DNA of 45,449 bases from Butyrivibrio sp. (GTDB lineage: Bacteria > Bacillota > Clostridia > Lachnospirales > Lachnospiraceae). The position numbers and the translations under genes were made by a program. Position 1 is the first letter of the stretch. Each line of letters opens with the position of its first letter. The notes beneath the pieces are model-generated. The model was not told where the DNA came from and made no database searches. It saw nothing but the letters and a program-made list of their open reading frames with translations. Below are positions 1 to 45,449 of the stretch, piece after piece. The stretch spans positions 1-45,449 of the forward strand of contig JAILPB010000010.1 of NCBI GenBank assembly GCA_024690485.1. The letters run 5' to 3'.

Positions 1-1599
1 TTTTTTCTTATGTGTCCCTTTTATTGAAAGAAGGATTATGGAAAAAACTCCAAGTAGAAGCCCCGATGATAATATGCCTCTTGCGTATTCTGCAGTAGCT
101 GCATTTTTCTTAAAAGCATACATTGGAGTTTCTGCATCACGATAGTCTTCTATGATATCCCCTTGGTCGATGATGTTTTGGACGTCATCGGCAGTTAAAT
201 AAACAAGCTTTTTCTTTGTATCATAGGGGTCTGCGGCCTTTTCATCTATGTACAATACAGACGGCTTTTTTACTGTAAGTGTATATATTCCGCTTCCAAG
301 TATCACGCAGAACACAAAAACTATAAAGTATCTAAGCTTGTTTTTGTGGATTTCTTCTGCGATTCGGGCGGGTATTGTGGATAACTTACCCCAATATGGA
401 ATAGGCAGTTCTATTTCTTTTTCTCCAAAGCCAAGTACCTGAATCTTTTTTGATAAGAATCCGGGCAACTTATCTTCGGATTTTTCCAGCAATCTAAAGA
501 GCCAGGCTCCCACAAAAATAAATGTGATGTTCTTGTAGCTTAAGTTATAAAGGAAAGGATCACTCATTCCAATTAGATAGAAGGTGAGCATTATCGCGAT
601 TTCTCTTCCTTTGTTTTCTCTAACAAGACTTATTATCCAGAAAAAATATAATAAGCTTACGACGATAAAGGGGATAACTCCAAGCTGTAAAAACAGGTAC
701 AGGAAGGAATTATCAAGCATGTACCAGTTTGTGGGAGTTTCTCCAAATCTTGAACCGAAGGCAGTTATCCGCTCGTTTTGCAGAAAATATAGCGCGTATT
801 CGTAGCGCTTATGAAGGACCTTGTTTAAGAATTCGAAGGCTTCTCCCTTTGCGAGGATTGGACCAAGTATTGAGAAGGCAAGGATAAGCGGATAAAAAGC
901 TGTGATAAGGATTCCCTCTGCAGAGCTTAGTTTTTTCCTGGTATAAAAATACAGGTTTAGTATGAGATACGCTGTTACGGATATAAGGCCCGTAAAGCTG
1001 ATGGTGTACATAAACAGGTAGATGTTTATAAGCATTGCGATCAATGATGCAACGAACAAGTCCCTGAATGTTTTTGCTTTATATAAGTAGAAGAAAAGCA
1101 TAAGCAGAATCAGGAAGGTGGTATGGGTTGTGTTTGGATAGGGATAGCCAAGGGAGTGCCTTAGGATATATCCAAAGCCGGACCTTTTTACCATGTGATT
1201 CATTTCGTTGATGATTCCTGTCATGGACAGAATAAATAGGACAGTATAAGAAATCGATAATATGGTTAGCCCAAGCCTTATGGGGCGCGCGTCTCTAATA
1301 CCTTTCATGGAGAGCATCATGGTGAAGTACAAAAGAAGGCCTTTTTCTCCGGTGTTCTTGTAAACAAGAAGGGAAAGGAGAAGGAGGGCTGCCATAGCTA
1401 TGTATTCCAAAGCGGAGTGCTTTGTGGTGAGGACTTTAAGTCCAAAGAAACCAACGCCCAAAACAAGGCACAGGTTATACAAAGTCTGTCCTTCGTAGAG
1501 GCCTACCGCCCTTGCTCCGAACATTACTCCAAAGTAAATAAAAAAGATAAGTTCATATATATGTAATTTGATTCTGTCTGTCTGAGGGCTGTTTGCCAT
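1..1599 (-). CDS. Wzy-like polysaccharide polymerase, partial at the left edge
   Basis: Reading the minus strand from an ATG at 1599 gives 533 codons with no stop, so the gene leaves the window. It is a very hydrophobic protein with roughly ten membrane segments. Two motifs recall O-antigen/exopolysaccharide polymerases of Gram-positive bacteria: a loop reading RHSLGYPYPNTTH and, later, LDNSFLYLFLQLGV. Near the end are a polar extracytoplasmic stretch, one last membrane helix and a lysine-rich tail, so probably few residues are missing. An AAAGGA site lies about 12 bases before the ATG. It is divergent from the DUF6020 gene. By family its role would be joining repeat units on the outer face of the membrane; the exact glycan cannot be told. 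It could also be an O-antigen-ligase type enzyme. Confidence 0.6.
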   Translation of the reverse strand, partial: MANSPQTDRIKLHIYELIFFIYFGVMFGARAVGLYEGQTLYNLCLVLGVGFFGLKVLTTKHSALEYIAMAALLLLSLLVYKNTGEKGLLLYFTMMLSMKGIRDARPIRLGLTILSISYTVLFILSMTGIINEMNHMVKRSGFGYILRHSLGYPYPNTTHTTFLILLMLFFYLYKAKTFRDLFVASLIAMLINIYLFMYTISFTGLISVTAYLILNLYFYTRKKLSSAEGILITAFYPLILAFSILGPILAKGEAFEFLNKVLHKRYEYALYFLQNERITAFGSRFGETPTNWYMLDNSFLYLFLQLGVIPFIVVSLLYFFWIISLVRENKGREIAIMLTFYLIGMSDPFLYNLSYKNITFIFVGAWLFRLLEKSEDKLPGFLSKKIQVLGFGEKEIELPIPYWGKLSTIPARIAEEIHKNKLRYFIVFVFCVILGSGIYTLTVKKPSVLYIDEKAADPYDTKKKLVYLTADDVQNIIDQGDIIEDYRDAETPMYAFKKNAATAEYARGILSSGLLLGVFSIILLSIKGTHKKK

Positions 1600-1690
1600 T
1601 TGTAGTCTGTATTCCTTTCGAAAGAGTTAGTGTGATGAAACATATTGCTTCACATCAAAGAAGCTATCGCAACCATGTTTTTATATATAG

Positions 1691-1696
1691 TATAAT
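1691..1696 (+). promoter_or_regulatory. -10 box (TATAAT) for the DUF6020 gene
   Basis: A perfect TATAAT lies 56 bases before the chosen ATG; no good -35 is visible at 16-18 bases. Transcription from about 1703 would leave out most codons upstream and favours the ATG at 1753 over the TTG at 1711. Confidence 0.4.
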
Positions 1697-1752
1697 AAAT
1701 TTTATATTGTTTGGAAGAAATAAAGAAAAACAAGAAAAGTAAGGAAACTATA

Positions 1753-3510
1753 ATGACAAGAACCAGTATGAAAAAAAGTTTAATCGCATATATGGCATGT
1801 TTTGCAGCTATGCTCCTTTTGGGGATGACTGTGAAAAATCCATTGACGGTGGTCATATTTGGCATATGTTTTTGGCTTTTGGGATATGCATTTTTCCCTG
1901 TAAAAAGGTCAGTTAGGATTGCTTTACTATTGGCTGATGCAGCGGTTTCCGCTACTATAGCTATAGCGACTTATAAGGAGGCATCAAAGGGTTTTTCAAG
2001 CGGATTATTTAAAGCTCTTACCCTTGTCATATTGTATGTGGGAATAGCCTGCCTTTTACATATTTTGTTTGGCGTCATTTACGGACTATGCCTGAACAGG
2101 CACTTTGCGAGGAATGATGAGAGAAAAGCAAAGGAGAAGGCATTCTATTTTTCACTTCCTGAAAACCTAAGTGAAAAGGCTGTGTTTTTCGGGGGTTCTG
2201 TGATCATTTTCATATGCTGGCTTCCATACTTTCTATATGAATATCCGGGAATAATGACTGCCGATTCAATAGTTCAGTATGAGCAGATAATAGGCGCTTC
2301 TGCCTACAGCAACCATCATCCGGCCGTGCATACTTTGTGTATATCACTTTTTTATCACATTGGAAAAATATTCACATCAGATCCTAACTCTGCAATTAGC
2401 TTTTATACTATAGCTCAGATGATATTCATGGCTCTTTGCTGCGGCAGGGTAGTATCTGTTCTCCACAGGATAGGGAAAGGAGCCCTGGCTGCTCTTGTAT
2501 TCTATGCGATGGTTCCGTTTAATGCTGTATTTGCGGTTACCATTTGGAAGGACGTTCCTTTCGCAGGAATCGTGATGCTCTTTTGCTGCCTGGTATATTC
2601 CGTGATATCAGAGGAAAAAGTTCGCCTTCCATATGTAAGATTTGTGATCCTTGGAACACTTCTTTGCCTGTTTAGGACAAACGGATTTATAGCCTTTATC
2701 CTGTTTATCCCCTTTGCACTACTATTTATGGAAAGAGCAAGAAGGGAGCTTTTATGCTGCGGTATTCTCGTGATTGGAATTGTGATGCTCATAAAGGGAC
2801 CTGTGATGAGTGGTTTTAATATTGTTCAGGCGGATTTTACAGAAAGCTTGTCCGTACCGCTTCAGCAGGTAGCAAGAGTTTTGGTTAATGACAGGGCCCT
2901 TACGGAAAAAGAGACTGAAGAAATAAATGCGGTTATAGATACAACCTATATTCATGAGCTTTATGCCCCGGATTTTGCGGATAATATGAAAGAGCTTGTA
3001 AGGGCGGGACATCCCGATGTTATTGAAAATAATAAGGGAGAATACCTTGGTCTGTGGTTTAGTCTTTTTATCAAATATCCGGGAGATTATATAAGCGCCT
3101 GGTATGACCTTGTGGGGGGATATATCTATCCTGACGTATCCTTAAGAGTTGGTGACATCGACGGAATAATGAGCAATGACTACGGCCTTGTTTTCACTCC
3201 TCGTATCGGCGGAAAGATAATAGTTAAAGGGAAAGAAATACTAATAAAGCTTGGAAGTTTCCTTCCTTTGTATGGTATGCTATGGAGTATTGGAGCATAT
3301 ACATGGGGAGCAGTTTTCATTGTTCTCTTATTACTTATAAAAAAGAAAAGAGAGCAGGTGCTTGTGGTGATCATGCCCCTTGCGATTGTGGTAACTCTCC
3401 TTATAGCTGCGCCGGTTCTTGATTTTAGATATGGCTATGCGCTTGTTATGACAATGCCCCTTATAGTTTCAAGTTGTTTTGGCATTGGAGACGGGAGCCC
3501 GGCGAAGTAA
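1753..3510 (+). CDS. DUF6020-type polytopic membrane protein, probable GT-C-like enzyme
   Basis: The product is 585 residues with about a dozen membrane segments. After three or four N-terminal helices comes an outward loop with YPGIMTADSIVQYEQ and then SNHHPAVHTL. I associate this pattern with the DUF6020 family of Lachnospiraceae membrane proteins, which resemble GT-C glycosyltransferases with acidic residues in the first large loop. A soluble stretch near residues 360-450 is rich in charged residues. The start is the ATG preceded by AAGGAA at 6 bases; a TTG 42 bases upstream keeps the frame but lacks a site. It opens a plus-strand group with the thioesterase. Function (glycan or lipid-linked sugar transfer) is inferred from fold and neighbours only. 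Confidence 0.6.
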   Translation: MTRTSMKKSLIAYMACFAAMLLLGMTVKNPLTVVIFGICFWLLGYAFFPVKRSVRIALLLADAAVSATIAIATYKEASKGFSSGLFKALTLVILYVGIACLLHILFGVIYGLCLNRHFARNDERKAKEKAFYFSLPENLSEKAVFFGGSVIIFICWLPYFLYEYPGIMTADSIVQYEQIIGASAYSNHHPAVHTLCISLFYHIGKIFTSDPNSAISFYTIAQMIFMALCCGRVVSVLHRIGKGALAALVFYAMVPFNAVFAVTIWKDVPFAGIVMLFCCLVYSVISEEKVRLPYVRFVILGTLLCLFRTNGFIAFILFIPFALLFMERARRELLCCGILVIGIVMLIKGPVMSGFNIVQADFTESLSVPLQQVARVLVNDRALTEKETEEINAVIDTTYIHELYAPDFADNMKELVRAGHPDVIENNKGEYLGLWFSLFIKYPGDYISAWYDLVGGYIYPDVSLRVGDIDGIMSNDYGLVFTPRIGGKIIVKGKEILIKLGSFLPLYGMLWSIGAYTWGAVFIVLLLLIKKKREQVLVVIMPLAIVVTLLIAAPVLDFRYGYALVMTMPLIVSSCFGIGDGSPAK

Positions 3511-3554
3511 CCTTTTTAGAAAATAGTTCATTTTACTAATACTGGAGGTCTGAT

Positions 3555-4307
3555 ATGTACACTTTTGACTCAAAAATAAGATACACGGAATGCGATATGG
3601 ATGGAGTTTTAACTGTGGAATCCCTTGTTGATTACTTTCAGGATTGCTCCACATTCCAGACTCAGCTTGGGCCTGCCACCATGGAAGAGCTTAAAAAGGA
3701 TGGACTTGCCTGGGTGATATCAAGCTGGCAGATAGTGATAAACAGGCTCCCGAAACTTGGAGAGGATGTTACCATCGGCACGGTGCCTTACCAGATTAAG
3801 GGATTTATAGGCCTTAGAAATTTTTTCATGGATACTAAGAATGGAGAGCGAGTGGCAATAGCTAACTCCATGTGGTCTCTGATCGACCTTGAAAAGGGGA
3901 TTCCTGTCAGGGCAAATGAGATGATCCTTAAGACCTATCCTCTTGATGAGAAGCTGCCCATGGATTACAGCGCAAGGAAGATTCTAAAGCCTGAAGGTGT
4001 TCCTTCTCTGGACGGCGGCACCAAAAAAATCGGGCTTCATCATCTTGATACCAACAATCATGTAAATAACGGCCAATATATAAGGATTGCTTTGCAGTCC
4101 TTGGAAAAACTTTTTGCTGAAGGAAAAATAGGCAGCAGGATATCAGATAAAAAAGAAAAAATCCAGATAAGGGTTGAGTACAGGCAGCAGGCGCATCTTG
4201 GGGACGAGATAAAGATAGCAGTAATAGAAACTGACGAATGCTACATAATCTGTCTTAATGATGAAAATAATAATTCATATGCTGTTGTAGAAATAAAGGA
4301 TTTATAA
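3555..4307 (+). CDS. Acyl-ACP thioesterase
   Basis: At 250 residues this has the double hot-dog layout of the bacterial/plant FatA-FatB family, which hydrolyses acyl-ACP to release free fatty acid in the cytoplasm. The N-terminal part carries the RYTECDMDG start typical of the first hot-dog unit and a WVISSWQI strand. The second unit has LDTNNHVNNGQYI around residues 164-176, which holds the Asn/His pair of the active site. A GGAGG site sits 7 bases before the ATG. It lies 44 bases after the DUF6020 gene and may be cotranscribed. Chain-length preference cannot be read from the sequence. In rumen-type Lachnospiraceae such enzymes may help set fatty acid composition; that is inference. Confidence 0.88.
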   Translation: MYTFDSKIRYTECDMDGVLTVESLVDYFQDCSTFQTQLGPATMEELKKDGLAWVISSWQIVINRLPKLGEDVTIGTVPYQIKGFIGLRNFFMDTKNGERVAIANSMWSLIDLEKGIPVRANEMILKTYPLDEKLPMDYSARKILKPEGVPSLDGGTKKIGLHHLDTNNHVNNGQYIRIALQSLEKLFAEGKIGSRISDKKEKIQIRVEYRQQAHLGDEIKIAVIETDECYIICLNDENNNSYAVVEIKDL

Positions 4308-4346
4308 AATTTCCGGTAATTTACCATTTGGGGATTTTGGTTGTTC

Positions 4347-4352
4347 TATAAT
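4347..4352 (+). promoter_or_regulatory. -10 box (TATAAT) before the beta-helix gene
   Basis: A perfect TATAAT stands 40 bases before the ATG of the secreted beta-helix gene. The -35 region is poor. A strong AAAGGAGG site follows in the leader. Confidence 0.4.
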
Positions 4353-4391
4353 AGTGGTGTGGCATTTTGTTTGCTGTAAAGGAGGCTAATA

Positions 4392-5432
4392 ATGCGAATT
4401 GGAAGAAAAGTGATTTCAGCGATAATGGTTTTGGCCCTTGTTATACCGGCTTTTTCATTGATGGTAGGATCAGGAACTGTGGTTAAAGCAGGGGAATCCA
4501 TAGATGTTACCAGTGCAGAGTACGGTGCAGTTCCAGGAGATGGAAATGACGATACTGCTGCTATAAATAAGGCTATTTCTGATTGTGAGAAAAATGGCGG
4601 CGGAACAGTAGTACTTCCTGCAGGAACCTATAATATTGATGCTGCAAAAGATCTCCTTCTTGGAGGCGGCAGAGGAAGAGGTATTATCTGTGAAAGCGGC
4701 GTTGATCTTGAGATGACGGGCGCAACTCTTAAGGTTTCCGGAAATAAATATGACAGCTACCAGGTAATCAGTGTCAGAGCCGTTAGTAATGTAAACATTC
4801 ATGGCGGAACGATTGCAGGTGAGAGAAAAAGTCATAAGGGAAAGTCCGGAGAAGATGGACACGGCGTCTGCATTTGGGATAGTAACAATGTAAAGATCTC
4901 AGGCATGACAATTAAGGATAACTGGGGCGACGGCATTTATATTGGAAGTCAGAATGATGATTATTATAAAGGCTGCAAGGGTGTTACAATAGAAAACTGC
5001 ACTATTTCAAATAACAGAAGAAATAATATTTCCATTACCAGAGGAAGTAACATCACAATTGATAAGTGCAAGATAAAGAAAGCAAATGGAATAGCACCGC
5101 AGGCCGGAATAGATATCGAGCCAAACGGCGTAGGCGGTAAGATTCCGAAGAACAGAATCTGTAAGAATATCACTATCAAAAATACAGAGATTACTGTTAA
5201 GAAGAAAGATAATAACCACTTTGCTTTTGTAACGATTTCATATGCTGGAAACAGCAAAAAAGTAACTTCCTGCCAGAATGTGAAAATCATCAATTGCAAT
5301 CTGAAGGGAAATGTAGGAAACTATACAGGCAAGAAGGTTACCATTCAGAATACAAAAATAGCCGGAACCTTCTATGACATGAGAAATACAAAGCTTAAGA
5401 AGACCACATATAAAGGACTTTGGAAGTGGTGA
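4392..5432 (+). CDS. Secreted right-handed parallel beta-helix protein (pectate-lyase-like)
   Basis: The 346-residue product starts with a clear signal peptide (RKVISAIMVLALVIPAFS, cleavage probably after VVKA near residue 33). The mature part begins with a YGAVPGDGNDDTAAIN segment and GGGTVVLPAGTY, the hallmark opening of pectate-lyase-3/GH28-type beta-helices. It continues with short repeating strands rich in N, G, I and K (NVNIHGGTI, NVKISGMTI, GVTIENCTI, NITIDKCKI). The C-terminal third is lysine-rich and may sit on the cell surface by charge; I see no LPXTG or SLH domain. Family members are polysaccharide lyases, hydrolases or epimerases; the catalytic residues cannot be assigned. Its neighbourhood suggests action on a plant or self-made polysaccharide. 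Confidence 0.7.
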   Translation: MRIGRKVISAIMVLALVIPAFSLMVGSGTVVKAGESIDVTSAEYGAVPGDGNDDTAAINKAISDCEKNGGGTVVLPAGTYNIDAAKDLLLGGGRGRGIICESGVDLEMTGATLKVSGNKYDSYQVISVRAVSNVNIHGGTIAGERKSHKGKSGEDGHGVCIWDSNNVKISGMTIKDNWGDGIYIGSQNDDYYKGCKGVTIENCTISNNRRNNISITRGSNITIDKCKIKKANGIAPQAGIDIEPNGVGGKIPKNRICKNITIKNTEITVKKKDNNHFAFVTISYAGNSKKVTSCQNVKIINCNLKGNVGNYTGKKVTIQNTKIAGTFYDMRNTKLKKTTYKGLWKW

Positions 5433-5450
5433 TAGTTTAGGAGTTAATTA

Positions 5451-6284
5451 ATGTTACGTATCGGAGAAAAGCAGGAGCTTGTAATAATAAAGAAAGTAGA
5501 TTTCGGCGTATATCTGGCTGAAAGAGAGGGAGAGGAGGATAAGGTCCTTCTTCCCAAAAAGCAGGTTCCTGAGGGGGCAGAAATAGGGGATAAGATGTCG
5601 GTTTTCCTGTATAAGGATTCTGATGACAGGCTTATTGCCACAACAAGAACACCCAAGATCATGCTTGGTCAGGTGAATGTACTTAAGGTTACTGATGTTG
5701 GCAAGATCGGTGCATTCATGGATTGGGGACTTGAGAAGGATGTACTTCTTCCCTTCAGAGAGCAGACAAGAAAGGTCAAGAAGGGCGAAAATGTCCTTTG
5801 TGCACTCTATGTGGATAAGTCCGGAAGACTTGCGGTTACAATGAATGTATACGAATTCTTAAGGACAGACAGCCCTTATCATAAGGATGACAGAGTTCGC
5901 GGTACTGTTTATGAGAGCAGCGACAACTTCGGAATGTTCGTAGCCGTAGATGATATTTTCTCAGCCCTTATTCCCAAGAAGGAATTGTACGGCGATGTTC
6001 ATATAGGAGATGAAGTTACAGCCAGGATCACAGAAGTTAAGGAAGACGGTAAGCTTACCCTTAGCCTTCGTGAAAAGGCATATCTTCAGATAGAAACAGA
6101 TGCTGATAAGATTCTTTCTAAGATGGAAGAGACGGGAGGAAAGCTTCCTTTTACGGACAAGGCAAATCCTGAGCTTATAAGAAATGAGATGCAGATGAGC
6201 AAAAATGAATTTAAGCGCGCTGTGGGACATCTTCTTAAAGCAGGAAAAATCCAGATTCTTGAGAATGAAATAATTACAAAGTAA
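5451..6284 (+). CDS. CvfB/YitL-type S1 RNA-binding protein
   Basis: The 277 residues fit CvfB (YitL): tandem S1-like OB domains followed by a C-terminal winged helix. S1 repeats are seen near residues 1-60, 65-130 (LKVTDVGKIGAFMDWGLEKD) and 140-205 (RGTVYESSDNFGMFVAVDD). The tail from about 230 (NPELIRNEMQMSKNEFKRA) is the winged helix. The family binds RNA and affects virulence or stress gene expression in staphylococci; here the role is simply RNA binding. AGGAG precedes the ATG by 7 bases. It follows the beta-helix gene by 18 bases and ends at a hairpin shared with the convergent nuclease remnant. Confidence 0.82.
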   Translation: MLRIGEKQELVIIKKVDFGVYLAEREGEEDKVLLPKKQVPEGAEIGDKMSVFLYKDSDDRLIATTRTPKIMLGQVNVLKVTDVGKIGAFMDWGLEKDVLLPFREQTRKVKKGENVLCALYVDKSGRLAVTMNVYEFLRTDSPYHKDDRVRGTVYESSDNFGMFVAVDDIFSALIPKKELYGDVHIGDEVTARITEVKEDGKLTLSLREKAYLQIETDADKILSKMEETGGKLPFTDKANPELIRNEMQMSKNEFKRAVGHLLKAGKIQILENEIITK

Positions 6285-6290
6285 TGAAGT

Positions 6291-6322
6291 GTGCTGTCTT
6301 AGTATTTAAGCTAAGACAGCAC
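6291..6322. terminator. Terminator-like hairpin between convergent genes
   Basis: A perfect 12-bp stem (GTGCTGTCTTAG and its complement) with an 8-base loop starts 6 bases after the CvfB stop. The T-tract is weak on both strands, so termination strength is uncertain; the position between convergent genes fits a bidirectional stop. Confidence 0.6.
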
Positions 6323-6344
6323 TTATCATATCATAGGAAATAAT

Positions 6345-7133
6345 TTACCGGCCTCTTTTGGGTGCGGAGGATGCTGTTCTGCGGGTATGTTTTTCAATAA
6401 GCTCTCTTATTAGTACTCTTTGATATTCGATGTTTCGGGAAGCTTTTTTTAGGTCATTAAGGCGGCCTGCTCTTATGAGCTTGGCATTTAGCTGATTTAT
6501 TCTTTCTATGCCCTGTTCGATTCCCTGAGCTATACCGGCTTCCAGACCTTCCTCAAAACCGCGCTCTCTGCCTTCACGCAGGCTATCCACATTAAAGATT
6601 TCCGTAGGCTGCTGATCCGCGTATTTTCTGGAAAGTATCCTCACTATTTCAGCTTTTTGTTCTGAGAGGAACCCTTTAATTTCAAAATCCTTTGGCATGA
6701 ACTCAATAGCCATGTCTGCGGCAGCTTCCACCTTGAACTTCTTACAGTTTTCACGAATCCTGTTAATGAGCCACGCATATTCCTCTAATGGCCTCGTTTG
6801 AAGCAACAGATTACTTTCATCATCTGCTATGTTAAGCAGATATTCCCGTCGTATTTTGCCAAGATGTTTAAGTCTTCTTAATGTGGAATTGGGACTAGGA
6901 TTTTCTTGAATTTCGAAGATGTTAGTGATGTCTGAGATAATGTAGGACGCGTCGTTGTACATTTCGATATGCAGAGTACCATTTACAGTGTTGATCTCCA
7001 GGCCGATCTCGTCCTTGTAGTCTGACCCGTTCATTGCGTTGTACAGGCCAAGGGCCCACTTCTTGTTGCCGGGATGTCCAAAGATATAAGCAAACAATAT
7101 AAGAAACCTCCATCGTAAAAAAACAGTTTCCAA
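6345..7133 (-). pseudogene. Decayed PD-(D/E)XK nuclease/transposase-family gene
   Basis: The open frame (262 codons from a TTG without a binding site) begins almost directly with YIFGHPGNKKWALGLYNAMNG. That segment normally lies after some 20-40 N-terminal residues in the Lachnospiraceae PD-(D/E)XK nuclease-transposase (Rpn/YhgA-like) proteins. The centre jumps from a PNSTLRRLKHL region straight to TRPLEEYAWLINRIREN, so about 90 residues that usually lie between seem deleted. The C-terminus keeps the typical EGRERGFEEGLEAGIAQG-style Glu/Gly repeats. An ATG at 7113 with GGAGG-like bases is in another frame. N-terminal truncation plus internal deletion points to a remnant. The comparison is from memory of the family; a shortened but expressed protein is the alternative. 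Confidence 0.6.
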
Positions 7134-7228
7134 CTTGTGACTTGCAAGATATTAAACTATAGATAAATGGATGTCAACACACAAAATCAATTATAACTAT
7201 CCGATATAACATTATATCGGATTGAAAT

Positions 7229-7263
7229 AAAATGACCCGCAACTCAAAGTCACGGGCCATTTT
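7229..7263 (-). terminator. Intrinsic terminator after yjfB
   Basis: Read on the minus strand, AAAATGGCCCG pairs with CGGGTCATTTT (one G-T wobble) around a 13-base loop. It ends in a T-rich run 24 bases beyond the YjfB stop. Confidence 0.7.
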
Positions 7264-7286
7264 GCTGGTTTGCCACAGCTTATGGT

Positions 7287-7478
7287 CTACAAGCGCACAT
7301 CGATATTGGCGCCTACAGAAGGATTCACTGATAATTCCATTGCAGAAGTATCGATCATCTCTTCCATAGTCTCACCAACCTCTGCCAGTGCGTCCAAACT
7401 TTTGGAGAGCATTGCTGTTCCCCAGTCCTGCTGGATTTTGCTCATGGATAAAGCCATGGATAATTCAGGAATGTCCAT
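7287..7478 (-). CDS. yjfB: YjfB-family putative motility protein
   Basis: The 63-residue product begins MDIPELSMALSM and ends SVGANIDVRL. Both are signatures of the YjfB family (PF14070), small proteins found in flagellated Firmicutes and expressed with the motility regulon in Bacillus. Their biochemical role is unknown. The start is the ATG 5 bases after GGAGG; the GTG two codons upstream overlaps that binding site and is unlikely. It is a single-gene unit with its own terminator. A sigma-28-like promoter can be placed about 85 bases upstream, consistent with flagellar control. Confidence 0.85.
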   Translation of the reverse strand: MDIPELSMALSMSKIQQDWGTAMLSKSLDALAEVGETMEEMIDTSAMELSVNPSVGANIDVRL

Positions 7479-7562
7479 AGGCACCTCCTTTTGTCCGCGT
7501 ATCGAAGACGATACTAAAGGCCAAACCTGCGGTTGCTTAAACTTAAGCTTATCTATATTTAT

Positions 7563-7590
7563 ATATCGGATGAAAAGACCTTAACCGTTA
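7563..7590 (-). promoter_or_regulatory. Candidate sigma-28 promoter for yjfB
   Basis: On the minus strand TAAC, a 16-base spacer and TCCGATAT approximate the flagellar sigma-28/SigD consensus TAAA-N15-GCCGATAT. It is weaker than the two promoters in the flg region but points at a motility gene. A small perfect hairpin (GTATCG/CGATAC, 7499-7514) lies in the resulting leader. Confidence 0.45.
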
Positions 7591-7596
7591 TTATAG

Positions 7597-7633
7597 AAAA
7601 TCCACAAAAAAGTTACAGATTTTTGTGGATTTT
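7597..7633. repeat. 14-bp perfect inverted repeat between yjfB and the PucR-type regulator
   Basis: AAAATCCACAAAAA and its exact complement flank 9 bases. The A and T tracts make it terminator-like on both strands, yet it lies between divergent genes, so an operator or attenuator role is also possible. Confidence 0.6.
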
Positions 7634-7694
7634 TATGCACTTATCGGATAGAATAACTATTAGAAATTGGATAATAATCTCGGAGGAACACGTA

Positions 7695-8777
7695 ATGATT
7701 TCTAATCAAATCCTTCAAAATACTATAGATGGATTGAAGGGTATCGCGCATGTTGATCTGTGCGTACTTGATATTGACGGCAATGAAGTTGCTGCAACTA
7801 AGCCTGACTTTGCAAATATGAGTGAGGCTGCAAGAGAGTTTGTTAAATCTCCTGCGGATTCTCAGGAAGTTCAGGGATATCAGTATTTTAAGATATATGA
7901 TGAGCAGCAGCTTGAGTATATTCTTATTGTGGCCGGAATCGGCGAAAGTACCTATACTATCGGCAAAATGATAGCATATCAGATTCAGGGTCTCCTGGTG
8001 GCTTACAAGGAGAGATTTGATAAGGACAATTTTATCAAAAATCTGCTTCTTGATAACCTGCTTCTTGTGGATATTTACAGTAGAGCTAAAAAGCTCCACA
8101 TTCCTTCTGATGCAAGACGCGTAACAATGATCGTTGCTGCTGAGAAGATAAGGGAGAACAATGTCCTTGAGCATGTTCGCTCTTATGGCGCAGGGAATGG
8201 CGGAGACTTTGTTACTGAAGTTGACGAGGACAATGTTATCGTCGTTAAGGATGTTACTGATTTTTCAAAGCCGGAGGATATCTCAAAGTCTGCAGTTGAG
8301 CTTCAGGCACATCTCGAAGGCGCAGGAATTAACGGTGTTCGCATAGCTATCGGTACAGTTGTCAGTGAGATCAAGGAAGTCAGCCGTTCTTACAAGGAAG
8401 CTAAGATGGCTCTTGATGTTGGACGCATTTTCTTTGATGAGAGAAAAGTAATAAGTTATAGTGAACTTGGAATCGGAAGACTTATTTATCAGCTTCCTAT
8501 CCCTCTTTGCAAGATGTTTATTAAGGAAATCTTCGGGGGAAGAAATCCTGAGGGGTTTGATCAGGAGACACTTTCAACTATTGATAAGTTCTTCGAGAAC
8601 AACCTCAATGTTTCAGAGACTTCAAGACAGTTATTTATTCACAGAAATACTCTGGTTTACAGACTTGATAAGCTCCAGAAGGGAACAGGTCTTGACCTTA
8701 GAGTGTTTGATGATGCCATAACCTTTAAGATTGCGCTTATGGTAGTCAGATACATGAAGTTTATGGAGCGTTATTGA
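7695..8777 (+). CDS. PucR/CdaR-type helix-turn-helix regulator
   Basis: From the ATG behind GGAGGA the protein has 360 residues; the frame stays open 54 codons further upstream but without a binding site. The C-terminal 60 residues (FFENNLNVSETSRQLFIHRN, then TLVYRLDKLQ) are the PucR C-terminal HTH. A middle domain around 140-280 resembles the degenerate GGDEF-like region of CdaR/PucR proteins. The N-terminal 110 residues look like a small sensory domain (VDLCVLDIDGNEVAATKPDF) and may bind a ligand. Relatives control sugar-diacid, purine or amino-acid genes, but none lie nearby; instead ftsE follows by 26 bases, so this regulator may be cotranscribed with division genes. The ligand is unknown. 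Confidence 0.75.
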   Translation: MISNQILQNTIDGLKGIAHVDLCVLDIDGNEVAATKPDFANMSEAAREFVKSPADSQEVQGYQYFKIYDEQQLEYILIVAGIGESTYTIGKMIAYQIQGLLVAYKERFDKDNFIKNLLLDNLLLVDIYSRAKKLHIPSDARRVTMIVAAEKIRENNVLEHVRSYGAGNGGDFVTEVDEDNVIVVKDVTDFSKPEDISKSAVELQAHLEGAGINGVRIAIGTVVSEIKEVSRSYKEAKMALDVGRIFFDERKVISYSELGIGRLIYQLPIPLCKMFIKEIFGGRNPEGFDQETLSTIDKFFENNLNVSETSRQLFIHRNTLVYRLDKLQKGTGLDLRVFDDAITFKIALMVVRYMKFMERY

Positions 8778-8803
8778 TAATCAGGTTTTATTGAGGAAAG
8801 AGT

Positions 8804-9547
8804 ATGGAAAAAGTATTAAGAAAAAAGAAGGCCCAAAGGTCGGCCTATGATGACGATATCATAACTCTTGATAACGTCACAAAATCTTATGCTGTAGGGA
8901 AACCGGCGCTGAATGGAGTCACCCTTCATATAAAGAAGGGTGAATTTGTTTTTATAGTAGGTGACAGCGGATCCGGTAAATCTACGCTTATTAAGCTTCT
9001 TTTGAGAGAACTAGTCCCTTCAGAGGGAACCATAACAGTAATGGGACATGATCTTGGAAGAATGCGTCATCGCAACATTCCCAAGTTTAGAAGAAACCTT
9101 GGAATAGTATTTCAGGATTTCAGACTTTTAAAGGACAGGAATGTCTATGAGAATGTGGCTTTTGCCCAGAGAATCATTCAGAAATCTTCAAGGGAAATAA
9201 GAAAAAATGTGCCCTCAATACTTGCAACAGTAGGTCTTGCGGGAAAATATAAGAGTAAAGTTACTCAGCTCTCAGGAGGTGAGCAGCAGAGAGTTGCCCT
9301 TGCAAGGGCTATGGTCAATAAGCCGACCATTCTGCTGGCAGATGAACCTACAGGTAATCTGGACCCCGGAAATTCATGGGATATCATGAAGCTTATGGAA
9401 CAGATCAATGAGAATGGTACCACTGTCATCGTTGTTACCCATAACAGAGAGATAGTCAATGCCATGCATAAGAGAGTTATTACTATGAAAAAGGGCGTCG
9501 TGATCTACGACGAAGAAGAGGGTGAGTATCACGATGAGGATGAGTAG
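8804..9547 (+). CDS. ftsE: Cell division ATP-binding protein FtsE
   Basis: An ABC ATPase of 247 residues with Walker A GDSGSGKST (53-61), the signature LSGGEQQRVALARA (from 156), and Walker B ILLADE (176-181) followed by PTGNLD. The family usually has about 220-230 residues; here an extra charged N-terminal stretch of about 17 residues precedes the first strand, and the C-terminus is acidic (EEEGEYHDEDE). FtsE pairs with FtsX at the division site and uses ATP to activate peptidoglycan hydrolases outside the cell. It overlaps ftsX, and the M23 peptidase and S41 protease follow. A GAGGAAAG site precedes the ATG. Confidence 0.95.
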   Translation: MEKVLRKKKAQRSAYDDDIITLDNVTKSYAVGKPALNGVTLHIKKGEFVFIVGDSGSGKSTLIKLLLRELVPSEGTITVMGHDLGRMRHRNIPKFRRNLGIVFQDFRLLKDRNVYENVAFAQRIIQKSSREIRKNVPSILATVGLAGKYKSKVTQLSGGEQQRVALARAMVNKPTILLADEPTGNLDPGNSWDIMKLMEQINENGTTVIVVTHNREIVNAMHKRVITMKKGVVIYDEEEGEYHDEDE

Positions 9548-10430
9548 TTTTTTCTTTACAATAGGACAGGGCTTTAAGAGCCTTAAGCGAAACAGATGGT
9601 ATACACTTGCATCTGTTGCAACAATAAGTGCCTGCCTGTTTCTGTTTGGAGTTTTTTATTCAATAGTTACGAATTTCCAGCATGTGGTTAAAACAGCTGA
9701 GGAAGGCGTTTCAGTAACAGTATTTTTTAATGAAGGCACAACCGAGGATATAATTCTGGCAACCAAGGCTCTTGTGGAAAAAAGACCTGAAGTAAGACAG
9801 GTTGTATACGTTTCCGCCCAGGAAGCCTGGGAAGGCTTTAAAGAGGATTATCTTGGTGAGTATGCAGATGGCTTTACGGAGAATCCGCTAGAGGATTCCG
9901 CAAACCTTCAGATTTACCTTAGTGACGTATCGATGCAGCCTGCACTTGTTACCTATCTTGAGTCTCTTTCGGATATCAGACTGGTCAATAAGTCAGAGGT
10001 TACTGCTTCAACGCTGGTTGGTGTAAACAGCCTGATTGCTTATATTTCACTTGGTATAATCGCAATACTTCTTCTGGTTTCAATATTCCTTATAAGTAAT
10101 ACCGTAACCATAGGAATTTCTGTGAGAAAAGAAGAGATAAATATTATGAAATATATCGGCGCTACGGACTTTTTTGTTCGTGCACCATTCGTAATAGAGG
10201 GAATAATAATCGGAATAATCGGTTCGATCATTCCGCTTTTCATAATCTACATTATCTACAACAAGACTGCAGTATATATTGCAGAGAGATTTGCGATGCT
10301 TAATTCCATTCTGGATATTTTGCCGGTTGGAACGATTTTTGAAGCGCTTGTACCTATTTCAGTGCTTATAGGTGTGGGAATTGGCTTCCTTGGAAGCGTT
10401 GCAACAGTTAGAAAACATTTACATGTATAA
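9534..10430 (+). CDS. ftsX: Cell division protein FtsX
   Basis: The product (298 residues from this ATG) has the FtsX topology. A short cytoplasmic N-terminus (GQGFKSLKRNRWYTLASVA) leads into one helix at about 20-45. An extracytoplasmic domain of about 110 residues follows, then three C-terminal helices. It transmits ATP-driven changes from FtsE to wall hydrolases or their activators. The reading frame overlaps the end of ftsE. GTG at 9522 and ATG at 9540 are possible starts; 9534 is chosen because its N-terminus (MRMSS) matches clostridial FtsX proteins as I recall them and GAGGG lies 12 bases upstream. Confidence 0.93.
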   Translation: MRMSSFFFTIGQGFKSLKRNRWYTLASVATISACLFLFGVFYSIVTNFQHVVKTAEEGVSVTVFFNEGTTEDIILATKALVEKRPEVRQVVYVSAQEAWEGFKEDYLGEYADGFTENPLEDSANLQIYLSDVSMQPALVTYLESLSDIRLVNKSEVTASTLVGVNSLIAYISLGIIAILLLVSIFLISNTVTIGISVRKEEINIMKYIGATDFFVRAPFVIEGIIIGIIGSIIPLFIIYIIYNKTAVYIAERFAMLNSILDILPVGTIFEALVPISVLIGVGIGFLGSVATVRKHLHV

Positions 10431-10474
10431 GAAACAGAGGATGTGCGTTTTTATCGCACGCAGGGAGTAGCTGG

Positions 10475-11701
10475 TTGATTTGGGGCATAAGGCAAAACAG
10501 TAAAAGAATATTGTCAGTGATCCTGCTTCTGTGCTTTGTAACAGGAGCAGTTTCTTATAGCAGAACCTATGGATATGCTGCTAGTAAGGAAAGTATCCAG
10601 CAGAAGGAAAGTCAGATTTCGGACGCTAAAAAGGAAAGAGACAGTATGAAGAGTTCGCTTACGGATCTTCAGGAAGTAAAGAAGTCCCTGGAAAGCGAGA
10701 AATCAGACTTAAATGTTTACATTACAAAGCTGGATGCAAGTCTTGATGAGATACAAAAAAAGATTGAGGAACTGAAAAATCTCATCACAGAAAAAGAAAA
10801 GAAGATAGAAGAAACCAAGGCAGAGCTTGAACAGTGCATTGAAGTTCAGAATAAGCAGTATGAGGATATGAAGAAGCGAATCCGCTTCATGTATGAAAAG
10901 GGAGATATGCTTTACTTCGACCTGCTTGCAGGAAGTGGGAATTTTGCTGAGATGTTAAATAAAGCATCTTACATTGAGGCTCTTTCCGCCTATGACAGAA
11001 AAAAGCTTGATGAGTATATCTACAATACGCAGCTTACGCAGATGACAAAGGATGCCTTGGAAGAAGAAAAGAAAACTCTTGATGAAGCAAAGATAAATGT
11101 AGAAAAGGAAGAGGGAAATCTTCAGAGCCTTATTACAGAAAAAAATGCTGAAATAAGTTCCATAAGTGCTAACATTAAGAATAAAGAGCAGGCGATCAAG
11201 GAATACGAAGAGCAGATTGCAGCTGAAAATGCTACAATTGCGGCACTGGAAAAAGCGGTAGAGGCAGAAAAAGCAGAGCTTGCGGCGCAAAATGCCAGAA
11301 AGTATGACGGCGGAATGTTCCAGTTTCCGTGTCCGTCCTACACCCGTGTTTCCGATGATTACGGCATGAGAGTGCATCCTACTCTTGGAATCGAGAAAAT
11401 GCACAACGGTATTGACCTTGCGGCATCAAGCGGTTCTGCCATACTTGCAGCCTACGACGGTAAGGTTGTGGCAGCAGCCTATAATTCCACTATGGGTAAT
11501 TACATTATGATCGATCATGGAAGTGGATTATATACTATATACATGCACGCTTCAGCCCTTAGCGTTTCTACCGGAACAGAGGTCACCAAGGGACAGAGAA
11601 TAGGATCGGTTGGATCAACAGGAAGGTCCACGGGACCCCACCTGCATTTTGGTGTGAGACTTAACGGCAGTTACGTTAGCCCGTGGAATTATCTTAAATA
11701 G
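10475..11701 (+). CDS. Secreted coiled-coil M23 (LytM) peptidase, probable FtsEX partner
   Basis: The 408-residue protein has a signal peptide in its first 35 residues and a long heptad-rich coiled coil (about 36-275). A C-terminal LytM domain carries the zinc-binding pattern HNGID (His310, Asp314) and HLH (His389, His391), so the enzyme looks catalytically complete. Such EnvC/PcsB-like proteins are recruited by FtsX through the coiled coil and cut peptide cross-links during septation. The gene starts with TTG, 7 bases after AGGGAG; no better ATG is present before the signal peptide. Position directly after ftsEX supports the partnership, which is otherwise inference. Confidence 0.88.
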   Translation: MIWGIRQNSKRILSVILLLCFVTGAVSYSRTYGYAASKESIQQKESQISDAKKERDSMKSSLTDLQEVKKSLESEKSDLNVYITKLDASLDEIQKKIEELKNLITEKEKKIEETKAELEQCIEVQNKQYEDMKKRIRFMYEKGDMLYFDLLAGSGNFAEMLNKASYIEALSAYDRKKLDEYIYNTQLTQMTKDALEEEKKTLDEAKINVEKEEGNLQSLITEKNAEISSISANIKNKEQAIKEYEEQIAAENATIAALEKAVEAEKAELAAQNARKYDGGMFQFPCPSYTRVSDDYGMRVHPTLGIEKMHNGIDLAASSGSAILAAYDGKVVAAAYNSTMGNYIMIDHGSGLYTIYMHASALSVSTGTEVTKGQRIGSVGSTGRSTGPHLHFGVRLNGSYVSPWNYLK

Positions 11702-11721
11702 ATGAAAGGAACGGATTTTTG

Positions 11722-13026
11722 ATGGATCAGAACAATACTAATCAGCAGAACTTAAATACTAATCAGTATCCTCAGTACAATGGATATCCGGAAGGGAACA
11801 GCGGCGGATCAGAAAAGTTCTTTGCTGCAGTTCTTCTTGGAATGTTCATCGCTGTGGTTCTTTTGTACGGCATAAGATTTGGAGTAAATACACTTCAAAA
11901 ATTTGGCATAATTAAGAGTCCTGCAGCGAAGATATCTTCTGCAGACACAGCTATAGATCAGGAGACACTTGATAAGATAAGAGTTCTTGAAGAGTCAATT
12001 GATGAGTACTACTACAAGACAGATATAGACAGAGAAAAAGAAAAGAATTCAATCTATAAGGGAGTTGTGGCATCCCTTGAAGATCCCTATTCTGAGTACT
12101 ATACAGAAGAGGAATACAAGGAACTTTTGGAAGATACTAAGGGGATCTACTACGGAATCGGTGCTTATGTAACAATGGATAAGCAGTTAAATCTCCCCAG
12201 GATTACAGGAACAATTGAAGGGTCCCCTGCTGAGAGCGCAGGTCTTAAAGCCGGTGACATCATCCAGAAGGTCGATGGAGAGAGCGTTCAGGGACTTACT
12301 CTTTCAGAAGTTGTAAAACTTATCCACGGAGATATGGGAACAGTGGTTAAGATAACTGTTTACAGGGAAAATGAGTCTGACGACCTGGATTTTGACGTAA
12401 CCCGCGACGAGGTTAAAGCTCAGACAGTTAACACCACAATGCTTGAGAACAACATCGGATACCTTGGAATTACAGAGTTTGATTCTGTTACTCCGGAGCA
12501 GTTCAATGATGGTATGGCGGATCTTAGAAGTCAGGATATGAAGGCTCTTATCATAGACCTTAGATCTAACCCAGGCGGAAACTTAAGTGCTGTTGTTGAG
12601 ATTGCTAATCAGCTCCTTCCTGCAGGAAACGTTGTTTATACTCTTGATAGAGATGGCAACAAAGAGGAGTACAAATCCGACGGACTTCATGAAATAGATA
12701 TTCCGCTGGTTGTACTTGTTAACGGATATTCAGCTAGTGCATCAGAGATTTTATCAGGTGCTGTAAAGGACTATGGAAAGGGAACCCTTGTAGGCGAAAC
12801 AACCTACGGTAAGGGAGTTGTTCAGAGAATTTTCTCTCTTAATGATGGAACTGCAGTAAAGCTCACAATAAGTAACTACTTCACACCTAACGGAAATAAC
12901 ATCAACGGTATAGGTATTGAACCTGATGTTGAAGTTGAACTTGATGCTGAAAAATATAACGCTGACGGCACAGATACCCAGCTAAATAAGGCAGTTGAGA
13001 TACTTAATGAAAAGCTCGGCAACTGA
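11722..13026 (+). CDS. S41 family C-terminal processing protease (CtpA/CtpB-like)
   Basis: The 434 residues comprise a 30-residue Asn/Gln-rich cytoplasmic start, one membrane anchor (about 33-55), a PDZ domain (about 140-220) and an S41 protease domain. The Ser-Lys-Gln catalytic set falls in NGYSASASE (Ser339) and TYGKGVVQ (Lys364, Gln368). These proteases act outside the membrane and trim cell-envelope or signalling proteins. The location after the M23 peptidase suggests control of hydrolase turnover; that is inference. A TTG directly before the ATG is an alternative start. AAAGGA lies about 12 bases upstream. A strong terminator closes the unit. Confidence 0.9.
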   Translation: MDQNNTNQQNLNTNQYPQYNGYPEGNSGGSEKFFAAVLLGMFIAVVLLYGIRFGVNTLQKFGIIKSPAAKISSADTAIDQETLDKIRVLEESIDEYYYKTDIDREKEKNSIYKGVVASLEDPYSEYYTEEEYKELLEDTKGIYYGIGAYVTMDKQLNLPRITGTIEGSPAESAGLKAGDIIQKVDGESVQGLTLSEVVKLIHGDMGTVVKITVYRENESDDLDFDVTRDEVKAQTVNTTMLENNIGYLGITEFDSVTPEQFNDGMADLRSQDMKALIIDLRSNPGGNLSAVVEIANQLLPAGNVVYTLDRDGNKEEYKSDGLHEIDIPLVVLVNGYSASASEILSGAVKDYGKGTLVGETTYGKGVVQRIFSLNDGTAVKLTISNYFTPNGNNINGIGIEPDVEVELDAEKYNADGTDTQLNKAVEILNEKLGN

Positions 13027-13062
13027 TTTTGTAACCAATTTATAAAAAACAAGAGATATTAA

Positions 13063-13102
13063 GCAAACGAGGACTTCATTTGAGGTTCTCGTTTGTTGTT
13101 TT
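13063..13102 (+). terminator. Intrinsic terminator after the S41 protease gene
   Basis: GCAAACGAGGAC pairs with GTTCTCGTTTGT (two wobbles) around a 10-base loop and is followed by TGTTTTT. It ends the division/wall operon before uvrB. Confidence 0.85.
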
Positions 13103-13138
13103 TGGAAAATAGTTCGGGTAGATTCCACAAAAATAATG

Positions 13139-13147
13139 TGATACAAT
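13139..13147 (+). promoter_or_regulatory. Extended -10 promoter for uvrBA
   Basis: TG-A-TACAAT forms an extended -10 element; the -35 is poor. A second candidate, TATAAT, lies at 13152-13157. Transcription would start near 13154-13164, just at the LexA-like box, and would exclude the upstream ATG at 13146. Confidence 0.5.
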
Positions 13148-13158
13148 GAGTTATAATC

Positions 13159-13172
13159 CGAAAATATGTTCG
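13159..13172. promoter_or_regulatory. LexA (SOS) box before uvrB
   Basis: CGAAAATATGTTCG differs at one position from the palindromic Gram-positive LexA/DinR operator CGAAC-N4-GTTCG. It overlaps the expected transcription start of uvrB, a classic SOS gene, so repression by LexA is likely. Confidence 0.65.
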
Positions 13173-13190
13173 AGTATGTGGAGAATACTT

Positions 13191-15185
13191 ATGGATCATT
13201 TTGAACTTAAGTCAGAATATAAACCTACAGGCGATCAGCCTCAGGCAATAAAGGAATTAGTTGATGGTTTCAAGGCCGGCAATCAGTTTGAGACTTTGCT
13301 TGGAGTTACCGGTTCCGGTAAGACCTTTACTATGGCTAATGTCATAGCTGCTCTTAATAAGCCGACACTAATTATCAGTCACAACAAAACTTTGGCAGGT
13401 CAGCTCTACGGTGAGATGAAGGAATTTTTCCCCAATAATGCGGTGGAATATTTCGTATCCTACTATGATTACTACCAGCCTGAAGCCTATGTGCCTCAGA
13501 CGGATACATATATCGCCAAGGATTCAGCTATAAACGATGAGATAGATAAACTGAGACTTTCAGCTACGGCATCACTTACAGAGAGGAAGGACGTTATCGT
13601 AGTTGCTTCTGTATCCTGTATTTATGGTCTAGGAAGCCCTGAGGAATTTAAGGGGATGTCCATGTCCCTCCGCCCGGGAATGATGAAGGACAGAGATCAG
13701 ATTTTGAAGGAGCTTGTGGCTATCCAGTACACCAGAAATGACATGGAACTTGCCAGATGTAACTTCAGAGTCCGCGGAGATACTATAGAGATTTTCCCTG
13801 CGCAGTCGGATGATCATCTTATAAGGGTTGAGCTTTTTGGAGATGAGATAGACAGAATCTGCGAGGTTGAGCCTGTGACAGGCGTTGTGAAAAATGAACT
13901 AAGCCACGTAATGATTTATCCTGCATCTCACTATGTAGTACCTCAGGAGAAAATAAATCTTGCCTGCAAGAACATTGAAGCAGAGCTTGAGGAACAGATA
14001 AGATTTTTCAAGGGCGAGGATAAACTTATCGAAGCTCAAAGGATTTCCGAGCGAACAAATTTTGATGTAGAGATGATGAGAGAGACCGGCTTTTGCTCCG
14101 GAATTGAGAATTACTCAAGGCATTTAAATTTTGCAGCTCCCGGTGAGCCGCCACTTACGCTTATGGACTTCTTTGACGGAGAGTTTCTCATAATTGTGGA
14201 TGAGTCTCATATGACGATTCCCCAGATAGGTGCCATGTACCACGGGGACAGATCAAGGAAGACAACTCTTGTGGATTACGGCTTTAGACTGCCCTCTGCC
14301 CTTGATAACAGACCTCTTAACTTTGAGGAGTTTGAGACCCATATAGATCAGATGCTGTTTTGTTCAGCAACCCCTGGACCCTACGAAGCAGATCACGAGC
14401 TTGTTAGGGCCGAGCAGGTCATAAGACCTACAGGACTTCTTGATCCTGAGATATCGGTTCGCCCTGTTGAGGGACAGATTGATGATCTCATAACTGAGAT
14501 AAATAAGGAAATCGATAAAAAGAATAAGGTTCTCGTCACAACTCTGACCAAGAAAATGGCTGAGGATCTTACTGAATATCTTGCAGAGAATGGTATTCGT
14601 GTAAAGTATCTCCACTCAGATATCGATACTCTGGAGAGATCTGAGATCATAAGGGATATGCGTCTTGATGTATTTGATGTTCTTGTTGGAATCAATCTCC
14701 TAAGGGAAGGCCTTGATATTCCTGAGATATCCCTTGTTGCTATCATCGACGCTGATAAAGAAGGCTTCCTTAGGTCAGAGACATCTCTTATTCAGACTAT
14801 CGGAAGAGCTGCCAGAAATGCTGACGGCAGAGTTATCATGTACGCCGATAACATGACTGATTCTATGAAAAAAGCCATAGAAACAACGCAGAGACGCCGC
14901 GCTATTCAGGAAAAATATAATGAAGAACATGGCATTACTCCGCAGACAATCAGGAAGGCGGTTCGTGACCTTATAAGTGTGACCAAAGCTATAGCCAAGC
15001 AGGAGGTTGCTTTCGAGAAGGATCCTGAATCTATGGATAGAGGAGAACTTGAGAAGGTAATAGGCGATGTTCAGAAGAAGATGAAGAAGGCGGCAGCAGA
15101 GCTTGATTTCGAAACGGCCGCTATGCTGAGAGACCAGATGATAGAGTTAAAGAAGCAGCTTAATGAAATTACTTCGGGGCTGTAA
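13191..15185 (+). CDS. uvrB: Excinuclease ABC subunit B (UvrB)
   Basis: UvrB is the damage-verifying helicase-like subunit of nucleotide excision repair. From this ATG it has 664 residues, the usual length, starting [19 protein letters not shown]. Walker A is GVTGSGKT (38-45), followed by the beta-hairpin region ([18 protein letters not shown]), the DESH motif, helicase motifs V/VI ([17 protein letters not shown]) and a C-terminal UVR motif for UvrC/UvrA contact. An ATG 15 codons upstream is in frame but probably lies before the transcription start; GGAGA sits about 7 bases from the chosen start. It forms an operon with uvrA, 67 bases downstream, under a probable LexA box. Confidence 0.97.
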
Positions 15186-15252
15186 ACATAAGTGTTTTTT
15201 ACTATTGGTAGAAATCTGTACCAGTTGTGGATTTCTCTGAAAGGATTATTTA

Positions 15253-18153
15253 ATGGCAGATAATAATTTTTCCATGACAAAAATAAATACCACTGCAAAG
15301 AAAATTTTGCCAAGTGATATACACGATTATATAAGGGTGAGAGGAGCTAATGAGCATAACCTTAAGAATGTCTCAGTGAAGATTCCAAGAGAGACACTTA
15401 CTGTTTTTACAGGGCTCTCCGGATCCGGAAAATCCTCCCTTGCCTTCGACACTATATTTGCTGAGGGACAGAGAAGATATATGGAGTCACTGTCTTCCTA
15501 TGCCAGAATGTTTCTTGGACAGATGGATAAGCCAAATGTTGAGAAGATAGAGGGACTTTCTCCTACTATATCAATCGACCAGAAGTCTACTAACCGAAAT
15601 CCCAGATCTACTGTCGGAACGGTTACAGAAGTATATGACCACTTCAGACTTTTGTATGCAAGGATCGGTATTCCGCATTGTCCAAATTGCGGAAGAGAGA
15701 TCAGAAGGCAGACAGTGGATGAGATGGCAGATCAGATTTTAACTCTCCCTGTTGGAACGAGGTTTCAGATCCTTGCCCCTGTTGTACGAGGCAGGAAGGG
15801 TGAACACAGTAAAGTTCTGGACAGAGCAAAGAGAGCAGGCTATGTCCGCGTTCGAATTGATGATAGCCAGTATGAGCTTTCTGAGGAGATAAAACTTGAT
15901 AAGAATATTAAGCATAACATCGAGATTATCGTGGATCGTCTCGTTATAAGAGATAACATGGAGGAGACCAGAAGCAGACTTATTGATTCTGTGGAAAGTG
16001 CTCTGAACCTGGCTGAGGGACTTCTTACGGTTGATGTTATAGATGGAAAGCCCATGAACTTTAGTCAGAACTTTTCATGTCCTGATTGCGGAATAAGCAT
16101 TCCGGAGATTGAGCCAAGAAGCTTTTCCTTCAACAATCCTTTTGGTGCCTGCCCTGAGTGTACAGGTCTTGGATACAAGATGGAATTCGATGAGGAGCTG
16201 ATGATTCCGGATAAGAGCCTTTCTATAAATGAGGGCTGTTTCCAGGTTACCGGCTGGGCTTCCTGCAATAAGGAGGGAAGCTTTACTAATGCTGTCCTTA
16301 AGGCTCTTGCTAAGGAGTACAAGTTTAGCCTTGATACTCCCTTTGAAAAGCTTAGTGCCAAGGTAAGGGACATGCTTGTTCACGGCGCAGACAAGGAAGT
16401 AATAGTGGAGTATAAGGGACAGCGCGGAGAGGGCAGATACCCCATAACCTTCGATGGACTTATAAGAAACGTAGAGCAGAGATACAGAGAGACTTTTTCA
16501 GAGTCTCAAAAGGCTGAATACGAATCCTATATGAGGATAACTCCTTGCGCAGTTTGTAAGGGACAGCGATTGAAGCAGGAATCCCTTGCGGTAACGATCG
16601 ATGATAAGAATATTTTTGAGATCACAAATATGTCCATTAAGGACTTAAGCTCTTATCTTGAGAACCTGAAGCTCTCAAAGCAGCAGGAGCTTATCGGTGC
16701 TCAGGTTCTAAAGGAGATAAAGGCAAGGGTTGGATTCCTTGTGGATGTGGGACTTGATTATCTGTCACTGTCCAGAGCAACCGGCACACTTTCAGGAGGA
16801 GAGGCCCAGAGAATAAGGCTTGCAACCCAGATAGGATCGGGACTTTGCGGAGTATGCTATATCCTGGATGAGCCCAGTATCGGCCTTCATCAGAGAGATA
16901 ACGATAAACTCCTTAATACTCTGAAAAACCTAAGGGATCTTGGCAATACTCTGATTGTTGTTGAGCATGATGAGGATACCATGCGAGCTGCGGATTACAT
17001 TGTGGATGTGGGACCTGGAGCCGGATCCCATGGCGGACAGATCGTGGCTGCAGGTGATGCGGAAGAGATAATGAAGGTTCCGGAGTCCATAACAGGACAG
17101 TATCTGTCAGGAAAACTCAAGATAGAAGTTCCGGACCACAGAAGAAAGCCTACGGGATGGCTTAAGGTCAAGGGAGCCCAGGAAAACAATCTTAAAAATA
17201 TAGATGTGAAGTTCCCTCTTGGAGTGCTGACCATAGTAACCGGTGTTTCAGGTTCGGGAAAGAGCTCCCTTGTAAATGAGATTTTATATAAACATCTTGA
17301 GAGAGACTTAAACAGAGCCCGCTGCATACCCGGAAAGCATAAGGGAATTGAAGGAATAGAGCAGCTTGATAAGGTTATTGCAATTGACCAGTCCCCTATA
17401 GGAAGAACCCCAAGGTCGAACCCTGCCACATATACCGGAGTTTTCGATATGATAAGAGACTTGTTTGCAGGAACTCCTGATGCAAAGGCAAGGGGTTATA
17501 AGAAAGGAAGATTCTCCTTCAATGTTAAGGGCGGACGCTGCGAAGCCTGCGGCGGAGACGGTATCATCAAGATAGAGATGCACTTCTTACCTGATGTATA
17601 TGTTCCCTGCGAAGTATGCGGAGGAAAAAGATACAACAGAGAGACTCTGGAAGTTAAGTACAAGGGAAAAAATATATACGATGTTCTCAATATGACTGTG
17701 GAAGAAGCCCTTCCTTTCTTTGAGAATATCAAGACCATTAAGAGAAAGATAAAGACTCTTTATGATGTGGGACTTGGCTATGTAAAGCTTGGGCAGCCAT
17801 CAACAGAACTATCAGGCGGTGAGGCCCAAAGAATTAAGCTTGCCACAGAGCTTTCAAGGGCAAGCACCGGAAAAACCATATATATTCTTGATGAGCCTAC
17901 TACAGGACTTCATTTTGCAGATGTGCAAAAGCTTGTGAAGATACTTCATGAACTTGTTGAAGCAGGAAATACTGTTGTGGTCATAGAGCACAATCTGGAT
18001 GTTATTAAAACCGGTGACTATATCATAGATATGGGACCGGAAGGAGGTTCCGGAGGCGGAACCGTTGTTGCTCAGGGGACACCGGAGCAGGTAGCCAAGG
18101 CAAAAGGCTCTTATACTGGTGCTTATATAAAGAGAATGCTTGAGAAGAAATAA
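15253..18153 (+). CDS. uvrA: Excinuclease ABC subunit A (UvrA)
   Basis: UvrA is the DNA-damage sensor ATPase that loads UvrB. At 966 residues it is slightly longer than the 940-957 common in the family because of a roughly 25-residue N-terminal lead. Both ABC modules are present: Walker [10 protein letters not shown] (54-62) and GVSGSGKSS in the second half, with signatures [14 protein letters not shown] and [14 protein letters not shown]. Zinc sites are visible as CPNC (143/146), CPDC and CPEC (276/279, 300/303), and CEAC...CEVC in the second half. AAGGA lies 7 bases before the ATG. No separate terminator or promoter is evident between uvrB and uvrA. Confidence 0.97.
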
Positions 18154-18200
18154 TTTTTCGTAAAATATAAAATTTTTCGATTTTTTTCTTCAAAAGGTGT

Positions 18201-18227
18201 TAAGTTTTTCCGTCGGTCGTCCGATAT
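18201..18227 (+). promoter_or_regulatory. Sigma-28 promoter before the mreB-flg cluster
   Basis: TAAG, a 15-base spacer and TCCGATAT match the flagellar sigma-28/SigD consensus (TAAA-N15-GCCGATAT) at all but two positions, with exact spacing. It places the MreB-like gene in the motility regulon. Confidence 0.7.
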
Positions 18228-18310
18228 AAGGAAAGACGGGATTATATCCTTGTGCTTTATGAGCTGTGAAAAATTTGTGTGTTGGTATTTTAAAACTTGC
18301 CCCTATGGTT

Positions 18311-18316
18311 TATAAT
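18311..18316 (+). promoter_or_regulatory. Possible housekeeping -10 box before the mreB-like gene
   Basis: A perfect TATAAT lies about 70 bases before the ATG with a weak -35 (TTTTAA at 17 bases). Together with the sigma-28 site upstream it suggests dual control. A short GCGCA/TGCGC hairpin follows in the leader. Confidence 0.35.
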
Positions 18317-18388
18317 GGCTTTGATTATCATTGTAATTAACGTGCGCACCTATGCGCTTTGAGCCTTTAGAAAGGGGTAATAGATTTC

Positions 18389-19381
18389 ATGCAGTACACA
18401 GATATAGGTATCGATTTAGGAACAGCAAGCATCCTTGTATATATCAGAGGAAAGGGAGTTGTGCTGAAGGAGCCCTCTGTAGTTGCCTATGACAGAGATA
18501 CAGAAAAGATTAAAGCTATCGGTGAAGATGCAAGACTTATGCTTGGTCGTACACCTGGAAATATAGTTGCAGTAAGACCTTTGAGACAGGGAGTTATCTC
18601 TGATTACAAAGTAACCGAGCAGATGATGAAGTACTTTATCACAAAGGCTATCGGTCACAGAACATTCAGAAAGCCTCTTATCGCAGTTTGTGTTCCCAGT
18701 GGAGTAACAGAGGTTGAGCGTAAGGCTGTTGAAGATGCTACTCTTATGGCAGGAGCCAGAGATGTGCGTATTATTGAGGAGCCTATTGCAGCTGCTATCG
18801 GTGCAGGTATAGATATTACAAAGCCTTGCGGAAACATGATCGTTGATATAGGTGGTGGTACTTCTGATATCGCTGTTATCTCTCTTGGAGGAACAGTTGT
18901 AAGTACTTCCGTTAAGATTGCCGGAGATGACTTTGATGAGGCAATCGTTAGATATATGCGTAAGAAGCACAATCTGCTTATCGGTGAGAGAACTGCTGAG
19001 GACATCAAGATTAAGATTGGTGCAGCATATCCCAGAGCAGAAGCTGATCATATGGATGTAAGAGGTCGTAACCTTGTTACAGGTCTTCCTAAGACAGTTA
19101 AGGTATCTTCAGAGGAGACAGAGGAAGCCCTCAGAGAGACAACAGCTCAGATCGTTGAAGCAATTCACAGCGTACTTGAGAAGACTCCTCCGGAACTTGC
19201 AGCAGATATCGCTGACAGAGGAATTGTCCTTACAGGTGGCGGAAGCCTTTTACGCGGCCTTGATGATCTTATTGCATCTAAGACAGGTATCAATACTGTA
19301 ACAGCAGAGGATCCTATGACAGCAGTTGCTATTGGAACCGGAAGATATGTGGAGTTCCTTGCAGGATATAGAGAAAACTAA
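18389..19381 (+). CDS. mreB: MreB/Mbl-like actin homologue
   Basis: The 330-residue product has all MreB landmarks: phosphate-1 DIGIDLGTAS near the N-terminus, the EEPIAAAIGAG helix, phosphate-2 VDIGGGTSDIAV, IGERTAEDIKIKIG, and the adenosine motif ILTGGG-like IVLTGGGSLLRGLD. MreB-type filaments guide wall synthesis along the cylinder under the membrane. A GGGG-containing site (AAAGGGG) precedes the ATG by about 11 bases. It is followed by flgF and flgG as mbl is by flhO-flhP in Bacillus subtilis, so the orthologue is more likely Mbl than the mreBCD-operon MreB. No mreC or mreD lies next to it. Confidence 0.9.
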   Translation: MQYTDIGIDLGTASILVYIRGKGVVLKEPSVVAYDRDTEKIKAIGEDARLMLGRTPGNIVAVRPLRQGVISDYKVTEQMMKYFITKAIGHRTFRKPLIAVCVPSGVTEVERKAVEDATLMAGARDVRIIEEPIAAAIGAGIDITKPCGNMIVDIGGGTSDIAVISLGGTVVSTSVKIAGDDFDEAIVRYMRKKHNLLIGERTAEDIKIKIGAAYPRAEADHMDVRGRNLVTGLPKTVKVSSEETEEALRETTAQIVEAIHSVLEKTPPELAADIADRGIVLTGGGSLLRGLDDLIASKTGINTVTAEDPMTAVAIGTGRYVEFLAGYREN

Positions 19382-19412
19382 AGATTTAGCGAGGTTCTTT
19401 CGAGCTTAGTCT

Positions 19413-19450
19413 GAAGTTTGTTCTGGCGAGCGAAGCGAGAGCAGAACTTC
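19413..19450. repeat. Imperfect hairpin in the mreB-flgF gap
   Basis: GTTCTG pairs with CAGAAC around a GC-rich 16-base centre containing GAGCGAAGCGAG; outer GAAGTT/AACTTC offers an alternative pairing. There is no T-tract, so it reads as a processing or regulatory structure rather than a terminator. Confidence 0.35.
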
Positions 19451-19482
19451 CTTGATTCCTAATTCATATAGGAGAACAAAAT

Positions 19483-20343
19483 ATGGTAAAAGGTCTGTAC
19501 ACTGCATACACGGGTATGATAAATGAACAGAGGCGCATGGACATTGAGACCAACAATCTCGCCAATGCAAATTCTACCGGGTTCAAGGAGGAGCGTACCG
19601 TCAGTAGATCTTTCCGTGATCTTTTAGGACTTAAGATCAAGGATTATACTGATGCGCCTTGGACGGCAGTCAGACTAGGACTTATGAATCCCGGCGTTAA
19701 GCTGGGAGGATCTTATACCAACTTTGAGCAGGGCGGACTTCAGTCCACCGGCAATAAATTTGACTTGGCTCTTAATAATGGTATTCCCACTGCGGATGCC
19801 GATTCTGTAAACGATAATATGGGCGCCGGCGGAAATGCTTTTTTCGCTACATCCTACGGAACTGATGATCCGCAGACCGGAGCTCTTATCAAATATACCA
19901 GGGACGGAACCTTCAATGTTACACAGGATGGATTCCTTGTGACAACAGAAGGTAACAATGTCCTTGATGTCAACAATAATCCCATTCAAATTGATCCTAT
20001 AGTAGATACCACTATCCTTCAGGATGGCAGTATCGTTCAAAACGGAAACGTGGTAGCTATGATACAGGTAGCACGCTTTGATAATGTGCAGGATCTCCAG
20101 CGATATCAGGATAATTCCTTTATCATCGGAGATGGCGGTGCGCAAGTTGTGAGCCTTACTGCAGAGGAAGCTAATGCTACAGTCAATCAGGGATATTTGG
20201 AGGCATCAAATATCAGCGTTGTTGATGAATTTGTAAATATAATCTCCATACAAAGAAACTATGAAACCAACTCAAAAGCTGTTCAAGCTGAAGATGACAC
20301 GATAGATGTTGCAGTAAATCAGCTTGGAAGAATTAACTCATAA
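19483..20343 (+). CDS. flgF: Flagellar hook-basal body protein, FlgF/FlhO-like
   Basis: The 286 residues belong to the flagellar rod/hook family. The N-terminal rod motif is NNLANANSTGFKEE, and the C-terminal heptad end is YLEASNISVVDEFVNII, then SIQRNYETNSKAVQ. The central domain is that of a proximal/distal rod protein. As first of two paralogues after an mbl-like gene it corresponds to Bacillus flhO, usually annotated FlgF. It is exported through the flagellar type III apparatus and builds the rod outside the membrane. AGGAGA lies 9 bases before the ATG. Whether FlgF or a second FlgG is the better name cannot be settled by eye. Confidence 0.85.
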   Translation: MVKGLYTAYTGMINEQRRMDIETNNLANANSTGFKEERTVSRSFRDLLGLKIKDYTDAPWTAVRLGLMNPGVKLGGSYTNFEQGGLQSTGNKFDLALNNGIPTADADSVNDNMGAGGNAFFATSYGTDDPQTGALIKYTRDGTFNVTQDGFLVTTEGNNVLDVNNNPIQIDPIVDTTILQDGSIVQNGNVVAMIQVARFDNVQDLQRYQDNSFIIGDGGAQVVSLTAEEANATVNQGYLEASNISVVDEFVNIISIQRNYETNSKAVQAEDDTIDVAVNQLGRINS

Positions 20344-20347
20344 AGCT

Positions 20348-20374
20348 TAAGCTTTTATATGTTTGTGCCGATAT
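20348..20374 (+). promoter_or_regulatory. Sigma-28 promoter before flgG
   Basis: TAAG, a 15-base spacer and a perfect GCCGATAT box lie directly after the flgF stop codon. This is the best sigma-28 match in the window and gives flgG its own start, with a leader of about 180 bases. Confidence 0.75.
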
Positions 20375-20390
20375 AAGTATAGGGAAATAA

Positions 20391-20510
20391 TGCAATCTTG
20401 AATAAGAATTCAAGATTGCAGCAAACAAGCAATATAGATTCGACTTCGTCGAAGAGCTTGTTTGCTACTTGAATCATAATTTCACGAAACCCGCAGCAAG
20501 AGCGAGTTTC
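20391..20510 (+). promoter_or_regulatory. Structured leader of flgG with three hairpins
   Basis: Hairpin 1 is a perfect 13-bp stem (TGCAATCTTGAAT, loop AAGA, 20391-20420). Hairpin 2 is GCAAACAAGC/GCTTGTTTGC (20421-20465) with an inner TTCGAC/GTCGAA stem. Hairpin 3 is GAAACCCGC/GCGAGTTTC (20486-20510, one mismatch). TTCAAG of hairpin 1 (20409-20414) can instead pair with CTTGAA (20468-20473) just outside hairpin 2, giving two mutually exclusive folds. No T-tract follows. Confidence 0.55.
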
Positions 20511-20559
20511 TGTAGGTAGGCTTGTGAGAGCAGGATTTTAGTTTGTCAGGAGGTATTTT

Positions 20560-21387
20560 ATGGTTAGAAGTTTATGGACAGCGGCATCCGGAATGAATGC
20601 ACAGCAGACAAACGTAGATACCATAGCCAATAACCTTGCTAACGTTAACTCAGCCGGCTATAAGGCTCAGGGTGCAAGATTTAAGTCACTTTTGTATCAG
20701 GAACTTAAGACTAAGACAGTTCAGACAACAGGTTCACCTGTTAATTCCGATGTGGGACTTGGTGTACGAGTATCTTCCATAAATTCCTTCTTTACGCAGG
20801 GTAGTTTGCAGGATAATGATTCAGCCTCGGCATTTGCTATTCAGGGCGATGGATTTTTTGCTTATTCAACAGATGCTCAGGTTATAAATGAAGCTAATAC
20901 AAGATATACCAGAAACGGTAACTTTGTATGGGCGCTTACAGAACAGAATACTCTGGAACTTACAACTTCAGAAGGTAATCCGGTTCTGGGAATAGACGGA
21001 GGCCCAATTGTTGTAAATGACCAGACGGTTAAGGCCACAGATATTACCTGTGATCAGGAAGGTGCACTTTACTACCTTAATGCTAATCAGGAGAGAGTTG
21101 ATGTTGGTCAGATTGCTCTTTTCCAGTTTAGAAATGCAGAAGGTCTTGAGAGAGAAGGAGATACAAGCTTCTCAGTAACCCCTGCAAGCGGAAATCCTCT
21201 TCCTGAAGCAACTACCGCAGGCATCAGACGAAGCGTAGTAGTTCAGGGATATTTGGAAGGATCAAATGTTAATGTTGCAACAGAGATGGTTAATCTGATC
21301 GTTGCGCAGCGTGCATACGAAATGAATTCAACAGCAATAACAACAACGGACGAGATGATGCAGACAGCAAACGGACTTAAGAGATAA
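20560..21387 (+). CDS. flgG: Flagellar distal rod protein FlgG
   Basis: The 275 residues start MVRSLWTAASGMNAQQT and contain NNLANVNSAGYK near residue 28, the classic FlgG/FlgE rod-hook N-terminus. The C-terminus (LEGSNVNVATEMVNLIVAQ, then RAYEMNSTAITTTDEMMQ) is diagnostic of FlgG. It is the distal rod subunit, exported by the flagellar export machine. AGGAGG precedes the ATG by 7 bases. It has its own sigma-28 promoter and a long structured leader. It corresponds to Bacillus flhP by position. Confidence 0.92.
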   Translation: MVRSLWTAASGMNAQQTNVDTIANNLANVNSAGYKAQGARFKSLLYQELKTKTVQTTGSPVNSDVGLGVRVSSINSFFTQGSLQDNDSASAFAIQGDGFFAYSTDAQVINEANTRYTRNGNFVWALTEQNTLELTTSEGNPVLGIDGGPIVVNDQTVKATDITCDQEGALYYLNANQERVDVGQIALFQFRNAEGLEREGDTSFSVTPASGNPLPEATTAGIRRSVVVQGYLEGSNVNVATEMVNLIVAQRAYEMNSTAITTTDEMMQTANGLKR

Positions 21388-21427
21388 TGATTTAAGGCGC
21401 AGATAATGCTTTTTTGAGGGGATTGAT

Positions 21428-21811
21428 ATGGGTCTTGATATGAACAGTTTCGGTGTATCCGGTATATCTCAATATGCTAAAAATGAAGCGCTAAACAGTG
21501 CATCCGAAATGGTGAGGAATGCCAAAACCAAGGCAGAAAATGCTAAGAATGCAGGTGAAAAGGAAGAAATAAACCAGGAACTTATGGATGCCTGCAAGCA
21601 GTTCGAAGCCTACATGCTTGAGCAGATCTTTAAAGGATACGAAGAGACTAACAAGGTATTCTCCAAGGAAAAATCCGGATCCATGAACACTATGGTGGAT
21701 TACTTCAAGGATTTCGCTATTCAGGATATATCAGCGCAAGCATCAGATACGCAGAGCACAGGACTTGCGCAGATGCTATACGAGAACATGAAACGCAACT
21801 ACGGTTTATAA
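21428..21811 (+). CDS. flgJ: FlgJ-type rod-binding protein without muramidase domain
   Basis: The 127 residues contain the rod-binding domain (PF10135-like): CKQFEAYMLEQIFKGYEET in the middle, a MNTMVDYFKDFAIQDIS segment, and a C-terminal GLAQMLYENMKRN helix. Proteobacterial FlgJ adds a muramidase domain, which is absent here, as is usual in Firmicutes. The N-terminal 50 residues are Ala/Lys/Asn-rich and probably flexible. The domain chaperones or caps rod assembly. GAGGGG lies 6 bases before the ATG. It ends the flagellar cluster and is followed by a terminator. Confidence 0.85.
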   Translation: MGLDMNSFGVSGISQYAKNEALNSASEMVRNAKTKAENAKNAGEKEEINQELMDACKQFEAYMLEQIFKGYEETNKVFSKEKSGSMNTMVDYFKDFAIQDISAQASDTQSTGLAQMLYENMKRNYGL

Positions 21812-21842
21812 AACTATTTCTTAATCTAAACCAATACGAGGG

Positions 21843-21880
21843 GCTGCCATCACAAATAAACATGGCAGCTCCCTTTATGT
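21843..21880 (+). terminator. Intrinsic terminator after flgJ
   Basis: GCTGCCAT pairs perfectly with ATGGCAGC over an 11-base loop, extended by G-rich/C-rich bases, then a T-rich run. It closes the flagellar operon. Confidence 0.8.
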
Positions 21881-21886
21881 TTTATA

Positions 21887-22505
21887 TATACACGTTTTGG
21901 CCCTGCAGGAATTTTGCGCCCCGCGTCCGCTGCCTGCGCCCCGTCATTTTCGGGGGGCGAATAAATATCATTATTTGCTGCCTACTTATAGTTACATCTC
22001 TTCTTGTACCGCTCCGCAGAGCATGAAATTCAGCCGGTTCTCTTTTCTTATTTTATGCAAGAAGCGAGAAACTCAAATCTGAACAGGCATAATATCTAAT
22101 ATATATGAATTTGAGCGGGTTACGATGAGTTTAGATTTATCTTATGCTCGCAAAGGCGCTTTATGCGTGCATGTGAGCAATTTGTTTGAGCACAGCGAGT
22201 TTTGCGCACATGCACTATTAAGCAAAAGCGTCTGCGAGCATTAGATAAATCAAACGAAGAATATCCAGGCCTCAAATTCATATATATCAGATATGTACAG
22301 CCGTCAGATTTTCAAACAGCCCGCTTCTTGCATAAGTTAAGAGAACCGGCTGGATTTCATTGCGTCGCTGATGGGGTCCAATCAGAGATGTAACCATAAA
22401 TCCGGCAGCAAATATTATAGTTTTGTTTTACCCCCGAAAATGACGGGGCGCTGTACTACGGACGCGGGGCGCGTGGAAATTGTGGGCAGGGCCAAAACGT
22501 GTATA
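21887..22505. repeat. Imperfect inverted repeat of about 620 bp (two arms of about 300 bp)
   Basis: The whole gene-free stretch between flgJ and recD2 is one giant palindrome centred near 22191-22196. Blocks shared in inverse order include TATACACGTTTTGGCCCTG (21887-21905 with 22487-22505) and GCGCCCCGCGTCCG (21916-21929 with 22459-22472). A 21-base GC-rich block pairs 21936-21956 with 22431-22451, and ATTTGCTGCC pairs 21973-21982 with 22404-22413. TTATGCAAGAAGCG pairs 22053-22066 with 22322-22335, and GTGCATGTG pairs 22167-22175 with 22207-22215. My hand alignment suggests about 70-75% arm identity with small indels. Each arm also holds its own CCCC/GGGG hairpin. No convincing ORF, no transposase, no clear target duplication. 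Confidence 0.85.
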
Positions 22506-22507
22506 AT
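22480..22507 (+). promoter_or_regulatory. Promoter for recD2 at the outer edge of the inverted repeat
   Basis: TTGTGG, 16 bases, then TATAAT. The -10 box lies at the very end of the right arm. A GGGG/CCCC hairpin (22519-22534) follows directly before the recD2 binding site. Confidence 0.5.
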
Positions 22508-22547
22508 ATACTACCGAAGGGGGCGAGAACCCCGGGTTAGGAGGAAC

Positions 22548-24779
22548 ATGGAAGTTTTTAAGGGTTATGTTGACCATTTTATATATAAGAATGAGGACAA
22601 TGGCTATGGAGTTATGGTCTTTGTGTGTGACGGGGAGGAGATGACCTGTGTTGGTATTTTTCATGATGTCGATACGGGAGATACTCTGGAGCTTACCGGT
22701 GAGATGGTGGAACATCCGGTTTATGGTGAGCAGTTAAAAGTTACGGAGCATAAGATTTCCGTGCCTGACGATGCGGAGTCCATAGAAAGGTATCTTGGAT
22801 CCGGCGCAATTAAGGGCATCGGCGAGACCATGGCAAGGCGAATAGTTAAAAAGTTTGGCGCAGACACCTTCAGGATCATTGAGGATGAACCTGAGAGACT
22901 TGCTGAAATAAAAGGTATTAGCGAGAGAAAAGCAAGAGATATTGCTATCCAGCTTAATGAAAAGCGGCAGATGCGTGACGCCATGGTATTTTTGTCGGGT
23001 TATGGTATCACAAATGCCATGGCCGTTAAGATCTATGAAAAATACGGTGATGCCATATACCAGATTTTAAAGGAAAATCCTTACAGACTTGCAGACGATA
23101 TCGAAGGTATCGGTTTTAAAACTGCTGATGAGATTGCTTCCAAGATCGGCATAAAGGTTGATTCCGACTACAGAATAAGAAGCGGAGTTCTCTATACCCT
23201 CTTGGAGAGCGCACAGGACGGAAACAGTTATCTTCCTAAAGGTTTGCTGATAAGAAAAAGTGCTGAACTTTTGAAAGTGGACGAAGGTCTTATTGAAGCA
23301 CAGATGGATAACCTTATGGTAGAGAGAAAGCTTGTGTATAAGGGCGAAGACCACGTGTATGCTTCATCCTACTTTTATGAGGAACAGGCTATTGCCGTGA
23401 TGCTTAGAGAGCTTAATCTGAAACTTCCCACATCCAAGGCTGCGGAAAAGGACCTTGAGAGCAGAATCCGTGCGATAGAGGATAAAAGAGGAATAGAGCT
23501 TGATGACCTTCAGAGAAGGGCGGCTATCGCAAGTGCGCAAAACGGTGTGGTTATTATTACCGGCGGCCCCGGAACAGGAAAAACAACCACCATAAACACT
23601 ATCATTCAATACTATGCAGAAGAGCAGATGGACATTGTTCTTGCAGCGCCCACAGGAAGAGCTGCCAAGAGAATGACTGAGGCTACAGGATACGAAGCAA
23701 GAACAATACACAGACTACTTGGAGTTGGCGGAATCCCTAATCAGGAAAACGGAGAGAGGGAAAGAGAGAGGATAAGGTTCGAGAAGAATGCTGATAATCC
23801 CCTTGAAGCAGATGCTATCATAATCGATGAGATGTCCATGGTGGATATGCACCTGTTTACAGCGCTGTTAAAAGCAGTGATTCCGGGAACACATCTCATC
23901 CTTGTGGGAGACAGCTCACAGCTTCCAAGTGTGGGCCCCGGACAGGTTCTTAGTGACCTTATAGAGAGCGGAGTGTACAATACCATAACTCTACAGAAGA
24001 TTTTCAGACAGGCAAAGCAAAGTGATATTGTAATGAATGCCCACCATATAAAAGGCGGCGAGCACTTTGTGATGGATAATAAGAGCAAAGACTTTTTCTT
24101 CCTTGAGAGAGACAATGCGGATGTTATCTATAAGCACATGATTCAGCTTATTAGAGATAAACTTCCCTCCTATGTTAACGCCCAAAGCCTTGATATACAG
24201 GTCCTTACGCCTATGAAAAGGGGACCGCTTGGCGCCGAGAATCTGAATGTGGTACTGCAAAAATACTTAAACCCTCAGGATGATAATAAAAAGGAATATG
24301 TCTACGGCGATCGCATAATAAGAGAAGGCGATAAAGTAATGCAGATTCACAACAACTATCAGGCTGAGTGGGAGATTCTCGGAAAATACGGAATTCCCAT
24401 TGAGAAGGGCATGGGTATCTTTAATGGCGATATGGGCACTGTCAAAGAGATTGATGACAGAATGAAGGAACTGACAGTTGAGTTTGATGAAAAAAGAGTG
24501 GTGAGATATCCTTTTTCTGAACTTGGAGAACTGGAGCTTGCTTATGCGATAACCATACATAAATCTCAGGGCTCAGAATATCCTGCGGTAATTCTTCCGT
24601 TACTGGGAGGACCCAGGATGCTCCTTAACAGAAATCTCTTGTATACTGCTGTAACCAGAGCTAAAAACTGCGTTGTCCTCCTTGGAAGCAGAGATACAGT
24701 AAATGAGATGATAGATAACGAATCACAGCTTAAACGCTATACGGGACTTAAGGAGAGAATTTTGGAGGTGGAGGATTGA
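22548..24779 (+). CDS. recD2: RecD2-type SF1B DNA helicase
   Basis: At 743 residues this fits RecD2 (RecD/TraA-like), a 5'-3' helicase acting alone, without RecBC. Order: an N-terminal OB-like domain (KGYVDHFIYKNEDNGYGVM), helix-hairpin-helix repeats (GAIKGIGETMARRIVKKFG, KGISERKARDIA), Walker A TGGPGTGKTTT, DEMSMVD, GDSSQLPSVGPG, and C-terminal motifs TIHKSQGSEYPAVI and YTAVTRAK. The open frame extends 59 codons upstream into the inverted repeat, but the ATG behind GGAGGA aligns with the family start. It works in DNA repair/fork maintenance. comFC overlaps its end. Confidence 0.93.
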   Translation: MEVFKGYVDHFIYKNEDNGYGVMVFVCDGEEMTCVGIFHDVDTGDTLELTGEMVEHPVYGEQLKVTEHKISVPDDAESIERYLGSGAIKGIGETMARRIVKKFGADTFRIIEDEPERLAEIKGISERKARDIAIQLNEKRQMRDAMVFLSGYGITNAMAVKIYEKYGDAIYQILKENPYRLADDIEGIGFKTADEIASKIGIKVDSDYRIRSGVLYTLLESAQDGNSYLPKGLLIRKSAELLKVDEGLIEAQMDNLMVERKLVYKGEDHVYASSYFYEEQAIAVMLRELNLKLPTSKAAEKDLESRIRAIEDKRGIELDDLQRRAAIASAQNGVVIITGGPGTGKTTTINTIIQYYAEEQMDIVLAAPTGRAAKRMTEATGYEARTIHRLLGVGGIPNQENGERERERIRFEKNADNPLEADAIIIDEMSMVDMHLFTALLKAVIPGTHLILVGDSSQLPSVGPGQVLSDLIESGVYNTITLQKIFRQAKQSDIVMNAHHIKGGEHFVMDNKSKDFFFLERDNADVIYKHMIQLIRDKLPSYVNAQSLDIQVLTPMKRGPLGAENLNVVLQKYLNPQDDNKKEYVYGDRIIREGDKVMQIHNNYQAEWEILGKYGIPIEKGMGIFNGDMGTVKEIDDRMKELTVEFDEKRVVRYPFSELGELELAYAITIHKSQGSEYPAVILPLLGGPRMLLNRNLLYTAVTRAKNCVVLLGSRDTVNEMIDNESQLKRYTGLKERILEVED

Positions 24780-25489
24780 TTTTGGCAATAAAAGAAATGA
24801 TAATCTCTGCCATATTTCCAAGAAGGTGTCCTGTTTGCGATGAGATAGTTCCAGGCGGTGAGCTTATTCATCCCAAATGTAAAAAGAAGCTTAAGACTGT
24901 TTCCGGGAATACCTGCTATAAATGCGGAAAGCCGCTAAGCGAAGAAAGCCGGGAATACTGCAGCGACTGTGCCTCCACAAAGCACATTTTTGACAGGAAT
25001 TTTGCACTTTATAAGTACAGATCTATTGCCGGTTCTGTTTATAAATTTAAGTATTCCGGAAGACGTGAATACGCAGATTTTTATGCTGCTGAAATCGTAA
25101 AGCGCTTTGGGGATGAACTTAAAGCCCTGAAACCGGATGCCCTTATTCCTGTTCCCATGTATGGACCAAAGAAGAGGACAAGGGGCTATAATCAGGCTGA
25201 AGTTCTCGCTGTAAAAATCGGCAAAAACCTCGGAATCCCTGTGGATTCAAGGATAATCAAAAGATGTAAAAAAACTGTTCCGATGAAACTATTGGATGAG
25301 CAGGGACGCATGGCGAATTTGAAAAAGGCTTTTAATATAGCCCAAAATGAAGTAAAATATAAGTGTATTATCCTTATCGATGACATCTATACGACCGGCT
25401 CGACTTTAGACGCGGTAGCTGCGGAATTTCGCAGAATGGGTGTCAAAAATATATATTGTGTGACACTGGCAATAGGGCAGGTTGTGTAA
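24776..25489 (+). CDS. comFC: ComF-family phosphoribosyltransferase-like protein (ComFC)
   Basis: The 237-residue protein has an N-terminal zinc-ribbon (CPVC at 18-21, then CYKCGKPL and CSDC) and a phosphoribosyltransferase fold whose PRPP loop reads IILIDDIYTTGST. ComFC is linked to DNA uptake and is found alone in many non-competent Firmicutes. Two TTG starts compete: 24776, overlapping the recD2 stop, and 24782; each has a GGAGG exactly 7 bases upstream, as the site is duplicated (GGAGGTGGAGG). The ATG at residue 8 lacks its own site. The order comFC-yvyF matches the Bacillus comF-flagellar region. Confidence 0.88.
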   Translation: MILAIKEMIISAIFPRRCPVCDEIVPGGELIHPKCKKKLKTVSGNTCYKCGKPLSEESREYCSDCASTKHIFDRNFALYKYRSIAGSVYKFKYSGRREYADFYAAEIVKRFGDELKALKPDALIPVPMYGPKKRTRGYNQAEVLAVKIGKNLGIPVDSRIIKRCKKTVPMKLLDEQGRMANLKKAFNIAQNEVKYKCIILIDDIYTTGSTLDAVAAEFRRMGVKNIYCVTLAIGQVV

Positions 25490-25510
25490 CCAACTGATTA
25501 GGAGGTTAAT

Positions 25511-25942
25511 ATGAGCAACATTAAAAACTGTAGTAAGTGTGGCAAAATGTTTAATTACATCGCTGGAGATGTAATCTGTGAAAACTGTAAGAAGGCTATT
25601 GAGGACAAATTTCAGGAAGTCAAGAAGTACATTGACGACAATCCGGGAGCAGGCCTTAAACAGATTTCGGAAGCGTGTGATGTAGCTACCAAGCAGCTGA
25701 AGAAGTGGATTCTTGAGGAAAGACTTATGTTTACCGAAAATTCTCCTATTCAGATAACCTGTGAAAATTGCGGAGCCCGTATTCAGACGGGAAGACTTTG
25801 CGCAAAATGCAAAGCAACTGTTACCAATGAGCTTAACAAGACTGTTAAGCAGAGACAGGATGCACTGGCTGCAGAACTTGCCAAGCAGCAGGCTAAGCAG
25901 CAGGCGGACAAGAAGTCCGGTATGAAATTCTTAAAAACTTGA
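25511..25942 (+). CDS. yvyF: YvyF/TIGR03826-type flagellar operon zinc-binding protein
   Basis: The 143 residues hold two Cys4 sites (Cys7, 10, 23, 26 and Cys84, 87, 97, 100) around a MerR-like helix-turn-helix (LKQISEACDVATKQLKKWI). The C-terminus is a Lys/Gln/Ala-rich coil. This is the pattern of YvyF, which sits between comFC and flgM in Bacillus and is thought to affect flagellar gene expression. Here flgM does not follow. AGGAGG precedes the ATG by 5 bases; the gap to comFC is 21 bases. Target and ligand are unknown. Confidence 0.85.
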   Translation: MSNIKNCSKCGKMFNYIAGDVICENCKKAIEDKFQEVKKYIDDNPGAGLKQISEACDVATKQLKKWILEERLMFTENSPIQITCENCGARIQTGRLCAKCKATVTNELNKTVKQRQDALAAELAKQQAKQQADKKSGMKFLKT

Positions 25943-25949
25943 GGCAGAT

Positions 25950-26339
25950 ATGTTAAATGAGGAGCGCGTAATCCTGATGACCAGGATGGCTGCATACCAG
26001 CAGCATGAGGGGAAAGAGAATAACGCAATAAACTCGTATTTTCGCAGCGACTATGTCGGATTCCAGGTGCTTAAGTCTGTTATAAGCGCCACTATTGTGT
26101 ATCTGATATTGGTCGCTGCCTATGTGATGTATCATTTTTCTGAGGTGTTGCAGGATGTGTATAACACAGATCTTATGGCAACAGCCAGAAAATATCTGGT
26201 ATATTACATTTTACTTGTGGCCGTATATTCAGTGATTTCGTATATCATTTATTCCATCCGTTACAATAGGATGAGAGGAAATATGAGAGCATACTATTCT
26301 TGCCTCAAAAAATTAGGCAGAATGTATGAGAAGGAATGA
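25950..26339 (+). CDS. Unassigned small membrane protein
   Basis: I do not recognise a named family. The 129 residues show a polar N-terminus (about 45 residues), two membrane helices (near 42-64 and 83-106, ISATIVYLILVAAYVMYHFS and YYILLVAVYSVISYIIYSI) and a basic, Tyr-rich cytoplasmic tail (RYNRMRGNMRAYYSC). GAGG lies 5 bases before the ATG, itself 8 bases after the yvyF stop. The next gene begins a few bases after this one ends, so the two are translationally linked. Confidence 0.75.
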   Translation: MLNEERVILMTRMAAYQQHEGKENNAINSYFRSDYVGFQVLKSVISATIVYLILVAAYVMYHFSEVLQDVYNTDLMATARKYLVYYILLVAVYSVISYIIYSIRYNRMRGNMRAYYSCLKKLGRMYEKE

Positions 26340-26344
26340 ATCTA

Positions 26345-27310
26345 ATGACGACTTTACTTGAACTACGGGAATACATAAAAAAATTTTATGTAAAATTCGA
26401 ACTCTACATTACCTACGCATGGAAGTTTTTACTTTCACTCATAGCTTTCACAATGATAGGTAATAAAATCGGATATCAGACCAACCTAACAAAATTACCG
26501 ATACTGCTTATGGCAGCACTTTTGTGTTCTATAATGCCTGCAAACTTTATGGTGGTTTTATCATCAGGCTTTATTTTGGCACATCTTTATAAGCTCTCAC
26601 TGCAGTGTGCAGTTGTAGCTCTTATAATTTTCCTTTTGATGTTTTTGTTATATTTCAGATTTTCTCCAAAGGACACATTAGCAGTAATGCTTACGCCAAT
26701 GTGCTTTTATTTGAGTGTGCCTTACGTGATACCGATAGCATTGGGACTTCTTAGTACACCTGCTTCAATCGTATCCATGGCCTGCGGCGTGATAGTAACT
26801 TATATGATCTCTTATATTTCAGGTAATGCCACAGTACTTACTGCTACAGATATGGAGTCCAAGGCAACACAGTTCCAGACTATCCTTTCTGAACTTATGG
26901 GCAATAAGGCAATGTGGGTTTGCATAGCTTCATTTGCAATCACTCTTGCAGTTGTTTACCTGATCAGAAGAATGTCAGTTGATCACTCATGGACAATTGC
27001 TATTGTTGCAGGTGCTCTCACTAATATTATCTGTCTGCTTATAGGAGATCTTTTATACAGTACACAGCTTTCCTTTGGCGGAGTTATCGGCAAGACAATT
27101 CTTTCAGTGATCATACTGTTTGTTATTCAGTTCTTTGCTTTTAACCTTGATTATTCAAGGGTTGAGAAGGTTCAGTTCGAGGATGATGAATATTATTATT
27201 ATGTAAAAGCTGTTCCGAAGGTTTCTGTTTCAACACCTGCTCCTAAGGTGAAGAAGATAAACCAGTCAAATTCTAACAGAGATTACAGGGGCAGGGATAG
27301 AGGCGAGTGA
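26345..27310 (+). CDS. Unassigned polytopic membrane protein upstream of cdaA
   Basis: The 321-residue product has eight or nine membrane helices, then a soluble acidic and Tyr-rich tail (VQFEDDEYYYYVKAVPKV) and a basic Asn/Arg-rich end. I cannot assign a function. An ATG at 26336 overlaps the previous stop but stands directly against AAGGA; the chosen ATG has that site at 9 bases. It ends 4 bases before cdaA and is therefore almost certainly in the same transcript as cdaA-cdaR-glmM. A role in envelope or c-di-AMP biology is inference from position. Confidence 0.75.
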   Translation: MTTLLELREYIKKFYVKFELYITYAWKFLLSLIAFTMIGNKIGYQTNLTKLPILLMAALLCSIMPANFMVVLSSGFILAHLYKLSLQCAVVALIIFLLMFLLYFRFSPKDTLAVMLTPMCFYLSVPYVIPIALGLLSTPASIVSMACGVIVTYMISYISGNATVLTATDMESKATQFQTILSELMGNKAMWVCIASFAITLAVVYLIRRMSVDHSWTIAIVAGALTNIICLLIGDLLYSTQLSFGGVIGKTILSVIILFVIQFFAFNLDYSRVEKVQFEDDEYYYYVKAVPKVSVSTPAPKVKKINQSNSNRDYRGRDRGE

Positions 27311-27314
27311 TTAG

Positions 27315-28187
27315 ATGCAACAAATTGGCTTTTTCCTTGAAAACAATCTAACAAGCCTGCATATGCCGACAATAAGAGCGCTTGATGTGGTGGAGATCAT
27401 CATCATAGCGTTCCTTATTTACCATATACTGGTTTGGGCTAAGACTACCAGACTGTGGTCCCTTTTAAAGGGTGTGGTTATCATTGTCGGTTTTATTGTT
27501 ATAGCTGCAGCTTTCAACATGTCAACAATTTTATGGATAGTTGAGAATGTATTTGGAATTGCTATTACAGCTATGGTTGTTATTTTGCAGCCGGAACTGA
27601 GGAAAGCCCTTGAAGGGATCGGAAGAAAGAACTTTTTCCATGGACTTTTGAATTTTTCAGAAGCTACAGAAGAAGGAAGATTTTCAGATAAGACTATAAA
27701 TGAGATAGTAAGAGCCTGCGGCGAGATGGCTAAGGTCAGAACAGGTGCTCTTATTGTTATTGAGCAGATGTCATCCCTTAGCGAATTTGAGAGAACGGGA
27801 ATCGATATCGATGGAGTTGTAAGTAGTCAGCTGCTTATCAATATCTTTGAACACAACACTCCTCTTCATGACGGTGCAGTCATAATAAGAGGTGACAGAA
27901 TTACTTCAGCTACCTGCTATCTGCCTCTTTCCGATAACATGGAGCTTGGAAAAGAGCTTGGTACCAGACACAGAGCTGGTGTAGGTGTATCTGAGATCAC
28001 AGATTCTCTTACAATTATCGTTTCAGAGGAAACCGGAAAAATCAGCGTTGCCTATATGGGTGAGCTGGAGAGAGCGGTTGAAAGTGACAGATTAAGAGAG
28101 AGACTAAGACAGATTCAGAATAAAGCACAGGACGACAAGAAAGACAAACGTAAAAAGAACAAGAATAAGAAGGGGAAGGCAAAATGA
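27315..28187 (+). CDS. cdaA: Membrane diadenylate cyclase CdaA
   Basis: This 290-residue enzyme makes c-di-AMP from two ATP. Three N-terminal membrane helices (about 24-92) lead into the DAC domain, whose catalytic motifs are seen as HDGA (185-188) and RHR (218-220). A coiled, lysine-rich C-terminus follows. In Firmicutes CdaA is regulated by CdaR and GlmM, both encoded directly downstream. The cdaR start overlaps its stop (ATGA). GAGGCGAG lies in the 11-18 bases before the ATG. The highly basic tail after residue 270 is longer than in many relatives. Confidence 0.95.
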   Translation: MQQIGFFLENNLTSLHMPTIRALDVVEIIIIAFLIYHILVWAKTTRLWSLLKGVVIIVGFIVIAAAFNMSTILWIVENVFGIAITAMVVILQPELRKALEGIGRKNFFHGLLNFSEATEEGRFSDKTINEIVRACGEMAKVRTGALIVIEQMSSLSEFERTGIDIDGVVSSQLLINIFEHNTPLHDGAVIIRGDRITSATCYLPLSDNMELGKELGTRHRAGVGVSEITDSLTIIVSEETGKISVAYMGELERAVESDRLRERLRQIQNKAQDDKKDKRKKNKNKKGKAK

Positions 28188-29479
28188 AGAAGCTTAAACT
28201 CACAGCCAACTGGGGTCTGAAGATTGCTTCGCTGCTTTTCGCCGCGCTTCTTTGGTTCCTGGTAACTAATATAAATGATCCTGTTGATTCCGTAAGATTC
28301 AGCAATATCCCTGTAACCCTCAGGAATACCAGCAGTGTTACGGATGACAACAAGGTGTATGAGGTTCTTGACGGAACGGATACAATATCCACGGTAACTG
28401 TATATGCACCCAGATCCATTGTGGATTCACTTAACAGGGATAATATTGTTGCTATTGCGGATTTTGATGAAACGGTTGAGAGTGATGGAGAGTACAATGT
28501 TGCAATCCAGATTACAACCAACAAATATTCAAATCAGGTTCAGACCATATCCGCAACAAATGATACCGTCAGACTCAACATTGAAGAGAGAGCCTCTAAA
28601 ACACTGGCTATTTCGGCTACCACTACCGGAACATTGACAGAAGGGTATATAATCGGTGATGTTGTTACTGATCAGAACCAGATCAGAATAACAGGTGCAA
28701 AATCTGTTGTGGAAAGTGTAGCTTCAGCTTCTGTAAACGTAGAAGTTACGGGCTATACAACAAACATCGGGACAAATGCGGAAATACATCTGTATGATGC
28801 AGAGGGTGAAGAGATTCCCAAGGATAACATCAAACTCAGCAGCAGTGCTGTTGGTGTCAGTGTAACAATCCTTGGAACCAAGAGAGTTCCTGTAAACTAT
28901 GTGATTGCAGGTATTCCTGCCGACGGATATATGTCTACAGGTGTGGTTGAGGCTGAGCCTGAGACAGTACTTATTGCAGGCAGAGTATCAGCGCTTAATT
29001 CTATAGAAGAAATATCTGTAGCAGATGCAAGCCTTGATATTACAGGCCTTAAGGAAGATCTGACAGTAACTGTTGACCTGTCAGGATATCTGCCTAATAA
29101 TGTATCCTTTGGAGATGAGGATTTTAACGGAATAGCAACTGTGGTTGCTCACATCGAACCCACAAGCGAAGCCAGCTTTAATGTTCCTTATGAGCAGATA
29201 GCTCTTGAGAACATTCCTGAAGGATATGAGGCAGAGATAGAGAGTACAGAGGATGACAGGTTCACCATTACATTGAAGGGGCTTAAGACTACAATAAGTT
29301 CGGTTAAAGCAACCGATGTTTCAGGAATAGTAGATGTAGCATCACTTATAGAAAATGCATCAGATACTGAGGATCTGTCAGGTGTTTATGATGCACAGGT
29401 AACATTGTCACTTCCCGGCGGTGTTACAACAAATAGCGATGCACAGGTCAAGATCGTGCTTAGGGCTATTGAGGATTAG
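28184..29479 (+). CDS. cdaR: CdaR (YbbR-domain regulator of CdaA)
   Basis: After one N-terminal anchor (GLKIASLLFAALLWFLVTN), the 431-residue protein consists of about four extracytoplasmic YbbR repeats. Each begins with patterns such as FSNIPVTLRN or KRVPVNYVIAGIPADGY and contains VTVYAPRSIVDSL-like strands. CdaR binds CdaA in the membrane and modulates c-di-AMP synthesis. This CdaR is unrelated to the sugar-diacid regulator of the same name. Four-base overlap with cdaA and 18 bases to glmM confirm the conserved operon. Confidence 0.93.
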   Translation: MKKLKLTANWGLKIASLLFAALLWFLVTNINDPVDSVRFSNIPVTLRNTSSVTDDNKVYEVLDGTDTISTVTVYAPRSIVDSLNRDNIVAIADFDETVESDGEYNVAIQITTNKYSNQVQTISATNDTVRLNIEERASKTLAISATTTGTLTEGYIIGDVVTDQNQIRITGAKSVVESVASASVNVEVTGYTTNIGTNAEIHLYDAEGEEIPKDNIKLSSSAVGVSVTILGTKRVPVNYVIAGIPADGYMSTGVVEAEPETVLIAGRVSALNSIEEISVADASLDITGLKEDLTVTVDLSGYLPNNVSFGDEDFNGIATVVAHIEPTSEASFNVPYEQIALENIPEGYEAEIESTEDDRFTITLKGLKTTISSVKATDVSGIVDVASLIENASDTEDLSGVYDAQVTLSLPGGVTTNSDAQVKIVLRAIED

Positions 29480-29497
29480 TAGTATTTGGAGGAAAAA

Positions 29498-30847
29498 ATG
29501 GCAAGATTATTTGGAACAGACGGAGTAAGAGGAGTTGCTAACGACGAACTCACACCACTCCTTGCAATGCAGCTTGGACAGGCGGGAGCATATGTTTTAT
29601 CAAAGGAAACCCAGCACAAGCCCACTATTATGGTAGGCTGTGATACAAGACTTTCCGGAGACATGCTTGCGGCAGCTCTTATGGCAGGAGCATGTTCTGT
29701 AGGAGCAAATGTTGTAAACGTAGGTATACTTCCTACACCAGCAGTTGCATATCTTACTAGAAAATACAGAGTTGATGCAGGTGTAGTTATTTCCGCATCA
29801 CACAATCCTATGGAATTTAATGGTATTAAATTCTTTGACGGAAATGGATTCAAGCTTCCTGATGAGATGGAAGATGAGATCGAAGCTCTTATCAAGAACA
29901 ACATGGAAGGCGTTAAGATGCCTACCGGAGCAGGCGTTGGTAAGATTAAGAACAGAACAGATGCAAGAGAAGAGTATATCAACCACAATCTTACATGTGT
30001 TGATGTACATCTCGATGGATTTAAGATTGTTATGGACTGTGCTGAGGGTGCAAGCTCATACACTTCTGTTGAGACGATCAGACAGACCGGCGCAGAAGTA
30101 ATTGCTATCCATACTAATCCTGACGGAACAAATATCAACTCAAACTGCGGCTCAACACATATGGAAGAACTCATGGGAAGAGTTGTTACAGAGAAAGCTG
30201 ATATCGGCCTTGCTTTTGACGGTGATGCAGACAGATTCCTTGCTGTTGATGAAAACGGTAAGATGGTTGATGGTGATGAGATCATGGCTATCATCGGAAA
30301 GCACATGAAGGATCAGGGACTTCTTAAGAATGATACTATTGTTGCTACAGTAATGAGTAACCTTGGATTCTTCAAGATGGGAGAGAGAGAAAAGATCAAC
30401 ATCGAGAAGACAAAGGTTGGCGACAGATATGTTCTCGAGAGAATGAAGGAGATAGGTGCTAACCTCGGCGGTGAGCAGTCAGGACATATTATCTTCCTTG
30501 ACGATAACACAACAGGAGACGGACTTCTTTCAGCACTTCATCTTCTCAAGGTTATGAAGGATACAGGCAAGAAGCTCTCTGAGCTTTCTAAAGTTATGGA
30601 GGTTATGCCTCAGGCACTTTACAATGCAACTGTTCCTACCCACAAGAAGGATCATTACATGGAATATCCTGAGATTGCAGATGCAATCGATGCTCTTGAG
30701 ATGAAATTTGCAGGAGACGGAAGAGTCCTTATCAGACCTTCAGGCACAGAGCCGCTTGTAAGAGTAATGATAGAGGGAAAAGACCAGAAGGTTATTGAAG
30801 AGGAAGCAAAGAAGCTGGCAGAGCTTATTCAGAATGTAATGCTGTAA
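29498..30847 (+). CDS. glmM: Phosphoglucosamine mutase GlmM
   Basis: GlmM converts glucosamine-6-phosphate to glucosamine-1-phosphate for UDP-GlcNAc and wall synthesis. The 449 residues begin ARLFGTDGVRG. The phosphoserine loop SASHNPMEFNG has Ser101, the metal loop is DGDADR (241-246), the sugar loop GGEQSGH, and the phosphate loop RPSGTEPLVRVM. The start is the ATG 5 bases after GGAGG; a TTG four codons upstream overlaps that site. GlmM also binds and inhibits CdaA in other Firmicutes, fitting the operon. Confidence 0.97.
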   Translation: MARLFGTDGVRGVANDELTPLLAMQLGQAGAYVLSKETQHKPTIMVGCDTRLSGDMLAAALMAGACSVGANVVNVGILPTPAVAYLTRKYRVDAGVVISASHNPMEFNGIKFFDGNGFKLPDEMEDEIEALIKNNMEGVKMPTGAGVGKIKNRTDAREEYINHNLTCVDVHLDGFKIVMDCAEGASSYTSVETIRQTGAEVIAIHTNPDGTNINSNCGSTHMEELMGRVVTEKADIGLAFDGDADRFLAVDENGKMVDGDEIMAIIGKHMKDQGLLKNDTIVATVMSNLGFFKMGEREKINIEKTKVGDRYVLERMKEIGANLGGEQSGHIIFLDDNTTGDGLLSALHLLKVMKDTGKKLSELSKVMEVMPQALYNATVPTHKKDHYMEYPEIADAIDALEMKFAGDGRVLIRPSGTEPLVRVMIEGKDQKVIEEEAKKLAELIQNVML

Positions 30848-30894
30848 TGGCAAAAATTTGCGCCATGTCAGATTTATTTATAAAGGTGAACTAA

Positions 30895-31158
30895 ATGATT
30901 ACACAGAAAGTAGAGATAAAGAATCCTACCGGATTACACTTGCGACCTGCGGGAAATCTATGTAAGGTTGCGATGAATTATAAATCCCATATTACTTTTA
31001 AATATGGGGATAACATAGCCAATGCCAAGAGTGTACTCAGCGTACTCGGAGCCTGCATCAAGTGTGGTGATGAGCTTGAGTTTAAGTGTGAGGGACCTGA
31101 TGAGCAGGAAGCTATGGATGCACTTATAAATGCAATAGAAAGCGGACTTGGAGAATAA
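30895..31158 (+). CDS. ptsH: Phosphocarrier protein HPr
   Basis: The 87-residue protein keeps both phosphorylation sites: His15 in GLHLRPAG and Ser46 in NAKSVLSVLG, so it fits HPr rather than Crh, which lacks the histidine. HPr passes phosphate from enzyme I to sugar-specific PTS enzymes and, as Ser46-P, supports catabolite repression with CcpA. No ptsI lies next to it. AAAGGTGA precedes the ATG. It sits 47 bases after glmM with no strong terminator between, so part of its expression may come from the cdaA-glmM transcript. Confidence 0.9.
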   Translation: MITQKVEIKNPTGLHLRPAGNLCKVAMNYKSHITFKYGDNIANAKSVLSVLGACIKCGDELEFKCEGPDEQEAMDALINAIESGLGE

Positions 31159-31168
31159 GTATATAAAA

Positions 31169-31193
31169 ACGGACGGCATTTTGTGTCGTCCGT
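31169..31193 (+). terminator. Terminator-like hairpin after HPr
   Basis: ACGGACG pairs with CGTCCGT (extendable by a wobble), starting 10 bases after the stop. The following bases are only moderately T-rich, so it may be leaky into rmlD. Confidence 0.5.
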
Positions 31194-31235
31194 ATGCGCG
31201 TTTATTAGAAGTTGTTTTATAGAAAGGATTTTTCC

Positions 31236-32111
31236 ATGAAAAAGATTATTGTTACAGGATGTAATGGTCAGCTCGGAAGAGCTATTAACAAAGAACTTGA
31301 AGGAACAGATTACGAGCTTGTTAATACAGACGTTTTTCAGGGAGATGGAATCACACCCCTTGATATTACAAATGTTGATGCGGTAACAAAGCTTGCAAGG
31401 GAAGTAAAGCCCTATGCAATCATTAACTGTGCAGCATATACAGCAGTAGACGCTCAGGAGTCAGATGTTGATCTTGCTTATAAGATTAATGCCATCGGAC
31501 CAAGAAACCTTGCAATTGCTGCAACTGATACAGGAGCAAAGCTTGTTCATGTTTCAACTGACTATGTTTTCAGAGGCGACGGCAACAGACCTTATACAGA
31601 GTTCGATCAGACAGGCCCTGTAAGTAAGTATGGAATAACAAAGCTTGCCGGTGAGCAGTTTGTAGAGAAGTTTGCAAAGGATTATTTCACAATAAGAACT
31701 GCATGGCTCTACGGAGATGGAAAAAACTTCGTAAAGACAATGATGAATCTCTCTGAGAAATACGAAGAGGTCAGCGTAGTAATGGATCAGCTTGGAACAC
31801 CTACAAGCACTTACGAGCTTGCAAGAGCTATTCATTTTCTTCTTGGAACAGAGAACTACGGTCTCTTCCACGGAACCTGCGAAGGTGATACAAACTGGGC
31901 GGATTTCACAGAGGAAATCTTTAGAATCGCAGGAAAGAATACAAGAGTAAATCATGTAACAAGTAAGGAGTATTCTGAGAAGAACCCTCAGGCAGCTCCG
32001 AGACCTGCTTACTCAATTCTTGAGAATTACATGCTTAAGCTTACATCAGACTTTATGTTTGCTGACTGGCATGATGCCATTGAGAAGTACATGAAGGATT
32101 ATATCCTTTGA
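31236..32111 (+). CDS. rmlD: dTDP-4-dehydrorhamnose reductase (RmlD)
   Basis: An extended SDR enzyme of 291 residues making dTDP-L-rhamnose. The NADPH loop is TGCNGQLG (7-14), followed by STDYVF, then the catalytic Tyr132-x-x-x-Lys136 (YGITK) and a WLYG strand. The ATG has AAAGGA 9 bases upstream; a TTG eight codons earlier is less likely. rmlA, rmlB and rmlC are not beside it, so the rest of the pathway must be encoded elsewhere. It marks the start of the polysaccharide region. Confidence 0.92.
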   Translation: MKKIIVTGCNGQLGRAINKELEGTDYELVNTDVFQGDGITPLDITNVDAVTKLAREVKPYAIINCAAYTAVDAQESDVDLAYKINAIGPRNLAIAATDTGAKLVHVSTDYVFRGDGNRPYTEFDQTGPVSKYGITKLAGEQFVEKFAKDYFTIRTAWLYGDGKNFVKTMMNLSEKYEEVSVVMDQLGTPTSTYELARAIHFLLGTENYGLFHGTCEGDTNWADFTEEIFRIAGKNTRVNHVTSKEYSEKNPQAAPRPAYSILENYMLKLTSDFMFADWHDAIEKYMKDYIL

Positions 32112-32140
32112 TCCGGGCTTTTTATTAGATTGGAAAAATA

Positions 32141-32596
32141 ATGAAAGAGATAATAAATCAGATATCAGTTAATAATGTTCTTCAGGCTGCCTTCTTCGGA
32201 TGGCTGTCAGCCCAGGTCATTAAGACGATTATTTATATCATAGTCAATAAGGAGTTTAATTCCGAGCGTCTCCTTGGAGATGGCGGAATGCCAAGCTCAC
32301 ATTCTGCAACAGTTATGGCTATGGTAGTGGCAATTGCCCACGATTGCGGCATCGCAAGCCCTATGTTTGGAATTGCTTTTGTAATGGCGGTAATTGTAAT
32401 GCATGATGCCATGGGCGTAAGAAGAGAAACAGGAAAGCAGGCTATTGCCATTAACAACATGATGGAATACTTTGAACAGCTTGGTAAAAAGCCTGTGGAA
32501 GTACAGCTCAAAGAATTTGTGGGACACAGCCCTTTTCAGGTTATTATGGGGGCAATCCTGGGAGTTGCTGTAGGATTTATTACCTGCGGCATGTAA
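32141..32596 (+). CDS. YuiD/DUF212 family membrane protein (PAP2-related)
   Basis: The 151-residue protein matches the DUF212/YuiD family, described as related to acid phosphatases and vanadium haloperoxidases. Signature stretches are LGDGGMPSSHSATVMAM near residue 46, HDAMGVRRETGKQA near 87, and EFVGHSPFQVIMGAILG near the end. Three or four helices are present. The Ser-His pair suggests a phosphatase-like site that could recycle lipid phosphates such as undecaprenyl diphosphate; the family's activity is not established. The binding site is weak (TTGGAAAA). Confidence 0.85.
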   Translation: MKEIINQISVNNVLQAAFFGWLSAQVIKTIIYIIVNKEFNSERLLGDGGMPSSHSATVMAMVVAIAHDCGIASPMFGIAFVMAVIVMHDAMGVRRETGKQAIAINNMMEYFEQLGKKPVEVQLKEFVGHSPFQVIMGAILGVAVGFITCGM

Positions 32597-32621
32597 AAAT
32601 ACATGAGAGGGAGACAGTAAT

Positions 32622-34415
32622 ATGCTGTCTGTAGCGCTTAACTGGATTTACATTTTTATAACTTCATATATTGTGGGATACGCAGTTCTAAAGAAAATAG
32701 CAGAGATTTCCTGCATGTACACATTAAAAGGCACAAAAAAGCTCACTTATGCATATAAATATAATGCAAGCTATCTGATGGCGGGTATAGTCACCCTTAC
32801 TGTTTATGCCCAGATGTTCAGTCTTATAGGAGGAGTAGGTTTGCTTGCAAACGTCATACTCCTCTTAACGTGTATATTCCTGTTTTTGACAGACAGGGAT
32901 AGCTATGTTGTAGAGTTTGATAAGATCTTAAGAACCGTAGTTAATTCCGGAAGTGTCTGGATTTATGTCATTATCTTCCTTGCTTTTGCCTATGGCACAT
33001 CTCATGGAATAATGCACTATGACACTGATCTCTATCATGCTCAGGCAATCAGATGGATTGAGGAGTACGGCGTTGTAAAGGGACTTGGCAATCTGCATTT
33101 AAGACTTGGATATAACAGCAGTGCATTTGCTTTGTCTGCCCTTTACAGCTTTGCTTTTACAGGAAAATCAATGCACACCGTCGCAGGCTTTTTTGCACTT
33201 GCCCTTGCTTTTTCCTGTGCGGACTTAAAGAACATAGCTAATAGAAGACATCCTGTTTTGTCAGACTTTGTGAGAGTTATTGCGGTGTACTATCTTTTCA
33301 CTGTATTTGATGAGATCGTATCTCCTGCATCGGATTACTTTATGACAACAATGGTGCTCTTTATTGTGATTCACTGGCTTGACCTGTATTCACTTCATGA
33401 GAGAGCATTTTTGCCCCATGCACTTCTTGCGTTGTGCGCAGTGTATGTGACTACCATAAAGCTTTCAGCCGCACCCCTTATGCTCCTTGCGATCTATCCT
33501 ATTCACAGGATAATCAGGAGAAGAAAAAAGGAAGCCATAAAACCCATAGGCATCTGTGTTATATTTGCACTTCTTATCTCAGTTCCTTTCTTCATAAGGA
33601 ATGTGATCCTAACCGGATGGCTGGTATATCCCTTTACGGGAATAGACATTTTTGCTGCAATATGGGAGGTCCCAAGAGGGACTGCCATGTATGATGCCCA
33701 TGAGATAATTGCCTATGGAAAAGGCTTTACAGATTCTCTTAAGTACAATGCGCCCTTTAGAGAGTGGTTTCCTGCATGGTTTTCATCACTATCCATGTTT
33801 AATAAGGGGATGCTCGTGCTTGATGCGGTGGCCTTTCCTGTATTTATCGCAAGCTCCGTTTATTTCCTTGTGGTTGATGTCATCAGTAAGAAGGAGAGCA
33901 CTGGCAGACTTAAGAAAGTAGATAATAACATACTGCATCTAAGTCACAGAAAAGCGGTTTCACTTTCTGACTATGTGTTTATCGAGGCTATTGTATATAT
34001 ATGCCTTATATACTTTTTGATGTCATCTCCTCTTATAAGGTACGGATGCGTTTACATATGGCTTCCTGTGACGATACTTGCGGGAAGATTCATCATTCTT
34101 TTGTATGACAAGGCCGGATTTGCAGGAACTTCTGCTGTTTACAGAGTGGTTCTCGGCGTGCTCGTTGTATATATGGTTTATAAGAGCGCTATTTTGGTGG
34201 TGGAAGATGTGCCCAGATTTAAGGCTTCGTATCTGCTTGTTCAGCAGGACTACGGTCAGTATGACCTTAAGGAAGAGGAAATAGGAGGGATTACCTTCTA
34301 TGAACCTGTAGAAGGTGACAGAACAGGGTATGATAAGTTCCCCGCAGCACCAAGCCTTAGCGGGTTCAAGCTTCTTGGAAGCAGTCTGGAAGATGGCTTT
34401 GAAGCCGTGCAGTAA
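32622..34415 (+). CDS. LIC_10190-type large membrane protein
   Basis: The 597-residue protein has 11 or more membrane helices. The loop HYDTDLYHAQAIRWIEEYG followed by VVKGLGNLHLRLGYNSS is what I recall from the LIC_10190 family of Leptospira and other bacteria. Its acidic-His loop resembles the catalytic loop of GT-C glycosyltransferases. The C-terminal 60 residues are soluble and outside or inside cannot be told. GAGAGGGAG precedes the ATG. A glycan-related role is supported by rmlD upstream and fcl downstream but is not proven. Confidence 0.6.
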   Translation: MLSVALNWIYIFITSYIVGYAVLKKIAEISCMYTLKGTKKLTYAYKYNASYLMAGIVTLTVYAQMFSLIGGVGLLANVILLLTCIFLFLTDRDSYVVEFDKILRTVVNSGSVWIYVIIFLAFAYGTSHGIMHYDTDLYHAQAIRWIEEYGVVKGLGNLHLRLGYNSSAFALSALYSFAFTGKSMHTVAGFFALALAFSCADLKNIANRRHPVLSDFVRVIAVYYLFTVFDEIVSPASDYFMTTMVLFIVIHWLDLYSLHERAFLPHALLALCAVYVTTIKLSAAPLMLLAIYPIHRIIRRRKKEAIKPIGICVIFALLISVPFFIRNVILTGWLVYPFTGIDIFAAIWEVPRGTAMYDAHEIIAYGKGFTDSLKYNAPFREWFPAWFSSLSMFNKGMLVLDAVAFPVFIASSVYFLVVDVISKKESTGRLKKVDNNILHLSHRKAVSLSDYVFIEAIVYICLIYFLMSSPLIRYGCVYIWLPVTILAGRFIILLYDKAGFAGTSAVYRVVLGVLVVYMVYKSAILVVEDVPRFKASYLLVQQDYGQYDLKEEEIGGITFYEPVEGDRTGYDKFPAAPSLSGFKLLGSSLEDGFEAVQ

Positions 34416-34424
34416 AAGCCTAAA

Positions 34425-34454
34425 TTGGAAAAAAGCCTCAATATGAGGTAAAAT
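34425..34454 (+). promoter_or_regulatory. Promoter for the fcl-led exopolysaccharide operon
   Basis: TTGGAA, 18 bases, TAAAAT; a CCTC/GAGG hairpin lies in the spacer. From here nine polysaccharide genes follow with tiny gaps or overlaps, up to the terminal GT2. Confidence 0.55.
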
Positions 34455-34491
34455 ATAAAATTGAGTAATTTTAATTTTTGGAGAGGTAGTA

Positions 34492-35433
34492 ATGGATAAG
34501 AATTCAAAAATTTATGTAGCAGGACACAGAGGAATGGTAGGTTCTGCAATTGTAAGAGAACTTGAAAAGCAGGGTTATAACAACATTGTAACCAGAACAC
34601 ATAAAGAACTTGATCTTACAAGACAGGATCAGGTTGAGAAGTTTTTTGAAGAGGAAAAGCCTGAGTACGTATTTCTTGCAGCAGCAAAGGTAGGCGGAAT
34701 CGAAGCCAACCAGAGCTCTCTTGCTGATTTCATGTATGACAACATGATCCTTGAGATGAACGTTATTCATTCAGCATGGAAGAACGGCTGTAAGAAGCTT
34801 GAGTTCCTTGGATCATCATGCATCTATCCCAGAATGGCACCTCAGCCCATGAAGGAGAACTGCCTTCTTACAAGTGAGCTTGAAAAGACAAATGAGGCCT
34901 ATGCCCTTGCAAAGATTTCAGGACTTAAATACTGCGAGTATTTAAATAAGCAGTACGGAATGGATTATATCTCAGTAATGCCTACAAACCTCTACGGACC
35001 TAATGATAACTATCATCCCACACACTCACATGTACTTCCTGCAATGCTTCGCAGATTCCATGAGGCAAAGGAAGCCGGCCTTTCAAAGGTAGTATGCTGG
35101 GGAGACGGATCACCACTTAGAGAGTTCTTATATGTTGATGATCTCGCAAACCTTTGCGTATTCCTTATGAATAACTACAGCGGCGATGAGACTGTAAACG
35201 CAGGTACAGGCAAAGAGCTTACAATCAAGGAACTTGCAGAGACAATCGCCAAGGTTGTTGGATACGAGGGAGAAATCCAGTGGGATTCTACAAAGCCCAA
35301 CGGAACACCCAGAAAGCTTCTTGATGTTTCTAAGGCAGCAGGCCTTGGATGGACCTATAAGACAGAGCTTGAAGATGGAATTCGGCTTGCTTACGAAGAC
35401 TTTTTAAACAATCCAATGAGAGCAGAGAGATAA
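34492..35433 (+). CDS. fcl: GDP-L-fucose synthase
   Basis: The 313-residue SDR epimerase-reductase converts GDP-4-keto-6-deoxymannose to GDP-L-fucose. Evidence: GHRGMVGSAI at 11-20 (NADP loop), FLAAAKVGGIEAN, LGSSCIYP with Ser108, and Tyr137-x-x-x-Lys141. The phrase TNLYGPNDNYHPTHSHVLPA is nearly diagnostic for this enzyme. GGAGAGG lies 6 bases before the ATG. gmd, which makes its substrate, is not in the window. Confidence 0.94.
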   Translation: MDKNSKIYVAGHRGMVGSAIVRELEKQGYNNIVTRTHKELDLTRQDQVEKFFEEEKPEYVFLAAAKVGGIEANQSSLADFMYDNMILEMNVIHSAWKNGCKKLEFLGSSCIYPRMAPQPMKENCLLTSELEKTNEAYALAKISGLKYCEYLNKQYGMDYISVMPTNLYGPNDNYHPTHSHVLPAMLRRFHEAKEAGLSKVVCWGDGSPLREFLYVDDLANLCVFLMNNYSGDETVNAGTGKELTIKELAETIAKVVGYEGEIQWDSTKPNGTPRKLLDVSKAAGLGWTYKTELEDGIRLAYEDFLNNPMRAER

Positions 35434-35439
35434 AATCTT

Positions 35440-36372
35440 ATGAAAATACTTAGCGTTATTGTTCCTTGTTACAACGAGGAAGAAAATGTAGCTGATTTTT
35501 ATAATGAACTTTTAAAGACAGAAGGTTATTTCAAGGACCATGATATCGACTTTGAAATAATCTATGTTAACGACGGATCATCAGATGGAACAGCCCGTGA
35601 AGTGAAGGCGCTTCATGAAAAGGACGGAAGAGTTCACCTTATAGACTTTTCCAGAAACTTTGGAAAAGAAGGTGCAATCTACGCAGGACTTTCAAAGGCT
35701 ACAGGTGATTATGCGGTAATGCTTGACTGTGACCTGCAGGATCCGCCGGCACTTCTTCCTGAGATGTACGAGTATATCGTTAACGAAGGTTATGATTCAG
35801 TTGCCACAAGAAGAGTAAGTAGGAAGGGCGAGCCTCCAATCAGATCATTCTTTGCAAGACGTTTCTACTCACTTATAAACAAGATGTCCAAGACTGAGAT
35901 TGTAGACGGCGCAAGAGATTATCGCCTTATGACAAGACAGTTTGTGGATGCGATCCTTTCCATGGAGGAGTACAACAGATTCTCCAAGGGAATATTTGGA
36001 TGGGTTGGATTTAAGACCAAGTGGCTTGAATATGAAAACATTGAGAGAAAGAAGGGAGAGACCAAGTGGTCCTTCTGGAAATTGTTTGTATATGCTCTTG
36101 ATGGAATAATGGCATTTTCAACAGTGCCTCTTGCAGTAGCTTCTATTTTGGGAGTGGTATTCTGCTTCCTTGCAGTTGTGCTTATTATTGTGACTATTAT
36201 CAGGAAAGCTGTTTTTGGAGATCCTACAAGCGGCTGGCCGTCACTTGTTTGCATCATTTCACTTATAAGCGGTGTGCAGCTTTTCTGCCTGGGAATAGTT
36301 GGACAGTACTTAAGTAAGACTTATCTTGAGGTTAAAAAGAGACCTATTTACATTGTTAAGGAAGAGATCTGA
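35440..36372 (+). CDS. GT2 glycosyltransferase of the GtrB/DPM1 (polyprenyl-phosphate) type
   Basis: The 310 residues show a GT-A domain (SVIVPCYNEEENV, VNDGSSDGT, LDCDLQDPP with the metal-binding acidic residues, then SRKGEPPIRSFFARRFY) and two C-terminal membrane helices (about 228-252 and 265-290). This layout is that of GtrB-like enzymes that load a sugar onto undecaprenyl phosphate for use outside the membrane. The adjacent LIC_10190 or DUF6020 proteins could be the GT-C partners that use such donors; this is inference. The start is the ATG 6 bases after the fcl stop; the binding site is poor. Confidence 0.88.
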   Translation: MKILSVIVPCYNEEENVADFYNELLKTEGYFKDHDIDFEIIYVNDGSSDGTAREVKALHEKDGRVHLIDFSRNFGKEGAIYAGLSKATGDYAVMLDCDLQDPPALLPEMYEYIVNEGYDSVATRRVSRKGEPPIRSFFARRFYSLINKMSKTEIVDGARDYRLMTRQFVDAILSMEEYNRFSKGIFGWVGFKTKWLEYENIERKKGETKWSFWKLFVYALDGIMAFSTVPLAVASILGVVFCFLAVVLIIVTIIRKAVFGDPTSGWPSLVCIISLISGVQLFCLGIVGQYLSKTYLEVKKRPIYIVKEEI

Positions 36373-37148
36373 TGAGTAGTCCGGAAATGATCCAGGGGAT
36401 GGTGAGCATAGTAGTTCCGGTTTACAATGCCGGAAAATATATAGGTGAGACCATCGATATGGTAATGGGTCAGACCTATGACAATTTTGAACTGATCCTT
36501 GTTAATGACTGTTCTAAGGATGACAGTGCAAGCGTCATTACTAAAAAGCAGGCACATTTTGGAGATGTCATAAGACTTATCGACCTTAAGGAAAACGTTG
36601 GTGCTGCCACGGCACGAAATACCGGAATTGATGCCGCAAAGGGTGAGTATCTTGCATTCCTTGATGCAGACGACATCTGGCTTCCTGAAAAGCTTTCAAG
36701 GGAAGTTGCTTTTATAAGGGAAAAGGACGCTTCGTTTATATTTTGCTCCTATGAATTTGGAGATGAAAATGCAAAGCCTACGGGAAAAGTTGTAAAAGCG
36801 CTAAATAGCATAACCTTTAGGGAAGCGCTTTCAAGGACAGTAATATTCACATCTACGGTTTTGTTTGATCTAAAAAAGCTTACGAAAGACGAGATACATA
36901 TGCCGCTAATAGAAAGCGAGGATACCGCCACCTGGTGGAGCATCCTAAAGAGGGGGAATGTGGCATACGGGCTGGATGAGATTTTGGTCATCTATAGAAG
37001 ACCTGCAAAGTCTCTGTCTTCAAATAAGTTTAAAGCTATAAAGAGAATATGGGGTCTTTATAGAAATATAGCAGAGCTGTCTGTTATAGAAAGTGCCCGG
37101 TATTTTGTGGGATGGGCTATTAGAGCTACCCTTCGAAGAATCATATAA
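36372..37148 (+). CDS. GT2 glycosyltransferase
   Basis: A 258-residue soluble GT-A transferase: VSIVVPVYNAGKYIGETID, VNDCSKDDS, NVGAATARNTGIDAAKGEYLAFLDADD (the DxD metal site) and, further on, a short ESEDTATWW acceptor region. The ATG overlaps the previous stop (TGATG), with AAGGAAGAG upstream, giving coupled translation. The C-terminal 30 residues (YFVGWAIRATLRRII) are amphipathic and may touch the membrane. Sugar and linkage cannot be read from the sequence. Confidence 0.88.
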   Translation: MSSPEMIQGMVSIVVPVYNAGKYIGETIDMVMGQTYDNFELILVNDCSKDDSASVITKKQAHFGDVIRLIDLKENVGAATARNTGIDAAKGEYLAFLDADDIWLPEKLSREVAFIREKDASFIFCSYEFGDENAKPTGKVVKALNSITFREALSRTVIFTSTVLFDLKKLTKDEIHMPLIESEDTATWWSILKRGNVAYGLDEILVIYRRPAKSLSSNKFKAIKRIWGLYRNIAELSVIESARYFVGWAIRATLRRII

Positions 37149-37159
37149 AGGGAAATTGT

Positions 37160-38575
37160 ATGAAACAGGTTGAATCTGTAAAAAGAATTTTTGTTTTGTG
37201 CCTTGGTTTTATTGGCCTTTTGGCGCAGGCTATAGTTTATGCATATTATTGGTTTAATGTTTATTATCCGATAGTTTCAAGCAAGAGAATAAGTGCCGAT
37301 GGTTTTGATTTCGGTAGTGGACTTAAGCTTTATTTTAGAGGTCACTTACTTGTACTTGCTATTTATTTTGTTCTGCTTATTTTCTTTTCAAATACCTATG
37401 GCGGATTAAAGATAGGATACCTTAAGTCTATGGATATCTTTTTATCCCAGATATTCGCCCTTTTCATGGTAAATGTGATTTCTTATTTCCAGATCTCACT
37501 TATGAGAAACTGGCTGGTTCCTATACTTCCTATAGTGGAAGTTTTTGTGATACAGCTTGTACTTTCATTTTTGTGGGCGCTTTTCACCAACTGGTTATAC
37601 AGATCCATATTCCCTGCAAGGCAGATGCTTCTTGTAAGCGGAGAGTACCCGGTTGATGATATCCTTAGGAAATTCAATTCAAGACAGGATAAATACAATA
37701 TTGTTAAATGTATGAATATTAAGGATGGCCTCGATAAGATCCAGGAGGAATGCCTTCTTAGATATGATGCGGTTGTTATCTGGGATATTCCCACACAGGA
37801 TAGAAATAAGCTTTTAAAATTCCTGTATGCTCATTCAATCAGAGTGTATCTTATGCCCAAGATTACTGACGTCCTTGTAAAGGGCTCAGATCAGATGCAT
37901 CTTTTTGATACACCGGTTCTGCTCCTTAGAGAGTATTATCTTAAGATTGAGCAGAGAGCAATAAAGCGCATGATAGATATTATCTGTTCTCTTATACTTA
38001 TTATACTTTCATCACCGGTAATGCTTATCACTGCCATAATAATCAAGTTCTATGACGGCGGCCCGGTACTGTATAAGCAGATAAGATGCACCACCAATCA
38101 GAAGGAATTCAAGATCATGAAATTCCGCAGTATGAGAGTGGATGCTGAAAAAGACGGAGTTGCAAGACTTGCAACCAAGAACGATTCAAGAATCACACCT
38201 ATAGGAAAGTTCATAAGAGCAGTCAGAATAGACGAACTTCCTCAGCTTTTTAACATTCTGAAAGGTGAGATGAGCTTCATCGGACCAAGACCTGAGAGAC
38301 CGGAGATCATTGAACAGTACATGGAATCGATGCCGGAGTTTGCATTCAGAATGAAGGTTAAGGCAGGACTTGCAGGATATGCGCAGGTTTACGGAAAGTA
38401 TAATACTACTCCTTACGATAAGCTTAAGCTTGACCTTGCCTATATCGAGAACTACTCAGTATGGCTTGATATAAAGCTTATGCTCCTTACACTTAAGATT
38501 TTGTTTACTCCCGATGCAACAGAGGGAATCGAAGAATCACAGATCACTGCCCTTAAGGACGACAGTGAAAAATGA
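37160..38575 (+). CDS. Priming polyprenyl glycosylphosphotransferase
   Basis: At 471 residues this is a WbaP/CpsE-like initiating enzyme that moves a sugar-1-phosphate onto undecaprenyl phosphate. Four or five N-terminal helices and a nucleotide-binding-like central domain (about 150-260) precede the catalytic part: a helix (IICSLILIILSSPVMLI), GPVLYKQIR, KFRSMRVDAE, VRIDELPQLFNILKGEMSFI and GPRPERPE. It ends in LAGYAQVYGKYNTT. This enzyme starts each repeat unit of the local polysaccharide. AAAGGGA is upstream. It overlaps the reading frame of the Wzz-like gene by a few bases if that gene starts at its first ATG. Confidence 0.92.
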   Translation: MKQVESVKRIFVLCLGFIGLLAQAIVYAYYWFNVYYPIVSSKRISADGFDFGSGLKLYFRGHLLVLAIYFVLLIFFSNTYGGLKIGYLKSMDIFLSQIFALFMVNVISYFQISLMRNWLVPILPIVEVFVIQLVLSFLWALFTNWLYRSIFPARQMLLVSGEYPVDDILRKFNSRQDKYNIVKCMNIKDGLDKIQEECLLRYDAVVIWDIPTQDRNKLLKFLYAHSIRVYLMPKITDVLVKGSDQMHLFDTPVLLLREYYLKIEQRAIKRMIDIICSLILIILSSPVMLITAIIIKFYDGGPVLYKQIRCTTNQKEFKIMKFRSMRVDAEKDGVARLATKNDSRITPIGKFIRAVRIDELPQLFNILKGEMSFIGPRPERPEIIEQYMESMPEFAFRMKVKAGLAGYAQVYGKYNTTPYDKLKLDLAYIENYSVWLDIKLMLLTLKILFTPDATEGIEESQITALKDDSEK

Positions 38576-38592
38576 CTTCTTTCGGAGGCTAT

Positions 38593-39699
38593 ATGGCTAG
38601 AAAAAGGAAGAACTACGACAATGAAATACTTAATCTCAGAGCTTTTTATCTGAAGATTTTCGGAAAGCTTCCCCTTGTTTTGCTTGGGGCTATAATTGGA
38701 GGTGTCTTAGCGGGAGCTATTTATTTTCTTGCTACGAGCGTTTTTTCCGGAGGTATAAATTACAAGGCAGAGTCCACCATGTATATATACTTTGCCTATG
38801 ATGAAAATTCAGGTACCATGGTAGACCATTACAATGCCTATACCTGGAATACGCTTATTCCTACAAACGATATCATAAATCCTATTATGGATAGGCTTAA
38901 GGATGAGGGATATTCTGAGGATGCAGGAAATATCACTAAGAGTGAAGTTATATCATCCATAAACTGTGATATACCTTCTGATGTGAGGGTAATGATCCTG
39001 TCTGTATCGAACAAAGACAAGGCTCTTACTGAGATGATCGCAAGAGCAGCTGAAAATACGCTGGTAGATTATGGAAGAAGCAATGATGCTTTCGAGCAGA
39101 TAAAGATACTCAAGCAGGGAGAAGCAGCGCCTGAAACAGTATCTGACAGATTCCCTGTGGCAGTTATATTTGGTCTGGTACTTGGTTTTGTACTTACAGT
39201 ACTTGGCTTGCTGGTGTTGGAAACCATGGATGACACCGTATTTGTTCCGGAAGATATCGAGAGACGTTATCACATTCCTGTAGTTGGATGTTTGACTAAG
39301 AAGGGATGCGAAGAACCTGCATTTTTCAGAAATGAGATGATAGCTTCAATGGGAAATATAGTTCAGAAGTACGACAACATTGCTGTATTTTCCGTTGATG
39401 ATAAAGAAGGCGCCGAGGCTGCAACAGAGGGAGCTGACAGAATTAAGGAAGTTCTTGGAAGCACCTTTGACTTTGATAAGACAAAGCTCTATCCCATGGA
39501 GCTACCCCTTGTTAATCATGAGGTAGCAGGAAGGCTTAAGGATAAGCAGGGAGCCATCATACTGGTTAAAATGGGCAAGAGAAACGGCGCAATGACTGAG
39601 CACTTAAAGTCTATGCTTCAAAAACTTGGCTGCAACGCAGTTGGAATCGTAATGACAGATTGTGACATGAAGTTTTTAAGAAGATATCTTGGATTGTGA
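38593..39699 (+). CDS. Wzz-like chain-length protein with a P-loop-less kinase-like tail
   Basis: The 368 residues begin with a short basic stretch and a first helix (LPLVLLGAIIGGVLAGAIYF). An extracytoplasmic Wzz-type domain (about 50-190) and a second helix (AVIFGLVLGFVLTVLGLLVL) follow. About 150 cytoplasmic residues then read like a bacterial tyrosine-kinase (CpsD) fold: NIAVFSVDDKEGAEAATEGADRI and AIILVKMGKRNGAMTEHL, then SMLQKLGCNAVGIVMTDCD. No Walker A GxxxxGK and no tyrosine cluster are seen. The start follows GGAGG by 4 bases; an ATG 21 bases earlier overlaps the preceding stop. Confidence 0.75.
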   Translation: MARKRKNYDNEILNLRAFYLKIFGKLPLVLLGAIIGGVLAGAIYFLATSVFSGGINYKAESTMYIYFAYDENSGTMVDHYNAYTWNTLIPTNDIINPIMDRLKDEGYSEDAGNITKSEVISSINCDIPSDVRVMILSVSNKDKALTEMIARAAENTLVDYGRSNDAFEQIKILKQGEAAPETVSDRFPVAVIFGLVLGFVLTVLGLLVLETMDDTVFVPEDIERRYHIPVVGCLTKKGCEEPAFFRNEMIASMGNIVQKYDNIAVFSVDDKEGAEAATEGADRIKEVLGSTFDFDKTKLYPMELPLVNHEVAGRLKDKQGAIILVKMGKRNGAMTEHLKSMLQKLGCNAVGIVMTDCDMKFLRRYLGL

Positions 39700-39700
39700 T

Positions 39701-40504
39701 ATGACCAGAATACAGATACTTGTTGCTTCGGTTTCAGATAAGCCTGAGGCACTTCCTGAAAAAATGAATATTCAGTCTGATGCTATAATCGTCAATCAGT
39801 GCAATAAGTACGATTACGAGGGTTCTCAGCATAACGTTAAGTCTGCAGGCGGAAACGTAGACGTACAGATTTTTAACTGTAATGAAAAGGGTGTCGGACT
39901 TTCAAGAAATATCGCTCTTTTAAGGTCAGATCATGAGATCGTTCAGTTTTGCGATGATGATATCGTTTTGGATGATGGCTATGCAAAGCTTATAGAGAAA
40001 GAGTTTGATGACCACCCTGAAGCAGATATGATTCTTTTTAATGTGAAGGCTCAGGATGGGAGAGTTACTTATCACAATACAGATTATAAGAGAGTAAGTT
40101 TTTTAAACTACGGAAGATATCCGGCTTATGCCATTGCTGCAAGAAGGGAAAAGCTATTCGAATCACGAGTTACATTTTCTCTTTTGTTTGGAGGCGGAGC
40201 AAAGTACAGTAACGGCGAAGACTCTCTGTTTTTAAAGGATTGTCTTAAAAGGAAAGTGAAAATCTACAGAACAAGCGTATCCATAGGTCATGAGGAGCCT
40301 GTAAGAGAATCCACCTGGTTTAAGGGATACAATGACAAGTTCTTTTATGACAGAGGAGTACTGTATAAGTATCTCTACGGATGCATGGCTCTTCCCATGA
40401 GCGTCAGATTTTTGCTTAAAAACAAGAATGACATGTGCAAAGATAAAGGATTCTCAGAATGTCTTAAGCTTATGAGACGTGGCATCAAAATGGCAGGTTA
40501 TTGA
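39701..40504 (+). CDS. GT2-like glycosyltransferase
   Basis: The 267-residue protein starts TRIQILVASVSDKP and shows GVGLSRNIALLRS followed by QFCDDDIVLDDGYAKLIE, a glycosyltransferase-A pattern with an acidic metal site. SIGHEEPVRESTWFKGYNDK near the end is typical of the acceptor side of some GT2 enzymes. It has no own ribosome binding site: the ATG lies 1 base after the Wzz-like stop, so translation is probably coupled. Sugar unknown; classification is by motif only. Confidence 0.75.
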   Translation: MTRIQILVASVSDKPEALPEKMNIQSDAIIVNQCNKYDYEGSQHNVKSAGGNVDVQIFNCNEKGVGLSRNIALLRSDHEIVQFCDDDIVLDDGYAKLIEKEFDDHPEADMILFNVKAQDGRVTYHNTDYKRVSFLNYGRYPAYAIAARREKLFESRVTFSLLFGGGAKYSNGEDSLFLKDCLKRKVKIYRTSVSIGHEEPVRESTWFKGYNDKFFYDRGVLYKYLYGCMALPMSVRFLLKNKNDMCKDKGFSECLKLMRRGIKMAGY

Positions 40505-40526
40505 CCTGCCTTAAATAAGGAGATAT

Positions 40527-41687
40527 ATGGTTGTATATCTTACATTGACGGCGGTGGTACTGTGTCTTGCATTTTGGGTTAAGACCAAGGATGAAAGCAT
40601 ATACCTAAAGCCGAATGATGACAATTTAATATATCGTGGATATTCAAGGGTAGCTGTGAGGAACAAGGTTTTACTTATGGCTATTTTTGTACTGCTTACG
40701 GGAGTGTCCGCCCTTAGGATAAATGTTGGAAATGATTACGGCAATTATGTGGAGATAATGCACAGAGCTTACAGTAATGCCATAGTTCCCACGGAAGTAG
40801 GATTTAACGTACTTACAAGGATTATCTACAGATTATCCGGGTTTGAGAACTTTGTACTGGTATTTGCCATATTTGCTTTTTTTACCATGTTCTTTTTCAT
40901 AAAGGCTATATATGAGCAGAGTGATGATTTTACATTGTCATTTGTTATGTTTATGCTCCTTTGCTATTACTTTCAGTCAATCAGCACTGTCAGATGGTAC
41001 CTGGCTCTGGCAATAGCGCTTTATTCCATAAAGTATTGTCTGTTAAAGGATTATCCCAGATTTGTGCTTCTTATTCTCATCGGAGCACTTTTCCACAAGT
41101 CACTGCTTTTGGTTTTGGTGTTATATCCTTTTGTTCAGATCAAATGGCCAAAGTGGCTTCAGGGAGCTGTGGGAATCTTTTGTGTTTCCTGCCTGTTTCT
41201 TAAGGATTTATATCTGGATATAGCCATAAAGCTTTATCCTTCCTATGCAGATACGTCCTATCTTGCAGGGGGCACCAGTAAGACCAGTATAGCAAGATGT
41301 ATCGGGGTTTTGATCCTTGCTCTTTTTATTTATAAGAGGAATGTACTAGAGGATAAACGTTCACGTTTTTATTTTAATTGCAACCTTATGGCTCTGATGA
41401 TGTATGTGTTTGGATCATTTTTGCCTAATATTTCAAGAATTGCGTATTACTTTACTGTTACTCAGATTCTCTATGTGCCTATGATGATCGTAGGGTTACA
41501 GGGTAGCGGAGATGATAAGAAGATAAGGGCAGGGAAAATACTGACAATTCTTTTGATTGCCGGTTGCATAGGATATTTTGTTATGTATATGAGAGGCGCA
41601 GCTGCTGATGGAGTAAGGATTCTTCCTTATAAGTCCTTTTTGTTCCATGAAATGCCTGCGACCTTGTCAGAGAGAGGCTTTGGCTGA
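40527..41687 (+). CDS. EpsG-family polysaccharide polymerase
   Basis: About ten membrane helices in 386 residues. ALRINVGNDYGNYVEIMHRA near residue 61 and SISTVRWYLALAIALYSIKY in the middle match the EpsG family, Wzy-type polymerases of exopolysaccharide loci. It would polymerise lipid-linked repeat units outside the membrane, with length set by the Wzz-like protein nearby. AAGGAG precedes the ATG by 4-5 bases. A second polymerase-like gene lies at the left end of the window on the other strand. Confidence 0.85.
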   Translation: MVVYLTLTAVVLCLAFWVKTKDESIYLKPNDDNLIYRGYSRVAVRNKVLLMAIFVLLTGVSALRINVGNDYGNYVEIMHRAYSNAIVPTEVGFNVLTRIIYRLSGFENFVLVFAIFAFFTMFFFIKAIYEQSDDFTLSFVMFMLLCYYFQSISTVRWYLALAIALYSIKYCLLKDYPRFVLLILIGALFHKSLLLVLVLYPFVQIKWPKWLQGAVGIFCVSCLFLKDLYLDIAIKLYPSYADTSYLAGGTSKTSIARCIGVLILALFIYKRNVLEDKRSRFYFNCNLMALMMYVFGSFLPNISRIAYYFTVTQILYVPMMIVGLQGSGDDKKIRAGKILTILLIAGCIGYFVMYMRGAAADGVRILPYKSFLFHEMPATLSERGFG

Positions 41688-41699
41688 TAGGTGAATGAT

Positions 41700-42638
41700 A
41701 TGAAAAGACCTTTTTTTACAATAATCGTGGTGTCTTATAATGCAGGAAAAGATCTTATAGATACCTTAGAGAGCATTAAGAAACAGACTTTTACTGACTA
41801 TCGCATCCTTATTAAGGACGGCGGATCAACGGACGGCTCCCTTGAGAAGGCTGCTGATATGTTTGGCGTCACGATAGGAAAGGAAAAGACCGGAGACGTA
41901 TGCGCTATAGTAAGGAAAAAGGATCTTGGAATCTATGATGCCATGAACGCGGCAGTTGAAATCCTTAAGGATAGAGCTGTCAGGGAATGCGGACTAGAAA
42001 ATGGCACTGAAAATCTGCAGAAAAAGCTTATTGGAGATGGCTGTACTCCGGGGTTTATCTACTTTTTAAACTGCGGAGATGTTTTTTCCGGAAGCGACGT
42101 TTTATCAAAAGTCCATGAGAAAATTGAAGAAAACAGGGTCCGGAAGGGGACAACTCTTCCTACCATATATTACGGTGACATATTTGAGATGCAGACCAAT
42201 CAGAGGGTGTCATCCATACCGAAGATAAATGATTTTGCCTGCTACAGGAATGTTCCTTCTCATCAGGCATGTTTCTATGATGAGAGACTTATGTACAGAT
42301 ATCCCTTTGATACCGTATGGAAGGTAAGGGCAGATTATGAGCATTTCCTTAGATGCTTTTATGTGGAAAAGGCTCAGACAGTATATATGAATATGCGCAT
42401 TGCTGATTATGAGGGAGGCGGCTTTTCAGAGACAAGGGAGAACAGGAAAATATCTGAGACTGAGAGGCAGCAGATAATCCATTTGTATCTTAGCAGGAAA
42501 AAGATAAGGAAATTCGACCTTATAAGAGCGCTTACACTTGCAGGACTACGGACAAAGATTGCTCAGAATCCCAAGACGGCAGGTGTTTACAACAAGATAA
42601 AGAGCACTATATATAAAGCAAAAAATAAGAATGCGTGA
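41700..42638 (+). CDS. GT2 glycosyltransferase
   Basis: The 312 residues contain FFTIIVVSYNAGKDLIDTLE, IKDGGSTDGS, the KKDLGIYDAMNAAVEI segment and FLNCGDVF. These are the pattern of WcaE/EpsE-like GT2 enzymes, in which ...GIYDAMN... is characteristic. The ATG lies 5 bases after AGGTGA; a GTG three codons upstream overlaps that site. The C-terminus is basic. The gap to the previous gene is 12 bases. Confidence 0.88.
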   Translation: MKRPFFTIIVVSYNAGKDLIDTLESIKKQTFTDYRILIKDGGSTDGSLEKAADMFGVTIGKEKTGDVCAIVRKKDLGIYDAMNAAVEILKDRAVRECGLENGTENLQKKLIGDGCTPGFIYFLNCGDVFSGSDVLSKVHEKIEENRVRKGTTLPTIYYGDIFEMQTNQRVSSIPKINDFACYRNVPSHQACFYDERLMYRYPFDTVWKVRADYEHFLRCFYVEKAQTVYMNMRIADYEGGGFSETRENRKISETERQQIIHLYLSRKKIRKFDLIRALTLAGLRTKIAQNPKTAGVYNKIKSTIYKAKNKNA

Positions 42639-42644
42639 TAGATC

Positions 42645-43973
42645 ATGAAAGTTTTGTGGGTATGTAATATTATGCTCCCTGCTTTTGCCAGGGCTAAGGG
42701 GTATCCCTGGTCAGACCGAGAGGGCTGGTTGTCAGGAGCCTATGAGAGGCTTATTAAGGCAGAGGGCAGACGGAAAATTGAACTTGGAATATGCTTTCCC
42801 TGCGGTGATATGGGTGATGCACCTATAGAGCTTGATGGGGTAAAGTTCTATACCTTTAATGAGGACTTAAATGCGCCGGAAGTTTATGATGAATCTCTTG
42901 AAGGCAGGTTTAAGGATATAATTGAGGATTTTGGGCCGGATATATTGCATGTATTTGGTACGGAATTTCCTCATAATCTTGCGGCCATTAAGGCTTTTAA
43001 TAAGCCGGAGGCTACGCTTCTTGGAATTCAGGGACTTTGCAGCGAGATAGCAAAGGTCTATATGGCAAATATCCCTGAGGATGTGCAAAGTGAAACTACT
43101 TTCCGTGACAGATATAAGAATGACAGCTTAAAACAGCAGCAGGAAAAATATTTCCTTCGTGGAAAGAATGAAATAGAAGCCATAAAGCTTGCAGGACATA
43201 TTACCGGAAGAACTGATTTTGACAAGAGGGTAACGGGAGAAATCAACCCTTTTGCAACTTACCATAAAATGAATGAGACCATGAGAGGAATTTTCTATGA
43301 TGGCTCATGGAGAAGCGTAAATACAGTAAAGCACAGCATCTTTTTATCCCAGGGTGATTACCCTCTAAAGGGGATGCATTTTGTGCTGGAAGCTATGCCG
43401 CAGGTACTTAAAGAGTTCCCTGATACAAAGCTGTATGTTGCTGGAAACAGCATTATAGGCAGGATAAAGAGAAAAACGGTAACTGTTCCTGATGAGCAGA
43501 AAAATGCTTCAGGAAAGAGTAAATATCCGCTTGCCATAAGGATTTCAGCCTACGGAAGGTATCTAAGAAGACTTATCAGACGAAATCATCTTGGTTCAAA
43601 GGTTGTTATGCTGGGAAAACTTTCCGGAGAGCAGATGAAGGAACAGCTTTTAAAGAGTAACGTGTTTATCTGTCCTTCAATCCTGGAAAACTCACCAAAT
43701 ACCATGGCGGAGGCCATGCTCCTTGGAGTTCCGGTGGTCGTATCAGATGCCGGAGGGATAACCAGTATGCTCGATGCAGATGTGGATGGCCTTGTTTTTA
43801 AGGCGGGAGATGTGGATGGTCTTGCAAAGGCAATCATTCAGATTTTCAGAGAGCCTGTAATAGCTGCAGTTTACGGGGATAATGCAAGAAAACATGCCCA
43901 TATCATTCATGACGGAAAGACAAATTACGAGAGACTGTTAGAGATTTATTCAGAGATTTATACAAGTATTTGA
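42645..43973 (+). CDS. GT4-family glycosyltransferase
   Basis: At 442 residues this is a GT-B enzyme. The N-terminal domain begins KVLWVCNIMLPAFA and includes ILHVFGTEFPHNLAAI. The C-terminal domain holds HFVLEAMPQVLKEFPDTKLYVAG and the nucleotide-sugar site ICPSILENSPNTMAEAMLLG followed by VPVVVSDAGG. The binding site before the ATG is weak. A basic insertion near 285-310 (RRLIRRNH region) may dock on the membrane. Donor and acceptor are unknown. Confidence 0.87.
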   Translation: MKVLWVCNIMLPAFARAKGYPWSDREGWLSGAYERLIKAEGRRKIELGICFPCGDMGDAPIELDGVKFYTFNEDLNAPEVYDESLEGRFKDIIEDFGPDILHVFGTEFPHNLAAIKAFNKPEATLLGIQGLCSEIAKVYMANIPEDVQSETTFRDRYKNDSLKQQQEKYFLRGKNEIEAIKLAGHITGRTDFDKRVTGEINPFATYHKMNETMRGIFYDGSWRSVNTVKHSIFLSQGDYPLKGMHFVLEAMPQVLKEFPDTKLYVAGNSIIGRIKRKTVTVPDEQKNASGKSKYPLAIRISAYGRYLRRLIRRNHLGSKVVMLGKLSGEQMKEQLLKSNVFICPSILENSPNTMAEAMLLGVPVVVSDAGGITSMLDADVDGLVFKAGDVDGLAKAIIQIFREPVIAAVYGDNARKHAHIIHDGKTNYERLLEIYSEIYTSI

Positions 43974-43995
43974 CTTAGTGCAAGGTATAGTGCGT

Positions 43996-45222
43996 ATGAG
44001 AATAACCTTTGTATCCAACTATATAAATCATCATCAGATACCCTTTTGTAATGAGATGTACAAAAGGCTTTACGACAATTTCTCATTTGTAGAGACCATG
44101 CCCATGGAGGAATCCAGAAAGAGTATGGGCTGGGAAGAGGAGGATTTGTCATACGTTCACAGGATATATGAGGATGAGCCTTTGTGCGCAGAGCTTATTA
44201 AAAACTGTGACGTGCTGATCCTGGGATGGATAGGTGATGACAGGGAAAGCACAGCTTATAAGTTGACCATGGAAAGGCTCCTTTCCGGAAAGCCGGTAAT
44301 AAGGATAAGTGAGAGAATCTACCGTGAAGGCAGATGGAAGATGATCTCCCCTAAGGGGCTTATTTCTAAGTGGAGAGAGCATATTCGTTTTAGAAATAAT
44401 CCGGTATATATGCTCTGCGCGGGAGCTTATGTCTCAGGGGATTTTAAGGCAATAGGTGCTTATCCACATAAGATGTATAAGTGGGGATATTTTCCACCCC
44501 TTAGAAGATATGAAGAAATAGAGCTTTCATCCATGATGTATCAGGATGGAGAGCCTCTTCAGATATGCTATGCCGGAAGACTGATTAAATTAAAGCATCC
44601 CGAACTGGTGATAGAGGCAGCAGCCTACCTCAAGGAAAAGGATGTGGATTTCCATGTGCATATGGTGGGCGATGGGAATTTAAAGAGCATTCTTGAAGAT
44701 GAGATAGAGAAAAGGGGTCTTGCTGAATATGTCACAATGTATGGCTCCATGGAACCTGACAGAGTAAGGGATATCATGGAAAAGAGCCATGTTTTCATAT
44801 TTGGAAGTAATTATCTGGAAGGATGGGGAGCTGTTGTAAATGAAGCCATGAACAGCGCCTGTGCGGTGATCGCATCAAATGAAGCGGGCTGTGTTCCATA
44901 TCTTATAAGTGATGGAGAAAATGGGGATACATTCCCTGATTGCAGCAGTAAGAAGCTAAACAGAAAGCTCTACAGACTGGCTAAAGACCCTGACAGAATC
45001 AGAAGATACCAGAGAGAAGCCTATGATACTATAGAAAGCCTCTGGAATGCTGAAGTTGCGGCTGATAGATGTATAAGGCTTAGCGAGAACCTGGTTCTTG
45101 GCAGGAAATCAAGTGAGGAATCAGAATATATCCCTGATCTTGAGGGGCCTCTTAGCATAGCAGAAATACTTAAGCCAGCAGGTTTTATCAGAAGCCTTCG
45201 GGAGGATAACCACCTGGAGTAA
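43996..45222 (+). CDS. GT4-family glycosyltransferase
   Basis: The 408 residues start MRITFVSNYINHHQIPFCNE, the common opening of GT4 proteins, and end with a GT-B nucleotide-sugar domain: LQICYAGRLIKLKHPELVIE, VHMVGDGNLKSILE, HVFIFGSNYLEGWGAVVNEA, then MNSACAVIASNEAGCVPYLI. A GTG six codons upstream keeps frame, but alignment and AAGG placement favour the ATG. It is the last complete gene of the locus, followed by about 75 bases before the next transferase. Confidence 0.87.
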   Translation: MRITFVSNYINHHQIPFCNEMYKRLYDNFSFVETMPMEESRKSMGWEEEDLSYVHRIYEDEPLCAELIKNCDVLILGWIGDDRESTAYKLTMERLLSGKPVIRISERIYREGRWKMISPKGLISKWREHIRFRNNPVYMLCAGAYVSGDFKAIGAYPHKMYKWGYFPPLRRYEEIELSSMMYQDGEPLQICYAGRLIKLKHPELVIEAAAYLKEKDVDFHVHMVGDGNLKSILEDEIEKRGLAEYVTMYGSMEPDRVRDIMEKSHVFIFGSNYLEGWGAVVNEAMNSACAVIASNEAGCVPYLISDGENGDTFPDCSSKKLNRKLYRLAKDPDRIRRYQREAYDTIESLWNAEVAADRCIRLSENLVLGRKSSEESEYIPDLEGPLSIAEILKPAGFIRSLREDNHLE

Positions 45223-45297
45223 GTGTTCTTTATGGTTATGGCCTTAAAGTCGCATCTGGTGTGGCTTTGTCAGAATGATATTTTTTGAGGTATGTAA

Positions 45298-45449
45298 TTG
45301 ACAGATAAAATGATAAAGATAAGTGTGATTATCCCGGCTTACAATGTGGATAACTTAATAAAAAAGTGCATAACTTCCCTGTGCGAACAGACTTATCCCA
45401 AGGATTTTTTGGAAATCATCGTTGTTGATGACGGTTCGACGGATAAAAC
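45298..45449 (+). CDS. GT2 glycosyltransferase, partial at the right edge
   Basis: The first 50 codons are open to the window end and read [20 protein letters not shown], then a VVDDGSTDK end, the standard GT2 N-terminus. The start is a TTG 8 bases after GAGG; an ATG four codons later is the alternative. It shows that the exopolysaccharide locus continues beyond the window. Confidence 0.85.

Follow-up and report, generated by a model that had tools for sequence, protein, structure and literature searches.

A long foldback element upstream of recD2 in Butyrivibrio, probably a degenerate copy of a MITE-like DNA hairpin

We analyzed a stretch of 45 449 nt from a Butyrivibrio genome (the window), in which the gap between a flgJ-like gene and recD2 is occupied by an imperfect inverted repeat of ∼630 nt. 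Taken as a whole, this element is best explained as a degenerate copy of a non-autonomous mobile foldback, i.e. a MITE-like DNA hairpin that carries bubbles and a common tip and encodes no protein of its own; we favor this explanation with somewhat better than even confidence. Related foldbacks are dispersed, the insertion is specific to its lineage, target duplications flank elements in two genomes, the complementarity of the arms is strand-neutral and some bubbles are shared.

RESULTS

An imperfect inverted repeat fills the gap upstream of recD2

The initial annotation had described a giant imperfect inverted repeat at 21887–22505, and this repeat is real: nine inverted pairs were found in the region 21600–22800, every one of them inside these coordinates, with 20 of 20 matching bases at the outer ends and 14 of 14 in another block. 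The coordinates are correct to a few bases, as extra pairing extends the element to about 21883–22510 (plus strand, as for all features below). Aligning the left arm (21887–22180) with the right arm (22202–22505) between positions 21880 and 22515 yielded 245 Watson–Crick columns, 6 G·U, 7 A·C, 23 transversion mismatches and 45 gap columns. The arm score of 230.5 compares with a mean of 18.9 and a maximum of 29 in 200 first-order Markov resamples and with at most 27 at 145 other places of the window. As a single strand, the element is predicted to fold into one rod interrupted by many bubbles, at −341 kcal/mol (plus strand) or −334 kcal/mol (minus strand). Also, the small GC-rich hairpin assigned to each arm can be drawn in both arms from the sequence.

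The gap of 736 nt lies between a gene for a rod-binding (FlgJ-like) protein at 21428–21811 (PF10135, 26 bits versus a cut-off of 25.1) and one for a RecD2-type helicase at 22548–24779 (PF14490 and others). By eye, a terminator-like hairpin follows the upstream gene at 21838–21871, with the element just downstream; this hairpin is absent from the list of our terminator scan, whose loop limit was 8. The gap had been called gene-free, and the list of open reading frames (at least 100 aa) contains none inside the element except for the recD2 frame extended upstream from 22371. This extension aside, the window copy has, at that length, the lack of coding capacity that characterizes a MITE. The element had further been proposed to supply the −10 box of recD2. 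TATAAT is found at 22502–22507, although promoter-like matches (1 versus 2.3 expected) are at chance level, and we rejected promoter donation.

At the tip of the fold lies the motif GTTTGAGCACAGCGAGTT (22184–22201), a form of the family pattern GTYTGAGCGNAGCGAGTT described below. A core at 21985–22368 is 79% identical to a sister copy in the same genome (G000:C112:3969–4354, blastn). It contains a conserved left motif, CTCCGCAGAGCATGAAAT (22012–22029), present at five places of the genome with 0–1 mismatch, and, from copy comparison, its conserved right partner ATTTCATTGCGTCGC (22354–22368). An internal bubble with the left side CGGGTTACGATGAG (22116–22129) and the right side in the ACGAAGAATATCC region (22254–22267) is common to the C112 copy, as judged by copy comparison and arm alignment. 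Fold and arm alignment furthermore place CTTA (22141–22144) opposite TTAG (22241–22244) in a module with a T·T mismatch; CTT and TAG, similar to this module, are invariant in an alignment of 12 elements (A3, see below).

The element is an insertion in its own lineage

We searched 24 relatives of the same genus for recD2 and found a match in 23 (G048 has none). In all 23 loci (L144–L166) the flgJ-like gene adjoins recD2, and in none of them does a long foldback lie between the two genes. The window element is therefore an insertion in its own lineage and not an ancient locus; the insertion is probably old. The gaps in the relatives measure about 49–219 nt with one exception of about 715 nt (L161), and the longest palindrome in them, L161 aside, has 82 nt (L166). 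In the closest relative (L144) a terminator-like hairpin follows flgJ and recD2 starts within ∼25 nt; the window element is placed directly after a hairpin matching this one (both by eye). As had been annotated, no clear target duplication is visible around the window copy. L161 (G046), the sole relative with a long gap, carries other, shorter inverted repeats.

Related foldbacks with diverged stems in the same genome

A blastn search of the window genome yielded further places on contigs C112, C68, C26 and C53, the last matching by 39 bases only and hence only weakly related. Self-comparison shows a long foldback at each of C112, C68 and C26, and the predicted fold shows one at C53; the genes beside them vary from copy to copy. 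Dispersed copies within one genome, as expected of a MITE, were found here and in other genomes. However, the five copies of the window genome do not share their ends in the way of terminal inverted repeats. Their outer stems are mutually unrelated, yet each is self-complementary: in the window copy, the outermost 105 nt of the left arm and about 140 nt of the right arm have no match in the C112 copy. The core helices also differ between copies yet pair, and in a four-copy core alignment (two rows were joined with an inner hairpin left out) 23 of 72 pairs carry two-sided changes. By its sequence, the C26 copy could derive from a C112-like form through loss of the segment between CGGG repeats. 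A profile from four short forms (covariance model R1), with which 36 candidates per genome were scored, matched C68 and C26, on both strands, and an unrelated palindrome of G031.

The C112 and C26 copies (L009:1969–2607 and L011:1579–2355) both adjoin genes for Rce1-like (CPBP) proteases, possibly by chance. Close to a tRNA gene, another locus of this genome (L043, G000:C104, ∼23.9 kb) has apparently unrelated inverted repeats that reach 296 bp at 86% identity.

A common tip marks foldbacks in other genera and families

No pattern search was needed for the tip of the C112 copy to match loci of two other genera, both of which are foldbacks with other stems. The motif GTYTGAGCRCAGCGAGTT, with at most one mismatch, is found in 5 of 79 genomes of the genus: 93 times in G001, 87 in G002, 10 in G077, 2 in G037 and 2 in the window genome. 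Exact matches to GTYTGAGCGNAGCGAGTT occur in 36 of 397 sampled genomes of the family and in 33 of 391 sampled genomes of the class; 29 of these 33 lie outside the own family and represent 11 families. As many genera have foldbacks with this tip, an old inverted duplication as a one-off event, another reading of the initial annotation, is not supported and was rejected in favor of a dispersed family.

We asked how often the tip sits between arms. Long matching arms (arm score of at least 42) were found at 58 of 61 distinct tip sites; the exceptions are L057, L106 and L112, and L110, near a contig end, was left out. At 31 further tip sites (13 on viral contigs, 17 in other families and 1 in the same family; L299 left out) most arms have less length and more bubbles. 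Nineteen of these sites exceed all 20 random-position controls, and 12 do not exceed the best of the 20, where some controls hit the element itself; arms at L321, L325 and L327 are also weak. The reversed-pattern control of the tip search was not empty: it gave 13 sites in G001, 9 in G002 and a few in the family and class scans, with as many control sites as tip hits in G569 and G807. In the fetched loci, each of the 14 reversed-pattern sites overlaps with a true tip site, as reversal leaves the motif almost unchanged. Since sites were gathered by their tip, conservation of the tip is partly by construction; that of the rest of the element is not.

Beyond the tip, no whole-sequence homology was detected between the window element and the elements of other genomes. 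An exact 20-mer scan of genome contigs gave seven matches, all without a second arm or more family sequence (two were read) and thus taken as chance. The left core motif had no exact match in the viral contigs scanned, and the genus blastn match in G045 is short and without foldback. In 36 elements the middle base of the tip (GC-GNA-GC) is A in 18, C in 14, T in 3 and G in 1; GNA triloops form unusually stable DNA mini-hairpins. The window copy has ACA at this position, a departure from the GNA form that fits an old copy. Within its genome, the tip is present on C61 and C112 only, and the other three foldbacks lack it.

Some further observations concern single loci. Two copies of G001 (L064 and L183) have an additional hairpin beside the tip, resulting in a branched tip. 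In IMG/VR, 14 viral-contig stretches (L298–L311) contain the tip motif, some of them at foldback tips; they are possibly derived from hosts or prophages. An element of G002 matches the Butyrivibrio fibrisolvens plasmid NZ_CP146964.1 with coordinates identical to those of G001 contig C2, and G001 evidently belongs to this species of Butyrivibrio. A Clostridiales-1 RNA (RF01699) lies within 1.5 kb of an element at L009:689–857 and at L096:2893–3018.

Arms are compensated without preference for G·U pairs

At 14 apical positions, taking one element per genome (36 elements, 35 genomes), 11.4 positions pair within an element versus 6.4 when arms are swapped between genomes. The left stems of 27 well-paired elements share a mean identity of 27%, near the level of random sequence. 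Covariation was measured in the MAFFT alignment A3 of 12 elements from 11 genomes, a non-random sample picked for common GYGTTR and CTT/TAG bubbles (14 were prepared; L102 and L120 were omitted). It contains 45 consensus pairs, 37 of them with the compensatory change that is looked for in structured RNAs; 91.6% of cells pair versus 64.9% after shuffling, and the covariation is 0.743 versus 0.227, a value that 0 of 500 shuffles reached. Four bubble patterns were counted in 32 of the 36 elements (L064, L104, L109 and L110 were not used) and occurred 10, 12, 11 and 16 times versus shuffled means of 2.8, 2.4, 4.2 and 7.2. The shuffled maxima were 9, 6, 11 and 14, so that the third pattern does not go beyond shuffles.

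Selection on an RNA is expected to favor G·U over A·C on the transcribed strand. We counted 14 G·U versus 18 A·C in the five window-genome copies, 139 versus 117 in the set of 61 sites (which includes two of these five copies) and 31 versus 26 at the 31 further sites; pooling the latter two sets gives 170 versus 143 (p = 0.14). In contrast, a simple stem count of 11 tRNAs from the same loci yielded 12 versus 2. As G·U does not exceed A·C, the pairing is kept at the level of DNA, whether by selection on the DNA fold, by copying from arm to arm, or by both. The orientation of neighboring genes relative to the tip strand was compared in 73 of 85 rows that had two neighbors and no open reading frame across the tip (three sites appear twice among the 85): neighbors run in the same direction in 19 versus 27 rows, 18 are convergent and 9 divergent. 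There is no clear sense bias towards neighboring genes (19 versus 27). Rfam gave no match at the gathering threshold over an element, neither in the window nor in 20 loci; below threshold only two miRNA-hairpin models matched, far under it. Of the structured RNA that had been suggested for the window, strong compensatory change is thus borne out, whereas a G·U bias, a match to a described family and a conserved locus are all absent. A conserved RNA locus was rejected, as the sites of the relatives are without the element and G·U is not favored.

Over short times the arms also drift apart. Flanks are common to only five pairs among 50 elements of G001 and 55 of G002, one of them on a single side only; since both sets were taken in coordinate order, this number is an indication and not a rate. 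In these five pairs, one-sided changes (85 breaking, 23 restoring and 5 others) exceed the 53 two-sided changes that keep a pair, and a further 17 two-sided changes break it. Flanks and outer arms of the pair L092/L132 agree, while its apical part differs on both arms, with 13 two-sided changes that keep a pair and 4 one-sided changes. Compensation is clear over long distances and not over short ones; this result counts against the explanation that we favor, and our confidence was slightly lowered for it.

Target duplications and empty sites in two genomes

Before target duplications were counted, 136 elements passed the limits for score and edge; 104 of them come from G001 and G002, and 18 of these carry both end motifs (CTSAAACTTCSCAC...GTGSGAAGTTTSAG). 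Direct repeats of 7–10 bp flank 9 of the 18 intact-ended copies, with 0.24 expected from swapped ends; these duplications are AT-rich and mostly 8–9 bp long. Without the filter for intact ends, duplications of at least 7 bp were found for 13 of 55 elements in G002 (∼2.2 expected), 2 of 49 in G001 (1.6 expected, i.e. not above chance) and 1 of the 32 others (∼0.6 expected); at a length of at least 6 bp, 9 of these 32 have one versus ∼2.4 expected. The end motif CTSAAACTTCSCACTTG, with at most one mismatch, occurs 99 times in G002 and 16 times in G001, with 0 in controls. Ends differ between the copies of the window genome and between genomes.

Four elements lie in a 16.5-kb stretch of G002; for three of them, the corresponding site in G077 or G001 is without the element. 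Terminator-like hairpins adjoin two of these three; the third has diverged flanks, and G001 is also without the gene between the first two elements. In three cases, a terminator nearby was noted on visual inspection. Inspection by eye of the end-motif matches in G001 and G002 revealed no recognizable version with the same ends that is longer and carries genes, and a scan of ten neighbor proteins gave no transposase domain. Among 25 tip-bearing panel genomes, some of them incomplete (e.g. G037 at 78%), 9 have no match to a Y1 transposase, while 22 of the 25 genomes that lack the tip pattern have one (a chosen panel). Y1 presence does not track the tip, and mobility by Y1 was rejected.

Relics consisting of two ends that face each other, 48–81 bp overall, were seen in G002 at C1:3599375–3599424, C1:4005093–4005142, C2:70642–70689 and C2:250209–250289. 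A different dispersed repeat of ∼125 nt and ∼90% identity lies at L232:5760–5895 (G002) and is found at more than 15 places in G001.

DISCUSSION

The foldback or MITE-like reading of the initial annotation is supported by the dispersed copies, the empty site in relatives and the existence of a wider family, whose elements are flanked by target duplications in some genomes. From these duplications we infer entry by a staggered double-strand cut. A transposase supplied in trans may recognize the extruded or single-stranded hairpin, with the tip (a GNA mini-hairpin), the bubbles and the local end sequence as putative cues. If the hairpin is recognized via tip and bubbles, selection would act on the DNA fold and not on the sequence of the helix. 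Template switching or conversion within the palindrome may copy changes from arm to arm, and copies could later decay through tip deletions. A wider proposal, which we put forward tentatively as a possibility, is that mobile hairpins throughout the class Clostridia are moved by an enzyme that reads the folded single strand, i.e. the GNA mini-hairpin tip together with bubbles spaced at fixed distances, rather than the sequence of the helix, in the manner of attC sites and with target-site duplication, the arms being subject to compensatory evolution at the DNA level.

An ordinary MITE, of which the transposase needs the ends only, would have an incidental palindrome that is kept matched by template switching in replication, and a common tip that was inherited from one ancestor or results secondarily from rapid hairpin folding. 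The target duplications and common ends in G002, the lack of a G·U bias, the relics of two ends alone and the apical part altered on both arms in L092/L132 all agree with this. However, ends vary between copies and genomes while the tip and some bubbles recur across genera, which end recognition alone does not predict, and template switching alone is expected to erase bubbles; we consider this explanation rather unlikely. The unrelated outer arms might also arise if one foldback inserted into the loop of another and built up a long hairpin, for which the outer 105 and about 140 nt of the window copy, unmatched in C112, and the individual outer stem of every sister copy speak. Yet the core helices differ just as fully between copies, so that helix turnover suffices without nesting, and no target duplication inside the element came to notice; nested insertions seem improbable.

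A family of structured non-coding RNAs, with base pairing maintained in the transcript, would account for the strong compensatory change, the common internal loops and the very low folding energy of the window element. It is nevertheless very improbable: G·U about equals A·C whereas the tRNAs show 12 versus 2, the minus strand folds almost equally well, there is no clear sense bias, the only Rfam matches are the two far below threshold and relatives have no such element at this locus. Least of all do we expect an element of the REP/IS200 type moved as a single strand by a Y1 (HUH) transposase. Such elements are imperfect, bubble-bearing hairpins with an intergenic location and multiple copies, as are the foldbacks studied here; but target duplications, found at 7–10 bp around intact-ended copies, are not expected of them, and the Y1 gene is missing in 9 of 25 tip-bearing panel genomes (some incomplete) and present in 22 of 25 without the tip.

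If the favored explanation of a mobile DNA hairpin is true, compensatory change, the usual hallmark of RNA structure, would here mark DNA hairpins, and counts of G·U versus A·C would tell the two apart. Covariation screens could then take mobile DNA for candidate RNAs. The family would furthermore provide a natural case in which to examine whether extruded DNA folds can be read by an enzyme of transposition.

The nearest kinds of elements are MITEs, attC sites and REPs. According to a review (PMC2229807), the bacterial MITEs RUP, Correia/NEMIS, CIR and YAPL/RU-2 are units of <200 bp, most of them with TA ends; with the present family they have in common that they are protein-free, mostly intergenic, multi-copy and hairpin-forming, with inverted repeats and, for the present family in some genomes, target duplications. 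The present family differs from those MITEs in its size of ∼200–630 bp, duplications of 7–10 bp, ends that vary with lineage, a common tip and bubbles, and freely changing stems. No description of the present family was found in the literature searched, a search to which most subscription journals were closed. Integron attC sites are imperfect palindromes that are recognized by their fold, with variable stems and conserved unpaired bases; they form cassette ends of about 60–140 bp and are used by a tyrosine integrase without target duplication. The present elements resemble them as imperfect palindromes with variable stems, conserved unpaired bases and, putatively, recognition by fold. In contrast to attC sites, they are longer, mostly scattered in the genome among the copies listed, and flanked by target duplications in some genomes. 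Eukaryotic Foldback (FB) elements likewise have long inverted repeats over most of their length; we know of none with a conserved tip and compensated stems. REP/BIME elements with RAYT (Y1) transposases are intergenic imperfect palindromes in many copies, whereas the present family has far longer arms, target duplications in some genomes and no link to a Y1 gene. Short palindromes including TGGGGACGGTTCTCTTGACTCA... were seen at L045:1455–1570 in G031; these resemble REP-type repeats.
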